A stretch of DNA of 64,000 nucleotides, from contig CAMUZG010000007.1 of the NCBI GenBank assembly GCA_947165145.1, positions 1 through 64,000 of the forward strand. The letters are read 5' to 3'. Shown here in pieces: positions 1 through 64,000 of this stretch; the first letter of the stretch is position 1; each line of letters opens with the position of its first letter. The notes under the pieces are model-generated. The model was not told the DNA's origin. It did not search any database and worked only from the letters and a program-made list of their open reading frames with translations. The DNA comes from an uncultured Selenomonadales bacterium. GTDB lineage: Bacteria; Bacillota; Negativicutes; Selenomonadales; Selenomonadaceae. The position numbers were made by a program, and so were the translations under genes.

Positions 1-16
1 TCGATGATTCAGGAAG

Positions 17-47
17 CTCCCGCCTCTAAGCGTAGCGTAGGCGGGAG
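17..47. other. Stem-loop downstream of topB
   Basis: An 8-bp perfect inverted repeat (CTCCCGCC / GGCGGGAG) lies just past the stop codon of topB. There is no clear U-tract on the minus strand side, so it may be a transcript-end stabiliser or a weak terminator rather than a classic intrinsic terminator. Confidence 0.4.
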
Positions 48-51
48 TAGT

Positions 52-2127
52 TCACGGATTGTAGTTTGACGAAGAAAGTATCGGCTCGAAGTCGGCGGCA
101 TTGAAATCATTAGGCGTGTCGATTGGTTGCGGAAGAAAATTTTTCTTACCGTTGAAGTCGGGCTCACCGTCTTTATCGTCGAAACTTGCTCGACAGCGCG
201 GATAATTTTTACAGCCCCAAAAAATGCTGTACCTGCCGTTAATTCTTCTGAGAGCACAGCCACAGCGCGGACACTTGAAAAAATTTTCAGCCACGGAGAA
301 ATTTGCATTGTTCGCCGCCTCAACAAGTTCGCTCGTGAATTTGATTTGCCCCGCCAAAAAATCTTCCAAAGTGCCGTCGCCAACGCTCATCGAGTGCAAT
401 TTATCTTCCCAAATCGCCGTGGCGTCGGGATAAGTCATTTCGTCGGGCAAGGCGTCAATCAGCAGGTAAGCGCGGTCTGTTGGGTAAAGATTTTTCTTGT
501 TGACTGTAAGAAATTCGCGGCGAATAAGGTCGTCGATAATCGCGGCGCGTGTCGCCTCGGTGCCGATGCCGTAAACGTCCTTGAGCTGCTTCGCAACGTC
601 GGGATTCTTGACGTACTTGTGAATATCTTTCATGCCTTGCACGAGACTCGACTCGGTGAATCGTTTTGGCGGAGTCGTCACGCCTTTTTTGATGTCGCAC
701 GCCTCGCAGACAATGTCGTCGCCCGCGCTCATCTGCGGAAGAATAGTTTCGCTCTCGTCGTCGGATTTGAGTTTCGGCGCAACGTAAAATTCTCGCCAAC
801 CGATTATCTTAACGACTTTGCCGCGCGTCGTGAAAAGTTCATCCTTGTACTTGATGTTGACGATTGTTTCGTCGTAGACGTGCTGCGGATAAAATTGCAC
901 GGCGTAATTCCGCGCGATTAGAACGTAAACATTTTTTTCAATCGTCGTTAAATCTTGGGTCAAAAATTTTTGCGTCGGGATAATTGCGTGGTGCGCGGAA
1001 ATTTTCTTGTCGTTCCAAGCTCGGCTCCTGATTGCAACGTCGGCATGATCAATCAAATCTTTAAAAGTTCCGTTACTCACCATGCTCAAATTATGTAAAA
1101 TTCTTTGTGCGTCGCGGAATTGTGTTGTCGGCAGATATTCGCAGTCGGAACGCGGATACGTCGTCAATTTTTTTTCGTAGAGACTCTGCGCGGCGTCGAG
1201 AACTTGTTGCGGCGAATAACCGAACGCTCTGCCCGCAGCAACTTGCAATGTCGACAGCGAGAACGGCAACGGTTGAGACTCTTTACGCTCGGTCGTCTCG
1301 TACGAAGAAATTTTTCCGTCAAGCGGTGCGGTCAAAAATTTTTTCTGCAGGTTGAGCATAAATTTTTCGTCGATGAGCCGTCCGTCCGCGTCGAAGGCTG
1401 ATAGTTCAAGCATTTTCTCTGAAGGCTTGAATTGCGCGATAAATTTTCCGTTGGTGTGCACGAACTTCGCCCATAGCGTGAAAAAGTTGACGGGCTTAAA
1501 ATTTTTTATCTCACGTTCACGGCGCACAACCAAAGCAAGCGTCGGAGTCTTCACGCGACCAATCGGCAAAACTCCCTCGTGACCGTGCCGCTCTGCCGCC
1601 AAAGTGTACGCCCGCGAAAGATTCATGCCGATTAACCAATCTGCGCGGCTTCTGGCAAGAGCGGACTGCTTAAGGTTGAAAAATTCGGCGTTGTCGCGAA
1701 GATCGTCATTGGCGCGGAGAATGCTGGTCTCGTCGAGCGCGTTGAGCAAAATTCTTTTGACGGGCTTTTTGTTGCCGACGTAATCGAGAACTTCATCGAC
1801 AAGCAACTGACCTTCGCGGTCGGGGTCGCCGGCGTGAATAATTTCGTCCGCGTCGTCGATTAACTTACAAACGATTTGAAATTGTTCTGCAGTATTCGGC
1901 GCAACTTCAAGCTTCCATTCACGCGGGACAATCGGCAAATCTTCCGAACGCCATGATCTATATTTCGGGTCGTAAGCGGCAGGTTCAACCTGTTGCAACA
2001 CGTGACCGACGAGCCAAGTCACAATGCCGCCGTTCGTTTTTATAAAGCCTCTGCCTCTGCGCGGATTTCCAAGGCACGCCGCCAATTCTCGCGCCATTGA
2101 CGGCTTTTCGGCTATGTAAAGTCTCAA
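52..2127 (-). CDS. topB: DNA topoisomerase III (type IA)
   Basis: This type IA topoisomerase relaxes negatively supercoiled DNA and decatenates intermediates by passing one strand through a transient tyrosine-linked break. The 691-residue protein opens with the Toprim segment LYIAEKPSMARELA, carries the acidic GDPDREGQ motif near residue 100, and has an active-site region around TTYPRSDCEYLP. It ends in a zinc finger with CPRCG and a second CKNYPRC half, which is common in bacterial TopB. The length matches the family (about 650-720). The start is a TTG preceded by GAGGTGA. It is divergent from the downstream lipoprotein gene, and a TATAAT box lies about 20 bp upstream of the start. It is the only gene of its kind in the window; the assignment is firm. 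Confidence 0.95.
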   Translation of the reverse strand: MRLYIAEKPSMARELAACLGNPRRGRGFIKTNGGIVTWLVGHVLQQVEPAAYDPKYRSWRSEDLPIVPREWKLEVAPNTAEQFQIVCKLIDDADEIIHAGDPDREGQLLVDEVLDYVGNKKPVKRILLNALDETSILRANDDLRDNAEFFNLKQSALARSRADWLIGMNLSRAYTLAAERHGHEGVLPIGRVKTPTLALVVRREREIKNFKPVNFFTLWAKFVHTNGKFIAQFKPSEKMLELSAFDADGRLIDEKFMLNLQKKFLTAPLDGKISSYETTERKESQPLPFSLSTLQVAAGRAFGYSPQQVLDAAQSLYEKKLTTYPRSDCEYLPTTQFRDAQRILHNLSMVSNGTFKDLIDHADVAIRSRAWNDKKISAHHAIIPTQKFLTQDLTTIEKNVYVLIARNYAVQFYPQHVYDETIVNIKYKDELFTTRGKVVKIIGWREFYVAPKLKSDDESETILPQMSAGDDIVCEACDIKKGVTTPPKRFTESSLVQGMKDIHKYVKNPDVAKQLKDVYGIGTEATRAAIIDDLIRREFLTVNKKNLYPTDRAYLLIDALPDEMTYPDATAIWEDKLHSMSVGDGTLEDFLAGQIKFTSELVEAANNANFSVAENFFKCPRCGCALRRINGRYSIFWGCKNYPRCRASFDDKDGEPDFNGKKNFLPQPIDTPNDFNAADFEPILSSSNYNP

Positions 2128-2146
2128 GTCAATTCACCTCGCGACG

Positions 2147-2175
2147 ATTATAACAATTTCTGCGTGAAACAAAAA
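2147..2175 (-). promoter_or_regulatory. Putative topB promoter
   Basis: A perfect TATAAT -10 box (minus strand, 2147-2152) lies just upstream of the topB ribosome binding site. A T-rich and poor -35 (TTTTTG) is 17 bp further upstream. The -10 is convincing; the -35 is weak. Confidence 0.45.
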
Positions 2176-2255
2176 CATCACGACGAAAATTCATTCAGGA
2201 AGTTTTAATCCGATTGTGGTAGTTTGACGAGAAATTTTCTTGGGAGGTGATTTTC

Positions 2256-2906
2256 ATGCGTCTGAAACTTTTCGCGCTGATGTTTTTGTCGACGATAATT
2301 TTTTTGACGGGTTGCGCCAAAGAAGATTCGCCCGAAGCCGCGCTGAAGGAAATGACAATCGCACTCGCTGAAAGAGATTCCGCAAAACTTTCGGGGCGCG
2401 TGGACTTGGATGAATTTTTTTCCGAAACCTACGACGCAACGACAATGGAGCTCGCGAAGAATTACGACGCGTTTAAGAACAAATATCCCGACGATCCATA
2501 CTTCCAACACACTGCGGACTTTTTGGTCGATTACAACACCGAGCACAAGGCGCGGCATTTGAAATTTTTGGACGACGTGAAAGATGCATACTTCGCCAAG
2601 TTGCCCGAACCCGACGTTCCCGAAGAAAATCCCGCCGCTTACGTCGCCAACGAGTTTGAAAAAATTCGTCAATCGACTCTCGTCACGCTCAAGGACGCTC
2701 ATGTTGACGGCGACAAAGCTACGGTCACTTTAGACGTTCGCGGCGATAATTCACTGCGCGGCTACTTCATTGGGCGTTTGACGTTCAAGCTTGCTTTTCA
2801 TCGCGACGAGAAAAATCATTGGCAATTCGACGCAATAGAAAATCTCGACGAATTAATGCCGACGCTCGTCGACAAAGCCGAACTCGTTTGGATAACTTTC
2901 TTTTGA
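2256..2906 (+). CDS. Putative lipoprotein, DUF2939-like
   Basis: A 216-residue predicted lipoprotein. The N-terminus is a type II signal peptide: a basic MRLK start, a hydrophobic stretch, and the lipobox LTGC with the acylated Cys near residue 18. The mature part starts with Ala/Glu-rich helices (a segment like SPEAALKEMTIALAERD), resembling the layout of DUF2939-type proteins in which a helical N-terminal segment precedes a small alpha/beta domain. The ORF track starts 9 nt earlier at a GTG inside the ribosome binding site; the ATG at 2256, behind GGGAGGTGA, is the better start. It lies 127 bp upstream of the first terD gene on the same strand. Function is unknown; surface anchoring is a solid inference. 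Confidence 0.75.
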   Translation: MRLKLFALMFLSTIIFLTGCAKEDSPEAALKEMTIALAERDSAKLSGRVDLDEFFSETYDATTMELAKNYDAFKNKYPDDPYFQHTADFLVDYNTEHKARHLKFLDDVKDAYFAKLPEPDVPEENPAAYVANEFEKIRQSTLVTLKDAHVDGDKATVTLDVRGDNSLRGYFIGRLTFKLAFHRDEKNHWQFDAIENLDELMPTLVDKAELVWITFF

Positions 2907-3033
2907 ACGGAACGCGCCACATTAACGCCCGCTTGCAAAAGTTTTGCCTTTATGTTACAGTGTCGACGGCTTCAAAAATTTCAACCGTCGCGACAATCGC
3001 GGCTCGCTAAAATTTTTTGGGAGGATTATTCTT

Positions 3034-3612
3034 ATGGCAATCAGCTTGAAAAAAGGACAGAAGGTTGACCTCACGAAGACAAACCCCGGCTTGAAAAATA
3101 TTTTGATCGGACTCGGCTGGGACATCAACAAATACGACGGCGGCAAAGATTTCGACCTCGACAGCTCGGCTTTCCTGCTTGACGCAAACGGCAAAGTCAG
3201 AAGTGACGCGGACTTCGTTTTCTACGGCAATCTCAAACATGAGAGCGGCGCAGTCGAACATCTCGGCGACAACTTGACCGGCGCGGGCGAAGGCGATGAC
3301 GAGCAAATCAAAATCGACCTCAGCAAAGTTCCCGCTGACGTTGAAAAGATTGACTTCACCGTCACGATTTACGAAGCGGAAGAACGTAAGCAAACTTTCG
3401 GTCAAGTCGAGAACGCTTTTATTCGCGTCGTCAACTCGGAAACCAACGAAGAACTCATCCGCTATGACCTCGGCGAAGATTTTTCAATCGAGACTGCGGT
3501 TGTTATCGGCGAACTTTATCGCAACAAAGGCGAATGGAAATTCAACGCAATCGGCTCCGGTTTCGGCGGCGGACTCGCATCGCTCGGCAAAAACTACGGC
3601 GTCAACGTTTAA
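3034..3612 (+). CDS. terD: TerD family protein (first copy)
   Basis: TerD proteins are Ca2+-binding, cytosolic to membrane-associated stress proteins linked to tellurite, phage and colicin resistance. This 192-residue copy shows the whole signature: the start [18 protein letters not shown], the acidic DFDLDSSAF strand, [27 protein letters not shown], and the C-terminal [12 protein letters not shown]. The ORF in the track begins 30 codons too early; the ATG at 3034 follows GGGAGG and matches the paralogue at 10571, which has the same length and is very similar. It opens the ter cluster, followed by a second TerD protein, glycosyltransferases and a calcium ATPase. Confidence 0.93.
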
Positions 3613-3686
3613 AATCAATTAGGAATTTGTAATTTGGAATTAGGAATGGGAGCGTCGTGTGCGATTCTCATTCCTAATTCCTGTTT
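3613..3686. repeat. Heptamer-type intergenic repeat with hairpin (terD-terD2 gap)
   Basis: The intergenic space holds several GGAATTA-like units. Two of them face each other (GGAATTAGGAATG against CATTCCTAATTCC), which would form a 13-bp hairpin in the transcript. This belongs to the interspersed repeat family described under findings. Confidence 0.7.
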
Positions 3687-3706
3687 TTAACGGAAGGAGA
3701 ATTATC

Positions 3707-4321
3707 TTGGCTGTCAATCTTCAAAAAGGGCAAAAAGTTTCGCTCAAAAAATCCAACGGCAAAAAACTTTCGCGGCTGATGGTCGGTCTCGGTTGGGACG
3801 CTGCCAAATCCGAAGAGAAAAAAAGCGGCGGTTTCTTCAGCAGAATTTTCAGTTCGGGACCTGCCAACATCGACTGCGACGCATCAGTTTTCGTCTGCCA
3901 AAGCGGCAAATTCGTCGACAAAGACGATTTAGTTTACTTCGGCAACCTCAAGCACAATAGCGGCGCGATTCAGCACATGGGCGACAATCTCACCGGTGAA
4001 GGCGACGGCGACGACGAACAGATTTTTATCGACCTTGACCGTTTGCCCGCGCAGTACGATAAGCTGATTTTCGTCGTCAACATTTATCAGGCAGTCGAAC
4101 GCAAGCAACATTTCGGAATGATTCGGAACGCTTACATTCACATTGTCGACCCCGAAGCTCACGAAGAACTTTGCCGTTTCAACCTCACCGACGATTATAC
4201 CGATATGCTTTCAATGATTGTCGGCGAAGTCTACAAGCGTGGCGACGAGTGGAAATTCAACGCTATCGGCAGCGGCACTAAGGACACCGGTTTGAAAGAC
4301 CTTGCCAGAAGGTTCGCGTGA
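3707..4321 (+). CDS. TerD family protein, divergent copy
   Basis: A 204-residue TerD-domain protein. It keeps the family frame ([67 protein letters not shown]). It carries an insert, KKSGGFFSRIFSSGPAN, between the GLGWD strand and the acidic Ca2+-binding strand, and it has DCDASVF instead of DLDASAF. A similar GGFFSRF insert is present in the second half of the TerA-like protein of this cluster, so it may mark a TerZ/TerA-like subgroup. The start is a TTG at 3707 with GGAAGGAG upstream; the ORF-track start is 16 codons too early. It ends 3 bp before the next gene, so the two are co-translated. Confidence 0.88.
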   Translation: MAVNLQKGQKVSLKKSNGKKLSRLMVGLGWDAAKSEEKKSGGFFSRIFSSGPANIDCDASVFVCQSGKFVDKDDLVYFGNLKHNSGAIQHMGDNLTGEGDGDDEQIFIDLDRLPAQYDKLIFVVNIYQAVERKQHFGMIRNAYIHIVDPEAHEELCRFNLTDDYTDMLSMIVGEVYKRGDEWKFNAIGSGTKDTGLKDLARRFA

Positions 4322-4324
4322 TTC

Positions 4325-5401
4325 ATGGAAAATGAAAATCCTGCGGTCAGCGTGATTATTCCGCTCTACAACGCGGAAAAATATATCGGCGAATGTTTGA
4401 CGAGCATTGTGAATCAAACGTTTCAAGATTTTGAGATTGTCATTGCCGACGACTGCTCAACCGACAATTCCCGCGCAGTCGTCGAAAATTTTTTTGCCAA
4501 TTTCGGCGACAGATTGAAGTTGTTGCGGCTCCCGAAGAACAGCGGTTGTTCGGGCGTGCCGAGAAATTTTGCGTTAAAGGAAGCTCGCGGCAAGTACGTT
4601 TTCTTTGTGGACAACGACGACCTGCTGAACGATACCGCTTTGGAAGATTTTTACAAAGTCGCGGAAGATTTCAATGCCGACGTTGTTTACCCCGAAAAAT
4701 GCCTTTCCTTCGACGACGAAAACGGCGCGGTCTCTGCCGAAATTTCGCACTTTCAAAGCGGCAAGTACGTCACGGAGCCGACGCTTGAGACTTTCGACAT
4801 CAACGAGCGCATGACGGGCTTTGTTCGACAGCGTTTTTCGTGGTGGCCGTGGGATAAACTTTTCCGCCGCCAATTTCTCGTCGACAACAACGTCACGTTC
4901 CCCGCGCTCAGAAGGTTCGAGGATTTTGTCTTCACGCTGAAATATCTCGTTGTCGCGAAAAATTTCGTTCGCGTGCCGTTCGTCAACTATTTTTATCGCT
5001 TCCGTGAAAATTCGCCGTCGCACAGGGCTTACGACGTTTTGGAGATTGTGCAGGATATGATTGACATTTTCCGCACGTTGGACGAATTCATGAGCGGCAA
5101 CAAATTTTTCCGCGATAATCCGCAACACAAGTACGAGATTTTAAATTTCTTTATCGGCGGGCAACTCGATTTGACGGTTAAAGGGTTCTTCAATCAAAAC
5201 GACGTGCCGACCGCCGCAATCTACAACTACTTGCGAGAGAAAATTTTTCCACTCAACCCGCAAGACAACGTTGCGCTGACGTCATACTTGTTCATCGCGG
5301 TGAACATCTTGCGATTGCAAACGTCGCGGCAGGCGTCGGAGATTAACGACCTCAAACGTCAGCTTGCCGTGCTAAAAAATAATTTGGAGGTAACACATTG
5401 A
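4325..5401 (+). CDS. Family 2 glycosyltransferase
   Basis: A GT-A fold glycosyltransferase of 358 residues that transfers a sugar from a nucleotide-sugar donor to an unknown acceptor. The N-terminus has the classic VSVIIPLYNAEKYIGECL, then DFEIVIADDCSTDNS and a metal-binding acidic motif in VDNDDLLND near residue 97. The C-terminal 200 residues are helical and specific to this group. It lies between terD and the calcium ATPase, 3 bp after the former, and its stop overlaps the TTG start of the latter (TTGA). A second family member lies on the other side of the ATPase. The acceptor cannot be read from the sequence. Confidence 0.88.
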   Translation: MENENPAVSVIIPLYNAEKYIGECLTSIVNQTFQDFEIVIADDCSTDNSRAVVENFFANFGDRLKLLRLPKNSGCSGVPRNFALKEARGKYVFFVDNDDLLNDTALEDFYKVAEDFNADVVYPEKCLSFDDENGAVSAEISHFQSGKYVTEPTLETFDINERMTGFVRQRFSWWPWDKLFRRQFLVDNNVTFPALRRFEDFVFTLKYLVVAKNFVRVPFVNYFYRFRENSPSHRAYDVLEIVQDMIDIFRTLDEFMSGNKFFRDNPQHKYEILNFFIGGQLDLTVKGFFNQNDVPTAAIYNYLREKIFPLNPQDNVALTSYLFIAVNILRLQTSRQASEINDLKRQLAVLKNNLEVTH

Positions 5402-8070
5402 AAATCACAGGTTTAACTGATGCACAAGTTCAAGAAGCCAAGGCGAAGTTCGGCGACAACTCAATCACTGAACAGGCGCGCGAAGGTTTCTGGGACAAAC
5501 TCAAAGGCAATTTCGACGACCCGATAATCAAGATTTTGATTTTCGCGCTGTGTCTGAACGTGTTCTTCGCGTTCATGGGCAAAGCCGAGTGGTACGAATC
5601 CGTCGGTATCGCAATGGCGGTTTTGCTCGCGACGTTGGTTTCGACGTTCTCCGAGTACCGCAACGAAAGCGCATTCCAAAAACTTCAAGGCGAGGCGTCG
5701 CTCATCAGATGCAAAGTCTATCGTAACGGCGTTGTCACGGAAATTCCGATTAACGACATCACAATGGGCGATTGCGTTTTACTGCAGACGGGCGACAAAA
5801 TTCCTGCCGACGGTGTCATCATCGACGGTTCAATCCAAGTCGACCAATCGATTCTCAACGGCGAGGCTAAGGAAGAAACTAAAACTCCTGCGCCGAATCA
5901 AGCTGCTGACGACGAAGCCGCGCAGAGTACCGATTTCCTCAACCACCACAAAGTTTTTCGTGCAGCTGTCGTTGCGGGCGGTTCTGCCGTCATGAGAACT
6001 GTCACGCTCGGCGACAACACTGTTTATGGCAAAATCGCTGGCGAACTCCAAATCGACGAAGACCGCGATACTCCGCTCAAGCTCAAACTCGGTGATCTTG
6101 CCAACCAAATTTCAAAGTTCGGTTACTTCGGCGGCGTCGCGATTGCGGTTGCCTTCATGTTCGAGCGCATTGTTATTCAAAACAATTTTGACGGCGCGTT
6201 GATGTCCGCGTTTTGCTCCGATTGGATGAACGTCCTTAACAGCCTCGTTGAAGCCGTCATGCTCGCTGTCATAATTATCGTTATGGCGGTGCCTGAAGGT
6301 TTGCCATTGATGATCGCAATCGTGTCCGCGCAGAATATGGGCAAGATGTTGAAAGACAACGTTCTTGTCCGCAAAATTTCCGGTATCGAGACGGCTGGCA
6401 GTTTGAACATTCTTTTCAGCGACAAGACCGGCACAATCACCAAAGGTTTGCTTGAGGTCGTCACGTTCATCGACGGCACCGCGAAATTCACGGAGACTTT
6501 CGACAAACTCGGCGGCAAGCTCCAAGAACTTACGTCGCTTTCAATTCGATTCAACAACGGCGCAGTTATCGCGGGCGACAAAATCGTTGGCGGCAACATG
6601 ACGGACAGGGCTTTACTCGGATTCATCATCGGCAAAGACACCGCGCCTAACGTCAACGTCGTCGACACCGTGCCTTTCGACAGCGCGAAAAAATATTCCA
6701 TGGCGAAAGTCAGCGGCGATTACAATCTGTGGCTAATCAAAGGTGCGCCTGAAAGACTTCTCGACAAATGCAGTTACTACTACGACAGCAACGGGCAACG
6801 TCAACCGCTCAATTCGACAGCCGAAATCAACGCGAAGATTGACGAACTTGCCAACCGTGCTATAAGAACGCTCGCGCTTGTCACATACGACGGCGAAGTT
6901 GTTGACGGCAACATTCCCGACAGCGGCTTGACGTTCGTGGGTGTTACGGGCATTCGCGACGACGTTCGCCCCGACGCAATTAAAGCTATCGAACAAGTTC
7001 ACAGCGCAGGCGTGCAAGTTGTCATGATTACCGGTGACCGCAAAGAGACTGCTCAAGCGATTGCTAAAGAGGCTGGCTTGATTGAGATTGACGACGCGAT
7101 TGTTATCACGAGTGCCGAACTCAATGAAATGAGCGACGACGAAGTCAAACAGAAATTGCCTAAGCTCCGCGTTATCGCACGTGCTTTGCCGTCCGATAAA
7201 AGCCGTTTGGTAAGATTGGCGCAAGAATTGAATTTGGTTGTCGGCATGACTGGCGACGGCGTCAACGATTCTCCCGCACTCAAAAAAGCTGATGTTGGTT
7301 TTGCAATGGGCGGCGGTACCGAAGTCGCGAAAGAGGCGTCTGAAATTGTTATCCTCGACGACAACTTTAAATCAATCGGCAAAGCGATTCTCTACGGTCG
7401 CACAATCTTCAATTCAATTCGCAAGTTTATCATCTTCCAGCTGACAATCAACGTCGGCGCAGTGTTAATCTCGTTCGTGTGCCCGCTGTTGGGACTTGAA
7501 AATCCGCTGTCAATCACGCAAATTCTTTGGGTCAATCTCGTCATGGATACGCTTGCGGCTCTGGCATTCGGCGGCGAACCTGCGCTTGATCGCTACATGG
7601 ACGAAGAACCTAAACGTCGCGACGAAAAAATCATCAGCCCTTACATGATGTCGGCAATCGGCACGGGCTCGCTTTGGGGCTTTGCAATGGGCTTGGTCTT
7701 CCTGCTTACAGATTTTTCACGCGACCATTTCCGCGACATCAATCCCGAAGGCGTCACGTTCACATTCGGCGGCGATTCAGTCTACGTGCTCACGGGCTAC
7801 TTTGCGTTCTTCATCTTCATGGCGGTCTTCAACGCATTCAACGCTCGCACCGACAGGATAAACGTTTTCGACAACATTGGCGGCAACACGGGCTTCCTGC
7901 AAGTCATGGCTATGATTGTCGTCGTGCAAATCGGTATGACGTATCTTGGCGGCGCGATTCTCCGTTGCTACGGTCTCACCGCGAATGAATGGCTTTTCGT
8001 CTTGGCAATGGCGTTCACGATTATTCCCGTTGACATCGTTCGCAAGCTGATTGTCGGCGGCTCGAAGTGA
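5398..8070 (+). CDS. Calcium-translocating P-type ATPase (PMCA type)
   Basis: A membrane pump of 890 residues that uses an aspartyl-phosphate cycle to export cations, most likely Ca2+. Seen in order: an N-terminal cytosolic segment; a first pair of membrane helices; the actuator loop, with ILNGEAKE where most P-type pumps have TGES; VPEGLP in M4 (around residue 299); the phosphorylation motif DKTGT (Asp about 342); KGAPERLL in the nucleotide-binding domain; the hinge MTGDGVNDSPAL (about 617); and M6 with NLVMDTLAALAFGGEP. The M4 and M6 residues match a single Ca2+ site as in PMCA pumps. The start is a TTG overlapping the stop of the upstream glycosyltransferase, behind GGAGG. Location inside a TerD cluster fits a calcium role, since TerD domains bind Ca2+. 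Ion specificity is inferred. Confidence 0.92.
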   Translation: MKITGLTDAQVQEAKAKFGDNSITEQAREGFWDKLKGNFDDPIIKILIFALCLNVFFAFMGKAEWYESVGIAMAVLLATLVSTFSEYRNESAFQKLQGEASLIRCKVYRNGVVTEIPINDITMGDCVLLQTGDKIPADGVIIDGSIQVDQSILNGEAKEETKTPAPNQAADDEAAQSTDFLNHHKVFRAAVVAGGSAVMRTVTLGDNTVYGKIAGELQIDEDRDTPLKLKLGDLANQISKFGYFGGVAIAVAFMFERIVIQNNFDGALMSAFCSDWMNVLNSLVEAVMLAVIIIVMAVPEGLPLMIAIVSAQNMGKMLKDNVLVRKISGIETAGSLNILFSDKTGTITKGLLEVVTFIDGTAKFTETFDKLGGKLQELTSLSIRFNNGAVIAGDKIVGGNMTDRALLGFIIGKDTAPNVNVVDTVPFDSAKKYSMAKVSGDYNLWLIKGAPERLLDKCSYYYDSNGQRQPLNSTAEINAKIDELANRAIRTLALVTYDGEVVDGNIPDSGLTFVGVTGIRDDVRPDAIKAIEQVHSAGVQVVMITGDRKETAQAIAKEAGLIEIDDAIVITSAELNEMSDDEVKQKLPKLRVIARALPSDKSRLVRLAQELNLVVGMTGDGVNDSPALKKADVGFAMGGGTEVAKEASEIVILDDNFKSIGKAILYGRTIFNSIRKFIIFQLTINVGAVLISFVCPLLGLENPLSITQILWVNLVMDTLAALAFGGEPALDRYMDEEPKRRDEKIISPYMMSAIGTGSLWGFAMGLVFLLTDFSRDHFRDINPEGVTFTFGGDSVYVLTGYFAFFIFMAVFNAFNARTDRINVFDNIGGNTGFLQVMAMIVVVQIGMTYLGGAILRCYGLTANEWLFVLAMAFTIIPVDIVRKLIVGGSK

Positions 8071-8097
8071 TCTCTTTTAGAAAGCACAGGTGATTCT

Positions 8098-9177
8098 ATG
8101 AAAAATCTCAAAGTGTCCGTGTTGATTCCGCTCTACAATCGCAAGCATTACATCGAGGAATGTATTAACAGCGTGTTGGCACAGACGTTCAAAGATTTTG
8201 AGATTGTCGTTGTTGATGATTGTTCAACGGACGGCTCGGCAGATTTTGTCGAAGAAAAATTCAACAAGCAGATTCGCGCCGGTAAGATACGGCTTCTGCG
8301 CAACGTCAAAAATTCGGGCGAGTTCCCCACGTCCAACCGCTTACTGCGTGAGGCGCGTGGCAAGTATCTTTGCATTTTGCACAGCGACGATTTGTATATG
8401 CCCTACGCTCTGGAGCATCTCCACGACGTGGCAGAAAAGACCAATGCTGACGTGGTTCACGGCATAGGACAATTCTTCACGCCGCACGATGGAGTTTTTG
8501 ACAAGAACAAGTTACAAAAAATGCTTCACGACGGGCATCCCGTGGAAAAAGTTGAAATCATGTCCGACGTCCCCGAAGCCCGATTCAACGAATGGATAAT
8601 GGGCGGCAGTTTCATCGACACGCAGTATAATTTCTTCAGCAGAAAATTTATTTTCGACAACGATTTGTTCTTCGACACGGCGGGCGAACATAGATTAATG
8701 GGTTTATGCTGGATGATGAAGGCTAAAGTTTTCGTCAAGACGCCTACGATTTTTTACGTCCGCCGCGACGCCCCCGACTCCGGCACCAACGAAAGAGTTA
8801 TCCCGCCCGAAAAGATTGAGAAATTTGTTGCCACGCGCATTGAACTTTCGCGCTACTTGGAAAAACTTTTGCCGACGTTCGACTTCTTCAAGGACAACGA
8901 GCTTTTGATTGACGCGGTGAGAGTTCACTTGTTCGCGGCGCATGACTACTGGCAAATCGGTCGCATTGGCGTTTACAGAAACGGTATTACGCCCGAAATG
9001 CACAAAGCTGTCAAAGAGGCGTTCAAGAAATATTTGGGCGAAGACGGCAGCTATATGGCGTTCCTGTTCCACTTCGCGCACGAGCTTCAATATCGACGCA
9101 GAATCGAAAGCGATTTTGCAAACGTCGTTCCCGAAATGCATGGCAAGGGCGTAGCGTTTCGTTTCGGCGTAGTTTGA
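8098..9177 (+). CDS. Family 2 glycosyltransferase
   Basis: A second GT-A family 2 glycosyltransferase of 359 residues, 27 bp after the calcium ATPase. Motifs: VSVLIPLYNRKHYIEECI at the start, DFEIVVVDDCSTDGS, and the acidic HSDDLYMP near residue 100. The N-terminal 120 residues resemble those of the copy at 4325, but the C-terminal halves differ, so the pair probably act on different acceptors rather than being a simple duplication. Two such enzymes in one operon could build or decorate a short glycan; no polymerase or flippase accompanies them here, so the product is unknown. Confidence 0.86.
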   Translation: MKNLKVSVLIPLYNRKHYIEECINSVLAQTFKDFEIVVVDDCSTDGSADFVEEKFNKQIRAGKIRLLRNVKNSGEFPTSNRLLREARGKYLCILHSDDLYMPYALEHLHDVAEKTNADVVHGIGQFFTPHDGVFDKNKLQKMLHDGHPVEKVEIMSDVPEARFNEWIMGGSFIDTQYNFFSRKFIFDNDLFFDTAGEHRLMGLCWMMKAKVFVKTPTIFYVRRDAPDSGTNERVIPPEKIEKFVATRIELSRYLEKLLPTFDFFKDNELLIDAVRVHLFAAHDYWQIGRIGVYRNGITPEMHKAVKEAFKKYLGEDGSYMAFLFHFAHELQYRRRIESDFANVVPEMHGKGVAFRFGVV

Positions 9178-9285
9178 ACTTGCTTAATTCTTGCGGCGTG
9201 ACTTGTTGCAAGTTGCAGGAATACCAGGCACGTTGAAGAAACTAAGCCGTAATGAATCAAAAAATAAATTTTCGGAGGTGATTCG

Positions 9286-10527
9286 ATGGAACTTAGCAAG
9301 GGACAAAAAATCCCGCTCAACGAAAATTTCCTGACGATTAAGTTTGAACGCCCCGATTCCGCGTTGGAGATTGATACGGCGGCTTTCATGACGGGCGGCG
9401 GCGGTAAAGTTGCTGGCGACGAAGATTTTGTTTTCTACGGCAACGCCCGCCACAATTCCGGCTCCGTCACGCACAACGACGACGATTCGATTGATGTTGA
9501 CTTGTCGCGCGTTCCTCGGCACGTCGAGAAAATTTCATTGACCGCAACGATTTACGACGCGGATAAACGTCGGCAGAACTTCAGCATGATTCGCAACGCA
9601 CGGCTCAAAATTTTCGGCACGAACGGCGAAATTGCAATCTTCCCGCTTGAAGATTTTACGGTGGAGACAGCGATTGTCCTCGGCGAAATTTATCGTTACA
9701 AAGGCGCGTGGAAGTTCAACGCGACGGGTGCTGGCTTCAGCGGCGGACTTGCTGCCCTGTGCAACAATTTCGGCATCGAAGTTAAAGACGCTCAACCACC
9801 CGCGCCGCCTCCGCCTGAACCGCCACGTCCGAAGATTGACACCAATCGCAATCGTTCATCGAGTCGCCGCGAAAAAATTACAATCCCGCCGCCGCCGACT
9901 GTTCGCGAAGAACCGCCTCAACCGAAGAAAGTTGAACTCCGCAAGGGGCAGAAAATCAGTTTGGTTAAACGCGGTAGCACTCTTGGCGAAATCGTCATCA
10001 ATCTCAACTGGAGCCAACCGACTAAACCGACGGGCGGATTTTTCAGCAGATTCACGGGACGCAGTGGCATTGACCTTGACTTGGCTTGCTTGTTCGAGCT
10101 CAAAGACGGCTCAATCGGTGCGGTACAGGCTCTTGGCAATCACTTCGGCGAACTCGATTATCCGCCGTACATCGCGCTTGACGGCGACGACAGAACAGGC
10201 TCCGTTGCGGCGGGCGAAACTATTCGCGTCAACGGCAAATTCGCGGACAGGATTAAACGCATTCTGATTTACACGTTCATCTACGAAGGCGCGGCGAATT
10301 GGGAAGAAGCTAAAGGCGTCGTCACCGTGAATTGTCCTGGTAGCCCCGAACTTATCGTGCGCATGGACGAGTACGGCTCCCGCAAACACACCTGCGCCAT
10401 TGCCCTGCTTGAAAACGTCGGCGGTACGTTCAGCGTCGAAAAGGTCGTTGAGTTCTTTGACGATTCCGAGCAAATGGATCGTGCGTTCGATTGGGGATTG
10501 CGCTGGACTATCGGTCACAAAGATTAA
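9286..10527 (+). CDS. terA: TerA-like protein with two TerD-type domains
   Basis: A 413-residue two-domain protein. Domain 1 (about residues 1-165) is TerD-like ([39 protein letters not shown]) but lacks the GLGWD strand. A Pro-rich linker follows ([11 protein letters not shown] and similar, residues about 170-215). Domain 2 (about 220-413) has the TerA hallmarks: [55 protein letters not shown] and a terminal AFDWGLRW. TerA proteins accompany TerD in stress-resistance clusters and carry a metal-binding beta-sandwich. The start ATG follows GGAGGTGATTCG. The next gene, a TerD copy, begins 43 bp downstream. Confidence 0.85.
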
Positions 10528-10570
10528 CGCGCGTAATGCGTGTCATAAAAATTTTTTGGGAGGAATATTT

Positions 10571-11149
10571 ATGGCTATCAGTTTGCAAAAGGGTCAGAAA
10601 GTCGACTTGACGAAGGGCAACCCTAGTCTTAAAAAACTTCTCATCGGTCTCGGCTGGGATGTCAAACGCTACGACGGCGGTTACGATTTCGACTTAGACG
10701 CGGCGGCGTTCCTGCTCGGTGCAAGCGGCAAAGTCAACAGCGACGACGATTTTGTTTTCTATAACAATCTCAAGCATAAGAGTGGCGCGGTCGAGCACAT
10801 GGGCGACAACCTCACTGGCGAAGGCGAAGGCGACGACGAACAGATTAAAATCGACCTCAGCAAAGTTCCCGCGAACGTCGAGAAGATTGACTTCACCGTC
10901 ACGATTTACGACGCAGACGCTCGCAAGCAGAAATTCGGTCAAGTCGAGAACGCTTACATTCGCGTAGTCGACGACGAGACCGGCAAGGAACTTATCCGCT
11001 ACGACCTCGGCGAAGATTTTTCAATCGAGACGGCTGTTGTTGTCGGCGAAATTTATCGCAATAAAGGCGAATGGAAGTTCAATGCAATCGGTTCGGGCTG
11101 GAGCGGCGGTTTGGCGGCTCTCGGCAAAAACTACGGCGTCAACGTGTAA
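10571..11149 (+). CDS. terD: TerD family protein (third copy)
   Basis: A 192-residue TerD protein with all family motifs ([63 protein letters not shown]). It is nearly collinear and very similar to the first copy at 3034, including the leader GGGAGGAATATTT before the ATG, so the two arose by duplication at the two ends of the cluster. The ORF-track start is 57 codons upstream within the terA gene and is not used. It is the last gene of the cluster; a heptamer repeat and an intrinsic terminator follow. Confidence 0.93.
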
Positions 11150-11204
11150 AATCAATTAGGAATTAGGAATTTGGAATGTGGAATTTAATTTCATACTCCA
11201 AATA
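11150..11204. repeat. Heptamer-type intergenic repeat
   Basis: Tandem AATTAGGAATTAGGAATT-like units follow the terD stop codon directly and precede the terminator. Confidence 0.65.
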
Positions 11205-11208
11205 AAAA

Positions 11209-11240
11209 AGTCCCCCGCAATTTCGCAGGGGATTTTTTTT
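11209..11240 (+). terminator. Intrinsic terminator of the ter cluster
   Basis: A stem of CCCC-C-GC / GC-A-GGGG around a short AATTTC loop is followed by eight T. An A-run precedes it. It ends the ter operon just before the promoter of the next gene. Confidence 0.8.
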
Positions 11241-11242
11241 CG

Positions 11243-11271
11243 TTGACACTGCGCGGGCAGAATTATAAAAT
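11243..11271 (+). promoter_or_regulatory. Promoter of the activase-like giant gene
   Basis: TTGACA (11243-11248), a 17-bp spacer and TAAAAT (11266-11271); an overlapping TATAAA at 15 bp spacing is an alternative -10. It sits directly behind the terminator and 25 bp before the start codon. Confidence 0.7.
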
Positions 11272-11295
11272 TACCGGCGGCGAGGTGATTTTTTT

Positions 11296-14200
11296 ATGAG
11301 AGTCGGAATCGACATCGGCTCCACGACGATTAAACTTGTCGTCATGGACGAGCAACGACTTATCTTCAAAAATTATGCGCGACATTTCTCCGAGATTGGT
11401 AACGCGCTTACAAATTCATTAACGTCGCTGAAGAACATTATCGGCGAAAAAACTTTCAAAATCGCATTGGCAGGTTCGGCGGGCATGGGTATCGCGAAAA
11501 AAATTTCGTTGCCCTTCGTGCAGGAAGTTATCGCCTGTCAACGCGCTGTCGAAGAATTTATTCCGCAGACAAATACCGTCGTCGAACTCGGCGGCGAGGA
11601 CGCGAAGATAATTTATCTCGGCAACGCGCCTGAAGTCCGCATGAACGGCGTCTGCGCGGGCGGCACGGGCTCATTTATCGACCACATGGCAAGCTTGCTG
11701 TCGACGGACGCACTCGGCTTGAACGCGTTGGCGGAAAAAGGTAAACAGCTGTACACGATTGCATCACGTTGCGGCGTCTTCGCGAAGACCGACATTCAAG
11801 CACTGATGAACGACGGCGCAAAGAAAACCGACATCGCGCTATCAATCTTCCAAGCGGTCGTCAATCAGACAATCGGCAACTTGGCGCAAGGTCGTCCAAT
11901 TAACGGCAACGTCGCATTCCTAGGCGGACCGCTACACTTCCTGCCCGAACTCAAAAAACGTTTCGTCGAGACACTCGGACTTTCTCAATCGGAAGTCGTC
12001 GACACGCCCGACGGAAATTTTTTTGTGTCAATGGGCGCGGCACTCAGCGACGAAGCTAAAGATTTTTCGTTGGCTCAGCTTGAAGAATCAATCGCGCGTT
12101 CGGAAGAGTCTGCACGTTCCGAAACTCGCAAAGCTGATTTTATTCTGTTCAATGACGCCGCCGATTATCAAAGTTTCAAAGCTCGACACGACAAAGCCAA
12201 AGTCAAGCGCGGCGACCTGTCGACTTACAGCGGGAAAATTTTCGTCGGCATTGACGCGGGCTCCACGACAACGAAGATTTGCGCTATCGGCGAAGATAAG
12301 CAGATTCTTTACACGAATTACGGCTCCAACGAGGGCGCACCGTTGAAAATCGTCGTCAATCAGATTCGCGACTTGTACGCCAAAATTCCCGCGACTGCGA
12401 CGATTGCCGGCGTCTACACCACGGGCTACGGCGAGGCGATTGTCAAGGCTGCTCTTCACGCTGACGGTTCCGAAGTCGAGACATTCGCTCATTTGACTGC
12501 CGCGCAGGAATTTTGTCCCAACGTGTCGTTTGTGCTGGACATCGGCGGACAGGATATGAAATGTTTCTTCGTCAAGGACGGCACAATCGGCAACATCACG
12601 CTCAACGAGGCTTGTAGCGCGGGTTGTGGCAGTTTCATTCAAAATTTCGCGCAAGGTTTGAACATGACGGTCGGCGACTTCGCGGGCAAAGCTTTGACTG
12701 CTGATGCTCCCGTTGACTTGGGCACACGCTGTACGGTTTTCATGAACTCGAAGGTCAAACAGGCTCAAAAGGACGGTGCGACTGTCGGCGACATTTCTGC
12801 GGGTATCGCGCTCAGCGTCATCAAGAACGCGCTGTTTAAAGTCATGCAACTCAAGAACGTCGACGATCTTGGCGAAAATATCGTCGTGCAGGGCGGAACA
12901 TTTTACAACGACGCAGTGCTCCGTTCGATTGAAAAAATTCTGAACCGTGAAGTCATTCGCCCAGACATCGCCGGCTTGATGGGTGCTTACGGAGCCGCAA
13001 TTCTTGCTCGCGAAAACTGCGCGGGTTGCTCAAAACTTTTGTCGGCTGATGAGCTGGAAAATTTTTCTGTCGTCACGAAAAGCTATCGTTGCGGGCGTTG
13101 CGGCAATAACTGCTTGATAACCATGCAGAAATTCCCCGACGGCGGCAAATATTTCACGGGCAATCGTTGTGAGCGCGGCGTCGGCAACAAGCCCAAAGCT
13201 GATTCCGAAGTCCCCAACGCATTTGCTTACAAATATCGGCGCGTCTTCGATTATCAGCCGCTCGACAATCCTAAACGCGGTACAATCGGCATTCCGCGCA
13301 CGCTCAACATCTACGAAGATTATCCGTTCTGGCACACGCTGTTGACGGAATTGGGTTATCGCGTCGAATTGTCCGCGAAGTCGTCCGCGCAGATTTTCTA
13401 CAAAGGCATTGCGACGATACCGAGCGATTCGCTGTGTTATCCCGCAAAGCTTGCTCATGGTCACGTCATGGATTTGGTTGAACGCGGCTTGACGAAAATT
13501 TTTTATCCGTGCGACCTGTACAATTTCGACACGCGGTCGGATAATTTTTACAACTGCCCGATTGTCGCGAGCTACCCCGAGAACATTCGCAACAACATGG
13601 ACATCTTGCGCGAACGTGGTATCAAATTTATTCAACCGTTCTTGCCCGTCCACGACATGCGCAAATTAAAAAAGCGTCTTGCCGAGGAATTTGCCTTCGA
13701 CGGCGTGACGCGTGCTGAAATTTCTTTTGCTGTCGACAAGGCGGCGGCTGAACTTGAACGTTATCGGCGCGACGTGCAAAATTTCGGCGACGAACTTTTG
13801 AAACGCATTCAACGCACGGGCGAACATGCAATCCTGCTCGTCGGGCGACCGTATCACATCGACCCCGAAATCAATCACGGTATCGCGGAAATGATTCAGT
13901 CGTACAACCTGCCGATTTTGTCGGAGGACATGGTTTATCACGTGCCAGTTGACGCGCCGAAAATTTCCGTCGTCAATCAGTGGAGCTATCACGCCAGACT
14001 TTATCACGCGGCACAATTCGCGGCGCAAAATCCAAACGTCACGCTGATTCAATTAAGTTCGTTCGGTTGCGGACTCGACGCGCTGACAATCGAACAGGTC
14101 AAAGAAATTTTGGAGTCGCACGGACGGATTTACACAATGATTAAGCTTGACGAGGTCTCGAATCTCGGCGCGGCACGAATTAGATTGCGTTCACTGCTTG

Positions 14201-15492
14201 CGGCTTTGAAACGTCGTACGCCCGTCACATACACGCCGAAAATTTTCCCTGAACGTCCGCACTTCACCGCCGACTGCAAAGCTAAACACACAATCCTTGC
14301 GCCGGAAATGGCACCGATTCATTTCGAGCTGGTTCAAACGGTTTTGCGGAAGTACGGCTACAAAGTCATGATACCGCCTCTGCCCGACAAAGCGGCAATC
14401 GATTTGGGCTTGCGTTACGTCAACAACGAAATGTGTTACCCTGCAATCGTCGTGGCGGGACAAATGTTAGCGGCTTTGAAATCTGGCGACTGCGACCCCG
14501 ACAACACGTCGATAATTTTGTTCCAAACGTGCGGCGCGTGTCGTGCGACCAATTACATCAGCGTCTTGCGGCGGGCGTTGAAGTTCGCGGGCTTCGGTCA
14601 AGTGCCGGTCTTCGCGTGCTGGGGTCTGCCCGATGAAACCGACGCTTTCGAGTTGAGCCGCGATTGTCTCATGGACGCGATTAAAGCTTCTGTTTACGGC
14701 GACTTGCTCCAAAACGTCAGCAACCGCATGAGACCGTATGAAATTCATCGCGGGGAGACGGATAATTTATTTGCCGAGTGCATGACGCTTGCCAAGAACG
14801 ATTTGCTTAACGGCAACTACTTGAGCTATCGGCGCAACGTCCGCGAAATTGTTCGGAAGTTCGACGCCATTGCGATTGATGAGACGATTCGCAAGCCGCG
14901 TGTCGGTATCGTCGGGGAAATTTTGGTGAAGTATCACCCCGTTGCCAACAACTTTATCGAAAAAATTTTGCACGACGAAGGCGCGGAAGTCGTCATGCCT
15001 GATTTCGTCGACTTCTTCCTTTACGTCGCTTACGATTCTATTGTCAAGCGCGAACTTCTCAACGGCAGTCGCAAAGATAAATTGTTCGCCGAAATTTTTA
15101 TTCAGTTCATTGAATTTTTTCGTCGCCCGATGAAAAACGCGCTCAAGGATTCCAAACATTTCCGCGCACCACACGCCATTAAACACACTGCGGAATTGGC
15201 AAGCCGATTCGTGAGCAACGGCAATTTGGCGGGCGAAGGTTGGCTCATTTGCGGCGAAATGGTTGCGTTGATTGAAGAGGACATCAGGAATATCATCTGC
15301 TTGAGTCCATTCGCGTGCCTCCCGAATCACATCATTGCAAAGGGCGTCATGCACACCTTGCGCGAGAACTTCGACAACGTGAACGTCACGGCGATTGACT
15401 GCGACGCGGGCTCTTCGGAAGTCAATCAGCTCAACCGTATTAAACTTATGCTCAGTGTCGCGAAAAAATTTTTGCCGCAAAGGAGGCGATAA
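11296..15492 (+). CDS. Acyl-CoA dehydratase activase-related protein (BcrAD/BadFG, DUF2229, HgdB-like fusion)
   Basis: A 1398-residue multidomain protein of the 2-hydroxyglutaryl-CoA dehydratase activator family. Domain 1 (about 1-270) is an ASKHA ATPase (VGIDIGSTTIK, CAGGTGSFIDHM). Domain 2 (about 315-580) repeats the fold (VGIDAGSTTTK, NEACSAGCGSFI, DLGTRCTVFMNSKV). A Cys cluster follows (CAGCS, then CGRCGNNC, about 575-610). A DUF2229-type domain (about 655-880) begins IGIPRTLNIYEDYPFW. The C-terminal third resembles HgdB-type dehydratase subunits, with conserved Cys. Family knowledge: such activators hold a [4Fe-4S] cluster and drive ATP-dependent electron transfer. The substrate of these long fusions is not established, and no CoA-transferase or dehydratase partner is encoded nearby. 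The ATG follows GAGGTGA, and a strong promoter precedes it. Confidence 0.88.
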   Translation: MRVGIDIGSTTIKLVVMDEQRLIFKNYARHFSEIGNALTNSLTSLKNIIGEKTFKIALAGSAGMGIAKKISLPFVQEVIACQRAVEEFIPQTNTVVELGGEDAKIIYLGNAPEVRMNGVCAGGTGSFIDHMASLLSTDALGLNALAEKGKQLYTIASRCGVFAKTDIQALMNDGAKKTDIALSIFQAVVNQTIGNLAQGRPINGNVAFLGGPLHFLPELKKRFVETLGLSQSEVVDTPDGNFFVSMGAALSDEAKDFSLAQLEESIARSEESARSETRKADFILFNDAADYQSFKARHDKAKVKRGDLSTYSGKIFVGIDAGSTTTKICAIGEDKQILYTNYGSNEGAPLKIVVNQIRDLYAKIPATATIAGVYTTGYGEAIVKAALHADGSEVETFAHLTAAQEFCPNVSFVLDIGGQDMKCFFVKDGTIGNITLNEACSAGCGSFIQNFAQGLNMTVGDFAGKALTADAPVDLGTRCTVFMNSKVKQAQKDGATVGDISAGIALSVIKNALFKVMQLKNVDDLGENIVVQGGTFYNDAVLRSIEKILNREVIRPDIAGLMGAYGAAILARENCAGCSKLLSADELENFSVVTKSYRCGRCGNNCLITMQKFPDGGKYFTGNRCERGVGNKPKADSEVPNAFAYKYRRVFDYQPLDNPKRGTIGIPRTLNIYEDYPFWHTLLTELGYRVELSAKSSAQIFYKGIATIPSDSLCYPAKLAHGHVMDLVERGLTKIFYPCDLYNFDTRSDNFYNCPIVASYPENIRNNMDILRERGIKFIQPFLPVHDMRKLKKRLAEEFAFDGVTRAEISFAVDKAAAELERYRRDVQNFGDELLKRIQRTGEHAILLVGRPYHIDPEINHGIAEMIQSYNLPILSEDMVYHVPVDAPKISVVNQWSYHARLYHAAQFAAQNPNVTLIQLSSFGCGLDALTIEQVKEILESHGRIYTMIKLDEVSNLGAARIRLRSLLAALKRRTPVTYTPKIFPERPHFTADCKAKHTILAPEMAPIHFELVQTVLRKYGYKVMIPPLPDKAAIDLGLRYVNNEMCYPAIVVAGQMLAALKSGDCDPDNTSIILFQTCGACRATNYISVLRRALKFAGFGQVPVFACWGLPDETDAFELSRDCLMDAIKASVYGDLLQNVSNRMRPYEIHRGETDNLFAECMTLAKNDLLNGNYLSYRRNVREIVRKFDAIAIDETIRKPRVGIVGEILVKYHPVANNFIEKILHDEGAEVVMPDFVDFFLYVAYDSIVKRELLNGSRKDKLFAEIFIQFIEFFRRPMKNALKDSKHFRAPHAIKHTAELASRFVSNGNLAGEGWLICGEMVALIEEDIRNIICLSPFACLPNHIIAKGVMHTLRENFDNVNVTAIDCDAGSSEVNQLNRIKLMLSVAKKFLPQRRR

Positions 15493-15493
15493 C

Positions 15494-15754
15494 ATGGATC
15501 TTCAAACGGTCAATCAAGAGAACTTCGACATCAGCAAGCCGATAAATCTTGCGCCGCGTGAAATGACGCTTTTCAAATCGGAACTTGACAAGCAATTCGC
15601 GGAAGGCAACGGCGTCAACATTTTGAAAGCACTGCACAATGCTTTTTATCTGGCAGGATTGGAACGAAGCATAAAACAATTTGACGAAGGCAAAGTCGTA
15701 CAATTTACCGCCGAACAATGGGAGGCTTTCGTCAATGAACAAAACCTTCTCTGA
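15494..15754 (+). CDS. Putative antitoxin of the YoeB-type pair
   Basis: An 86-residue protein starting 1 bp after the preceding stop (ATG at 15494 behind AGGAGG). It overlaps the downstream toxin gene by 20 bp, the usual layout of an antitoxin. Its sequence does not show the MNAIxYSExR-type start of YefM. The middle is helical, and the C-terminus (a segment like LERSIKQFDEGKVVQF) resembles the toxin-wrapping tail seen in many Phd/YefM/RelB-type antitoxins. The role is therefore inferred from gene order and tail, not from a recognised DNA-binding domain. The ORF-track start lies 33 codons upstream inside the previous gene and is not used. Confidence 0.65.
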   Translation: MDLQTVNQENFDISKPINLAPREMTLFKSELDKQFAEGNGVNILKALHNAFYLAGLERSIKQFDEGKVVQFTAEQWEAFVNEQNLL

Positions 15755-15998
15755 AAAGGCTTTTGAGCAATACATCTATTGGCAAACGCAAGACCGCAAG
15801 ACGCTCAAGCGCATTAACGATTTGATTAAGGACATCGAACGCAACGGGGTCGATAAAGGTATCGGCAAGCCCGAACTTCTCAAGCACGAACTTGCTGGAC
15901 ATTGGTCGCGGCGCATAGATGATGCCAATCGTCTCGTTTACAAAATTGATGAACACGGGTCGCTCCGAATCGAATATTGCAAAGGTCATTATGAATAA
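15735..15998 (+). CDS. yoeB: YoeB/Txe family toxin (ribosome-dependent mRNA interferase)
   Basis: An 87-residue RelE-superfamily toxin that cleaves mRNA in the ribosomal A site. The sequence is typical of YoeB/Txe: an N-terminal FSEKAFEQYIYWQTQD, then KRINDLIKDIERN, GKPELLKHELAGHWSRRID, NRLVYKI and a terminal CKGHYE. The glutamate of KHEL, the arginine of SRRI and the terminal His-Tyr correspond to the catalytic set known for YoeB. The start is the ATG at 15735, which overlaps the antitoxin gene by 20 bp; the ORF-track start is inside the antitoxin. An intrinsic terminator follows 7 bp after the stop. Full length, no sign of decay. Confidence 0.92.
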   Translation: MNKTFSEKAFEQYIYWQTQDRKTLKRINDLIKDIERNGVDKGIGKPELLKHELAGHWSRRIDDANRLVYKIDEHGSLRIEYCKGHYE

Positions 15999-16002
15999 AA
16001 AT

Positions 16003-16033
16003 TTCTCCCGCCAAACACGACGGGAGTTTTTTG
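16003..16033 (+). terminator. Intrinsic terminator after yoeB
   Basis: CTCCCG, a 10-nt loop, CGGGAG, then a T-run. The following promoter begins within the T-run. Confidence 0.8.
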
Positions 16034-16062
16034 TTGACAGGAAAAATTTTCTGCGTGATAAT
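16034..16062 (+). promoter_or_regulatory. Promoter of the ClC gene
   Basis: TTGACA (16034-16039), a 17-bp spacer, then GATAAT (16057-16062): a near-consensus sigma-70-type promoter immediately after the yoeB terminator. The leader before the TTG start would be only about 15-20 nt. Confidence 0.8.
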
Positions 16063-16084
16063 CGCCGGCAAGGAGATGATTTTG

Positions 16085-17431
16085 TTGAGCAAACGACGAT
16101 TGCTGCACGTGCGATTGTTCCTTGAAGGCGCGGTCGTCGGAATTGGTACGGGCGTTGTCGTGGCGATGTTGCGGTTCCTGCTCGACGTGGCGGACATTTA
16201 TCGCCCGCTGATCTTCGCGAAAATCGACAGCCTCGGAAAAATTTTGTTGGCAATCGGCGTGATGATTTTGCTTGCGGCGATTCTGTCGAAAATAATTTCA
16301 CTCGACGCACAAGTCGCGGGCAGTGGCATTCCGCAAATAAAAAAAATTTTGCAGGGACGAGCGCAGATGTTCAAACCGTTCCGACTGCTTGCCATAAAAT
16401 TTTTCGCAACGATAACGGCAATCGGCGCGGGCATGTCACTCGGTCGCGCGGGAATCAGCGTGCAATTCGGCGCGGCAATCGGCAATTTCTTCACGAAAAT
16501 TTTCCACGCGGGACAATCACGTCATGCAATCGTCGAAGGAAATTTTTTGTTGACGGCGGGCGCAGGCGCAGGTTTGGCGGCAATATTCAACGCTCCGCTC
16601 GCGGGGCTGATTTTTTGCATTGAAGAGTTTCGACAAAGATTTTCGCAGGAAATTTTAATCGTGACGATAACCGCGACCGTGACGGCGTCATTTCTCGTGA
16701 AAATTGTGTTCGGTGTGCGACCGGTTTTCGAGACAATCACCGCGACACCGCTGACGATGCCCGCAGTGATGACGTTGCCGAATTTGGAAATGGTGACCGC
16801 GATGAGTGCCGCACCGATAAAATTTTTCGGGCTGTTCATGTCGCTCGGAATTTTGTGCGGACTTATCGGCGCAATGTTCTCCAAAGCGTTGATCTTCGCG
16901 CTCGACGCTTACGACGACTTGAAACTTTTCGGCGTGAAAAGATTCGCAATCCCGCTACTGTTGGCAATCCCGCTCGGAATAAAACTTCCGCAAGTGCTCG
17001 GTTGCGGCAACGTGCTTGTCGACGAACTGCTGATTTCGCACACCGCGCTAAGTCTGCTGATAATTTTGCTTGTCGGGAAAATTTTGTACACGTTGATTTG
17101 TTTCGGCACGAACGCGCCCGGCGGATTGTTCTTGCCCGTGCTGGTTATCGGCGCACTTGTCGGCAACATCTTCGCGCGCGTCGGCAACGGTCTGCACATC
17201 TTCACGGCAGATTGGACGACGCTGTTTATAATCTTCGGAATGGCGGCATTCTTCGCGGCGGTGGTCAAGGCACCGATAACGGGCAGCATTTTGATTTTGG
17301 AGCTTACGGGACAATTTGAACATCTCGTCGGCTTGATTGTGGTGAGCGGCGCGGCATTTCTCGTATCCGATTTGTGCGGCGGCAAACCGATTTTCTCCGC
17401 CCTACTCGAACGTTCGCAAGACAAAAGGTGA
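16085..17431 (+). CDS. ClC family anion channel/transporter
   Basis: A 448-residue inner-membrane ClC protein with about a dozen hydrophobic segments. Diagnostic motifs: AGSGIPQIKK (Cl-coordinating GSGIP), then LGRAGISVQFGAAIG where well-studied transporters have GREGPTVQ, CIEEFRQRF (the internal proton glutamate region), and APGGLFLPVL (GGIFAP equivalent). The gating glutamate of the GREGP motif is alanine here (A122), so proton-coupled exchange may be lost or altered. The TTG at 16085 fits AGGAGATGA at the right distance; the upstream TTG of the ORF track overlaps the promoter. The MFS gene begins 4 bp after its stop. Confidence 0.9.
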   Translation: MSKRRLLHVRLFLEGAVVGIGTGVVVAMLRFLLDVADIYRPLIFAKIDSLGKILLAIGVMILLAAILSKIISLDAQVAGSGIPQIKKILQGRAQMFKPFRLLAIKFFATITAIGAGMSLGRAGISVQFGAAIGNFFTKIFHAGQSRHAIVEGNFLLTAGAGAGLAAIFNAPLAGLIFCIEEFRQRFSQEILIVTITATVTASFLVKIVFGVRPVFETITATPLTMPAVMTLPNLEMVTAMSAAPIKFFGLFMSLGILCGLIGAMFSKALIFALDAYDDLKLFGVKRFAIPLLLAIPLGIKLPQVLGCGNVLVDELLISHTALSLLIILLVGKILYTLICFGTNAPGGLFLPVLVIGALVGNIFARVGNGLHIFTADWTTLFIIFGMAAFFAAVVKAPITGSILILELTGQFEHLVGLIVVSGAAFLVSDLCGGKPIFSALLERSQDKR

Positions 17432-17435
17432 TTGA

Positions 17436-18656
17436 ATGAGACGACAAAAATTTTTGACGTTGCCGGCAATGATAGCGTACTTGACTTATATCGGAATGTT
17501 CGTGCCGCTGTCGACGGATTTGTATTTGCCCGCGTTACCAGAAATGGGCAACTACTTCGCGGCAAGCGAATTCCTCGTCGGTTTGACGTTGACGATATTT
17601 TTTTTCGTGTTCGCGGTGAGCATGATATTATTCGGACCGTTGAGCGACAAATTCGGCAGGCGACCGATTTTGATTTTCGGCGCGGCGATTTACACGGCGG
17701 CATCATTTGCCTGCGCGGTCTCGGCGGACATTTACTTTTTATTGGCGGGCAGATTTTTTCAAGCAGTCGGTTCGGGCGCATTGATAACGGTTGCAACGGC
17801 GGTGATTAAAGATTGTTTCCGTGGTCGGCTCATGACGAAAATTTTGGCGATAACGCAGGCGTTGAGCGTGATAGCTCCGATGGGTGCTCCACTTATCGGC
17901 GGCGTGCTGTTGACGTTCACTGATTGGCGTGGCGCGTTCTACCTGCTGACGATTTTGGGCGCGTTGAATTTGTTCGTGTCATTTTTATTTTGCGAAACAT
18001 TGCCCGAAGAAAGATGTTATCGCGGCGACGTTTTACACTCGTTGACATTGCTCGGCGTCGTTGCGCGAAAAAAATATTTCATGGCGGTACTGCTGATGTT
18101 CGCGATTTTGTCGACACCGTACATGGCGTACTTGAGCGCGTCGGCGTTCATCTACGTCGAACAATTTTCGCTGACCGCACAGCAATACAGCTATCTTTTC
18201 GCGGTGAACTCGGCGGCGTCTATCGCAGGTCCGATTATCTTCCTCAAACTGAAAAATATTTTGTCGAACGTCGGGATTTTGCGGCTGACCTTCTTCGTGT
18301 CGATGTTGAGCGGAATTTTGGTGCTGAACGTCGGAAATTTCGGCGCGATAATATTTTTGCTGACGTTCGTGCCGTTCACGATGATTGGTTCCGTGTCGCG
18401 CCCGTTCGCAATGGATCTTCTCCTACTCGAAGCAAAAGAGAACGTCGGGACGGCGTCATCAATGATAAATTTTGTGCCGACACTTTTCGGTAGCGCGGGC
18501 ATGATGCTCGGCACGTTGCCTTGGTGGAATTTTGTCGACGGGCTCGGCATAATCATCGTAACGGCGACGGCGTTATCGTTAATGCTGTGGATTTTGATTA
18601 GGCGCAGACATTTCGGCTCGGCTCGACAATCCGCAAGCGACGTTGTTAACAATTAG
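17436..18656 (+). CDS. MFS drug efflux transporter, Bcr/CflA type
   Basis: A 406-residue major facilitator with about 12 hydrophobic segments that exports small molecules against the proton gradient. An early DLYLPALPEM motif and GPLSDKFGRRPIL (motif A between helices 2 and 3) are typical of the Bcr/CflA subgroup (DHA1). A region like LAGRFFQAVGSGALITVATAVIKD matches helix 4 of that group. It is co-transcribed with the ClC gene (4 bp gap). The substrate is not predictable; bicyclomycin, chloramphenicol or sulfonamide-type export is known only for relatives. A heptamer repeat and a bidirectional terminator follow. Confidence 0.9.
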   Translation: MRRQKFLTLPAMIAYLTYIGMFVPLSTDLYLPALPEMGNYFAASEFLVGLTLTIFFFVFAVSMILFGPLSDKFGRRPILIFGAAIYTAASFACAVSADIYFLLAGRFFQAVGSGALITVATAVIKDCFRGRLMTKILAITQALSVIAPMGAPLIGGVLLTFTDWRGAFYLLTILGALNLFVSFLFCETLPEERCYRGDVLHSLTLLGVVARKKYFMAVLLMFAILSTPYMAYLSASAFIYVEQFSLTAQQYSYLFAVNSAASIAGPIIFLKLKNILSNVGILRLTFFVSMLSGILVLNVGNFGAIIFLLTFVPFTMIGSVSRPFAMDLLLLEAKENVGTASSMINFVPTLFGSAGMMLGTLPWWNFVDGLGIIIVTATALSLMLWILIRRRHFGSARQSASDVVNN

Positions 18657-18722
18657 GAATGTGGAATGTGGAATTAAAAAGCACGTCACGATTCCTAATT
18701 CCTAATTTCAAATTCCAAATCG
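18650..18722. repeat. Heptamer-type intergenic repeat, inverted arrangement
   Basis: AATTAGGAATGTGGAATGTGGAATT on one side and ATTCCTAATTCCTAATTTCAAATTCC on the other: units in both orientations around a short unique core. Confidence 0.65.
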
Positions 18723-18723
18723 G

Positions 18724-18766
18724 AAAAAATCCCGTCCACTCGATTTGAGCGGCGGGATAATTTTTT
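18724..18766. terminator. Bidirectional intrinsic terminator
   Basis: TCCCGTC ... GGCGGGA with a CACTCGATTTGAGC loop region, flanked by an A-run on the left and a T-run on the right. It lies between two convergent genes (the MFS gene and the HTH gene). Its loop sequence recurs in the terminators at 19626 and 43737. Confidence 0.8.
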
Positions 18767-19223
18767 AGCGTTTCAAATTCTGCACGATACGATACTTTTT
18801 GATTTCGGCTTCCAATTCACTGACGGCGATTTCCAGGGCAATTTGTTTCTTTTTAAAATCTTTCGGATCAAGGTCTTCCGCTTCGAGTTCAAGTTGTTGC
18901 AGTTGCAGATTGAGCTTTTTTAACTCCATCTCTTTGACTTCAATGACGCTTTCCAAAATTTCCGGACTGACGGATTCAAGGTTATCGGTCGCGTTATTTT
19001 TGATGTACGTTTCCAAATCTTCCTTGCTGATGCGATAGGATTTGCCGCCCGAAGCTTTGATTTCGCCGTCGCGGATTTTTTTTCTGACGGTGTATTCGCT
19101 GATGTTGAGCAAAGTCGCCACATCTTTTGTTGTGTAAAAATTTTTGTTCATCATGTCGACGATTTTTGAAACAGCCAAAGTGCCTGCAGCTCCTGCCGCC
19201 GCCGCGAGAATCAACGGTACCAT
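18765..19223 (-). CDS. Membrane-anchored excisionase-type helix-turn-helix protein
   Basis: A 152-residue protein with three parts. The first is a hydrophobic Ala/Gly-rich N-terminal segment (PLILAAAAGAAGTLAVSKIV, residues 3-22), likely a membrane helix. The second is an excisionase/MerR-like winged helix (FYTTKDVATLLNISEYTV, then KIRDGEIKA and YRISKEDLETYI, residues about 28-78). The third is a charged coiled coil to the C-terminus. The start is supported by GGGAGG eight bases before the ATG, so the hydrophobic segment is part of the protein. It is divergent from a small glycine-zipper gene across 170 bp. A DNA-binding role is likely from the fold; a membrane-tethered regulator is inference. 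Confidence 0.75.
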   Translation of the reverse strand: MVPLILAAAAGAAGTLAVSKIVDMMNKNFYTTKDVATLLNISEYTVRKKIRDGEIKASGGKSYRISKEDLETYIKNNATDNLESVSPEILESVIEVKEMELKKLNLQLQQLELEAEDLDPKDFKKKQIALEIAVSELEAEIKKYRIVQNLKR

Positions 19224-19309
19224 TTGCCACGCCTCCCAAAAATTTTTTTTATTCTATCAGAGTTTTTTCGCCATAACAACACACGATTAAAATATTTTCC
19301 ACGCAGACG

Positions 19310-19338
19310 TTGACAAATAACAATTCATGCTTTATATT
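19310..19338 (+). promoter_or_regulatory. Promoter of the glycine-zipper gene
   Basis: TTGACA (19310-19315), 17 bp, TATATT (19333-19338). The transcript would have a leader of about 50 nt containing repeated CAACA units. Confidence 0.75.
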
Positions 19339-19393
19339 GAGCATATACAACAGCAACACAACAACAACATAAAATTACAAGGAGGCAAACATC

Positions 19394-19606
19394 ATGAAGA
19401 GAACCAACGAGAAAATCGGTGCTTTTGCGGGCACAATCTTTGGCATGACGGCAGGTGCCATAAAAGGTGCCAAATACGGAGTCGCGGGCGGCGGCGGCGC
19501 AACCTCTGGCACAATCCCCTTCGCGGTAGCTTTAGGAATAATCGGCGGTCTTGCAGGTGCTCTCGGCGGTAGTGAAATTGACAGACGCGATGACAGCCGC
19601 AAATAA
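19394..19606 (+). CDS. Small glycine-zipper membrane protein
   Basis: A 70-residue protein with two Gly/Ala-rich hydrophobic stretches (IGAFAGTIFGMTAGAI and FAVALGIIGGLAGALGG) carrying GxxxG-type spacing, separated by a GGGG turn and closed by a charged tail (DRRDDSRK). Such hairpins insert in membranes; the architecture recalls glycine-zipper proteins and some leaderless pore-forming peptides, but there is no double-glycine leader and no dedicated exporter or immunity gene nearby. The ATG follows GGAGG with good spacing, and it has its own promoter and terminator. It faces the membrane-anchored HTH gene, which could be its regulator. Function unknown. Confidence 0.7.
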   Translation: MKRTNEKIGAFAGTIFGMTAGAIKGAKYGVAGGGGATSGTIPFAVALGIIGGLAGALGGSEIDRRDDSRK

Positions 19607-19625
19607 AATTTAAGCAACGTCACAT

Positions 19626-19669
19626 AAAAAACCCCCGTCACTCGATTTGAGCGGCGGGGAATTTTTTTT
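19626..19669. terminator. Bidirectional intrinsic terminator
   Basis: CCCCGTC ... GGCGGGG with the loop CACTCGATTTGAGC, an A-run before and eight T after. It serves the small + strand gene and the - strand gene ending at 19700. The loop is identical to that of the terminator at 18724. Confidence 0.8.
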
Positions 19670-19699
19670 AGCGCGGTATGTGCTGATTCACGAAAGATT

Positions 19700-20065
19700 T
19701 TATCTCCGTGAAAAATTTTTACGTCGCAAAGCTTTAGGCTTGTCCCAAATTTCCGTCAGCACGAACGATTCAAGCATTGTTGTCGGCGTCAAGTTCAAGT
19801 TGAGTTCGGAAGTTTCGGGCTCATGTGTCGGCTCGATTGTCGTTCGCGGCGTCGACTTGATTTTTTTCGGGCGAACTTCGGCTTGATTCGGTTGATTGAT
19901 GAAGATTGGGACTTCTTCGCCTGGACGATTCGGATCGTTGGCTAGCGTCGGTATGTCGAAGTCGGGCGATTGATTCGGCGGCGGGAGGCGTTTTGTTTTG
20001 CGTTTGGCAAGATTGTCGATGACCGTGACTGCCAGCCAGATTAAAAAGATTGTCGCGAGTTCCAT
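19700..20065 (-). CDS. Single-pass membrane protein, Pro/Thr-rich, unknown function
   Basis: A 121-residue protein. An N-terminal membrane helix (LATIFLIWLAVTVI) is followed by a basic patch (AKRKTKRLPPP) that predicts the tail in the cytoplasm, then a low-complexity Pro/Glu/Thr-rich tail. No family was recognised. The start chosen is the ATG behind GGGGTGACAGC; the ORF-track start 10 codons earlier has no ribosome binding site. It follows larE on the same strand, with about 50 bp between. Likely a lineage-specific membrane protein. Confidence 0.6.
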   Translation of the reverse strand: MELATIFLIWLAVTVIDNLAKRKTKRLPPPNQSPDFDIPTLANDPNRPGEEVPIFINQPNQAEVRPKKIKSTPRTTIEPTHEPETSELNLNLTPTTMLESFVLTEIWDKPKALRRKNFSRR

Positions 20066-20116
20066 GCTGTCACCCCGCAGAAAATTTTTCGTCATTATAC
20101 AGGACGCGCGAAACTT

Positions 20117-20917
20117 TCACAAGCCGATATTCATGCTACCGACGCGATAGCCCTGCAAATCCAGCGTGACGTAATCGAAACCGTAAGCCTTGAGCTTTTC
20201 AACGAGAACTTCGCGAATTTTCATGAGCTTGTCAAAATCTTCGGGCAAAATTTCAATCCGCGCAATTTTCCCGTGAACTCGAACGCGAAATTGTTCGAAG
20301 TCGTTGTCGCGAAGAAAATCTTCGGATTTCTCGACCATCGCCAATTTTTCGACGCTGATATTTTCGCCGTAAGCAAATCGCGACGCCAAACACGCCATTG
20401 ACGGCTTGTCGGCAGTCAGCAAATTCATTGCGCGGGACAATTCGCGAATCTCGGACTTGTACAGCTCAGCATGACGCAACGGGCTTTTCACGTCGAGTTC
20501 AGCGATTGCCTTCATGCCAGGGCGGTAGTCGTTGTTGTCGTCCATGTTCGAGCCTTCAACGACATGCGCAAGACTGTTCGCCGCCGCGATTGTTTTAATC
20601 TGCGTAAAAATACTTCGCTTGCAAATGTAGCAGCGATTCGGCGGATTTTGTGCAAAGCCGTCAATTTTCAGCGCGTCGACGAAAAAAATTTCCTGCCGAA
20701 TATTTTCATGCCGACAAAAATTTTCAGCCTCATCGCGTTCACGTTTCGGGAACAAATTCGACACGGCAGTCACTGCAAGAATTTTTTCGCCCAAAACTTC
20801 ATGCGCAACCTTGAGCAAAAAAGTTGAATCGACGCCGCCCGAAAACGCAACTGCAACGCTGTTCAATTCCCGCAAATAATTTTTCAGTCGCTCAAATTTT
20901 TCGGAAAGCTCAATCAT
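20117..20917 (-). CDS. larE: ATP-dependent sulfur transferase LarE-like
   Basis: A 266-residue PP-loop enzyme. LarE adenylates the carboxylates of pyridinium dicarboxylate mononucleotide and inserts sulfur during synthesis of the nickel-pincer cofactor of lactate racemase. The PP-loop SGGVDSTF lies at residues 26-33. The sulfur-donor region MACLASRF places a Cys at residue 176, the position of the sacrificial Cys in the characterised enzyme. A CYIC pair (C96, C99) adds two cysteines, which fits the three-cysteine subgroup proposed to hold a [4Fe-4S] cluster and to act catalytically. No larA, larB or larC is in this window. It stands behind the terminator of the rpsB-tsf operon. Confidence 0.85.
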   Translation of the reverse strand: MIELSEKFERLKNYLRELNSVAVAFSGGVDSTFLLKVAHEVLGEKILAVTAVSNLFPKRERDEAENFCRHENIRQEIFFVDALKIDGFAQNPPNRCYICKRSIFTQIKTIAAANSLAHVVEGSNMDDNNDYRPGMKAIAELDVKSPLRHAELYKSEIRELSRAMNLLTADKPSMACLASRFAYGENISVEKLAMVEKSEDFLRDNDFEQFRVRVHGKIARIEILPEDFDKLMKIREVLVEKLKAYGFDYVTLDLQGYRVGSMNIGL

Positions 20918-20932
20918 AAAATCATCTCCGTT

Positions 20933-20972
20933 GCAAAAAAAATCCCGACTCGACGCGCTGCCAAGTCGGAAA
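20933..20972 (-). terminator. Intrinsic terminator of rpsB-tsf
   Basis: On the minus strand, CCGACT, a 13-nt loop, AGTCGG, then a run of T. It lies between tsf and larE. Confidence 0.8.
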
Positions 20973-21004
20973 TTTTTTTACGTTATATTCGTGTGACGTT
21001 CAAA

Positions 21005-21883
21005 TTACATGCCGGCTTGAGCCGCAACTTCAGCCGCGAAATCAGTTTCTTTCTTCTCGATACCTTCGCCGAGTTGATAGCGGGTGAAGCGCAGAACTTT
21101 TTCGCCGCCGAGAATGTCTTTGACGGTCTTTTTGTCGTTGGGGTCGGATTTGACAAATTCCTGTTCGATAAGGCAAACTTCTTTGTAGAATTTGTTGATG
21201 CGACCGAGAACCATTTTTTCAACGATTTTTTCGGGCTTGCCTTCTTCGAGAGCCTGTTTGCGGAGAATTTCTTTTTCGTGTTCGAGTTCGGAGGCGTCGA
21301 CGCCAGCGCGGTCAACGGCAAGAGGATTGGCAGCAGCGATTTGCATTGCGACATCTTTGCCGAGTTCGGTGGTGCCGCCCGTCATGTCGACGAGAACGCC
21401 GATTTTGCCGCCCATGTGAATATAAGTCGTGAGTTTGCCTTTGGTCTCGTAAGTGACGAAACGACGAATCGAAATTTTTTCGCCGATAGTCGCGGTTGCT
21501 TCGGTTACGAGGTCGGAAACTTTTTTGCCGTCGATAACGCCGTCATTGAGCGCGTCGAGATCGGCAGGTTTGTTCGCCGCAATGTATTCGATAATCGTCT
21601 GTTCGAGAGCGCGGAAGCTCTCGTTGTTGGCTGTGAAGTCGGTTTCGCAGTTGACTTCGAGCAGGACGCCGGTTTTGCCGTCTTTGGAAATGTAAGCAGC
21701 GACAGCACCTTCAGCAGCGATACGACCGGATTTTTTTGCGGCTTTGGCAATACCTTTTTCGCGCAACCAGTCGATAGCCTTTTGCATGTCGCCGTCGTTG
21801 GCGGTCAAAGCTTTTTTGCAATCCATCATACCTGCGCCGGTTCTCTCGCGCAGTTCTTTAACATCTTTTGCACTGATAGCCAT
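21005..21883 (-). CDS. tsf: Translation elongation factor Ts
   Basis: EF-Ts (292 residues) recycles EF-Tu by exchanging GDP for GTP. It starts with the conserved [22 protein letters not shown] (split here: [19 protein letters not shown]), followed by [10 protein letters not shown], the core [10 protein letters not shown] and the [10 protein letters not shown] region. The ORF-track start is 18 codons too long; the ATG at 21883 follows GAGGTGAAATAT. It lies 102 bp downstream of rpsB on the same strand, the standard bacterial operon, and ends at a clear terminator. Confidence 0.96.
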
Positions 21884-21985
21884 ATATTTCACCTCAGAAA
21901 ATCTTTCAAAGTTAATCTTCGACTTCGAGCGCGGCAATCGACTTATGTCGTCGCCACGTCAAACGCGACATCTGTTCCGTCGCTT

Positions 21986-22711
21986 TTAAAGCGACTCTTC
22001 GTTCTCTTCGGACGCTTCGGCAATTTCGGCACCTTGGTTGCCTTCGAGCATGGCGTCGGCAATTTTGGCGGTGAGCAGTTTGACAGCGCGGATAGCGTCG
22101 TCGTTGCCAGGAATGACGTAATCAATCTCGTCGGGGTCGCAGTTCGTGTCGACGATTGCGACAATCGGAATGTTGAGCTTGCGAGCTTCAGCGACGGCAA
22201 TACGTTCTTTGCGCGGGTCAACGACGAAGAGTGCGCCAGGCAACTTGTTCATCTCTTTGATACCGCCGAGATATTTTTCGAGACGCGCCATTTCATGACG
22301 GAGCTGCATGACTTCCTTTTTGGTCAAGACTTCAAATGTGCCGTCCTGCTCCATTGCCTCAAGTTCTTTCAGGCGATTGATACGCTTTTGAATCGTCTGG
22401 AAGTTCGTGAGCATGCCTCCGAGCCAACGCTCATTGACGAAGAATTGACCGGAACGAATCGCTTCATCTTTGACGGCTTCTTGAGCCTGTTTCTTTGTGC
22501 CGACGAAGAGAATCGATTTGCCTTCTTCGGCGACGGTGCGGACGAAGTTGTAAGCCTCGTCGACTTTGCGAACGGTTTTTTGCAGGTCGATGATGTAGAT
22601 GCCGTTGCGTTCGGTGAAGATGTAACGCGCCATTTTCGGGTTCCAACGACGAGTTTGGTGACCGAAATGCACGCCCGCTTCCAACAGCTGTTTCATTGAG
22701 ATAACTGCCAT
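21986..22711 (-). CDS. rpsB: 30S ribosomal protein S2
   Basis: S2 (241 residues) binds the 30S head-body junction. It opens with the family motif [20 protein letters not shown], then the [16 protein letters not shown] and [10 protein letters not shown] segments, and a zinc-free C-terminal acidic tail ([13 protein letters not shown]). The ATG is behind AGGAGGAATTTTCAA. It is first in the rpsB-tsf operon, under a strong promoter about 165 bp upstream with a long leader. Confidence 0.97.
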
Positions 22712-22784
22712 TTGAAAATTCCTCCTGTTTGTTCATTCGCGGAACATTTTTCGCGCCGTTTGACAGGGGTTAGGTTTTAGAAGT

Positions 22785-22822
22785 TTAATTCCTCATTCCT
22801 AATTCCACATTCCTAATTGACG
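22785..22822. repeat. Heptamer-type intergenic repeat in the rpsB leader
   Basis: Units such as ATTCCTCATTCCTAATTCC lie inside the 5' leader of rpsB, downstream of its promoter, so they are transcribed. Confidence 0.6.
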
Positions 22823-22873
22823 AATCTGCACAGGTCGACGCTCCGCCCCGCGTGTTTTGGTTAAACGTCGCGA

Positions 22874-22902
22874 ATTATACCACAAGAAAAATTTCACGGC
22901 AA
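22874..22902 (-). promoter_or_regulatory. Promoter of rpsB-tsf
   Basis: On the minus strand: TTGCCG, a 17-bp spacer ending in TGG, and a perfect TATAAT, giving an extended -10. The leader to rpsB is about 155 nt and could hold an autoregulatory S2-binding structure, which was not resolved by eye. Confidence 0.8.
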
Positions 22903-22917
22903 GAAATTTTTGCAAAT

Positions 22918-24516
22918 TCAATCAAGCAGATTGTCTTCGTAGACGTGACGTAGCTCGGTCAAGTTCTGCGTGTTCAAATCTTTGTGACACGTCCACGACG
23001 CAGAATTAATTTCCATTGTCTGGCGATTGTCGGAAGTGTACTGCTCCCACGCTGGAATTAAATCGTTGTTCGGATTGCCCGTCGCCGCGAAAGATGTCCA
23101 CGTCGCTTGCACTTGCTTAACAAATTTCTGCGCGGGTTTCGGCTCAATGCCTTCGCTCGGATTGTTGAAGACGAACGGCAAATCAATCGAATGACACGAG
23201 CCCAACTTCTCAACGGGGGATTTCTGGCTGAACAGATAAAAATACACGTCGCCGAAAGTCGATTGATATTCCGCCGCAAGCTCTTGACCGACGCGCCAAT
23301 CAAGCTGATTTGCAAACTCCAAAAAATTTTCGTTGCCGTCAGGCTCCGCGTGATTTTCCTGCCACGCACGATAAATTTCCGCTTGATTCGTGAATTCGCC
23401 TTCGTAGACAACGGGCGTCAACTTCGCGTAAAATTCGGGGAGATGTTCCAAAAATTCATCGTAGTACAAAAGCCAATAGCGATACTCGTCAGCGGTGTTG
23501 CCCGTCAAAAATTTTATGCCGCGAGCCGCACCATCTTTCAAAGCGCGGAACGGGTGTTCAGGCAAATATTTTCCGTCGCACGTCGGGAAGTAGTCAGTCT
23601 CCGCGATAAACGGACGCGTCATATAAAATTTCTCGTAAAGTTGCTCAAGTTCTTCGGCAGGTTTGGCGATTAGCTCACGCATATTTTTAAAACCGCCCAA
23701 CGCCATGAACTCTTCGGCAAGTTTGATTGAGTGATCGGGCGTGTGATAGAACGACAGGTGCCCCGATTGCGCGATAACTTTTCTGAACAGACCTTTCGCC
23801 GCAGGAAGAACCGACAGGAACATTACCGACGATGCGCCCGCGCTCTCGCCGAAAATCGTAATGTTGTCGGGGTCGCCGCCGAAATATGCAATGTTCTCTC
23901 TGACCCACGTCAACGCCGCAACTTGATCTTTTATGCCGAGATAGCCGCTGTCCGCGAAGTCAGAATCAATGCCGCTGAAATTCATGAAGCCGAAAATGTT
24001 CAGCCGATAATTAATCGTGACGACGACAACTTCGTGAGCCGCCGCAAGATTCGCGCCGTGATAGCATGGGTCGCTTGAGCCGCCGCTGACGAAGCCGCCG
24101 CCAGGTATGAAAACCATCACGGGTTTGCCGGAAGCGTCGCCGCGCGTCCAGATGTTGAGCGTCAAACAATCTTCGCTCTGCCGATTGAGAGATGCGGGCT
24201 CAACTTTGTCAACGTCTTGAATCGGCGAGGCACCGAAATTTTTTGCGTCGAATTCGTCGTCTGAAGGTTGCAACGGTTGGGGAGCACGCCAACGCAATTC
24301 ACCAACGGGCGGTTGAGCATACGGAATGCCCAGCCACGTTCTGACGCCGCGTTTGCCGACGAAGCCGTTAAATTTGCCGTAACGTGTCCGCACACTGCAA
24401 TTCTTTGCCGCGTGAACGATGTTATCGTCGCCGAAAAAATTTGTTGCCGCGAAGGCGATTGCCGCCATTGAAGTCGCCTTAATGAATTCTCTGCGCGTGA
24501 ATATTTTTTTTAGCAA
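22918..24516 (-). CDS. Tat-exported type B carboxylesterase
   Basis: A 532-residue alpha/beta-hydrolase of the carboxylesterase/para-nitrobenzyl esterase family, cleaving ester bonds of small substrates. The N-terminus is a twin-arginine signal (TRREFIKATSMAAIAF) ending near AA at residue 36. The oxyanion-hole segment IPGGGFVSGG lies near residue 138, and the nucleophile elbow GESAGASS puts the Ser at 225. The region KLGSCHSIDLPFVF near residue 440 contains the likely catalytic His. The start is a TTG with AAGGAAG upstream. It follows the RNase E/G gene by 22 bp, probably in one transcript. Export to the periplasm is a firm inference; the natural substrate is unknown. Confidence 0.9.
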   Translation of the reverse strand: MLKKIFTRREFIKATSMAAIAFAATNFFGDDNIVHAAKNCSVRTRYGKFNGFVGKRGVRTWLGIPYAQPPVGELRWRAPQPLQPSDDEFDAKNFGASPIQDVDKVEPASLNRQSEDCLTLNIWTRGDASGKPVMVFIPGGGFVSGGSSDPCYHGANLAAAHEVVVVTINYRLNIFGFMNFSGIDSDFADSGYLGIKDQVAALTWVRENIAYFGGDPDNITIFGESAGASSVMFLSVLPAAKGLFRKVIAQSGHLSFYHTPDHSIKLAEEFMALGGFKNMRELIAKPAEELEQLYEKFYMTRPFIAETDYFPTCDGKYLPEHPFRALKDGAARGIKFLTGNTADEYRYWLLYYDEFLEHLPEFYAKLTPVVYEGEFTNQAEIYRAWQENHAEPDGNENFLEFANQLDWRVGQELAAEYQSTFGDVYFYLFSQKSPVEKLGSCHSIDLPFVFNNPSEGIEPKPAQKFVKQVQATWTSFAATGNPNNDLIPAWEQYTSDNRQTMEINSASWTCHKDLNTQNLTELRHVYEDNLLD

Positions 24517-24538
24517 AATGAATCTTCCTTTCCGTTTA

Positions 24539-25630
24539 TCAAAAACTGTGACGCGTTATTTCGACGAGACCAAGCGGCGTCATGTCCACGACTTTTGTCT
24601 GATTGCGGTCGCGGCGTGCGAGATTGCGTAGGCTGTCCATCAAAATTTTTTTGTGCGCGTCGTCAACCATATCGATGAAGTCGACGATGACAATCCCGCC
24701 GAGATTGCGCCACTTCAGTTGCTTGAAAATAATTTCGCCCGCCTCCAAGTTCGTCTGCAAAATCGTTTCGTTGAAGTCGCTACGCCCGACGAATTTGGCG
24801 GTGTTCACGTCGATTGCGGTCAAGGCCTCGGTCTTGTCGATGACGATACGTCCGCCGCCCGGCAACGGCAATTCACGTGCGCGGGTCGAGGCAAGTTCCG
24901 CCGCAATGCCGAACGTCTCAAAAATTTGCGCGGGCTCGTCGTAGAAAAAAATTTTTTCGGGCGGAACGTGTTCAAGCAGTTTGCGTTGTATCTTGAGATT
25001 GTCGACGACAAATTCAGTGTCCGCCGCGAACTCGTCACGAAGAATTTTTTCGATTAAATCGTTGTCGCTGTAAAGCAGGGCGGGCGGTTTACGTTTGTCG
25101 TTGCGTTCCAAAATTTTCGCCCAAAGTTCACGCAGATGTTCGATATCTTCAAGTAGGGAATTTTCATCGCAACCTTCAGCCGCTGTCCGAACGATTATTC
25201 CAGAGTTTTGCGGACGAATTTTTTTTGCCAACGCGTGAAGTCGTTCGTGTTCTTCGCCGCGAATTTTATTCGAGACGCCGACATAATTGAGCGTGGGCAG
25301 GAAGACAGCGAGTTTGCCCGCCAAGCTGATGTTGAACGTGGCACGCGCACCTTTCAAGCCGCATTCGTCCTTTTCGATTTGAATCAGCACATCTTGCCCG
25401 ACGGAAAATTTTTTCGCCGCACTAAATTGCACGAAGGCATTTTTATCGCGACCGATGTCCACGAACGCCGCACGCATGCCAGGTAAAAAATTCTGCACGC
25501 GACCTTTGTAGATGTTGCCGATGAGTCGCGGCACGTCGTACTGTTCGGTGTAAATCGCGTCGAGTTCGTCATTGATGAGCACAGCCGCGCAGGTTCGTCC
25601 GCCCTTGTGGCTGATAATAATTTTTTTCAT
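24539..25630 (-). CDS. Ribonuclease E/G family protein, short form
   Basis: An endoribonuclease of the RNase E/G family with 363 residues. An S1-like RNA-binding part (PRLIGNIYKGRVQNFLPGMRAAFVDIG, split: GNIYKGRVQNFLPGMRAAF) is at the N-terminus. The two acidic catalytic motifs follow: TAIDVNTAKF and VDFIDMVDD. The protein stops directly after MTPLGLVEITR, where full-length relatives continue with a zinc-link (CxxCxG-type) and a dimerisation domain, so about 100 residues are missing. The ORF-track start is 9 codons too early (within a repeat); the ATG at 25630 matches family starts. It is preceded by a heptamer repeat and the terminator of the fructose operon. Confidence 0.85.
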   Translation of the reverse strand: MKKIIISHKGGRTCAAVLINDELDAIYTEQYDVPRLIGNIYKGRVQNFLPGMRAAFVDIGRDKNAFVQFSAAKKFSVGQDVLIQIEKDECGLKGARATFNISLAGKLAVFLPTLNYVGVSNKIRGEEHERLHALAKKIRPQNSGIIVRTAAEGCDENSLLEDIEHLRELWAKILERNDKRKPPALLYSDNDLIEKILRDEFAADTEFVVDNLKIQRKLLEHVPPEKIFFYDEPAQIFETFGIAAELASTRARELPLPGGGRIVIDKTEALTAIDVNTAKFVGRSDFNETILQTNLEAGEIIFKQLKWRNLGGIVIVDFIDMVDDAHKKILMDSLRNLARRDRNQTKVVDMTPLGLVEITRHSF

Positions 25631-25631
25631 T

Positions 25632-25668
25632 TCACAATTCCTAATTCCTAATTCCACATTCCTAATTA
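25632..25668. repeat. Heptamer-type intergenic repeat
   Basis: Tandem ATTCCTAATTCCTAATTCC-like units lie immediately upstream of the RNase E/G start codon. Confidence 0.65.
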
Positions 25669-25709
25669 AAAAAAGTCCCGCCGAGTTGTTCGACGGGAAA
25701 ATTTTTTTA
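25668..25709. terminator. Bidirectional intrinsic terminator of the fructose operon
   Basis: CCCG-c-CGA / TCG-a-CGGG stem with A-run and T-run flanks. On the minus strand it ends the fructose PTS operon 15-50 bp after the stop codon. Confidence 0.75.
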
Positions 25710-25723
25710 TCGGAAATCAGTTA

Positions 25724-27649
25724 TCAATCTTGCGGACGCGGCTTTCTAATCATGCCGAGAATAAAGCAACCAACGACCGAGCCGATGATAATCGAGAGCA
25801 GATACATAAACGGATTGCCGATTGTCGGGACGACGAAAATGCCGCCGTGAGGAGCCATTAACGTGCAGTCGAACATCATGACAAGTGCGCCTGCCAATGC
25901 CGAACCGACGACGCAAGCCGGTATGACGTGCAACGGGTCGCCCGCCGCGAACGGAATCGCGCCTTCAGTGATGAACGACAAGCCCATGATGATATTCGTC
26001 GCGGTAGTCTTCTGTTCGTTTTTGGTGAACTTGTTCTTGAAGAAAACGGTCGCGAGTGCAATGGCAATCGGGGGAACCATGCCGCCCGCCATCGCCGCTG
26101 CAATGACGTAGTAGTTGCCGTCAGCAAGCAAGCCGACGCCCGTGACGTAAGCAGCTTTGTTCAAAGGACCGCCCATATCGACAGCCATCATGCCGCCGAT
26201 AACCGCGCCCATAACGAGTTTTGCGGAAGGATCCATGTTGGCAAGCGTGTTCTTGAGAGCCTCGTTGATTCCCGCGACGGGAGGACCGATAACGAAGTTG
26301 CAAACCAGACCGATAATCAAGACGCCGAGCAACGGATAGAACAAAATCGGTTTGGTGCCTTCGAGAGACGGAGGCAGAACGCTGAGAGCTTTTTTGAGCC
26401 AGTTGACGACGAAGCCCGCAATGAAACCTGCAAGCAACGCGCCGAGGAAGCCGGAGCCGTTAGCAGCACTCAATGCGCCGCCGACGAAACCTGCCGCCAA
26501 ACCAGGACGGTCAGCGATTGACATCGAGATGAAGCCCGCGAGAACAGGCAACATAAATCCGAAGGACGCGCCGCCGATACCCATGAACGTTGCCGCGGCA
26601 GGAGTGATTGAGCCGAATTTACTGCGCTCTTCAGGCGGCAAGCTGTTCAAGTCAACACTCGCGCCGTCAATCAAGAACGAGATTGCGATTAAGATACCGC
26701 CGCCGATAACGAAGGGCAACATGTGGCTGACGCCGTTCATCAAGTGTTTGTAGACTTGGCGACCGATACTTTCGTTCTCGACGCCACCGCCTGCGTCACC
26801 TGCAGATTCGCCGGCTTTTGCGTGATAAATTGGTGCGGAGCCGCTCAACGCCTTGTCAATGAGTTCGTCGGCTTTGTTGATACCGTCAGCGACTTTGGTG
26901 ATGACGACGTGTTTGCCGTCGAAACGAGCCATTGCGACGTTCTTATCAGCCGCGACGATGATACCGTCAGCTTTGGCGATTTCGTCAGCAGTCAGAACGT
27001 TTTTCGCACCGCCGGAGCCGTTCGTCTCGACTTTGATTGAAATGCCGCGTTTCTTAGCGTGTTGCTCAAGACTTTCAGCCGCCATGAACGTATGCGCGAT
27101 ACCTGTCGGGCAAGCCGTGACCGCAAGAATTTGAATGTGGTCGGCTTTTGATAAGGGCACAGCGTTTGCACTGTCGGTGGGAGCTTGGAACTTGCCGTCT
27201 TCCTTGTCGTCGATGATTTTGAGGAACTCTTCCTTCGTGGACGCCTTAATCAACGCTTCCTTGAAGTCGGGATCCATAACCATCGTAGCGAGCTTCGACA
27301 GAATCATCAAGTGTTCGTCGTTGCCGCCGTCGGGTGCCGCAATTGCGAAGAACAGTCGCGCAGGGTTGCCGTCCATTGACTCGAAGTCAATACCTTTGGG
27401 AATGGTCATTGCGGCGAGACCGGGAGCCTTAACGCCCGACGATTTTGCGTGCGGGGTGGCGATACCGTCGCCGAGACCTGTTGTGCCGGACGCTTCACGA
27501 GCAAAGACATCTTTTTTGTACTGTTCTTTGTTCTTGAGGTTGCCGCCCTTGTCCATCAAGTCAACCAGGTGCGAGATTGCATCCTGTTTGTCCTTGACTT
27601 TGGCACCGAGATCAATGCTCGCATCTTTGAGCAGATCGGTAACTCTCAT
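25724..27649 (-). CDS. fruA: Fructose-specific PTS enzyme IIABC
   Basis: A 641-residue permease that imports fructose while phosphorylating it to fructose-1-phosphate. The N-terminal IIA domain (about 1-150) has GLGDGIATPHAK with its phospho-accepting His. The IIB domain (about 170-270) starts ILAVTACPTGIAHTFMAAE with the active Cys. The IIC domain (about 300-641) is polytopic, with GGILIAISFLIDG at its start and a long membrane region. The ATG is behind GGAGTAGTG. It is the distal gene of the fructose region; fruK and a separate IIAB gene lie upstream, separated by three small secreted-protein genes. Confidence 0.94.
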   Translation of the reverse strand: MRVTDLLKDASIDLGAKVKDKQDAISHLVDLMDKGGNLKNKEQYKKDVFAREASGTTGLGDGIATPHAKSSGVKAPGLAAMTIPKGIDFESMDGNPARLFFAIAAPDGGNDEHLMILSKLATMVMDPDFKEALIKASTKEEFLKIIDDKEDGKFQAPTDSANAVPLSKADHIQILAVTACPTGIAHTFMAAESLEQHAKKRGISIKVETNGSGGAKNVLTADEIAKADGIIVAADKNVAMARFDGKHVVITKVADGINKADELIDKALSGSAPIYHAKAGESAGDAGGGVENESIGRQVYKHLMNGVSHMLPFVIGGGILIAISFLIDGASVDLNSLPPEERSKFGSITPAAATFMGIGGASFGFMLPVLAGFISMSIADRPGLAAGFVGGALSAANGSGFLGALLAGFIAGFVVNWLKKALSVLPPSLEGTKPILFYPLLGVLIIGLVCNFVIGPPVAGINEALKNTLANMDPSAKLVMGAVIGGMMAVDMGGPLNKAAYVTGVGLLADGNYYVIAAAMAGGMVPPIAIALATVFFKNKFTKNEQKTTATNIIMGLSFITEGAIPFAAGDPLHVIPACVVGSALAGALVMMFDCTLMAPHGGIFVVPTIGNPFMYLLSIIIGSVVGCFILGMIRKPRPQD

Positions 27650-27694
27650 AATACACTACTCCTTACTACGAATGAATGAATGATTCCTGTTTAG

Positions 27695-27730
27695 AAACTA
27701 GTTCCTAGTTCCTAGTCCCTAGTCCCTAAG
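27695..27730. repeat. Heptamer tandem repeat (GGAACTA variant)
   Basis: Four and a half tandem 7-mers (CTAGTTC, CTAGTTC, CTAGTCC, CTAGTCC) lie in the 5' region of the IIABC gene. Nearby is a separate GAAT tetramer run. This is the cleanest tandem array of the family. Confidence 0.75.
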
Positions 27731-27777
27731 CTATTTCAATCGGCGATAAAAGGTTGCCGACTGTTAACGATAAAATT

Positions 27778-28170
27778 TTAGCCGCGTGCGTTTGCGGAAA
27801 GTTCGTAGCTTGAACCGTTGAACCAAATACTCAACCGCCACGTATCAAGCAAATCGACGTTGTACCAAGTGATAGTCTCGGCACCTTCGCCGGCGAATTG
27901 AATTTTGATTTTGTACATGGAATTGTTTGGGTTGTAGCGGATTGACCTGTAGTCGCCGCAATTCATGATTTCGGTACCGACGAGGTCTTCGCCCCAATCT
28001 TCACGTTGCATCGGCACGGCGTACAGGAATGCGATTGACATGTCGGTATCGTTGACGATTTCGCAGGGGTCGGTGTCCGCCGCGAAAGCTGACGTGTACG
28101 ACGCCGCGACAATGAACGTTGCCAACAGGAAACTCCGCACGGTCATTGATAAAGTGTTGCGGATAATCAC
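27778..28170 (-). CDS. Small exported protein, DWG-motif paralogue 1
   Basis: A 130-residue exported protein. The signal peptide ends at SAFA (about residue 31). The mature part shows CEIVNDTDMSIAFLYAVP, EDWGEDLVG, GDYRSIRY and a C-terminal WRLSIWF segment. It is homologous to the next two genes. The pattern (a small beta-rich domain with IVNxTG...LYxVP...DWGxDLxG...GxxRSIxY) matches a widespread but functionally uncharacterised family of small secreted proteins, as far as can be judged without a search. The likely start is the GTG at 28170, ten bases after GGAGG; the ORF-track TTG overlaps the ribosome binding site. It sits inside the fructose operon. Confidence 0.7.
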   Translation of the reverse strand: MIIRNTLSMTVRSFLLATFIVAASYTSAFAADTDPCEIVNDTDMSIAFLYAVPMQREDWGEDLVGTEIMNCGDYRSIRYNPNNSMYKIKIQFAGEGAETITWYNVDLLDTWRLSIWFNGSSYELSANARG

Positions 28171-28206
28171 GATAAACAAACCTCCTCAAGTTGCGCCAAA
28201 AAAAAT

Positions 28207-28578
28207 TCAGCCACGCGCGTTTTTGGAACATGTGCCGTCTTGGTTGATACTGATTCGCCACGCGTCAAGCAAATCGACAAAGTCAACGCCTTTGCGGGTA
28301 ATCGTCGTGCCGTCAGCGAATTCGACTTTGAGCTTGTAGCGAATGTATGACGTATCGTAATTGATTGAGCGTCTGTCGCCCTGATTCATCACGCCGCTAC
28401 CGACAAGGTCATTGCCCCAATCTTTTTTCTGCACGGGGACGAAATACAGCGACATAATTGGTTTGCCCGTCTCGTTGACGATTTCGAGAGGCTCAGTTAT
28501 TCCCGCGAAAGTTGAGTTTTGCAACGCCGCGACAATGAACGCCGCCATTAGGAAAACTCGCATAAATTGTTTCAGCAT
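28207..28578 (-). CDS. Small exported protein, DWG-motif paralogue 2
   Basis: A 123-residue exported protein. The signal peptide ends at STFA. The mature domain has LEIVNETGKPIMSLYFVPV, KDWGNDLVGSG, GDRRSINY and YKLKVEFADG, parallel to its neighbours. The two-cysteine pattern of paralogue 1 is not conserved (one Cys near the C-terminus), so a shared disulfide is unlikely. The ATG at 28578 is preceded by AAGGCGG; the ORF-track start is 26 codons too long. It ends in the same NARG as paralogue 1, supporting a recent duplication. Confidence 0.7.
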   Translation of the reverse strand: MLKQFMRVFLMAAFIVAALQNSTFAGITEPLEIVNETGKPIMSLYFVPVQKKDWGNDLVGSGVMNQGDRRSINYDTSYIRYKLKVEFADGTTITRKGVDFVDLLDAWRISINQDGTCSKNARG

Positions 28579-28702
28579 AGGCATTCCGCCTTTCGGATAA
28601 CGACGTTGATAAATTTGTTTAAAATCGGCTCGGAAAATTTTCGTTGAGATTGTCATTGGACGCCGTCAATCGCGCCTGCTCGTGTGGTTTCCATTCATGC
28701 CA

Positions 28703-29067
28703 TCAGCTACCATAAGGCGTAACTTTTATCCAACCGACATTGTTCAAATCGAGACTGTTCCAATATTTGTATGTACCGTTCGAGAACTCTGCTTTGACTT
28801 TCACATAACGGATATCGTTAGAGAAGTTTACGGTGAAAATATTTCCATTTGGAATGGAACCAATATTTCTTCCCCAACCGTCATAGTACGATGCAACAGC
28901 GTAAAGTCTAGTAACAGTTTGACCAGATTCATTTACTATGGCGAGTTGCCTTGCAAAAGCTGATGTTTGAACCGCCGTGACGAGGAACGCCGCCAAAACG
29001 AAAACTCTGACGAGCGTCGCGATATAGCTACGCGTTATAGCTTCGGGGGGGTATTGAATCCTTTCAT
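28703..29067 (-). pseudogene. DWG-motif paralogue 3, frameshifted in a C7 tract
   Basis: The 3' part (28703-28996, in the ORF track) encodes most of the signal peptide (ending SAFA) and a mature domain with AIVNESGQTVTRLYAVA, GWGRNIGS and YVKVKAEFSNG. The only good start is the ATG at 29067, nine bases after GAGGAGG, but its frame hits TAA after ten codons. Adding one C to the CCCCCCC tract (29045-29051 on the + strand) would fuse both frames into a complete signal peptide and protein. It is a pseudogene, a phase-variable gene in the OFF state, or a sequencing error in the homopolymer. Base composition is more AT-rich than its neighbours. Confidence 0.7.
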
Positions 29068-29131
29068 AATAATCAACCTCCTCAAGGTGAATCAGAAAAC
29101 ACTTCGGTCGAATTTCCGAGCCGACCTTAAT

Positions 29132-30010
29132 TCATGAGAAAATACTTTTGATTTTGTTAAAGATTTTTTCGCCGAGAGTCTCGTCGTCTTCGGTAGCTTG
29201 GAAAGGTTGCGCTTGACCTGCTTTGATTCGATTGAAAAGTTGTTCGGGCTTGCGAATACCTGTGCCGACCGAAGTCGTAATCATAAGCTTGCCGTCGAAA
29301 CGTTTCATTGGAATTTTTTTGCTTGCCGCGATGATGACGTAATCGGCGTGTTTGATTTCTTCGTCGCTGAGCGCGTGATAAACTCCCGCCGCACCGTGAA
29401 CTTCAACGCGAATATTCAAGCCCATTTTCTCGGCGCAATTCTTAAGAGCTTCGCGAGCCATAAACGACGATGAAATTCCCGTCGGGCAAGCAGTGACGGC
29501 GATAATCTTCGTGTGCGCGGCAACGTCGGGTTCGGGCATTTCGTTGCGGGAGCGTTCGGCTTCTTTCTGGTCAATGATTCGGATAATGTCGGCGGGCGTC
29601 TCTGCCTTGATGAGATTTTCCTTGAAGGTATCGTCCATCAACAGCACGGCAAGGCGTCCCATATTCGTCATTGCTTCGTCATCAGCCTTTTCGGGAGCCG
29701 CGAACAGCAACAACAACCGCGCAGGTTTTTCGTCGAGTGAATGAAAATCGACGCCTTCGGGCACCGTGATGATTGAGATTGACGGCTTCTTGACGGAACT
29801 GTTTTGAGCGTGCGGCGTCGCCAGACCGTTAGCCAGACCTGTTGAGCCTTGAGCTTCACGCTTGAGCACGTCGCGTTTGACGATTGCTTTGTCGCGAATT
29901 GTGCCCGCAGTCATCAGCAAATCAACGAGCATGTCGATAGCGTCGTTCTTGTCGGTCGGGTGCACGTTGAGCGCAATGGATTTTTTTGAAATGAAGTTTG
30001 TGATTTTCAA
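29132..30010 (-). CDS. Fructose-type PTS enzyme IIAB (no IIC)
   Basis: A 292-residue protein with only the two cytosolic phosphotransfer domains of a fructose PTS. The IIA domain has GLANGLATPHAQ with the phospho-His (about residue 60). The IIB domain begins IIAVTACPTGISSSFMARE with the active-site Cys (about residue 185). It parallels the same two domains of the IIABC protein in order and spacing, so it may feed phosphate to that permease's IIC domain or serve regulation. The start is a TTG behind AAGGAGG; the ORF-track start is 9 codons too early. It lies 36 bp after fruK. Confidence 0.9.
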   Translation of the reverse strand: MKITNFISKKSIALNVHPTDKNDAIDMLVDLLMTAGTIRDKAIVKRDVLKREAQGSTGLANGLATPHAQNSSVKKPSISIITVPEGVDFHSLDEKPARLLLLFAAPEKADDEAMTNMGRLAVLLMDDTFKENLIKAETPADIIRIIDQKEAERSRNEMPEPDVAAHTKIIAVTACPTGISSSFMAREALKNCAEKMGLNIRVEVHGAAGVYHALSDEEIKHADYVIIAASKKIPMKRFDGKLMITTSVGTGIRKPEQLFNRIKAGQAQPFQATEDDETLGEKIFNKIKSIFS

Positions 30011-30046
30011 GTGAATACCTCCTTTGTCATTGGGCAAGGGAGCATT

Positions 30047-30961
30047 TTATTTTTTGAGCGATTTGAGCAAAGCCTCGACTTCGGGACGTGTGGCGAGATT
30101 TTCCGAGAATGCAGACGCTGAGCCCGTGCAAAGACCCATTAAGAATGCTTTTTCGTAATCGCCGTTGCTTTCGGTGTAGCCTGCGACGAAACCTGCAACC
30201 ATTGAATCGCCCGCGCCGACCGAGTTAACAAGCGTACCTTTCGGGGCTTCGGATTTGAAGAACGTTTCGCCGCCTTCGGGAACGAAAATTGCACCGTCAC
30301 CGGCCATTGAAATGAGAACGTTACGTGCGCCCATATCCTGCAATTTTTTCGCGTAGGTGACAATTTCTTCGTCAGTCTTGAGTTTGACGCCGAACATGTC
30401 GCCGAGTTCGTGATTGTTCGGTTTGATGAGCCAAGGGTTGAACTTCAAGACTTTGAGCAACAGACCTTTTTCCGCGTCGACGACGAAACGAATGCCCTTG
30501 CCCTGCAGACGTGAAAGCGTTTGTTCGTACATGTCGTCGGGGAGCGTGTTGGGGATTGAGCCGCTCAAAATAAGCGTGTCACCTTCTCCGAGTTTTTCGA
30601 GTTTTGCAAAGAGTTCTTCGCGTTTGGCTTCGCTGATTTTGGGACCTTGACCGTTGATTTCGGTTTCAACGTCGGCTTTGACTTTGACGTTGATGCGGGA
30701 GAACCCTTCATCGAGCTTGACGAAGTCATCTGCGGCGTTGAAGTCGCGGAGCTGACGAACAATTTCGTCGCCCGTGAAGCCGGCAAGGAAACCTGTTGCC
30801 GTGGACTTGTGCCCGAGATTGCCCAAGACGATTGAGACGTTGACGCCTTTGCCGCCGCCGAGAACTTGCTCGTAAGTCACGCGGTTAATTGCGCCCGTCG
30901 TGAGTTTGTCGAGGCGAATGATGTAGTCAATCGCGGGATTGAAAGTTACGGTGTAAATCAT
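30047..30961 (-). CDS. fruK: 1-phosphofructokinase
   Basis: A PfkB-family kinase of 304 residues that phosphorylates fructose-1-phosphate to fructose-1,6-bisphosphate. It starts with IYTVTFNPAIDYI, has GGGKGVNVSIVLGNLG near residue 37, and the catalytic GAGDSMVAGFVAG near residue 250. It is first in the fructose operon behind a strong promoter. The neighbouring PTS genes confirm the pathway. No fruR-type regulator gene lies in the window. Confidence 0.95.
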   Translation of the reverse strand: MIYTVTFNPAIDYIIRLDKLTTGAINRVTYEQVLGGGKGVNVSIVLGNLGHKSTATGFLAGFTGDEIVRQLRDFNAADDFVKLDEGFSRINVKVKADVETEINGQGPKISEAKREELFAKLEKLGEGDTLILSGSIPNTLPDDMYEQTLSRLQGKGIRFVVDAEKGLLLKVLKFNPWLIKPNNHELGDMFGVKLKTDEEIVTYAKKLQDMGARNVLISMAGDGAIFVPEGGETFFKSEAPKGTLVNSVGAGDSMVAGFVAGYTESNGDYEKAFLMGLCTGSASAFSENLATRPEVEALLKSLKK

Positions 30962-31007
30962 CTAAAGTTCCCCCTTGTGAAAAAAATTGATTGAAAATTC
31001 TTGTGCG

Positions 31008-31036
31008 ATTATACAACAGGGCATTGCACTTTTCAA
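31008..31036 (-). promoter_or_regulatory. Promoter of the fruK operon
   Basis: On the minus strand TTGAAA, 17 bp, TATAAT. The start codon lies about 45 bp downstream. No clear operator palindrome was found around it. Confidence 0.8.
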
Positions 31037-31044
31037 GGCGGCAA

Positions 31045-31100
31045 GTCAATTAGGAGTTAGAAATCAATTAGGAATTATCATGCTAAAACCTAAAACCTAA
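31045..31100. repeat. Heptamer-type intergenic repeat
   Basis: AATTAGGAGTTAG, AATTAGGAATTAT and CTAAAACCTAAAACCTAA units fill the gap after the lonC stop codon. Confidence 0.55.
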
Positions 31101-33143
31101 CTACTTCGTCAACATTTCAAGTTCTTCGGGCGTGACTTTCGTCGAGGAAATTTTTTCTATCGTGTCATCATTGTCAGCGGGCGGCGTGACCATCGGATAA
31201 ACCGTGTCGTTCTCCGCGTCGACGAATTCGACTGGGTCTGCGAAAATTTTTTTAAAGGCAGTTTCCGCCGTGTCGACAGCAAAAATTTTCAAGCCGAGAT
31301 GTCCGTGCGGAATGTCCTTGGCGTTTTCTTTCGGAATGACCAAAGTTTTAATGCCCGCCTGTTTTGCGCCGTAAGCTTTCTCGTTGACGCCGCCGACAGG
31401 ACGAACTCGACCTTGCAACGAAATTTCGCCCGTGACAGCTACGTCTTGCCGAATGCGTTTGCCCGTGACTGCGCTCACCAACGCCGCAAGAATCGCCGTG
31501 CCTGCGCTGGGTCCGTCGATATTGCCGCCGCCGATAACGTTGATGTGCACGTCGAAATCGTGAATGTCTTTGCCCGTCACGCGCCGCAGAACACTTGCCG
31601 CATTGAAAACGGAATCCTTCGCCATGGAGCCGGCGGTCTCGTTGAAACGAATCGTGCCTTTGCCCTTCTCGGCGGGGAAAACGACAGCTTCAATCTCGAT
31701 GACGGAGCCGATAAATCCGCTCACGCCCAAGCCGAAGATGTGCCCGACAGTCGCTTTGCTCGACGCTTTTCGCGTGACGAATTGATAAAGCCGACTGACC
31801 TGCGCCACTTCGTAAACGTCGCTCTTTTCGATTTTAATCGGGCGGTCAATATGCAGAACTTTTTCTTCGTCGCGGTCGAGTGCAAGACTGTAGGCGTCTG
31901 CAAGAATGTTAATTGCCTTGCGTCCTTCGATTGTGTATTCGCTGATGATTTCGGCTAAACCGTCTTCAAGTTCGACATTGAGTTTTCGGGCGGCATTGTT
32001 GATGATGTCGACGATATGCGCGGGCGTCAACGGCTCAAAATAAATTTCTGCACAACGCGAACGCAACGCAGGATTTAACGACGCGGCATCACGAGTTGTC
32101 GCACCGATTAGCACGAAGTCAGCGGGAGCACCGTTATCGAACAGCATTTTGACGTAAGGCGGGACACGTTCATCAGTCGGGTCGTAGTAGCTTGACTCGA
32201 AGAAAACGCGCTTATCTTCCAAAACTTTAAGCAACTTGTTCTGGAGCATGATGTCCATTTCGCCGATTTCGTCGATGAACAAAATACCGCCGTGAGCGTC
32301 CGTGACGAGACCTGGCTTTGGTTCGGGAATGCCGCCGTCAGCAAGTTGACGTTGTGCGCCTTGATAAATCGGGTCGTGCACTGAGCCGATAAGCGGATTA
32401 GTCACGTCGCGAGGATCCCAGCGTAAAGTTGTGCCATCAGTCTCGATAAATGGCGCGTCTTCAGCAAATGGACTTAGTTCCGAGCCGCAAACAGCCTCCA
32501 ACACGAGCCGCGCAGCTGTAGTTTTGCCGACACCCGGCGGACCGTACAGAATCAAATGTTGCGGATAAGGCGACGCGAGCTTTGACCGTAGCGATTTAAC
32601 AGCGCGTTCTTGCCCGACGATTTCTTCCAACGATTGCGGTCGGAGTAGCTCCATAACGGATTGCGTCAAGTGAATGTCTTCAAGCTCCTGCAACTCTTCA
32701 CGCTTCTTGATGTCGTGCGGCGTCTCGAAATTGCCTTCTTCGCGCAGAATTTGCAACCGCATATCTTTGACGTACTCTTGATGATCCTTTTCGAGTTTCT
32801 CGGAGATTTTGCGTTCGATTTTGTCTTCGACTTGCCGACGAGCCATGATGTCCGCGATGAGTTCGGATAGCGCGACGATTTGTCCTTGAATTTCTGAACG
32901 TGACGGCGGCGGGTAAAGCGTAGGATTTTCTTCGAGAATGCGGCGCAGTGCCAAAACTCTTTCTGCGGGGTCGTTTGAACGCATGTAACGTAGCGCGTCC
33001 ATTTTGCCCGCTTGCAAGACCAATCTGTCCGAGCCCATCACGTCGACCAAAATTGCATAGAGCGCGGAAATTTCTCGGTCAAGGTCGGTTTCTTGTCGTG
33101 GCGGCGGAGGATCGTCCTTACCGCCGAAAAATTTTCTGAACAT
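31101..33143 (-). CDS. lonC: Lon family ATP-dependent protease (LonC type)
   Basis: A 680-residue AAA+ protease. The N-terminal 160 residues are helical and charged (no classic LAN domain). Walker A GPPGVGKTT is at 201-209, with the Walker B ILFIDEIGEMD about 100 residues later. The C-terminal protease domain has the catalytic Ser in DGPSAGTAI and the Lys in EKAYGAKQAG. This layout matches the group described from spore-forming Firmicutes as Lon-like protease C. It sits 3 bp after rplI, so both share the rplI promoter. Whether it degrades proteins here or serves a narrower role is unknown. Confidence 0.9.
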   Translation of the reverse strand: MFRKFFGGKDDPPPPRQETDLDREISALYAILVDVMGSDRLVLQAGKMDALRYMRSNDPAERVLALRRILEENPTLYPPPSRSEIQGQIVALSELIADIMARRQVEDKIERKISEKLEKDHQEYVKDMRLQILREEGNFETPHDIKKREELQELEDIHLTQSVMELLRPQSLEEIVGQERAVKSLRSKLASPYPQHLILYGPPGVGKTTAARLVLEAVCGSELSPFAEDAPFIETDGTTLRWDPRDVTNPLIGSVHDPIYQGAQRQLADGGIPEPKPGLVTDAHGGILFIDEIGEMDIMLQNKLLKVLEDKRVFFESSYYDPTDERVPPYVKMLFDNGAPADFVLIGATTRDAASLNPALRSRCAEIYFEPLTPAHIVDIINNAARKLNVELEDGLAEIISEYTIEGRKAINILADAYSLALDRDEEKVLHIDRPIKIEKSDVYEVAQVSRLYQFVTRKASSKATVGHIFGLGVSGFIGSVIEIEAVVFPAEKGKGTIRFNETAGSMAKDSVFNAASVLRRVTGKDIHDFDVHINVIGGGNIDGPSAGTAILAALVSAVTGKRIRQDVAVTGEISLQGRVRPVGGVNEKAYGAKQAGIKTLVIPKENAKDIPHGHLGLKIFAVDTAETAFKKIFADPVEFVDAENDTVYPMVTPPADNDDTIEKISSTKVTPEELEMLTK

Positions 33144-33145
33144 GA

Positions 33146-33592
33146 TTAACCTTCAACGACTTCGACTTTGATTTTCGTCGTGACTTCGGGATGAAGTTTG
33201 ATAACCGCATCGAAGACGCCGACGCCGGTCACTTCGCCGAGCACGGAAATTTTGCGCTTGTCGACGTTGAGCGCGTGATTTTGTTGGAGAGCTTTGGCGA
33301 CATCAGAACCGCCGACCGAGCCGAAAAGTTTGCCGTCCTTGCCGAGTTTGACGGGGATTTTGACGGAAATTTTTTCGAGCTGTGCGCCGAGCAGTTTAGC
33401 CTCGTCAGCTTCCTTTTGCAGTTTGCGAGCTTTGTTTTCAGCGTTGACTTTGGCGGTGTTCAAGTTGGCAACGGTTGCGTCGACAGCCAATTTTCTCGGC
33501 AAAAGGTAGTTGCGACCGTAACCGTCAGCGACTTCGACAATATCGCCTTTCGCGCCGACTTTTTTTACGTCTGCTTGCAATATAACTTTCAT
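33146..33592 (-). CDS. rplI: 50S ribosomal protein L9
   Basis: L9 (148 residues) begins MKVILQADVKKVGAKGDIVEV, then GYGRNYLLPRKLA and the long connecting helix, with a C-terminal rRNA-binding domain (KLFGSVGGSDVAKAL). Full length. The ATG follows AAAGGAGG. First gene of the rplI-lonC unit. Confidence 0.97.
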   Translation of the reverse strand: MKVILQADVKKVGAKGDIVEVADGYGRNYLLPRKLAVDATVANLNTAKVNAENKARKLQKEADEAKLLGAQLEKISVKIPVKLGKDGKLFGSVGGSDVAKALQQNHALNVDKRKISVLGEVTGVGVFDAVIKLHPEVTTKIKVEVVEG

Positions 33593-33626
33593 TTCAGTGG
33601 AGCCTCCTTTAATGTTGTCGCCGCAT

Positions 33627-33655
33627 ATCTTACCAGATAAAGGCGTTTATGTTAA
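33627..33655 (-). promoter_or_regulatory. Promoter of rplI-lonC
   Basis: On the minus strand TTAACA, 17 bp, TAAGAT with an upstream TGG (extended -10), about 35-40 bp before the rplI start. Confidence 0.7.
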
Positions 33656-33658
33656 GCG

Positions 33659-34591
33659 TCAATGATTTTTGCGAGATTTGCCGCGTGCATTGTAGCGCAG
33701 GAGCAGTGCTTGATCCGCCAGATTGAATTGCAAATCGAGGAGCGTTTGTCGAATGATTGTTGGCGTGAGTTTATCGGGCGGCAATCTTTTTTCCAACATG
33801 ACCAATTTTCTTACGTCGGGCGTGTCTTCTTCGCCGAAACGAATTGCTCCCGCGACTTTTTGTATCAGTGACGCCCGCGCAGAGTCAATCACGTCGAACG
33901 AACACTCATTGCGCATTTGCGGCATTTCTTCAAGCAAAAGCCGTTGCACGTCGCGATAATTCAGCCACGGGTTGTCGTAAAGAATTTTGTAAATTTCCTT
34001 GACCATCGCCTCATGCTGCTTGATTCGGCACACTTCGCAAAAATTTTCTTGCGGCGGACAAAGCACATCGCACGACGCGCATTTATGCCAACCTGTCGCC
34101 AAACGAAACTTTTGCAACCGCGCACGACTTATCAACGTCTGCTTGACCGTCTGCCGAAGATTTTCGTTGGAAATTTTTGACGCCTGCTCTTCGCAACGTT
34201 TGACCTCTTCGTCCGTCAATTCAATCTGCTCAAGCGTAAGTGTCGACTTGTTAACCTGCGCGGACTCGTCGCGAAATTCTTGCGGCAAATCGGCGACTTG
34301 ATAGGCTTTGGCAAGGCGAATCTCCTTGACAATCGGCTCATCTTCGTTGAAGGCGGTGTTAATCGCGTCAATGATTTCCTCGGTGAAAAATTTCAGCTGG
34401 TCTTTGAAAGCGGCGTTGCTCACATAAACGAAAAGAACCGCGTGTTCAAGCGCAACAGGCTTGACTTTCGCGGCAATGCATTCGTCAACAAGTTTGTTCC
34501 AATCGTGAATAATTTCCTGGCAAACAAATTTTTGGTACTGTTCTGGACCGAGCGCGCGCATTTTTTCACGCATAAATTTCCGCATTTGCAA
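33659..34591 (-). CDS. DUF721 (DciA-like) protein with zinc ribbon
   Basis: A 310-residue protein. The N-terminal 100 residues have the DUF721/DciA pattern (WNKLVDECIAAKVKPVAL, VLFVYVSNAAFKDQLKF). DciA proteins help load the replicative helicase in bacteria lacking DnaC. After a helical linker, a zinc-ribbon-like CASCDVLCPPQENFCEVC lies near residue 185, followed by a long helical tail. The combination is longer than a typical DciA (about 100-180 residues). The start is a TTG behind GGAGGTG; the ATG two codons later is an alternative. It follows the acyltransferase gene by 15 bp. Confidence 0.8.
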   Translation of the reverse strand: MQMRKFMREKMRALGPEQYQKFVCQEIIHDWNKLVDECIAAKVKPVALEHAVLFVYVSNAAFKDQLKFFTEEIIDAINTAFNEDEPIVKEIRLAKAYQVADLPQEFRDESAQVNKSTLTLEQIELTDEEVKRCEEQASKISNENLRQTVKQTLISRARLQKFRLATGWHKCASCDVLCPPQENFCEVCRIKQHEAMVKEIYKILYDNPWLNYRDVQRLLLEEMPQMRNECSFDVIDSARASLIQKVAGAIRFGEEDTPDVRKLVMLEKRLPPDKLTPTIIRQTLLDLQFNLADQALLLRYNARGKSRKNH

Positions 34592-34606
34592 TCGCGAACA
34601 CCTCCG

Positions 34607-35542
34607 TCAGCTTTTGATGCCGAGTTGCCGCTCATACTCTGCGACTTCTTCAGGCTCAAATTCCACGCGCATTGACTTCCAACGGTCATGCAACCAAAAC
34701 CATTCGTCGGGATATTCGCGGACGTGCTGTTCAATCAGCGTCGCTAACTGCTGTGTCATCTGCGCAATATCAAAATGTTTGTCGGAAGTTTTTTCGACTT
34801 TGAGCGGCGGGAAAATTTCAAGCGTGTGTGTTTCGTCGGAATTTTTGCGCATGAACGCGGGGAAGATTGGAATTTTTCTGAAGCGCGACATTGACGCCGC
34901 ACCCGTCACGAAATTTGTCGCCTGGTTGAAAAATTTCACGACAACGCCGTCGGTGCGCCCGACATCTTGATCCATAATCAGCCCGATGAAATGTCCCTCG
35001 TCAAGCATTTTGTACATCTCGCGGACGCCGTTGCGATAGGTGATATGCATGCCGATTAACGTGCGGTATTCGTTGATGAATTTGTCTGCGCCCGCCGAAC
35101 GTTGCTTTTTCGCCACGCCGACGAGTGGAATGCCGTTTTGCGCGAAGGCTCCGCCCATGAGCTCCCAATTATCGCTGTGACACGTGGCAATCACTGCGCC
35201 GCGTCCGTCGCGTTCGGTCGAGTTAATGTAGTTCGTCAAATGTTCCAGCCCGACAACTTTGACGTGGCTTGACATGTTGCCTTTGAGCTTTGGGAAGGAC
35301 AAAACCTCCATGAACATCGCGCCGAATTGAACGGTACTTTCGCGGGCAATTCGATTGGCTTCTTCGGACGACACGTTCAGACAGCGGCGGATATTGTCCG
35401 TGGCAATTCGTTTACGTTTGGCGGGCAGGAACAGCCATATCAATCGCGCCAAGCCTCGACCGAACGTCATACAAAATTTCAGCGGCAACAGACAAACTGC
35501 GCCGCTCAAAAGTTTCAATAACCTGTATTCGATTGAACTCAC
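34607..35542 (-). CDS. Lipid A-type lauroyl/myristoyl acyltransferase (LpxL/HtrB family)
   Basis: A 311-residue inner-membrane acyltransferase that transfers an acyl chain to a lipid A precursor. An N-terminal hydrophobic segment precedes the catalytic HSDNWE (HX4E type, about residue 122). The conserved IGLIMDQDVGR and GAASMSRFRKIPIFPAFM follow. Its presence is the main evidence for an outer membrane in this organism. The GTG at 35542 is the only sensible start, though the ribosome binding site (GAAGGTGAG) overlaps it. It lies downstream of the structured toxin locus and could be transcribed from the antisense promoter there. Confidence 0.88.
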   Translation of the reverse strand: MSSIEYRLLKLLSGAVCLLPLKFCMTFGRGLARLIWLFLPAKRKRIATDNIRRCLNVSSEEANRIARESTVQFGAMFMEVLSFPKLKGNMSSHVKVVGLEHLTNYINSTERDGRGAVIATCHSDNWELMGGAFAQNGIPLVGVAKKQRSAGADKFINEYRTLIGMHITYRNGVREMYKMLDEGHFIGLIMDQDVGRTDGVVVKFFNQATNFVTGAASMSRFRKIPIFPAFMRKNSDETHTLEIFPPLKVEKTSDKHFDIAQMTQQLATLIEQHVREYPDEWFWLHDRWKSMRVEFEPEEVAEYERQLGIKS

Positions 35543-35549
35543 CTTCGCG

Positions 35550-35578
35550 TTGAAAAATTTTTAAGCGTGTGGTAACAT
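35550..35578 (+). promoter_or_regulatory. Candidate promoter of the small toxin mRNA
   Basis: TTGAAA (35550-35555), 17 bp, TAACAT (35573-35578), with a start predicted near 35585. The transcript to the terminator would be about 235 nt. Confidence 0.5.
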
Positions 35579-35628
35579 TCGACGCGTTGAACTTGCGCAG
35601 TCCACGGACGGGCGGAGCAGTCAATCAG

Positions 35629-35643
35629 CCCCCGAAAGGGGGG
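35629..35643 (+). promoter_or_regulatory. Hairpin sequestering the toxin ribosome binding site
   Basis: CCCCC-GAAA-GGGGG with a stable GNRA tetraloop. The 3' arm (GGGGGG) is the only Shine-Dalgarno-like sequence for the ATG at 35651, so folding would block translation. Confidence 0.65.
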
Positions 35644-35650
35644 AATAATC

Positions 35651-35713
35651 ATGCTGAGGATGATCATTATGGTTATGGTGATTCTTTGGCTGTTAACAAA
35701 TACAGCCTCGTAA
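35651..35713 (+). CDS. Candidate type I toxin peptide, Ibs-like (20 residues)
   Basis: The peptide MLRMIIMVMVILWLLTNTAS is almost entirely hydrophobic after an N-terminal Met-x-Arg. Ibs toxins of Escherichia coli (18-19 residues) have the same build (Met-Met-Lys/Arg, then Ile/Val/Leu run, polar end). The ORF has GGGGGG seven bases upstream, buried in a hairpin. It is followed by a long hairpin (35704-35737), and an intrinsic terminator ends the unit. An antisense promoter candidate faces it. It is too short for the ORF track. Supported by peptide character and locus architecture, not by a database match. A non-coding structured RNA is the alternative. Confidence 0.55.
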   Translation: MLRMIIMVMVILWLLTNTAS

Positions 35714-35737
35714 GCTTTCCCACAAGCTTCAGAGGCT
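35704..35737. other. Long hairpin at the toxin 3' end
   Basis: AGCCTC-GT-AAGCTT / AAGCTT-CA-GAGGCT: 12 bp with a 2-nt internal loop. It competes with another stem, GGCTGT (35688-35693) with ACAGCC (35702-35707), so two mutually exclusive folds are possible. Confidence 0.7.
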
Positions 35738-35760
35738 GAAATCTCCTGTAACACCTACAA

Positions 35761-35790
35761 TTATTACGGGGGTAAGACTGCTTTAATCAA
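35761..35790 (-). promoter_or_regulatory. Candidate antisense promoter
   Basis: On the minus strand TTGATT (35785-35790), 18 bp, TAATAA (35761-35766). It points across the toxin gene toward lpxL. Confidence 0.45.
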
Positions 35791-35793
35791 GTT

Positions 35794-35823
35794 CGGGCGT
35801 CCTCGGACGTCTTATTTTTTTTG
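35794..35823 (+). terminator. Intrinsic terminator of the toxin mRNA
   Basis: GGCGTC-CTCG-GACGTC-type short stem followed by TTATTTTTTTT. It ends the + strand transcript just before the 3' end of the convergent metK gene. Confidence 0.75.
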
Positions 35824-35856
35824 CCGATGAAAATTTATCACAAGCTGTTTGCAATG

Positions 35857-37050
35857 TCAATCGGCAAGACCAGCCGCCTGTCGAAGTGCTTGAGCCTTGT
35901 CTGTGCGTTCCCACGGAAAATCAACGTCCGTTCTGCCGAAATGACCGTAAGCCGACGTTTGACGGTAAATCGGGCGACGCAAGTCAAGCATCTTGATTAT
36001 ACCGGCGGGACGCAAATCGAAATGTTCCTTGACAAGCTGTTCAATTCGCGATTCGTCGATTTTGGCGGTACCGTGACTGTCGACGCGCACGCTAACAGGA
36101 TAAGCGACACCGATTGCGTAGGCAAGCTGAATTTCGCATTCATCAGCCAAACCTGCCGCGACGATATTTTTCGCGACGTAACGGGCAGCATAGGCAGCAG
36201 AACGATCAACCTTCGTGGGGTCTTTGCCGCTGAAAGCTCCGCCGCCGTGACGAGCCCAACCGCCGTACGTGTCGACGATGATTTTTCTGCCCGTCAAGCC
36301 GCTGTCGCCTTGCGGACCGCCGATAACGAATTTGCCTGTCGGATTGACGAAAAATTTTGTCTCAGCCGTCATCAGTTCAGCGGGGACAATCGGTTTAACA
36401 ACGTACTCAATCATGTCGCGTTTAATCTGCTCCAACGAAACGTCAGGGTTGTGTTGCGTTGAAATGACAATCGTATCGACCGCGACGGGCTTGCCGTCCT
36501 CGTAAGCAATGGTGACTTGCGTTTTTCCGTCGGGGCGAAGGTAGTCGACTTCGTGCGTGACTTTGCGAACTTCAGCCAGACGACGTGCGAGCTTGTGCGC
36601 CAATGAAATCGGCAACGGCATAAAATCAGGCGTGGAATTCGTCGCGTAGCCGAACATCATGCCCTGGTCACCGGCACCGATTGCGTCTTCGATAGCCATA
36701 TCGCCTTCACGCGCCTCAATCGATTTGTTGACGCCTTGAGCAATGTCGGGGCTTTGTTCGTCCAACGAGACGAGTACGCCAACGGTGTCCGCGTCGAAGC
36801 CGTAAGCCGAATTCGTGTAGCCGATGTCGCGAATTGCGCCGCGAATGATTTTCGGAATGTCAACGTAGCATGTAGTGGAAATTTCGCCGACGACGTGCAC
36901 TTGACCCGTTGTAACTAGCGTTTCGCAAGCGACACGACCGTTAGGGTCTTGCTCTATGATTTCATCAAGAATACTGTCGGAAATTCTGTCCGCGACTTTA
37001 TCGGGGTGTCCCTCCGTCACGGATTCGGAAGTAAATAAAACTCTGCGCAT
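35857..37050 (-). CDS. metK: S-adenosylmethionine synthetase
   Basis: MetK (397 residues) makes S-adenosylmethionine from ATP and methionine. Motifs: [20 protein letters not shown] at the N-terminus, [12 protein letters not shown] (about residue 118), and the P-loop-like [18 protein letters not shown] (about 258). The length is typical. The ATG at 37050 follows GAGGTATAAGA; the ORF-track start is 21 codons too long. It has its own strong promoter with a short leader, leaving no room for a SAM riboswitch. Confidence 0.97.
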
Positions 37051-37084
37051 TCTTATACCTCGCTTTCGATTTGTATTCGCGGCA

Positions 37085-37113
37085 AAGTTATCATGTTTAG
37101 TTTGCAGTGTCAA
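37085..37113 (-). promoter_or_regulatory. Promoter of metK
   Basis: On the minus strand a perfect TTGACA, 17 bp, TAACTT. The leader is only about 30 nt. Confidence 0.75.
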
Positions 37114-37133
37114 GGGCGCGTAATCGTCGACGT

Positions 37134-38129
37134 TCAGAAGACAGCCTCAATGGTGCCGATAATTTCTCCGCGATGATTCTTCAGCACAGGCGGGAAAAGT
37201 TTATCGAGTTCGGCGGATTCGTCTTTTGTCAGCAAGTCGAGATATTTAAGCAAGGCGATTGTCATTGGCGTGACCGTCGAAAAATCACCGTCCTCAACCT
37301 TGAACGTGATGCCCAAGTCGCCGTCCTTGACCGCCATACAAAAGACCGCGTCGCTGCCGATTTTGGCGATGATTCTGCCGCCCGTGACCGTTGGAACAGC
37401 GCAATCGATTCTGCCAGTGCCCGCGACAATCTGCGGGTAGTTGCTCATTGCGTCGCGAATTTTCGTTGCGGCGGGTTCGTAGTCTCCCCAATCGCCTTTG
37501 TTCGGCGTGGACAGTCTGGCGTAAGCGAGCGACATGTTGTAAATCGGCAGATAGAACACGGGCACGCCGCAGCCGTCAATGCCGATTTCGAGTTTGTCTT
37601 CGGGCATACGCGACGCCATTGCTACGTGCTTGAAGATGATTTTCTGCGCGGGGTGTTCGGGGCGAATGTAACCCGACACGTCGACGCCGAGCATCATTGC
37701 CAGTGCGATTATCTGCGAATGTTTGCCGGAGCATTGATTGTGCGCCGCAGTGATCGGTTCGCCTGACAGCAACAATTTTTTGTAAGCTTTGCCGTTCAAC
37801 GGACGCAGGACGCCGCAATCCAAAACCGATTCGTCGAGACCAAGCTTTGATAAAATTCCGCGAACAAGTGCGACGTGATTTTCTTCGCCGCTGTGACTCG
37901 ATACGAGCAAAGCAAGTTCTTCGTCGGTTATGTTGTAACGTTCAAGTCCGCCGTTTTTCACGAATGCAAGAGCTTGAAACGGTTTTGCGGCACTGCGCCA
38001 GAACATCGGCAGTTGAGCGTTGCCAATCGACGCGACGACTTCGCCTTTGCAATTGACCGCAACGGCGTCTCCGCGATGAATGTTTTCGACGTGACCTGCG
38101 CGGGTGTAATGCAATAAAACTTCACTCAT
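37134..38129 (-). CDS. Asparaginase, Rhizobium etli type II-like (PF06089)
   Basis: A 331-residue asparaginase of the family related to the thermolabile rhizobial enzyme, unrelated to AnsA/AnsB. Motifs: [13 protein letters not shown] (about residue 45, with the Ser-Lys thought to be catalytic), [19 protein letters not shown] (about 130) and [13 protein letters not shown] (about 185). It would release ammonia and aspartate from asparagine in the cytoplasm; no signal peptide is seen. Its ATG overlaps the stop of the upstream PIN-domain gene (ATGA), so translation is coupled. Confidence 0.88.
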
Positions 38130-38572
38130 GGTTGTTGCCCCCTAAAAAATTCTTCGTTTAAATCTTCAAGAATCACGCAATGTAATTCTTCAAATTGGCG
38201 GAGCTGTTTGTCATTGGTTAAAAACAAATTGCAACCCGTGACGCAAGCCGTTGCCAGTTGCAAAGAATCCGCTGTCTTGAAATATGCATGACTTGCTCGA
38301 ATTTGCGACGCCTTAACGGCCGTGAATTCGTCGATTTCATGAATTTTTATACCGCACGCGTCGAGAAATTCCCAAAAAATATTTATCGCCTGCTTGTTGT
38401 TCGTGCGATAGGGAAACACCAGATATTCCATGCAAGTTATCGTTGACGTGACGAATTCAGCTTGACGATTTAAAAGTCGCGAGAAAATTTGCTCGGCTGT
38501 TGGGCGCAACGGAGATTTTTCGTCAAGTAGATAAATTATCGGCGAGGTATCGACAAAAATTTTATTTTCCAT
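38126..38572 (-). CDS. PIN-domain ribonuclease toxin, VapC-like
   Basis: A 148-residue PIN nuclease. The acidic active site is visible: VDTSPIIYLLD at the start, the Glu in TCMEYLVFP (about residue 50), the Asp in FKTADSLQLATA (about 100) and LTNDKQL (about 120). This is the quartet expected for VapC, which cleaves specific tRNAs or rRNA. It overlaps its upstream antitoxin gene by 11 bp and the downstream asparaginase by 4 bp, so three genes form one translational unit. Confidence 0.88.
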   Translation of the reverse strand: MENKIFVDTSPIIYLLDEKSPLRPTAEQIFSRLLNRQAEFVTSTITCMEYLVFPYRTNNKQAINIFWEFLDACGIKIHEIDEFTAVKASQIRASHAYFKTADSLQLATACVTGCNLFLTNDKQLRQFEELHCVILEDLNEEFFRGQQP

Positions 38573-38777
38573 CTGAGCGCAAATCCTTTATGTAATTTTC
38601 TACCGCCTCGACGCTACCGAACATATCGCCGCCGCGACCAGAATATTTGTTTAAATCGATTTCTTTTTTTGGCGTTGGCGAATTTTCTCTCGACAGTATC
38701 AGCTGAATAATCGAGTAAAGTTTTTCTTCGGGAACCGATTCTATCAGTTTGAAGGCTTCTTGTCTCAAGGGCGACAT
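38562..38777 (-). CDS. Antitoxin partner of the PIN toxin
   Basis: A 71-residue protein. The N-terminal half is helical (RQEAFKLIESVPEEKLYSII), a pattern seen in many short VapB-like or DUF2281-type antitoxins. The C-terminal half is flexible and acidic (GSVEAVENYIKDLRSDGK), the part that normally wraps the toxin. No clear AbrB or RHH DNA-binding domain is visible. The ATG at 38777 follows AAGGAGG with seven bases between. The pair's overlap and position make the role likely. Confidence 0.75.
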   Translation of the reverse strand: MSPLRQEAFKLIESVPEEKLYSIIQLILSRENSPTPKKEIDLNKYSGRGGDMFGSVEAVENYIKDLRSDGK

Positions 38778-38792
38778 AAAAATTCCTCCTTG

Positions 38793-38826
38793 CAAAAAAA
38801 TAAGGTCGAGTCCGCAAACTCAACCA
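38793..38826 (-). terminator. Intrinsic terminator after ftsH
   Basis: On the minus strand GGTTGAGT, a 6-nt loop, ACTCGACC (one wobble pair), then TTATTTTTTT. It separates ftsH from the antitoxin gene. No separate promoter for the toxin-antitoxin operon was recognised between them. Confidence 0.8.
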
Positions 38827-38857
38827 TTGTCACTTCCTCAAAAAATTTTAAACAAAC

Positions 38858-40756
38858 TCAAACGGGCGTCGGTGACGAGTTATCTGGAACGTTCGGATGA
38901 TTAACTTCGTCCGGCTTGCTCAAATCAATCGGCGGCTCTTTGGTCAAAAGTTGCTCGATTGTCGGCGGCTTGGCGAAAACGATTGCCTTCAAGTCGTCCG
39001 ACGAAAGTGTTTCCTTGTCCATCAAAGCTTGAGCGATTGCCTCAAGTTTGTCGCGATTGTCGTTGATAATCGTGCGGCAAGCCTCGTACGCCTCGTTCAT
39101 GTAGCGTTGAACTTCCTTGTCAATCTCGCCAGCAACTTCCTCGGAATAATTTTTTTGTTGCCCAAAATAGTATTGTTGCGCGGGGTCGCCACCATAAGCC
39201 ACGGGACCGAGAACGTTGCTCATGCCGTATTGCATAATCATCGCGCGAACGATTTGGCTAGCGTGCTGAATGTCCTGCGACGCGCCCGTTGAAATTTCGT
39301 TGAGAACAATTTCTTCGGCGACACGTCCGCCCATTGCGACTTTCAAACGGTCAATGAGCTCGGAACGTGTGACGTAGCTACGGTCTTCCTTCGGCAACAT
39401 GAGCGTATAACCGCCAGCACGTCCGCGCGGAATTATCGTGACTTTGTGGACGGGGTCAGCGTGTTTAAGCATCATGCCGACGAGCGCGTGACCGCCTTCG
39501 TGGTACGCCGTCAATTTCTTTTCGTTCTCGCTCATGACTTTGGATTTTCGTTCGGGACCCGCCATAACGCGTTCGATTGACTCTTCCATCTCGCTCATAT
39601 TGATTTCGGTTTTGTTGCGACGTGCCGCTAATAGAGCCGCCTCGTTGACGAGATTAGCCAAATCTGCACCTGTGAAGCCGGGCGTTCGACGCGCCAAAAT
39701 GTCAAGGTCAACATCTTTAGCAATCGGCTTACCTTTGGTGTGCACGCGCAAAATCGCGACGCGTCCTTTGACATCTGGTTTGTCGACGACAATTTGACGA
39801 TCGAAGCGTCCGGGGCGGAGCAAGGCTTTATCGAGTATGTCGGGGCGATTCGTCGCCGCAATGATGATTATGCCTTCGTTCGCCGCGAAACCGTCCATTT
39901 CGACCAACAGCTGATTCAAAGTCTGTTCGCGTTCATCGTGACCGCCGCCGACATTTGCGCCGCGCTGACGACCAACCGCGTCAATCTCGTCGATAAAAAT
40001 TATGCACGGGGAATTTTTCTTTGCCTGCGCGAAAAGGTCACGAACTCTTGAGGCACCGACGCCGACGAACATTTCAACGAAATCCGAGCCGCTGATTGAG
40101 AAGAACGCGACACCGGCTTCACCCGCGACCGCTTTTGCCAGAAGAGTTTTACCAGTGCCAGGGGGACCGAATAGCAAGACGCCTTTTGGAATTCGTGCGC
40201 CCAAATCGTTGAATTTTTTCGGGTGTTTAAGGAACTCGACGACTTCGGCAAGATCTTCTTTAGCCTCATCAGCACCAGCCACGTCGTCGAATCGGACCTT
40301 GCCTTTTTCGCCGCCGAGGAGTTTGGCGCGACTTTTGCCGAAGGAAAAAACTTTGCCGCCGCCGCCCTGCGTCTGGCTTATCATGAAGTACCAAAAGCCG
40401 ACGAGCAAAGCAATCGGCAACAGCGTGGAAAGGAGCGTCATCCACCAAGGCGGTTCTTTCGGGTTCTGCGCAAAAATTTCCACGCCGTTGTCTCGGAGCT
40501 TGTTGACAAGACCTTCGTCCTCAACAGGTTCATCGGGGGCTATCGTTGTGAATTCTTTATCGTCTTTCTTCGTAACTTGAATCGTGTTGCGCACGATAAC
40601 GACTTTTCTGATTTCGCCCTTTTCGACTTGCTGAATGAATTGCGAATAGCTCAACTCGTCGACAGGTTTGGGCTTGACGGAAAAATAATCGTAGGCAGTG
40701 ACCGCGATACAAATTACCAGCAGATAAAACCCGACGTTGCGCAAAAAAATGTTCAA
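38858..40756 (-). CDS. ftsH: ATP-dependent zinc metalloprotease FtsH
   Basis: A 632-residue membrane-bound AAA+ protease that degrades misfolded and regulatory membrane proteins. Two membrane helices flank a small extracytoplasmic domain ([16 protein letters not shown], and [15 protein letters not shown]). Walker [14 protein letters not shown] is near residue 200, and [13 protein letters not shown] (Walker B) follows. The zinc site HEGGH is near residue 420. The start is a TTG behind AAGGAG. Its location next to hpt and tilS matches the Bacillus subtilis order. Confidence 0.97.
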
Positions 40757-40783
40757 TCAAAACGCTCCTTTGTTTTGAATTTT

Positions 40784-41341
40784 TTACTTGCCGCCGTAAA
40801 CACTGCGTTTCAAAATGCCGAGGTAGGGCAAGTTGCGATAATGTTGCGCGAAATCGAGACCGTAGCCGACGATAAATTCATCGGGCACTTCAAAGCCGCA
40901 GTAATCAATCGGAACGTCGACTTTGCGGCGACTGGGCTTGTTAAGCAGTGTGCAGACTTTGACGCTATTTGCCTTCTTGTCCATGAAATAATCAATCAGA
41001 TAGCTCATCGTCGTGCCGGAGTCGATAATGTCTTCCACGAGCAAAATATCGCGACCTTTGGGGTCGTTGTCGAGATTTTTGAGAATATTGACTTTGCCGC
41101 CGGTGTAAGAGTTTGCGTCGTAGCTTGAGGCGATGAGAAAGTCGAATTGCACGGGAATGGTCAGTCGCCGCACAACGTCAGTGTAAAACATGACTGCGCC
41201 GTTGAGAATGCCGACCGTTAAAAGCGGTTTTGCGATGTCTTTGTAATCCTCGCTGATTTGCGCACTGAGCTCCTTGGCGCGGGCGGCGATCTCCTCCTCG
41301 GTGTACAGTACGCGTTCGATGTAATCTTCCTTGCTTTTCAT
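40784..41341 (-). CDS. hpt: Hypoxanthine phosphoribosyltransferase
   Basis: A 185-residue purine-salvage enzyme that makes IMP (and usually GMP) from PRPP. The PRPP-binding motif LLVEDIIDSGTTMSYL is near residue 100. The upstream GILNGAVMFYTDVVRR and the C-terminal VGYGLDFAQHYRNLPYLG are conserved. The ATG at 41341 follows AAGGG; the ORF-track TTG three codons earlier is less likely. In many Firmicutes it lies between tilS and ftsH, as here. Confidence 0.95.
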   Translation of the reverse strand: MKSKEDYIERVLYTEEEIAARAKELSAQISEDYKDIAKPLLTVGILNGAVMFYTDVVRRLTIPVQFDFLIASSYDANSYTGGKVNILKNLDNDPKGRDILLVEDIIDSGTTMSYLIDYFMDKKANSVKVCTLLNKPSRRKVDVPIDYCGFEVPDEFIVGYGLDFAQHYRNLPYLGILKRSVYGGK

Positions 41342-41390
41342 GACAATCAACCCTTTCCGTTAAAATTTTGCGTTATGAAAAGTATTTTTT

Positions 41391-41568
41391 GATCTACTTT
41401 TCTTTGCGCGCACAAAGAAAAGTAGCAAAAGAAAGTGCGCCTCGCGGGGGCGTCCAAGTCCAAACGATTCCAACGTTAAGACTACCCGCAAGTCATAGTT
41501 CCGGCAAAACGTCCTTTCCGTGGACGTGTTGCCGGCGGCCGTCATCCATGACGGCCTCAAATTCCCGC
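41391..41568. repeat. Three-hairpin interspersed repeat, copy 1
   Basis: The element starts with GATCTACTTTT and a long palindrome (CTACTTTTCTTTG/CAAAGAAAAGTAG). It continues through AGTGCGCCTCGCGGGGGCG and ends with two further hairpins, GCAAAACGTCC/GGACGTGTTGC and GGCCGTCA/TGACGGCC. It lies between tilS and hpt. An antisense ORF (41360-41560) merely reads through it. Copy 2 at 43456 is nearly identical. Confidence 0.85.
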
Positions 41569-41575
41569 AATGTTT

Positions 41576-42505
41576 TTAGCGACTCGATATGTTTTGCGTG
41601 ATGAAAAGTCTTCCGTGTTTCAAATTGGCGCGAAGGTTTTTCGGCAACTCGACGCCAGATAAATTGTTGAGCAGAACTTTGCGGACGCCTTCAAAGTGCA
41701 CGAAGCCGAAATCTTTGATTGAGCCGACGACTTGCACTAAAAATTTTTTAATGACGGCGCGTTGAATTGCGGTGTGCAACTTCAAAAATTCTGCGCGGAC
41801 GATTGTGTTGTCGCGAACGACGGTTGGGAAAATTTTTTCGGTTTGCGCGTCGATGAAGTCTGATTCTTCCGCCGCGACTTCGCCCAATCTGCAAAGCGTC
41901 TCAACAAGTGCGGGATTGAATTTTTCCAGCGTCGGGGCGAGTTCCAAGCGGATTTTGTTGCGTGTGGCGTCGAGTTCAAAGTTGGTTGTGTCCAATCGCG
42001 GAGATAAATTTCGTGCGCGACAAAATTTTTCAAGCTCAACTTTTCTGAACGGCAACAGCGGGCGAATCAGCAAGCCGTATTGCGTCGATGTGCGCGATTT
42101 GATTGCCGATAAGCCTGTTGATGTCGCGCCGCGCAGAATTCGCATTAAAATCGTTTCCGCCTGGTCGTCCGCGTGATGAGCAGTGGCAATCGCGTCGCAA
42201 TTCAGTTCGTGTCGCACGTTGCTCAAAAAATTGTAGCGCAGAATTCGTGCGGCAGTCTCGACGGAAATTTTTTCGTCCGCCGCGAATTTGCGAACGTCAC
42301 CGTTGCCAACGACAATTTCAACGTTGCGTGATTCGGCGAAGGCTTTGACAAAATCTGCGTCGTCGATTGAAGTTTGTCCACGCAAACCGTGTTCAAAATG
42401 AGCGATTGCGACTTCAAGTCCGAAACGTTGCCGCACGTTGATTAAAAGTTCCGCAAGGGCAAGAGAGTCCGCGCCGCCCGATACCGCAATCAACACCTTG
42501 CTCAC
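41576..42505 (-). CDS. tilS: tRNA(Ile)-lysidine synthetase
   Basis: TilS modifies C34 of the tRNA reading AUA to lysidine, using ATP. The PP-loop SGGADSLAL is near residue 9, followed by AHFEHGLRG and HHADDQAETILMR. At 309 residues it is shorter than the usual 400-470, lacking much of the C-terminal region. The annotated GTG start has no ribosome binding site. The frame stays open for 17 more codons upstream, beginning with CTG (42556) behind AGGGGGTG. The extra residues (FKKFIDI...) resemble the normal TilS N-terminal helix, so the true start may be a non-standard CTG or ATT. Confidence 0.9.
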   Translation of the reverse strand: MSKVLIAVSGGADSLALAELLINVRQRFGLEVAIAHFEHGLRGQTSIDDADFVKAFAESRNVEIVVGNGDVRKFAADEKISVETAARILRYNFLSNVRHELNCDAIATAHHADDQAETILMRILRGATSTGLSAIKSRTSTQYGLLIRPLLPFRKVELEKFCRARNLSPRLDTTNFELDATRNKIRLELAPTLEKFNPALVETLCRLGEVAAEESDFIDAQTEKIFPTVVRDNTIVRAEFLKLHTAIQRAVIKKFLVQVVGSIKDFGFVHFEGVRKVLLNNLSGVELPKNLRANLKHGRLFITQNISSR

Positions 42506-42556
42506 GCCGTCAAAAATGTTTGAGCCCGCGCAGATGTCAATGAACTTTTTAAACAG

Positions 42557-42592
42557 TTAAAAAGCACCCCCTGCCGCAGAAAGTGCAAGGGG
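42557..42592 (-). terminator. Possible terminator/attenuator before tilS
   Basis: On the minus strand CCCCTTGC ... GCAGGGG followed by TTTTT. The 3' arm doubles as the Shine-Dalgarno-like AGGGGGTG for the candidate CTG start of tilS, so the structure could both end upstream transcripts and control tilS. Confidence 0.5.
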
Positions 42593-42595
42593 CAG

Positions 42596-43015
42596 TCAAT
42601 CCGAACGACGCGAACCGCGACCGCCGCGTTTGGAATCGGTTTTTCGTTTGAGGTCGGTCAATCGCTCGTCGCTGTCTTTGAGGAACTTAGACAACTTGTC
42701 TTCAAATGAAGCTGACAGTTGCCTTTGCGGGCGGCGAAAGTCTCCGCGTCGATTTGGTTTTGGTGATTGATTTTCGCTTTCGACGGGCTTGGGTTTGGCT
42801 TGTTTCAAAGACAGCGCGATTTTGTTGCCGTCGATGTTGACGATTTTGACTTGAACTTTGTCGCCCTCGTTCAAGAAATCGTGCACGTCGTTGACATAAA
42901 CGTCAGCGACTTCGGAGATGTGAATCAATCCGACTTTGCCTTCCTCAAGCTCCACGAAAGCACCGAAATTGGCGATTCGCGTAACTTTGCCTTCCACAAT
43001 GCTACCTGCTTCCAT
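42596..43015 (-). CDS. S1-domain RNA-binding protein, YabR-like
   Basis: A 139-residue protein with one S1 domain (GSIVEGKVTRIANFGAFVEL, GLIHISEVAD, GDKVQVKIVNID; residues 5-75) and a basic Arg/Lys-rich tail. It matches the small S1 proteins (B. subtilis YabR) encoded next to divIC. A role in translation or RNA stability is inferred. The gene lies 39 bp downstream of divIC on the same strand, and tilS follows. Confidence 0.9.
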   Translation of the reverse strand: MEAGSIVEGKVTRIANFGAFVELEEGKVGLIHISEVADVYVNDVHDFLNEGDKVQVKIVNIDGNKIALSLKQAKPKPVESENQSPKPNRRGDFRRPQRQLSASFEDKLSKFLKDSDERLTDLKRKTDSKRGGRGSRRSD

Positions 43016-43054
43016 TGCCTAAATACGTCCTCCCGAAAAATTTTTTGTTGCGTC

Positions 43055-43333
43055 TCAGGGTCGCGCGGCTTGATAGGGCATTTCGCCTTCTTTGGTGAAT
43101 CCTAAATCTTCACGCGCCAGACGCTCAATGTTTTTGATGTCCTGCAGTTCGGCGAGTTCCTTGCGCAATTTTTCGTTCATCGCCTTTGCCTTTTCCAGTC
43201 TTTTGTCGGCAATTCGTTGGCTTTCATTAACGTGAGCAAGGTGCACCTGTTGAGAGATCAAAACCGTTGAGAAGTAAGCGATCATCGCGAACATCACCAA
43301 CGCAAACCAGTTAAAATTTTTTCTTTTCCGCAT
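43055..43333 (-). CDS. divIC: Septum formation initiator, DivIC/FtsB-like
   Basis: A 92-residue bitopic protein. A short basic cytoplasmic start (MRKRKNF), one membrane helix (WFALVMFAMIAYFSTVLI) and an extracytoplasmic coiled coil (about residues 30-75) are typical of DivIC/FtsB, which bridges early and late divisome proteins. The segment IERLAREDLGFTKEGE is the family's conserved end. The ATG follows GGAGGCGGCGCA. The neighbours (S1 gene, tilS, hpt, ftsH) support the identification. Confidence 0.9.
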   Translation of the reverse strand: MRKRKNFNWFALVMFAMIAYFSTVLISQQVHLAHVNESQRIADKRLEKAKAMNEKLRKELAELQDIKNIERLAREDLGFTKEGEMPYQAARP

Positions 43334-43455
43334 TGCGCCGCCTCCTCAGCTTTTGCATATAATAGCAGTTAGTTTTATCTTTCGCAAGGTTTAATGGGGA
43401 TGAGGTGTGGGGTGCCTCGCGTTCGCGGCGTTCAATTAACCTTAAGTATTTGTTT

Positions 43456-43637
43456 GATCTACTTTTTCTTTGCGCGCACAAAGAAAAAGTAGCAAAAAGA
43501 AAGTGCGCCTCGCGGGGGCGTTCAAGTCGTAACTGTTCCAACGTTAAGACTAACCGTAAGTCGTGGTTCCGGCAAAACGTCCTTTCCGTGGACGTGTTGC
43601 CGGAGGCCGTCATCCTTGACGGCCTCTACTTCCTGCG
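43456..43637. repeat. Three-hairpin interspersed repeat, copy 2
   Basis: Almost the same sequence as copy 1 (41391), with a 14-bp perfect arm (CTACTTTTTCTTTG/CAAAGAAAAAGTAG) followed by the two other hairpins. It lies in the 516-bp gap between divIC and the giant gene. The two copies bracket tilS-S1-divIC in the same orientation. Confidence 0.85.
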
Positions 43638-43736
43638 GCGAACTCTGTTCACTGCGATAAAAAAATTTCAGCGTTATTTCAACAAGCTACATTGTATTTC
43701 CTGCCGCAGTCAAAACTTTTTGACGTGACGTTATGG

Positions 43737-43784
43737 ATAAAAAAAAATCTGCCGCTCATGTCGAGTGACAGACTTTTTTTCAAT
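43737..43784 (-). terminator. Terminator of the giant gene
   Basis: A stem of TCTGCCGCTC / GAGTGACAGA with A- and T-runs on both sides. On the minus strand it ends the giant gene about 70 bp after its stop. Its core resembles the terminators at 18724 and 19626. Confidence 0.75.
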
Positions 43785-43847
43785 TAGGAATTAGGAATTA
43801 GGAATTAGAAATTATTAATTCCACATTCCACATTCCTAATTTCAAAT
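43781..43847. repeat. Heptamer-type intergenic repeat
   Basis: Tandem AATTAGGAATTAGGAATTAG units, then inverted ATTCCACATTCCACATTCC units, lie between the giant gene's stop codon and its terminator. Confidence 0.7.
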
Positions 43848-43849
43848 TG

Positions 43850-46800
43850 TTATTCGTCTTTCTTGCTGAATTCGCCAATATTGTGGTCAGCAACGTAGGT
43901 GTTGCCGTCGCCGAGTTTGTATTCGACAGCCGCAGTGCTCTGAACGTCGAGATGTGAGCCGTCAGTCAAATCAATCGTGATGCCTTTGTCGGTGATGTCA
44001 ACTGCGGCAAAGTCTTCGGCGTCGAGATAGGTCAAGTCGACAACGTCGCCGTCGTGTGCGTTCTGAATAACGTCGTTGCCGTTCTCCTGCGCGAAGAAGA
44101 ATGTATTCTTGCCACTGCCGCCGATGAGCGTGTCGTTGCTGAAGTTGTCGCCGCCCCAAATTGAGTTGTCGCCGCTACCGCCGATAATCAAGTTGTCGGA
44201 GTCGTTGCCCGCCAAGATGTTCCTATCGCCGTTTGCACGAGAGGCGTCGAGGACTGCGATGTCGCCGAGGTAAACTGTATCTTCGTCATCGCCAAGGAAG
44301 ATGTCAACGTCGCCCATACCTTCGCTGACCGTGAGCGTAGGTTTGTCGCCGAGACCAACGTAGCATTCGGTGAAGCCGTCGAACTCAATAACGTCTTCGT
44401 CGACTTTGGTAAGCATGCCGTTGATAATCATTTCTTGGTCTTGCGCGTCGGTAATGGTCAGCAAGTCTTCGGTGCCGCCGTTGAATCCGATAACCACATC
44501 ATCGCCGACGAGTTCCACGCTTGTGACTGCCGCGCCAGGCATGATGTAAACTTCGTCAGCAGTGTTCGCGTTGGTGCCGTCAGCGAATTCAAAGCCGTCG
44601 ATAGTGTCGTGACCGTCGCCCGCCGCGAAGAAGAACGTTGTCTTGCCGGTCTTTTCGTCGGAAGTGTTGCCCTGCATGAGGTCGTCGCCGCTCCTGGAAC
44701 GAATGGTGCCGTTGCCTGTGCCCGCAATCAAAGTGTTGTTAGCGTTCTCTTCGCCGGTGAGCGTTGCATTGCCGCTGCCGAGCTCAACTTTGTCGAAGCC
44801 GTAGAATTCGACAGCCGAACCGTTCAAGCTACCTCTAGCGTCGTTCAAATTGACGGCAACGGGTCCTGTGTACTCGTTGAAGCTGAGTCCTGTTGTTCCG
44901 TCGCCGATGAAGGTGTCAACGTCGGTGTCGTTCGGTACGCTAAGATCACTGCCGTCCTGCGCGATAGCTACGTTGCGGGAATTTCTGCCGTCGGTGAGCT
45001 TGAGTTCGTACGGTGCGGCGGGATTGAGCGAATCGGCGGAAGTAACCGTTGCAGCCGAAGCCGACAAGCCGTTGAATGTGAGTTGAGCGTTGCCCGAACT
45101 CATCGTCAAACCTGCGGGACCGTAGCCGAATTCCAAAGCCGACAAGTCGTTGACGCGAATTTCGTCGCTGTCGTCGCCGAAGCCACTGTTAAAGCCGTTG
45201 ACAGTGTTGTTGCCGTCCGTCAAAGCAATCGTCGCGCCGCCGTCACGCAAATTCGGGTCGGTGATGTAAATTTGGTTATTGCCCGCGCCCGCGTCAACGG
45301 TATCATCTGCGCCGACAAGAACCGTATCGTTGCCCGCGCCCGCCGCGATTGATGAGCCGTCGCTCTTCTGCGTGTCGGTTGAATTCTGCGCGTAATTGCC
45401 TTTCAAGATAAACGAGTCGTCGGATTTTCTCGTATCGAGCGTGCCGCCGTCGCTGTGCGTGAATCCGACAGCTTGCTTGTCGCCCGTGGCGTCGATGATG
45501 TCCGCTAAGGTTGAGCCTTTGCTTGCCACGTTCGTGCCGAAGCTGATCACCGCGTCGCCCAAAGTCATTGTGCCGTCGCCGAATTTGATTTCGTTCGATT
45601 TGATTGCGTTCCCAATGTCGCTGTAGTCGAACGTTTGAATGTCGGCGTTATCATCATAATTTTCGAGAGTGACTTTGCCGTTCGTCGCGACGATAACGGG
45701 GCTACCGTCTTCCACGTCAACAGTCGCTTCGGCACCGTGACGCACAACAACGCTGTCTTGACCGTCGCCCGTCGTGACAAAGGTCGGGGCGTTCGGGCTG
45801 TCAATCAAAGCAACGTTGTCGCCGCTACTCAAGCCAATTGTCTGCAAGCCTGTCATTGTCGGGTCGATGTAGAATGAACTTTCACCGAGCGCGAGAATTG
45901 CGGAAGCTGATGTGCTTTCCGTTATCGGCATGAAGTTCGGATTGATAGCGTAGACGCCGTCTTCGTTCACTGTGAAAGCCTGCCCTTCCGACGCAACGAC
46001 ACGTTCGCCGTTGATGTTGTAAGTGTCCGCCACGCCGACAGTCAACGTCGCGTCCTTGTCGAGACCGCTGATAACGGTGCCGTCGTCGCTAAGAATCACG
46101 CCGCTTGAATCGCCCGCTAATGTGTAAGGTGCGCCGTTGATTGTTACGGAACCTTCAGGCAATGCCATAATCGCTTTTGATAACGCGCCCGCAATGTTCG
46201 TGCCGTTCGATAAGCCGAGAACCGCCGTGATGTCTTGACCGTCCGTCGCCAATGTTACTTCGTCGCTCGTCGTGGCGAAAGGTTGCCCGTTTACGTTGAC
46301 CATATCAAACGAACCGCTCAACAAACCGCTGAGTCCGTCGATATTCACAACGCGGCTTTGAGCGTCGGTGATGAAGTCAACCGTGGCGTCGACAGTGTCG
46401 GTGACGTTGAAGATGTCGTTGACGAAAGTAAAGGTGCCGTTGCCCGCCGTGGCAAGCGTCAAGTTCGGTGCAGTCGTGACAATCGCGCCGCCGTCGAGTC
46501 CAAGAATCGAACTGATCGCGCCGTCGATAACGGGCACGTCGACTTGACTGTTACTGATGTTGAGCGGAGTGCCGTTAATCGTCGCGGTGTTCACGTCGTA
46601 GACGATTGCGTTGTCGAGACCGTTGATTAAGCCGTTCAAGCCGCGAACTTCCGTAACAAGTCCGTCGTCAGTGCCGAGTGATACCGGTGTCCGCGTCGCG
46701 CTGAACGTCAAAACATTTTCGTCGTTGAGATTGAAATTGTTTTCGTTCTGATGAACAGCAAAGTTGCCGTCGTCGTCAAGCAATGCGCCCGTGACTGATG

Positions 46801-49800
46801 AATTGTTCATCGTGAAAGTTGTCGGCTGATTAGTCGTGAAGGTGTGACCATTGATTCCAAAAGTGCCCGCGCCCGTCTCGATATTGCCGTCGCTGTTGAC
46901 AGTCGCATTGCCGCCCGTAATCGAGTAAGAAGTGCCGTCGACGTTCAAGCCGTTGGAGAAGTCGCCGCTTATCGAGTCGGCACCAGTGACCGCAGTGAGC
47001 TTGCCGTTCGTGACGGTGTAAGTGACGTTGCTCGGTGCGTTGAAGGTTTTATCGACAGTGAGCGCGCCAGCTTTATCCGTCTTAATCGTGGCGTTATTGA
47101 GCCCGCTGACAGTCACGCCGTTGGTTGAGCCGATTTCGTCCAAGCCGTTGATTGCATTCGACGCGATGTTAACGCTGTAGCCGTCAGTGTCGCCCGTGAC
47201 GTTCAAAGTGTCATTGCCGACAGTCAAGCCATTCGCAGTTGCCGTGACGTTCGTTGCCGCCGCTGTGTTCACGGTCTTGTTGTCGATGTTGACGGTGCCG
47301 TCAATCGTCAAGGATTTGCCGTTAGCGTTAGTGGCAGTCGCGCCGCTCGTCAAGCTGACATTGCCGCTGTCGTCGAAGGTCGCAGTGCCGCCCGTGCCAA
47401 GTGTCATGCCGTCGAAGGTAATCGGGCTAATCAAATCAACCGCAACGCCGTCGTCAGTCAAAGTAGCAACTGTGTTATCCGCAACGGTGAGCTCAACGCC
47501 ATTCAAAGTGTAAGTAGCCGCGCCGAGTCCGAGTGCCGTCGATGCAGGTGAGATGACGTTCGCCGCCTTGTCGATGTCAAGAACGTTATCGCCGATTGTA
47601 ACGGAGTTGTCGTTGGCATTGGAAGTGATCGTAGCGTCGCCGCCGATTAGCGAATTGTTGCGGTTGAGTGCAAAGGTCGCGCCCGCCACGTCGTCAAGAT
47701 TGGCAATGGCAGTTGATGCACCAGAGAATTTAACGCCGTCGGTTGTGCCGAGATTGTTGGCAAGTGATTCGTTATCGCTGATGTTGAGCGCGGTGTTGCC
47801 CTTGTTGATGACGGTTACTGGCGTTTCGTCGATGTCCGCCGCCAATTTGACATTGCCGCGTGAATCGAGAGTTTGACCGCTGGCAACGACTTTGCTGAAT
47901 TGCACGCCCTCATCAACGCTGACATTGCCGAATCTGTCAACGGTAACGGTGTATTCGTCGAGTGTGTAGCCGTCGAAGAACCAGCCGTCGTCGTCGTTGT
48001 ATTTGAGTACAGCGTCGTCGGTCGGTGCAGTGTAAGTCTTGCCGTCGATTGTGACGGATGCGCCCTTGTTGAGTCCGCTGATACTGTTGAGATTGCCGTT
48101 ATCGTCGGTGCCGAAGTCGACAGTGTCGTTGCCCATGCCGTCAATCGTGATTTCTTTGTCGCCAATAGAGTGAGTGCCGTCGCCCGCCGTGATGTCAACA
48201 TCTTCTGCGCCTTCAGCAGGTTTAATCGGAATGTCGCCGTCCGCGCTGATTTTGCCTTTGTTGATGTCGACTTCGTCCGCGTCGGAGACTTTTGGAACGT
48301 CGCCCGTTGCGTCGACAGTGAAAGAATCTTTGTCGCTTGAAGGCTTGACGGTGAAGGTTGATTCGGATCCGTCGCTGTTGACGGTGGTAACGGGCACATC
48401 AGCCAAATCGTTATCGATTTCCATGACGGAGCCGTTGTCGGTGATTGAGCTGAGCGTTTCGTCGTCAGCGTCTTTGTTCAAGCTGTAAGTACCGTCAGCG
48501 TCTTTATCCAACGTGCCATAAGTCTTCGTGGGATTGCTGGCGTCATCAACGACGATAGCTGATTCGCCGTTCTCCAACGTGTCTTTATCGACAGTGAGGT
48601 CACCATCGGGCGCGGCGATAAGTGTTGTCCAGTTAGCGTCTTCGGCAAGGTCTTCGAGCGTGAGCCCTGCGGTATAGTCTTTGCTGCCAGTCCAAAGTTT
48701 GTCGTCGGCATTGACGGGACCGAGTGCGCTGATTGTGTATTCGTCGCCGTTGACAGTGAATTTGTCGCCGTTGTTCATGCCGCTGACGGTTACAGTGTCG
48801 CCCGCAACGTTGACAGTCAAGCCGTCGCCCGCCGTGGCAGTGATAGTATCGTTGCCCGTGGTCGTGACGGATTTATTTGCCGCAAGCGTGACAGTGCCGT
48901 TGGTGAGCGTTGAAGTTGAGCCGTCGCTGTCAATGATAACGTCGGTCGTAGCGTTGTAATCTTTGCCGTTGACAGTGACATTGCCCGCCGAAGATTTAAG
49001 CGTCGCCGCGAAGTCGACAGTGTAAGCCGTATCGTCTTTGGTGACGGTGCCGAGTTTTGTTGTCGGATTGGTGACGTTATCCACGACGATTGAAGTTGCC
49101 GCAACGTCGCCGAGATTGAGCACGCCGTTCGTCAATGCGATAAGCGGAGTTGCGTCGCTGTCGTAAGTAAACGTGCCGTCCGCGAAGTTATCGGCAAGCG
49201 TTTTGTCCGTCGAGTTGTAAAGCCCTAAGCCGTCAATGACTTTGTATTTGTCGCCGTTGAGCGTGAACTCGTCGCCCGCAACCAAGCCGCTGATGTTGTC
49301 GACGCCGATAATCATGTCGCCGTTGATAACGGTTGCCGTGACAGTCTCGTCGCCGATATTAACGGGTTGTTTGACAGCCGCGGCGATTGAACCTGCGGTC
49401 AGTGCGACTTCTTTAACGTTGTCGGTGAGCGCGGGAATATCTTCCGTTGCGTCGACAGTGAACGGGTTGCGCGTGTTGTTCGGCGTGACGGTGAAAGTGT
49501 TATCTTCGTTGGCAGTGACAGGAACGTCCGCCGCCGAGCCGTCGATATTCATTGTGACGCCGTCGATTGCGATTGAAGTCAGCGCAGTATCTCCCGCCGC
49601 CAATGTGTAACCGTCAGCATCTTTGGTCAATGCGCCATAAGAAACGGTCGGGTCGTCGAGATTATCCACAAGAATCACTTCGCCGTTGTCCGCTAAAGTT
49701 TCAGCGTTGACGACAAGATTGCCGTCCGTGACTTCAAGCACAGGCGTCCAATTATTTTCGTCGGCAAGCGCGGTGATCGTCAAGCCGTTCGTGAAGTTGT

Positions 49801-52800
49801 CGCCCGTCCAGATGTCGCCGTCGGAATTCATCGGTCCGATAGCAGTGACTTTGTAAGACGCGTCGTTGACAGTGAATTTGTCGCCCGTGCTGAGTTCGCC
49901 GATTGTAATCGTGCCGTCCGCGTTGACAGTGACGTTGATGACCGCAGAATCTTCCGCCGCGTTGATGTCGCTTTCTTCGTCAGCCGCCGTCTCGATAGCT
50001 TTGATGACGTTGCCGTCGGTCGTGGTGACTTCTTCATTCGCCGCAAGCTCAACCGTGCCGCTCGTAAGCGTGGAAGTCGTGCCGTCGCTGTCAATGATAA
50101 CGTCGGTCGTAGCGTTGTAATCTTTGCCGTTGACAGTGACATTGCCCGCCGAAGATTTAAGCGTCGCCGCGAAGTCGACAGTGTAAGCCGTATCGTCTTT
50201 GGTGACGGTGCCGAGTTTTGTTGTCGGATTGGTGACGTTATCCACGACGATTGAAGTTGCCGCAACGTCGCCGAGATTGAGCACGCCGTTCGTCAATGCG
50301 ATAAGCGGAGTTGCGTCGCTGTCGTAAGTAAACGTGCCGTCCGCGAAGTTATCGGCAAGCGTTTTGTCCGTCGAGTTGTAAAGCCCTAAGCCGTCAATGA
50401 CTTTGTATTTGTCGCCGTTGAGCGTGAACTCGTCGCCCGCAACCAAGCCGCTGATGTTGTCGACGCCGATAATCATGTCGCCGTTGATAACGGTTGCCGT
50501 GACAGTCTCGTCGCCGATATTAACGGGTTGTTTGACAGCCGCGGCGATTGAACCTGCGGTCAGTGCGACTTCTTTAACGTTGTCGGTGAGCGCGGGAATA
50601 TCTTCCGTTGCGTCGACAGTGAACGGGTTGCGCGTGTTGTTCGGCGTGACGGTGAAAGTGTTATCTTCGTTGGCAGTGACAGGAACGTCCGCCGCCGAGC
50701 CGTCGATATTCATTGTGACGCCGTCGATTGCGATTGAAGTCAGCGCAGTATCTCCCGCCGCCAATGTGTAACCGTCAGCATCTTTGGTCAATGCGCCATA
50801 AGAAACGGTCGGGTCGTCGAGATTATCCACAAGAATCACTTCGCCGTTGTCCGCTAAAGTTTCAGCGTTGACGACAAGATTGCCGTCCGTGACTTCAAGC
50901 ACAGGCGTCCAATTATTTTCGTCGGCAAGCGCGGTGATCGTCAAGCCGTTCGTGAAGTTGTCGCCCGTCCAGATGTCGCCGTCGGAATTCATCGGTCCGA
51001 TAGCAGTGACTTTGTAAGACGCGTCGTTGACAGTGAATTTGTCGCCCGTGCTGAGTTCGCCGATTGTAATCGTGCCGTCCGCGTTGACAGTGACGTTGAT
51101 GACCGCAGAATCTTCCGCCGCGTTGATGTCGCTTTCTTCGTCAGCCGCCGTCTCGATAGCTTTGATGACGTTGCCGTCGGTCGTGGTGACTTCTTCATTC
51201 GCCGCAAGCTCAACCGTGCCGCTCGTAAGCGTGGAAGTCGTGCCGTCGCTGTCAATGATAACGTCGGTCGTGGCGTTGTAGTCTTGACCGTTGACGCTGA
51301 AAATTCCGGCTGAAGCTTTAATAGCCGTGGCGAAGTCGACAGTGTAAGCGGTATCGTCTTTGGTGACGGTGCCGAGTTTCGTCGTCGGAGCGGTGTCGCT
51401 GTCGTAAACAAAAGCGGTGTCGTCGTCGATTGTGTCAAGGTCAATCTGATTGTTGCTGTTCGGCGCAATGATTTGAGTTTCGTCGCTGTCGAAAGTAAAG
51501 TTGCCGTCGGTGAAGTCGTCGACAAGCGTCTTTGCCGTCGAGTTGAACAATCCAACGCCGTCAATGCATTCGTAATTATCGGCGGAACCGTCGGTGTCGG
51601 TGACGGTGAATTTGTCGCCCGCTGACAAGCCGCTGATACCGTCCGCGCTGATAATCATGTTGCCGTTGGTGGGAGTAATTGTCGTGCCGTCTTCGAGTTC
51701 GACAGGTTGATTGATAGCGGCGTCGAGAGCCCCAGCAGACAATTCGACTTCCTTAACGTCGGTGAGCGCAGGAGCATTGCCCGTAGCGTCGACAGTGAAG
51801 TTTTGAGCGTTTTTGTCGGGCGTGACGGTGAAGGTCGATTGGGAATCATCAGCATTGATTGTGGTGACGGGCACGGTTGAATAATTGGAATCGATAGCGA
51901 CAACGACGCCGTCAACGGTGATGCCAGTCGCGTCGGTGTTGACTTGATTGTCTTTTGTCAAAGTGTAATTGCCGTTTCTGTCTCTGTTGAGCGTGCCGTA
52001 GACTTTGGAGCCGTCGGCGTTGGTGAGCTGTGTAGATGAGTTATTCGCCAAAGTGCTGTCGTCAATGACAATCGTGTCGTTCTCCAATTTGGAAATGCTG
52101 CCCCAAACTCTTTCCTCAAGTTGATCAATGGTTATCGAGCCGGTGGCGATAACATTAACTTCGCCGTTGTAAATTTCTTCTTCGTTGTCGTCGATTCTGT
52201 AAAGCGCGGCGTCAGTGACTTTGTATTCGATTTCGTCAATGGTGAAGATGTCGCCCGAATTCAAACCGCCGATAGTGATTTCGTAGTCAGCCGCAGCAGT
52301 AACAGTTAAACCGTTGCCTTCTTTGACGGTGATAGTGTAATCGGTCGACGTGGAAACTGATTCGTTGTTGGCAAGCGTGACGGAGCCGATATAGAGCGTA
52401 GAATCATCGGCAGTGGTGTCAAGTGTCAATGCGGTTGTGGCGTTGTAAGTTTTGCCGTTGACGGTGACGGTGCCGAGCGGTACGCTGACGGTCGTGGCGA
52501 AGTCGACAGAGTACGCGGAGCCGTTCTTCTTGAGTGTGCCGAGTTTGGTAGCAGTGTCATCAGTTGCGCTGAGAACAACGGCGTCAGTGCCCGTCATTTC
52601 ACTGAGTGGAACAACTCCGTTCGTCGGAACGATAACCTGCGTTTCAGTGTCGCCGAGCGTGAATGTTTCGTTCGCAAAGTTATCGACGAGCGTTTTGTCA
52701 GTCAAGTTGTAAAGGTCAGCGGTGTCGAGGCATTTGTAATTCTTGCCGTTAATCGTGAATGCGTCGCCCGTGTCGATGTCGCTGATTGTAGTTGCGTTGA

Positions 52801-55800
52801 CGATAACGTCGCCTGTTGTCGGCTTGATGGTGTTCGTGCCCGATGTGACGGTCTGATTCTCTTTGACGGTGACGGAGCCGTTGTCGAGTTTGAACGTCGT
52901 GACATCATCGGAGAACGTCGGTGAGTCGGTCGTTTCGAGTTTGAAGGTTGTAGCCTTGTTGTCGAGCGTGACGGCTGAAAGGGTTGTATCTCTGTTTGCG
53001 GTGAACGTTGCGGTCGCGAAGTCGGCGTCCATTGTAACGGCGGTGTTCGTCACGACGATTGAAGTCAATTTGTCGGTGGAGGCTTTGAGCGTGTAAACGT
53101 CGGCTGTATTCTTCAACGTGCCGTAAGACTTTGCGGGATTGATGATATTGTCAACGACAATGGCGGTTTCGCCGTCCGTCAAAGTATCCTTGTTGACAGT
53201 GAGAGAATCGTTGGTCACTACGAGCAACTTCGTCCAGTTAGTGTCGTCGGCGAGTTCGTCAATCGTCAGCCCCACAGTGTAAAGTTTACTGCCCGTCCAG
53301 AGTTTGTTGGCAGAATTGACGGGACCGATTGCAGTGATTTTGTATTCGTCGCTGCCAACAGTGAAAGTGTCGCCGTTGTTCATGCCGCTGACAGTAACGG
53401 TGTCGCCCGCAACGTTGACGGTCAAGCCGTCGCCTGCCGTCGCAGTGATTTTAGCTTTGCCCGTGGGTGTGACGTAAGCGTCCTTTGCAATCGTGACGGT
53501 GCCCGTTGTGAGCGTGGAAGTTGTCTCGGTTGCGTTAAGTGTTAGTGCAGTCGTGCCGTTGTACGTTTCATCGTTGACGGTGACGGTGCCCTTCGTTGAA
53601 TTGACGGTTGTCGCAAAGTTGACAGTCAAATCCGAACCCGCCGCAATCTCGACGTTGGTGATGTCGCCGTCCGTGAATGCGTCGCCTTTCTTGAGCGTGA
53701 ACTTGCTGTCCGCAACGGTGAGCGTGCCGATATTCTTCGTCGGGGCGGTGTCGCTGTCCACAATGATTGAAGTTGCTTTAACGGCGGTGATGTCGACTGC
53801 ATTTTGAATCGGCGCAATGATTGGAGTTTCTTCACTGCCGAATGTGAACGTGCCGTCGGTGAATTTTTCAGCCAAAGTTTTATCGGTCGAGTTGAACAAG
53901 CCGACGCCCTCAATGACGGTGTACTTGTCGCCGTTGAGCGTGAATTCTTCGCCTGCCTCCAAACCGCTGATTTTTTCTGCGCTGATAACCATTGTGCCGC
54001 TCGCGGGCGTGATTGTCTTGTCGCCGACTGTGACAGCTTGATCAACGGTTGCGGAGATTGAGCCAGCAGTCAGTGTGATTTTCTTAACGTCGGTGAGCGC
54101 GGGAACTTTGCTCGTTGCGTCGACAGTGAAAGGCTGTGACTTCTGCGCGGGCGTCGCGGTGAAAGTGTTATCCGTGTTAGCGGTGATAGGTACGGTCGTC
54201 ATTGAGCCGTCGACAGTCAGCTTGATGTTGTCAACTGCGATTGAAGTCAAAGCCGTATCGCCCGCCTTAACGGTGTAAGCGTCGCCTGTCTTCGTCAATG
54301 CGCCATAAGAAACTGTCGGGTCGGTGGCGTTGTCCACGATGATAACTTCGTCGTTGTCGGTCAAAGTGCTCGTGTCGACTTCAAGCTTACCGTCCGTGAC
54401 CGCAAGGACAGCCGTCCAATTTGTTCCATTGTTCAGAGCTTCAATCGTCAAGCCGTTCGTGAAGGTGCCGCCCTTCCAAAGTTTTCCGTCGGAATTCATT
54501 GGACCGATTGCGCTGACTTTGTATTCTTTGCCGTCAACGGTGAAGACATCGCCCGTGCTAAGTTCGCCGATTGTGACGTTGCCGTCTGCGTCGACAGTGA
54601 CGCTGATAACCGCAGGATTTTCCGCCCCTCTGGTTATTGTTTCTTCGACAGCCGCAGTGCTGATAGCTTTGATGTTGTTGTTCGAGGTGTTGACTTCTTC
54701 GTTCGCCGCAAGCGTGACGGTGCCCGTTGTGAGTGTGGAGCTGTCAGCCGTCTTCGCGTCGAGTGTAAGGTCGGTCGTGCCGTTGTAAGCTTTTGTGTTG
54801 ACGGTGACGGTGCCTACTGCCGATTTAACAGCCGTGGCAAAGTCAACAGTCAAATCCGAATCAGCCGCAATGTTGACGGTCTTAATTTTATCCGCCGCAG
54901 AAGTTTCGCCGTTGAGCGTGAACTTGCTGTTGTCTTTGGTGACGGTGCCGATTTTGGCCTTCGGATCAGTGTCGCTGTCGTAGACAAAAGTTGTACCTTC
55001 AGCGATTGCCGTGATGTCGAGCTGTTGAGCGTTCGGCGCAATGATTGGGGTTTCCGTGCTGTTGAAAGGAAGCGTTCCGTCAGCAAATTTATCGGCGAGC
55101 TTTTTCTCCGTCGAGTTGAACAATCCAACGCCGTCGATGAGTTTGTAATCTTTTTCGTTGAGCGTGAACTCTTCGTCCTTGTCGATACCGCTGATTCCCG
55201 TCGCGTCGACGACAACGCTACTGCCTGTCTTCGGCGTGATACCGTTTTTGCCCGTTGTGACGGTTTGATTCGCGTTGGCAATGACGGAGCCTTCATCGAG
55301 AGTGAACGCCGTGACATCATTAGAGAGCGTCGGCGGTGTATCGGTTTCGGAGTCAGTGACGGTTGCGGTGAGCGTGAAAGTTTTCGTCTTATTATCTTTG
55401 AGCGTGACGGCTGAAAGTGTCGTTTCGTCGTTGGCGGTGAATGTGACGTTCGAGGTTGCAAAGGCGGCATCCATTGTAACGGCGGTGTTCGTCACGGCGA
55501 TTGCAGTCAATTCGTCGGTAGCAGTCGCGGGTTTTGTCAAAGTGTAGCCTTCGTTCGTTTTGCTCAATGCGCCGTAAATCTTCGTAGGCGTTTCAATGTT
55601 GTCGACGATGAGAGCTTCCGTTATGCCGTCCGTGAAATCTTCCATGTTCGCGGTAATGTTGAGCGCGTCGCCCGTCACTGCAAGCAGAACGCCCCAATCG
55701 GTTGCGAGCTGGTCAAGCGTGATACCGTTTTTGCCCGTAACGTCGACTGAACCGGTGTAGACGCGTTTATCGTTGTTCTCGTCGATTCTGTAAAGATATT

Positions 55801-58800
55801 TACCGTCCATTGAGTAGGTATTTTCGCCGACAGTGAAGGTATCTCCGTCGGAAATACCGCTGATTGTTACGGTGTCGCCCTCAACGTTGACAATCAAACC
55901 GTCGCCCGCCGTCGCAGTGATTAACTCTTTGCCCGTGGGTGTGACGGAGCTTTTGACCGCAAGCGTGACGGTGCCCGTCGTGAGCGTGGAGCTGTCAGCC
56001 GTTGCCGCGATTGTAAGCTTGATCGTGCCGACGTAATTTTGATTGTTGACGGTGACGTTGCTGTCCTTCGACACGCTGACGGTTGTCGCAAAGTCAACAG
56101 TCAAATCGGCGGTCGTCGCAATATTGATTGTCGTGATAGCGTCGGGAGCGGAAGATTCGCCGTTGAGCGTGAGTTTGCCGTCGTCCGCAACAGTGAGCGT
56201 GCCGAGTTTGGTTGTCGGGGAAGTGTTGTTGTCGTAGACGTTGGCGGCGTTGTCCTGCTTCGTCAAGTTGAGCGTGCCGTCTTTCGGGCAGATGACCCCA
56301 ACGAACTGTGCAGTTTCCAAATCGGCGAGATCGACTGTAGTACCCTTAAGGTCTTCGCAGATAGTTTTATCCGTCATCAAGCCCTGCGCGGACTGGGTGT
56401 AAGTCTTATCGTTCCAGGTGAAAGATTCGCCCGCGTTGAGTTCGCCAATTTCCGTGAAAGAGCCGTCTTCAGCTTTGGCAGTGAATTCGCCGCTCTTGAA
56501 CGTCAAAGTCTGCTTATCGGTTGCAGTGGCAGATGTGTAAGTCGTGTTGAGCGTGACGGTGCCCGCGAAGAGTTTGGCAGTCGTGCCGTCGCTGTCGAGC
56601 GTCAAAGCGTTTGTGCCGCTGAAGTTTTGCTTATTAACGGTGACGTTGCCGTTTGCGTTGACTTTCGTCGCAAAGTCCACGGTGAGCGTTTTATCTGCGC
56701 CGATGTTGACGGTCGTGATGTTAGCCGTAGCGTCTTCTGTGCCTTTGAGCGTAAGCTTGCCTTCATTGATAGTGAGCGTTGCCAATTTCGTCGTCGGCGT
56801 GGTCGTGCTGTCGTAGATGAGAGCTTTGTTTGTCGAAGTTGAAATATCAAGCACTTTCAACGTCGGCGCGATAACATCAGACCAATCGGTGGCAGTGAGT
56901 TCGGTTACGTTGATGTTGCCGTTCGTGCCGAGGTCTTCAGCGATTTGTCCTTGTTCATTAATCAAGCCCTGCGCCGCTTGAATGTAAGTTGCGGTGTTGT
57001 ATTTGAAGCGATCGTTGGGATTCAAGCCACTGATTTCAATGAACTTGCCGTTTTCCGCCGTTACGGAGATACCGTTGCCATTCTCGAATTCCACGGGATT
57101 ATCTTCAAGCGTCGCGTTGACGGAAGGCGTAGCGTTGTTGAGCGTGACTGTGCCGCTGTTGAGCTTGGAAGAAGTTTCAGTGCCGTTGACGGTTGCGTCA
57201 ATGACAATGTCGCCCGCCGCAATGTAAGATACATTATTGACTTTGACGTTGCCGATTGGTGCGTTGATTTGAGTTTTGAAATCGACAGCGATTGTTTTGC
57301 CTGCCGCAAGCTGAACGTTTTCAATGCAGTTGTCGGAGAAGTTGTCACTCTTCGTGAGGGTGAATTCGCCGGCAGGGGAAACGTCGAGTTCAGCAAGTTT
57401 CTTCGTGGGATTTGTCAAGCTGTTGTAGACGAAAGCTTTTTCGGTCTGATCGGTCAAGTCAAGCAACGTGCCTTCAACCGCGATAATCTTGCGGGTGCTC
57501 TCATCGTCCATCGTGAAGACGCCGTTCGCGTAGCCGTTTTCAACTTGTGAGCCTGATTCGGAGTAGAAAAGCCCGTCCGTGCTCATCTTATATCCAATGC
57601 CGTTGACATCAAAACTATCGCCTTCGTTGAGTGCGCCGACGTAAGCTTTGCCGTTCGTGTCGATACCGACGGTCACCGTGCCGCTCTTTATGGTGACTGT
57701 TCTGCCGTCCACGGAGATTGCCGGAGTGTTCGGAGTTGCAGTGAGCGCACCTGCCGACAAAGCGATTCCGTTCACGTTGGTGAAAGTCATCGGATTGTTC
57801 GCAGTGACGGACGTGGCGTCGATTGTGAATTCTGTCTCCACATCTGCTTTGAAGGTGCCACCGCCCGCAGTAATCGTCGTGTCTTTGCAGTCGGCAGGCA
57901 ACGTCGCTTTAACGTCCTTGAGCTCAATGGCAGTCGGAACTTTGTCATTTATCGCGCTGTCCAATTTCAAGTTGTAAGCGTTAACGTCCTTGGTCAGCGT
58001 GCCGTAGCGTAAAGCTGTCGTTGCGTCGGTGAGGTCGGCAACAATGACGCTGTCGCCGTTCGTCGCGATTGTGTTTGATTCAATGGTAAATGCCCCGCCC
58101 GTTGCCGCGAGAATATTTTTCCAATCGTCGCCGAGCAAGTCTGCTGTCGTGACGGAAGTTTTTGCGTCGGGCAAAAGTTTTGTCTTATCAGCCGTTGCCA
58201 AACCGATTGAAGTTTCAACGTAAGCCGCTGTGTCCACGGTGAAACTGTCAGCTTTGTCGAGCGCGGCAATCGTAACGACATCATCTTTTGCGTTGACGGT
58301 TACGGTGCCGTTCGTCGATTTAATCGTTTCGTCTTGAACAATGTTATTGCTGTCGGTGCGGCGCGTGGTTACGTCGGCGTCTTTGACAAGCGTGACGGTG
58401 CCGCCCGTGAGGAAAGCTGTAGAATCGTTGTCTTTGTCGGTGACGATTGTCAAAACGTCCTGCGCGGCGAACGATTTGCCGTTGACGGTGTAGACGCCAT
58501 TGTCGGTGGTGGTGATTGTCGTCGCAATGGTGGTGGTGAACGTCGGGAACAATTTGCCGAGCGTGACGCCTTTCAATTCGTCGAGAATGCCGCCGTCTGT
58601 TGTCGACAAGCTGTAGCCTGTGGAGCTGTCGTAATCGAGTTCAGCAACTTTGATTGTCTGATCGCCGTGCTTAACAACAAACGCTTTGGTGATGTTAAGA
58701 TTCGTCGTCAAGTCGAGCGTGCCGTCTTCTTCAAGCTCAATGACCGTGCCGAAGCCGGAAAGTGCGGAATAAGCAAGCGTCTTGCCGTCGCTGATGTTCG

Positions 58801-61800
58801 TGTCGCAAATTGCAACAGGCTTGTCGCCGTTGAGTTTGGCGAGAACTTTGTTAGCGAGCACTTTGTAAGTATCGTTGTCGCCGACAGTGAAGATGTCGCC
58901 CTCGTCGAGTGAGCCGAGCTGAGTCCAGCCGCCGTCCACAGCCGTAGCAGTGATTCCGTTGTCCGCCGTCGTGCAGGTAATGGTTGTATCGTCAGCAGTC
59001 GCCGTGACGGATTTGCCGTTTGTGATTGTGACGGTGCCGCCAAAGAGCGTGGAAGTTTTTTCGATAACGTCAATGGTGAGATTGTTGCCGGTGTATTCTT
59101 TGCCGTTGACGGTGTAGACGCCGTTGCCCGTGGTGACCGTCGTCGCAAAGTCGGTGGTGACGGTGGCGTCGGTGCCGAGCGCAATGGTTTGAATCGTATC
59201 ACTCGCGCCGTCAATCTGTTTGAAGTCGTAGGAATTAGCGGTTGCAGTGAGATTAGCAAAACGATCCTCCGCGTCTTTCGACACGACGATATAATCTGCC
59301 GCTTCGGGTGCAGTCGAAAGGTCAAGCTTATTTTCGAAGGTTAGCTCAAGCATTTTTGTCCAGGTGTTGGCAGGCAGGACGTAATCTGTGACATTGGGAA
59401 CAGTCCAAATCGTTTTGTCGGTAGTGTCGGTAGTATTGGTCAATCCCGCGCCCTTCATGGTATAGCTTTTCGTGTCGTCAGCAGTGGTGCCCAGCGTGAA
59501 AGTTTCGTCCTTATTGGGCGTGAAAGTCATTGTTCTGAGATAAACTTTGTCGACGGTGCCACCGATTGTGTAGTTGCCGAAAATGACTGCCGCCGCGTTG
59601 TTCAATGTAACTTTCTCGACGGTGCTGAAGTCGTCGGATATGTTCAATGACACGCCGCTGACCGTTATGGAAGTTGGAGCGGTGTTGTCGGTGCCGTTGT
59701 ACTTGATAAGTTTGTTGGTGCCCGAATCACCCGCAGTAATCTCGCCGTAAATAGCGGTGGGTTTATCCAAATTGTCGACGAGAATTCCCGTTGCGTTCGT
59801 GCTGATTGTAACGTCGGCGGTCGTTTGGATAAGGTTCGTCCAATATTGTGAATCCGTGCCCGTCAAGTTGGTTACTTCGTATTCGTAGGTGCCGCCGCGC
59901 CACATTGAATAGCTGTTGCCGCTCTTCTTGGACAAACCGACATCCGTCACGGTGAAAGTGTCGTTGCCGATTGTGAACTTGTCGCCCGAATTTATTTCTT
60001 CAAGCGTCGTCTTGCCGTCGCTGATTTTGACGGTGAACTTGTCGCCTTCAGTGAGCGTGTAAGCTTTGTCGTTGACGGTAACGGAATCGTTTGCTTTGTC
60101 TATGCTGTCGACAGTGACGGTTTTGTCGCCGTCGAAATTGACGTTAACGATGCCGTTCGCTACATTGACAGTCTGATTGTTTGCGGTGACGATTTGATTT
60201 TTATCGCTAAGTGCAAGCGTGCCTTTGTCGAGAGTGACGGCGGTTGCGTTGGTGATTGACGGTGCGGTTGCGTCGTAATTGACGGTAAACGTTGTGCCGG
60301 AAGCAGTAACCTTGAACGAAGCAACGGTGCCCGCGTTGATTGGCAGTTCCTTGAAAGCGTCGGTGAAAATAATTTTGGGTGCGTCTTCCGTCACGGTGAC
60401 GGATTGCAATTTTGCATTATCGGTCTTTCCGTCCGTCGAGAGCTTATAGCTGTCGTCAGCAGTTTTGGTCAGCGTACCGTAAATAATTTTGTTGTCTGTA
60501 TTGTTTACTACAAAAGCTTTGTCGCCCGTGTTCGCCAGTATGCTTACATCGTCGCCGTCAATCTTCAAATTGTTATTCTCGTCCGCCTCAATTTGCGTCA
60601 AAGAATTCCAGTTGGTTTCAATGAGCAAATCGTCGACTTTGATTTCGCCGCCGCTCGTTTCAACTATGTTGCCGTTCCAAACTTTGCTGTCTGAGTCGCG
60701 TTGGAATCTGCCGTTGCTGAGCAGAGTATATTTGACGTTGTCGACGATGAAAGTTTCGTCGGTGTCGAGCGCGCTGATAATCCTGTTGCCGTTCGACATG
60801 TCGACGATAATTCTGTTGTCGGTTGATAAGCTGTCTGCGGCGATTGTGTTCGTGCCGTCGAAGATTGATTGACGTCCGTCGACCAAAGCGATTTTGCCCG
60901 CTGTCTGATTAAGTTGCGCGGCGGCGGTGCTTATGGTTGCGGCGTCTCCGTCGGCAACGGTGAACTTGCCGGCTTCGGTGGTGAAAGTCGCGCCCGAATT
61001 CGTGACATTGATTGCAAACGCGGTGTTCGTCCTGTCAACGGAAATAACGCCGTTCGCGTCCGAGGCAAGTGAGCCGTATTGGGTCGTCTTGTCGCTGTCG
61101 ATGATAATCCAATCGTCTACTCCGTTCGATTGCGGCAACGTGAGGACGTTGTTAACTACGGCGTCGGTTTTCTTCCAAATGCCATTGCCAGCACTGGTCA
61201 AGCTGTCGAGATCGATTTTAGTAGCGTCGCCTGTTCCGAGCAGGAGATTGTCGCTTGAATCCATGAAACCGACTTGTTCTTTGGTGTAAGTCGCGCCGTT
61301 GACGTTTAAGCTGTCGTTATTGCTGATGAGGTCGACGAAAGCTTTTTCGCCGTCGACAATGACGGTGTGATCTTTAACGCTGGTGACGGTGCCTTTATCG
61401 GTTCTGATTATCTGATTGTCCGCCGTGACGCTGAAAGTGCCGCCCGTCAAGCTGATGTTGTCCGCGTTGACAGTCGCGCCAGTGTTAACGTCGGTGACGG
61501 TGAAATTTTTATCGTCAGTGACAGTGAACGCTGCCCGCGATTGGTCGCCGTAAATCTTTTTGTTCGCGAAATCTCTGGTGAAATTGACGGTGGTGTTGTC
61601 TAACGTGATGACGCTGTCAACGGGCCAATCGGTGCCGCCCTCAGATTTTCTCAACGTCTTGGATTTTTGGTCGTAATCGGCGTAAAGCGTGGCGGGATTA
61701 CTGGCGTTGTCGACAACGAGAGCATTAGCAGTGTTGTCCTTGATAACGAGTGCACTCGCCGAAATCAATTTGCCCCAAAGGTCGGTCTTTGGAATGTCGC

Positions 61801-64000
61801 TGAGTTCGACAGTGCCGTCCTTGGAGTTGAAAAGATACATGTTGTTATCGTTCAGGAGCCCAACGACGCCGTTCATGCTGTAGCCGGCACTTGCGATTTT
61901 GAAACTTTCACCGCCGTCCAAACCGCTGATTGTGCCGTCGGAGGAGTTCGCCGCGATTTCAATGACGGTACCTGCGTCGGGCGCGATGATACTATCGTGG
62001 ACGTTGACGGTGACGTTTGAATCGGCTTGAACTGCGCCATTGAGCAGAGAAAATTTTTCGCCGTCGCTGACAGTTGCCAAAGCACCTGCGCCTTCAGTCA
62101 ACGAAAGTTTATAGCCGTCGCCCGCGTCGTCAGTCACTTTGATTGTCGCAGCAGTTGATTGAATCGTGACGTTGGTTAAGCCCGCGCCCATTGAGAGCGA
62201 GCCCGCTTGATAGAAATCGACGCGATTAAGTTTGTCGGTGCTGTCGACTGTCTCGATTGTGTAAATGCCGCCGTTCCTTGTGATTGTGCCGTAAATATTT
62301 TGCAGACTTTCGTTGTCGACGAGGAACGCTTTGCCCTCGAAGTTTGCTGACGGCGGAACAGTCGTAGATTTATCCGAGCCAGTGATTGTGACGACAGCCG
62401 TCCAGTTTTCAGCGTTGGTGAAGTCCGCGTAGGAAACGGAGCCGCCTGTCAACGTGTGAAGTCCAGTTTCGGGCGACCAAATTTTGTAACCGTTATCGTC
62501 TTTTATGAAGCCCGCGCCGCGCACGGAGTAATTCACACCGTCGAAGGTGAAAACGTCGCCGTCCTTAGTTGAGAGTTCGCCGAGAGTGATATTGCCGTTC
62601 GCGTCGATGATAAAGGTCATGCCGTCGCTGTTGTTGGCGATGACGTATTCTTTGCCGTTGAGCGTGAAAGTATCGTTCGCCTTGCCCGTGACGGTGAATG
62701 TCTTTGTATCGGCGTCATAGGCGATGTTAATGCTGTTCGCGTTCTTGTTAACGGTGATTGATTTGCCCGTGCCATTAAAGTTGACTTTCTGATTGATATT
62801 GTTGTCGGTGAAGATGCTACCGCCGAGCAAAGTTATTTCCGTGGCGTTGAGGACGGTAGGATTGGCTTTGTTGCCGCTGACGGTGAACGTGCCGCTTGTC
62901 GTCGATTGAACGGTGAAAGTTGCGTTTTTGTTGTTATTGCCTTTGGTGACGATGACTTTGCCGTCATTGACGAGATCGTAGTCAATGGTGGTATCGCCGC
63001 CCGCTACGCTGATTGTATTGATTGCGTTTGCGCCTTTGTCGAAATCAAAATAATCCTCGTAACCGCCGTCGATTGTCGTTAAGGTGTAGCTACCTGTTTT
63101 ATCGACTTTGAGTTCGGCGAATTTTTTAATGTCTGTCGCGCCATCTGTCGCTTCTTTATCAACAACGACAGCCGAAACGGAATGTTCGCCGCCGAGAGTA
63201 AGAACCTTGTTTTCCGCCTGAATGAACGTACCAAAGTTGTCGGCGTTGAGGTCGCTTAAATCCACGGTGTAGATTTGGTTGTGAGTGTCGTTGTCGTAAG
63301 CACCGACATAAACTTTCTTGACGCCTTTTTCGTCGGTTGTCGTTAAGCCGATTTCTTCGCGGGTGTACTTGGTATTGCCGACGTAGAAGGATTCGCCGAT
63401 TTCAATGTCGCCGACTCTGTCCGTAGTAATGATAACGCCGTCGCTGACGCCGCCCGCAGTGTATCCGTAGCCCGAAACAACAAAGCCGCTCGACGTGACG
63501 GATTGAGATTCAGTGGCAGACAAAATGGAGCCTGTACCCAAGCTGACGCCCTTTGCGCCGCCGATGGAGATAACGTCATTGCTACTCGTGACGGTGTAAG
63601 CTTCGTCGGAAGTCGTCTTGAACGTGGCGTCGTTGACGGTGATTGTGACGCCCGTGAATTCGTCGGTGAGCTGAACCGTCAAGCCGTCGTTTATTGTGAT
63701 GCCGCCCGTCAAATAATTGTAGACTTTATCATCGGTTTCGCCGTCGACTCTCTTTTCAAGCTTATAAACGCCGTCCGAGACTTTGGTTATCTTGCCGTAA
63801 ATTTTGGAATGATCCGTGGAATCGACGATTAAGGATGATTCGTCGGTACCGACCTTTGCCAAAGCGTCTGAGGACATGACAAGCGTGTTGTTGCTGATTA
63901 TGTGCGCCGCGAAAAAATCATCGGTATTCAAAGTACTCGGGTTAAGAGAACCGTTGGGACTGAGTATTATGCTATTCGGATTTTTCCAGATTTTTAAAGT
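43850..64000 (-). CDS. Giant repetitive RTX-like surface or secreted protein (5' end outside the window)
   Basis: The frame is open to the window edge, so at least 6,716 residues are encoded and the ORF-track start at 63931 is only an internal TTG. From about 48300 to 64000 it is an array of about 25 modules of about 200 residues. Each has a core like VDNxxxPTxxYGTLTK and segments like GDxFTVNGxxY...GLFNSTDKTL and NWTxVL. Then comes an Asp/Asn/Gly-rich region (about 45400-48300) and an RTX-like C-terminus (GAGNDTV, IIGGSGDNSIWGGD, GGSGKNTFFFA) that suggests Ca2+ binding and type I secretion. Cysteine is rare and Thr, Asp and Val abundant, as in bacterial adhesins. Secretion genes are not in the window. 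A terminator follows the stop. Confidence 0.85.
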   Translation of the reverse strand, partial: TLKIWKNPNSIILSPNGSLNPSTLNTDDFFAAHIISNNTLVMSSDALAKVGTDESSLIVDSTDHSKIYGKITKVSDGVYKLEKRVDGETDDKVYNYLTGGITINDGLTVQLTDEFTGVTITVNDATFKTTSDEAYTVTSSNDVISIGGAKGVSLGTGSILSATESQSVTSSGFVVSGYGYTAGGVSDGVIITTDRVGDIEIGESFYVGNTKYTREEIGLTTTDEKGVKKVYVGAYDNDTHNQIYTVDLSDLNADNFGTFIQAENKVLTLGGEHSVSAVVVDKEATDGATDIKKFAELKVDKTGSYTLTTIDGGYEDYFDFDKGANAINTISVAGGDTTIDYDLVNDGKVIVTKGNNNKNATFTVQSTTSGTFTVSGNKANPTVLNATEITLLGGSIFTDNNINQKVNFNGTGKSITVNKNANSINIAYDADTKTFTVTGKANDTFTLNGKEYVIANNSDGMTFIIDANGNITLGELSTKDGDVFTFDGVNYSVRGAGFIKDDNGYKIWSPETGLHTLTGGSVSYADFTNAENWTAVVTITGSDKSTTVPPSANFEGKAFLVDNESLQNIYGTITRNGGIYTIETVDSTDKLNRVDFYQAGSLSMGAGLTNVTIQSTAATIKVTDDAGDGYKLSLTEGAGALATVSDGEKFSLLNGAVQADSNVTVNVHDSIIAPDAGTVIEIAANSSDGTISGLDGGESFKIASAGYSMNGVVGLLNDNNMYLFNSKDGTVELSDIPKTDLWGKLISASALVIKDNTANALVVDNASNPATLYADYDQKSKTLRKSEGGTDWPVDSVITLDNTTVNFTRDFANKKIYGDQSRAAFTVTDDKNFTVTDVNTGATVNADNISLTGGTFSVTADNQIIRTDKGTVTSVKDHTVIVDGEKAFVDLISNNDSLNVNGATYTKEQVGFMDSSDNLLLGTGDATKIDLDSLTSAGNGIWKKTDAVVNNVLTLPQSNGVDDWIIIDSDKTTQYGSLASDANGVISVDRTNTAFAINVTNSGATFTTEAGKFTVADGDAATISTAAAQLNQTAGKIALVDGRQSIFDGTNTIAADSLSTDNRIIVDMSNGNRIISALDTDETFIVDNVKYTLLSNGRFQRDSDSKVWNGNIVETSGGEIKVDDLLIETNWNSLTQIEADENNNLKIDGDDVSILANTGDKAFVVNNTDNKIIYGTLTKTADDSYKLSTDGKTDNAKLQSVTVTEDAPKIIFTDAFKELPINAGTVASFKVTASGTTFTVNYDATAPSITNATAVTLDKGTLALSDKNQIVTANNQTVNVANGIVNVNFDGDKTVTVDSIDKANDSVTVNDKAYTLTEGDKFTVKISDGKTTLEEINSGDKFTIGNDTFTVTDVGLSKKSGNSYSMWRGGTYEYEVTNLTGTDSQYWTNLIQTTADVTISTNATGILVDNLDKPTAIYGEITAGDSGTNKLIKYNGTDNTAPTSITVSGVSLNISDDFSTVEKVTLNNAAAVIFGNYTIGGTVDKVYLRTMTFTPNKDETFTLGTTADDTKSYTMKGAGLTNTTDTTDKTIWTVPNVTDYVLPANTWTKMLELTFENKLDLSTAPEAADYIVVSKDAEDRFANLTATANSYDFKQIDGASDTIQTIALGTDATVTTDFATTVTTGNGVYTVNGKEYTGNNLTIDVIEKTSTLFGGTVTITNGKSVTATADDTTITCTTADNGITATAVDGGWTQLGSLDEGDIFTVGDNDTYKVLANKVLAKLNGDKPVAICDTNISDGKTLAYSALSGFGTVIELEEDGTLDLTTNLNITKAFVVKHGDQTIKVAELDYDSSTGYSLSTTDGGILDELKGVTLGKLFPTFTTTIATTITTTDNGVYTVNGKSFAAQDVLTIVTDKDNDSTAFLTGGTVTLVKDADVTTRRTDSNNIVQDETIKSTNGTVTVNAKDDVVTIAALDKADSFTVDTAAYVETSIGLATADKTKLLPDAKTSVTTADLLGDDWKNILAATGGAFTIESNTIATNGDSVIVADLTDATTALRYGTLTKDVNAYNLKLDSAINDKVPTAIELKDVKATLPADCKDTTITAGGGTFKADVETEFTIDATSVTANNPMTFTNVNGIALSAGALTATPNTPAISVDGRTVTIKSGTVTVGIDTNGKAYVGALNEGDSFDVNGIGYKMSTDGLFYSESGSQVENGYANGVFTMDDESTRKIIAVEGTLLDLTDQTEKAFVYNSLTNPTKKLAELDVSPAGEFTLTKSDNFSDNCIENVQLAAGKTIAVDFKTQINAPIGNVKVNNVSYIAAGDIVIDATVNGTETSSKLNSGTVTLNNATPSVNATLEDNPVEFENGNGISVTAENGKFIEISGLNPNDRFKYNTATYIQAAQGLINEQGQIAEDLGTNGNINVTELTATDWSDVIAPTLKVLDISTSTNKALIYDSTTTPTTKLATLTINEGKLTLKGTEDATANITTVNIGADKTLTVDFATKVNANGNVTVNKQNFSGTNALTLDSDGTTAKLFAGTVTLNTTYTSATATDKQTLTFKSGEFTAKAEDGSFTEIGELNAGESFTWNDKTYTQSAQGLMTDKTICEDLKGTTVDLADLETAQFVGVICPKDGTLNLTKQDNAANVYDNNTSPTTKLGTLTVADDGKLTLNGESSAPDAITTINIATTADLTVDFATTVSVSKDSNVTVNNQNYVGTIKLTIAATADSSTLTTGTVTLAVKSSVTPTGKELITATAGDGLIVNVEGDTVTISGISDGDTFTVGENTYSMDGKYLYRIDENNDKRVYTGSVDVTGKNGITLDQLATDWGVLLAVTGDALNITANMEDFTDGITEALIVDNIETPTKIYGALSKTNEGYTLTKPATATDELTAIAVTNTAVTMDAAFATSNVTFTANDETTLSAVTLKDNKTKTFTLTATVTDSETDTPPTLSNDVTAFTLDEGSVIANANQTVTTGKNGITPKTGSSVVVDATGISGIDKDEEFTLNEKDYKLIDGVGLFNSTEKKLADKFADGTLPFNSTETPIIAPNAQQLDITAIAEGTTFVYDSDTDPKAKIGTVTKDNSKFTLNGETSAADKIKTVNIAADSDLTVDFATAVKSAVGTVTVNTKAYNGTTDLTLDAKTADSSTLTTGTVTLAANEEVNTSNNNIKAISTAAVEETITRGAENPAVISVTVDADGNVTIGELSTGDVFTVDGKEYKVSAIGPMNSDGKLWKGGTFTNGLTIEALNNGTNWTAVLAVTDGKLEVDTSTLTDNDEVIIVDNATDPTVSYGALTKTGDAYTVKAGDTALTSIAVDNIKLTVDGSMTTVPITANTDNTFTATPAQKSQPFTVDATSKVPALTDVKKITLTAGSISATVDQAVTVGDKTITPASGTMVISAEKISGLEAGEEFTLNGDKYTVIEGVGLFNSTDKTLAEKFTDGTFTFGSEETPIIAPIQNAVDITAVKATSIIVDSDTAPTKNIGTLTVADSKFTLKKGDAFTDGDITNVEIAAGSDLTVNFATTVNSTKGTVTVNDETYNGTTALTLNATETTSTLTTGTVTIAKDAYVTPTGKAKITATAGDGLTVNVAGDTVTVSGMNNGDTFTVGSDEYKITAIGPVNSANKLWTGSKLYTVGLTIDELADDTNWTKLLVVTNDSLTVNKDTLTDGETAIVVDNIINPAKSYGTLKNTADVYTLKASTDKLTSIVVTNTAVTMDADFATATFTANRDTTLSAVTLDNKATTFKLETTDSPTFSDDVTTFKLDNGSVTVKENQTVTSGTNTIKPTTGDVIVNATTISDIDTGDAFTINGKNYKCLDTADLYNLTDKTLVDNFANETFTLGDTETQVIVPTNGVVPLSEMTGTDAVVLSATDDTATKLGTLKKNGSAYSVDFATTVSVPLGTVTVNGKTYNATTALTLDTTADDSTLYIGSVTLANNESVSTSTDYTITVKEGNGLTVTAAADYEITIGGLNSGDIFTIDEIEYKVTDAALYRIDDNEEEIYNGEVNVIATGSITIDQLEERVWGSISKLENDTIVIDDSTLANNSSTQLTNADGSKVYGTLNRDRNGNYTLTKDNQVNTDATGITVDGVVVAIDSNYSTVPVTTINADDSQSTFTVTPDKNAQNFTVDATGNAPALTDVKEVELSAGALDAAINQPVELEDGTTITPTNGNMIISADGISGLSAGDKFTVTDTDGSADNYECIDGVGLFNSTAKTLVDDFTDGNFTFDSDETQIIAPNSNNQIDLDTIDDDTAFVYDSDTAPTTKLGTVTKDDTAYTVDFATAIKASAGIFSVNGQDYNATTDVIIDSDGTTSTLTSGTVELAANEEVTTTDGNVIKAIETAADEESDINAAEDSAVINVTVNADGTITIGELSTGDKFTVNDASYKVTAIGPMNSDGDIWTGDNFTNGLTITALADENNWTPVLEVTDGNLVVNAETLADNGEVILVDNLDDPTVSYGALTKDADGYTLAAGDTALTSIAIDGVTMNIDGSAADVPVTANEDNTFTVTPNNTRNPFTVDATEDIPALTDNVKEVALTAGSIAAAVKQPVNIGDETVTATVINGDMIIGVDNISGLVAGDEFTLNGDKYKVIDGLGLYNSTDKTLADNFADGTFTYDSDATPLIALTNGVLNLGDVAATSIVVDNVTNPTTKLGTVTKDDTAYTVDFAATLKSSAGNVTVNGKDYNATTDVIIDSDGTTSTLTSGTVELAANEEVTTTDGNVIKAIETAADEESDINAAEDSAVINVTVNADGTITIGELSTGDKFTVNDASYKVTAIGPMNSDGDIWTGDNFTNGLTITALADENNWTPVLEVTDGNLVVNAETLADNGEVILVDNLDDPTVSYGALTKDADGYTLAAGDTALTSIAIDGVTMNIDGSAADVPVTANEDNTFTVTPNNTRNPFTVDATEDIPALTDNVKEVALTAGSIAAAVKQPVNIGDETVTATVINGDMIIGVDNISGLVAGDEFTLNGDKYKVIDGLGLYNSTDKTLADNFADGTFTYDSDATPLIALTNGVLNLGDVAATSIVVDNVTNPTTKLGTVTKDDTAYTVDFAATLKSSAGNVTVNGKDYNATTDVIIDSDGSTSTLTNGTVTLAANKSVTTTGNDTITATAGDGLTVNVAGDTVTVSGMNNGDKFTVNGDEYTISALGPVNADDKLWTGSKDYTAGLTLEDLAEDANWTTLIAAPDGDLTVDKDTLENGESAIVVDDASNPTKTYGTLDKDADGTYSLNKDADDETLSSITDNGSVMEIDNDLADVPVTTVNSDGSESTFTVKPSSDKDSFTVDATGDVPKVSDADEVDINKGKISADGDIPIKPAEGAEDVDITAGDGTHSIGDKEITIDGMGNDTVDFGTDDNGNLNSISGLNKGASVTIDGKTYTAPTDDAVLKYNDDDGWFFDGYTLDEYTVTVDRFGNVSVDEGVQFSKVVASGQTLDSRGNVKLAADIDETPVTVINKGNTALNISDNESLANNLGTTDGVKFSGASTAIANLDDVAGATFALNRNNSLIGGDATITSNANDNSVTIGDNVLDIDKAANVISPASTALGLGAATYTLNGVELTVADNTVATLTDDGVAVDLISPITFDGMTLGTGGTATFDDSGNVSLTSGATATNANGKSLTIDGTVNIDNKTVNTAAATNVTATANGLTVGNDTLNVTGDTDGYSVNIASNAINGLDEIGSTNGVTVSGLNNATIKTDKAGALTVDKTFNAPSNVTYTVTNGKLTAVTGADSISGDFSNGLNVDGTSYSITGGNATVNSDGNIETGAGTFGINGHTFTTNQPTTFTMNNSSVTGALLDDDGNFAVHQNENNFNLNDENVLTFSATRTPVSLGTDDGLVTEVRGLNGLINGLDNAIVYDVNTATINGTPLNISNSQVDVPVIDGAISSILGLDGGAIVTTAPNLTLATAGNGTFTFVNDIFNVTDTVDATVDFITDAQSRVVNIDGLSGLLSGSFDMVNVNGQPFATTSDEVTLATDGQDITAVLGLSNGTNIAGALSKAIMALPEGSVTINGAPYTLAGDSSGVILSDDGTVISGLDKDATLTVGVADTYNINGERVVASEGQAFTVNEDGVYAINPNFMPITESTSASAILALGESSFYIDPTMTGLQTIGLSSGDNVALIDSPNAPTFVTTGDGQDSVVVRHGAEATVDVEDGSPVIVATNGKVTLENYDDNADIQTFDYSDIGNAIKSNEIKFGDGTMTLGDAVISFGTNVASKGSTLADIIDATGDKQAVGFTHSDGGTLDTRKSDDSFILKGNYAQNSTDTQKSDGSSIAAGAGNDTVLVGADDTVDAGAGNNQIYITDPNLRDGGATIALTDGNNTVNGFNSGFGDDSDEIRVNDLSALEFGYGPAGLTMSSGNAQLTFNGLSASAATVTSADSLNPAAPYELKLTDGRNSRNVAIAQDGSDLSVPNDTDVDTFIGDGTTGLSFNEYTGPVAVNLNDARGSLNGSAVEFYGFDKVELGSGNATLTGEENANNTLIAGTGNGTIRSRSGDDLMQGNTSDEKTGKTTFFFAAGDGHDTIDGFEFADGTNANTADEVYIMPGAAVTSVELVGDDVVIGFNGGTEDLLTITDAQDQEMIINGMLTKVDEDVIEFDGFTECYVGLGDKPTLTVSEGMGDVDIFLGDDEDTVYLGDIAVLDASRANGDRNILAGNDSDNLIIGGSGDNSIWGGDNFSNDTLIGGSGKNTFFFAQENGNDVIQNAHDGDVVDLTYLDAEDFAAVDITDKGITIDLTDGSHLDVQSTAAVEYKLGDGNTYVADHNIGEFSKKDE
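48921..51242. repeat. Tandem 1,161-bp duplication inside the giant gene
   Basis: Units 48921-50081 and 50082-51242 look identical in every line compared, and the encoded 387 residues are the same. About 30 further bases of a third partial match follow before divergence. The unit covers two of the about 200-residue modules. Neighbouring modules are far less similar, so this copy is recent or an assembly artefact. Confidence 0.85.

Follow-up and report, generated by a model that had tools for sequence, protein, structure and literature searches.

The window, which is the entire stretch of 64,000 nucleotides that was analysed, contains two similar segments on either side of a cluster including tilS and divIC, raising the question of whether these are a local duplication, a structured RNA or members of a dispersed family of mobile DNA. 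All local genes (the giant ORF, divIC, an S1-domain protein, tilS, hpt and ftsH) are transcribed leftward, and the two segments, designated copies A and B, are located among them as follows:

40784-41350, minus strand: hpt, neighbour of copy A
41391-41558, plus strand: copy A, conserved core running from GATC to GGCCTC, between tilS and hpt; the operon sense is the opposite strand
41576-42505, minus strand: tilS, neighbour of copy A
43055-43333, minus strand: divIC, neighbour of copy B
43456-43626, plus strand: copy B, conserved core, flanked by divIC and the giant ORF (3' end)
43850-63931, minus strand: giant ORF, with its 3' end toward copy B

Copies A and B are direct repeats approximately 2,065 nt apart, sharing 90.7 % identity over 193 nt in a local alignment. 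Each incorporates a perfect palindrome, with arms of 13 bp (copy A) or 14 bp (copy B), as well as a GC-rich core (CCTCGCGGGGGCG) and two more hairpins, the third of the set having 8-10 bp. Compared with shuffled sequences, the predicted folding of copy B gave z = -7.2 as plus strand RNA, -5.9 as minus strand RNA and -7.8 as DNA, and that of copy A z = -7.5 as DNA. No plausible gene could be distinguished in either copy, with only small overlapping ORFs extending across copy B. Alignment and folding thus bear out a preceding sequence-only reading, which had described direct repeats at 41391 and 43456 with a palindrome of up to 14 bp per arm and a GC-rich core; its claims of intergenic placement and of the lack of a plausible ORF likewise hold for both window copies.

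Two further features occur alongside copy B. An inverted tandem-like repeat, AATTAGGAATTAGG... / ...CCTAATTTC, is found between this copy and the giant ORF (43781-43849), and short TTCCTAATTCC or CTAGGAACTAGG tracts are present in the intergenic gaps of many relatives (e.g. L171, L174 and L266-L271); tracts of this type constitute a second intergenic repeat family. The giant ORF itself (minus strand) is a single frame of 6,693 codons, with numerous repeats within its translation and an RTX-like C-terminal part rich in glycine and aspartate, and it probably encodes a giant protein that is secreted or located at the surface.

A search of the genome from which the window derives (1.94 Mb assembly, 82.8 % complete) yielded approximately thirty-six copies at E<1e-5, about fifteen of which are 83-91 % identical over nearly the full length. 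The A/B pair is not special among these, since the nearest relative of copy A is not copy B but a locus elsewhere in the genome (L007; 94 %). Matches were furthermore obtained in 22/61 sampled genomes, all of the same genus, often to the first 65 nt alone. The earlier proposal of an interspersed, non-coding and apparently mobile family is upheld by the copies in this genome, the many in relatives and the orthologous empty sites described below, and the outcome that would have contradicted it, a total of two copies only, did not occur.

The three hairpins described previously are present, but they describe the element incompletely, as its head also contains a mirror-repeat third strand and a pairing of the palindrome loop with a tract downstream:

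41394-41406, plus strand: copy A palindrome 5' arm CTACTTTTCTTTG (sequence and fold)
41408-41412, plus strand: copy A loop tract GCGCA, pairing with 41436-41440 (covariation)
41413-41425, plus strand: copy A palindrome 3' arm CAAAGAAAAGTAG (sequence and fold)
41426-41434, plus strand: copy A mirror-image purine run CAAAAGAAA, candidate third strand (mirror covariation)
41436-41440, plus strand: copy A TGCGC, partner of the loop tract (covariation)
43459-43472, plus strand: copy B palindrome 5' arm CTACTTTTTCTTTG (sequence and fold)
43474-43478, plus strand: copy B loop tract GCGCA, pairing with 43504-43508 (loop-downstream complementarity)
43479-43492, plus strand: copy B palindrome 3' arm CAAAGAAAAAGTAG (sequence and fold)
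43493-43502, plus strand: copy B mirror-image purine run CAAAAAGAAA, candidate third strand (mirror covariation)
43504-43508, plus strand: copy B TGCGC, partner of the loop tract (loop-downstream complementarity)

The head strand follows the scheme CTACTTTT(T)CTTTG - loop - CAAAGAAAA(A)GTAG - C - AAAA(A)GAAA - tract, in which the 3' arm recurs as its mirror image in the second purine run. The length of this run tracks that of the foot-side run in 50/50 genus copies (at most 38 under permutation, with a mean of 28.5), and among copies with differing runs, forty-nine fit a mirror and none a direct repeat. These mirror statistics cover the BLAST-found genus copies, the pattern-found loci being left out because the search pattern itself fixes the third strand. 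On sequence grounds, the mirror run is the signature of a putative purine-motif intrastrand triplex. The last four loop bases are complementary to the tract behind the purine run in 107/150 heads (shuffled mean 19, maximum 33), and the covariation score of loop pairing and stem, determined on two gap-free alignments and including GC/AT/CG exchanges, exceeded those of all 500 shuffles and all slid controls. We infer that the head forms either a DNA triplex or an RNA pseudoknot, and any preference between these two is itself inferential. In several copies of genome G015 (L208-L219), part of a second head arm is present upstream (CTACTTTTTCTTTGCAGTTTTCTTCTACTTTTTCTTTG), which suggests that heads were inserted in tandem or nested.

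A generic head pattern was detected in 54/381 genomes of the class, belonging to 5/102 genera in one family, with up to thirty-eight matches to one head variant in a single genome, and a backwards-read control pattern gave zero matches in the same 381 genomes. In a wider scan, the generic head was present in at least Pseudomonadota, Bacteroidota, desulfobacterial lineages and Bacillota; the matches listed include Xanthomonas, Dyella, Lysobacter, Methylomonas, Aeromonas, Polaromonas, Acidovorax, Burkholderia, Leeuwenhoekiella, Flavivirga, Chitinophaga, Bacteroidales, Desulfobacterales and Selenomonadaceae. E. coli gave no match when compared with the head of Aeromonas. Carriage by phages or plasmids was rejected on the rarity of matches, with the head found in 13/72,556 plasmid records, several of the thirteen exceeding 1 Mb and chromosome-like, and in seven stretches of viral contigs across two scans. 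This near-absence is odd for so wide a range, so that the head may be shared across phyla either by common descent or by convergence. Two Microviridae genomes from pig faeces (L040 and L041, ~601-647, after VP4) contain a hairpin that shares the mirror-image purine run (GTACTTTTTCTT...AAGAAAAAGTACCAAAAAGAA); this hairpin was set aside as a family member as it shows no obvious loop pairing. Selenomonas-type loci (L066, L087, L103, L112 and L151) represent a shorter subfamily in sense orientation, which starts 11-15 nt after the upstream gene, a far tighter placement than at the other loci.

Comparison of orthologous sites provides evidence of insertion. In twenty-nine relatives tilS and hpt are adjoined without a head, mostly across a gap of 3-25 nt and in some across 34-120 nt of unrelated sequence; the gap is 229 nt, with the element, in the window genome only. 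Four further empty sites, located using chimeric queries of flanking protein ends, correspond to minC/minD (L008), the L014 gene pair, pfkA with its adjacent gene (L015) and the tRNA-argS region (L016). The filled and empty sites together indicate that the element entered operons as a block of ~200-220 bp. Loci L004 and L005 have 100 % identical cores (173 nt) within different flanks, which indicates recent copying or gene conversion, and the point of their divergence marks sharp core ends at TTGATC and GGCCTCAA. The core thus measures ~170 bp, or ~215 bp including less conserved AT-rich edges; these edges, with weak CGTTG/CAACG ends, appear to be part of the element, their consensus being drawn from the same data. 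Only TTGA/TCAA at the core ends and the weak edge motif were found when terminal inverted repeats were sought in the element copies, neither of them long or convincing, and no target-site duplication was seen at the five empty sites compared.

Behind the head, the predicted hairpins of the two window copies are as follows:

41501-41535, plus strand: copy A second hairpin with loop TTTCCGT, complementary-strand loop ACGGAAA (predicted fold)
41537-41556, plus strand: copy A third hairpin GGCCGTCATCCATGACGGCC, complementary-strand loop CATGGATG (predicted fold)
43569-43603, plus strand: copy B second hairpin CCGGCAAAACGTCCTTTCCGTGGACGTGTTGCCGG (predicted fold)
43603-43626, plus strand: copy B third hairpin GAGGCCGTCATCCTTGACGGCCTC, complementary-strand loop CAAGGATG, corresponding to the CsrA SELEX core CARGGAUG (fold and motif)

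TCC-type loops follow the head in 62/72 genus cases and 86/164 elsewhere, with GGA loops in one and twelve, respectively. Among 125 distinct TCC hairpins, the stems contain no G.T and one A.C mismatch, in a scan biased by its demand for mostly perfect stems, and the mismatches in the loop pairing are symmetrical (five G.T and five A.C). As selection on RNA only should leave one-strand wobbles, their near-absence points to a constraint on the hairpins at the DNA rather than the RNA level, to the extent that a scan favouring perfect stems allows.

The element is probably a non-autonomous, non-coding, dispersed mobile DNA that inserts between genes and is conserved as a one-strand fold recognised by an enzyme. 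Direct support comes from the number of copies, from empty sites at orthologous positions, from the sharp core ends of one identical pair, from an orientation that is mixed outside the window genome and from conserved foldability, in which changes are compensated. The conserved feature would be the fold of a single DNA strand, comprising the palindrome stem, a mirror-image purine strand able to form a purine-motif intrastrand triplex, the loop paired downstream and then the perfect hairpins. When exposed, such a strand could fold and be recognised by some host or transposon enzyme, and the element may be copied or moved via this folded strand. Against this reading stand the missing target-site duplication, convincing terminal inverted repeat and autonomous partner; a transposase with matching ends, as proposed earlier, was looked for and not found, nor was there a clear recurrent neighbouring gene family, most of the recurring frames overlapping the element and appearing spurious. 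Near-absence from plasmids and phages, the bias of the wobble test towards near-perfect stems and the possibility that gene conversion produced the L004/L005 identity also count against it, as does the orientation bias in the window genome (21:2), which random insertion alone does not explain.

Orientation was scored using gene calls from a simple script, and the counts are approximate. In 26/30 copies of the window genome, the head points toward the start of a gene transcribed divergently, and between codirectional genes the ratio is 20-21:2, with the GGA strand in the operon sense. Codirectional pairs in the genus number 46:26 overall, with 3:8 (reversed) in genome G010 and 10:6 in G015, and those in other phyla 34:29. 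The strong strand bias (21:2; L001-L030) is thus restricted to the window genome, with none or the reverse in relatives, and is possibly linked to replication.

A tentative but credible reading, which can be compatible with mobility and is retained as a rival or an addition to it, considers the transcript of the opposite strand. Its hairpins, with C-A-N-GGA-U-G loops, would be predicted CsrA/RsmA sites, and the copies may act as a CsrA sponge or control flanking mRNAs. The motif A(N)GGA occurs on the complementary strand of 72/88 genus hairpins, as opposed to two on the element strand; around GGA, position -3 is C in 62/64 and -2 is A in 60/75, and the next base is T, C or A, followed by G in 64/75. 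The CsrA consensus derived by SELEX in E. coli, RUACARGGAUGU, lies mostly in hairpin loops of six bases, and the CsrB repeats read CAGGA(U/A/C)G (PMC7652899; PMC6692469). Copy B matches CARGGAUG in its complementary-strand loop and contains GTCAAGGATGAC. The csrA gene is present in 53/60 genus genomes, including that of the window (G000:C21:13270-13428, E 7e-24). Across seventy-two head-bearing genomes, the motif is found in 32/45 csrA+ and 2/27 csrA- genomes (Fisher p=9e-8, kinship ignored), and a head-strand control motif shows no such association (7/45 and 2/27). The codirectional bias of the window genome also agrees with this reading, as it places the GGA strand in the operon sense; however, orientation is even at other TCC-type loci (20:17) and reversed in G010. 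The csrA association is furthermore confounded and involves few independent clades, csrA+ genomes being mostly Gammaproteobacteria and Selenomonadaceae and csrA- genomes mostly Bacteroidota, Betaproteobacteria and desulfobacterial lineages, and some absences of csrA from draft genomes are possibly false. The stems also lack G.U wobbles, and their length of 8-10 bp exceeds that of most SELEX hairpins. As in the CsrB/RsmZ family, several A(N)GGA-loop hairpins are present per unit on one strand (PMC7652899), in a genome that also carries csrA, but the element is a dispersed repeat rather than one sRNA gene, and its head and mirror repeat have no counterpart in that family. A combined scenario, in which a cross-phylum mobile family with a pseudoknotted triplex head carries opposite-strand CsrA/RsmA sites in csrA+ lineages, seeds the transcripts of dozens of operons and is able to rewire or buffer the Csr/Rsm regulon, must be regarded as somewhat doubtful.

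The REP-like affiliation suggested by the sequence-only reading, in which a Y1 (RAYT) tyrosine transposase would move an element of REP/REPIN or IS200/IS605 type, is unlikely. REP/BIME and REPIN sequences (GTAG and CGTC super-families) are similarly short, palindromic, intergenic, high-copy and found in several phyla, and CGTC repeats likewise occur without a transposase (PMC3733652). The element differs in being longer and composite, and its variable foot (GTAG, GTAAC, GTCAC, GTTGC or GTACC) is not accompanied by a conserved, unpaired GTAG, GGAG or CGTC tag outside the stem. A RAYT-like gene does lie ~300-700 nt from the head in Methylomonas (L069, L100 and L111), but this represents a single orthologous locus, and no PF01797 match was obtained in the draft genomes of the window organism and six high-copy relatives (G005, G010, G015, G020, G021 and G029). 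Y1/RAYT/IS200 enzymes, the best-known candidates for moving the element, appear not to be needed for it in this genus.

A sense-strand structured RNA on the head strand, of riboswitch-like or 3' UTR type with an H-type pseudoknot, is very unlikely. The loop-downstream pairing does have H-type pseudoknot topology with an A-rich third loop, and it covaries, but orientation relative to genes varies, the head running against the genes in the window genome, wobble asymmetry is lacking and a scan of Rfam covariance models gave no relevant match up to E=1. The plain form of this proposal was dropped because the bias of the window genome was not reproduced in its relatives or in other phyla. Finally, simple segmental duplication of one intergenic region, which two copies 2 kb apart might have implied, is refuted by the thirty-six or so dispersed copies.

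MITE-like and ERIC/BOX-like repeats are non-coding, foldable sequences of 100-250 bp between genes. The element shares their size, foldability, intergenic insertion and lack of coding capacity, and as in MITEs dispersed copies are accompanied by empty orthologous sites, but no clear terminal inverted repeats or target duplications were seen, and it maintains a strand-specific architecture across phyla. The PIT/TM_ECO elements are intrastrand triplex motifs of unknown function (Hoyne and Maher; Holder et al. 2015, PMC4666352), TM_ECO being a G/C-rich sequence of about 37 nt, CCCTCNCCC-N3-6-GGGNGAGGG-N3-GGGNGAGGG (PMC4666352). Both these and the present element combine a pyrimidine arm, a purine arm and a mirror-image purine run in one strand with short loops, and both are intergenic, multicopy, free of strand bias and located off mobile elements (PMC4666352). 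Py-Pu-Pu blocks with a mirror third strand occur in all fifty genus copies; unlike TM_ECO, all copies have A-rich arms (YACTTTTCTTTG), the loop is paired to a tract that follows the triplex, and TCC-loop hairpins come next, the element falling only within the wider class of such motifs. A TM_ECO-like, G/C-rich tract (CCCTCTCCCC...GGGGAGAAGG...GGGGTGAGGGG) is situated 3' of and close to an A-rich head in Frateuria (L128). PIT/TM_ECO is thus closest in structure and the REP/MITE/ERIC-type repeats are closest in behaviour, and the element is best read as similar in type to the PIT/TM_ECO triplex motifs and to REP/MITE repeats, and as a member of none of those tested. Literature searches using the letters of the head and the spurious peptide FAKEKVTKRK returned no paper describing it.

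Bacterial interspersed repeats with triplex potential have been recognised since around 2000, and to our knowledge no function has been assigned to them. The present family offers three handles by which this question may become testable: a specific fold, defined by the covarying loop pairing and mirror strand; precise empty sites, which show insertion; and hairpin loops which fit the CsrA consensus and whose occurrence among genomes is associated with csrA. Should the link with CsrA hold, a mobile repeat would represent a source of new post-transcriptional regulatory sites.
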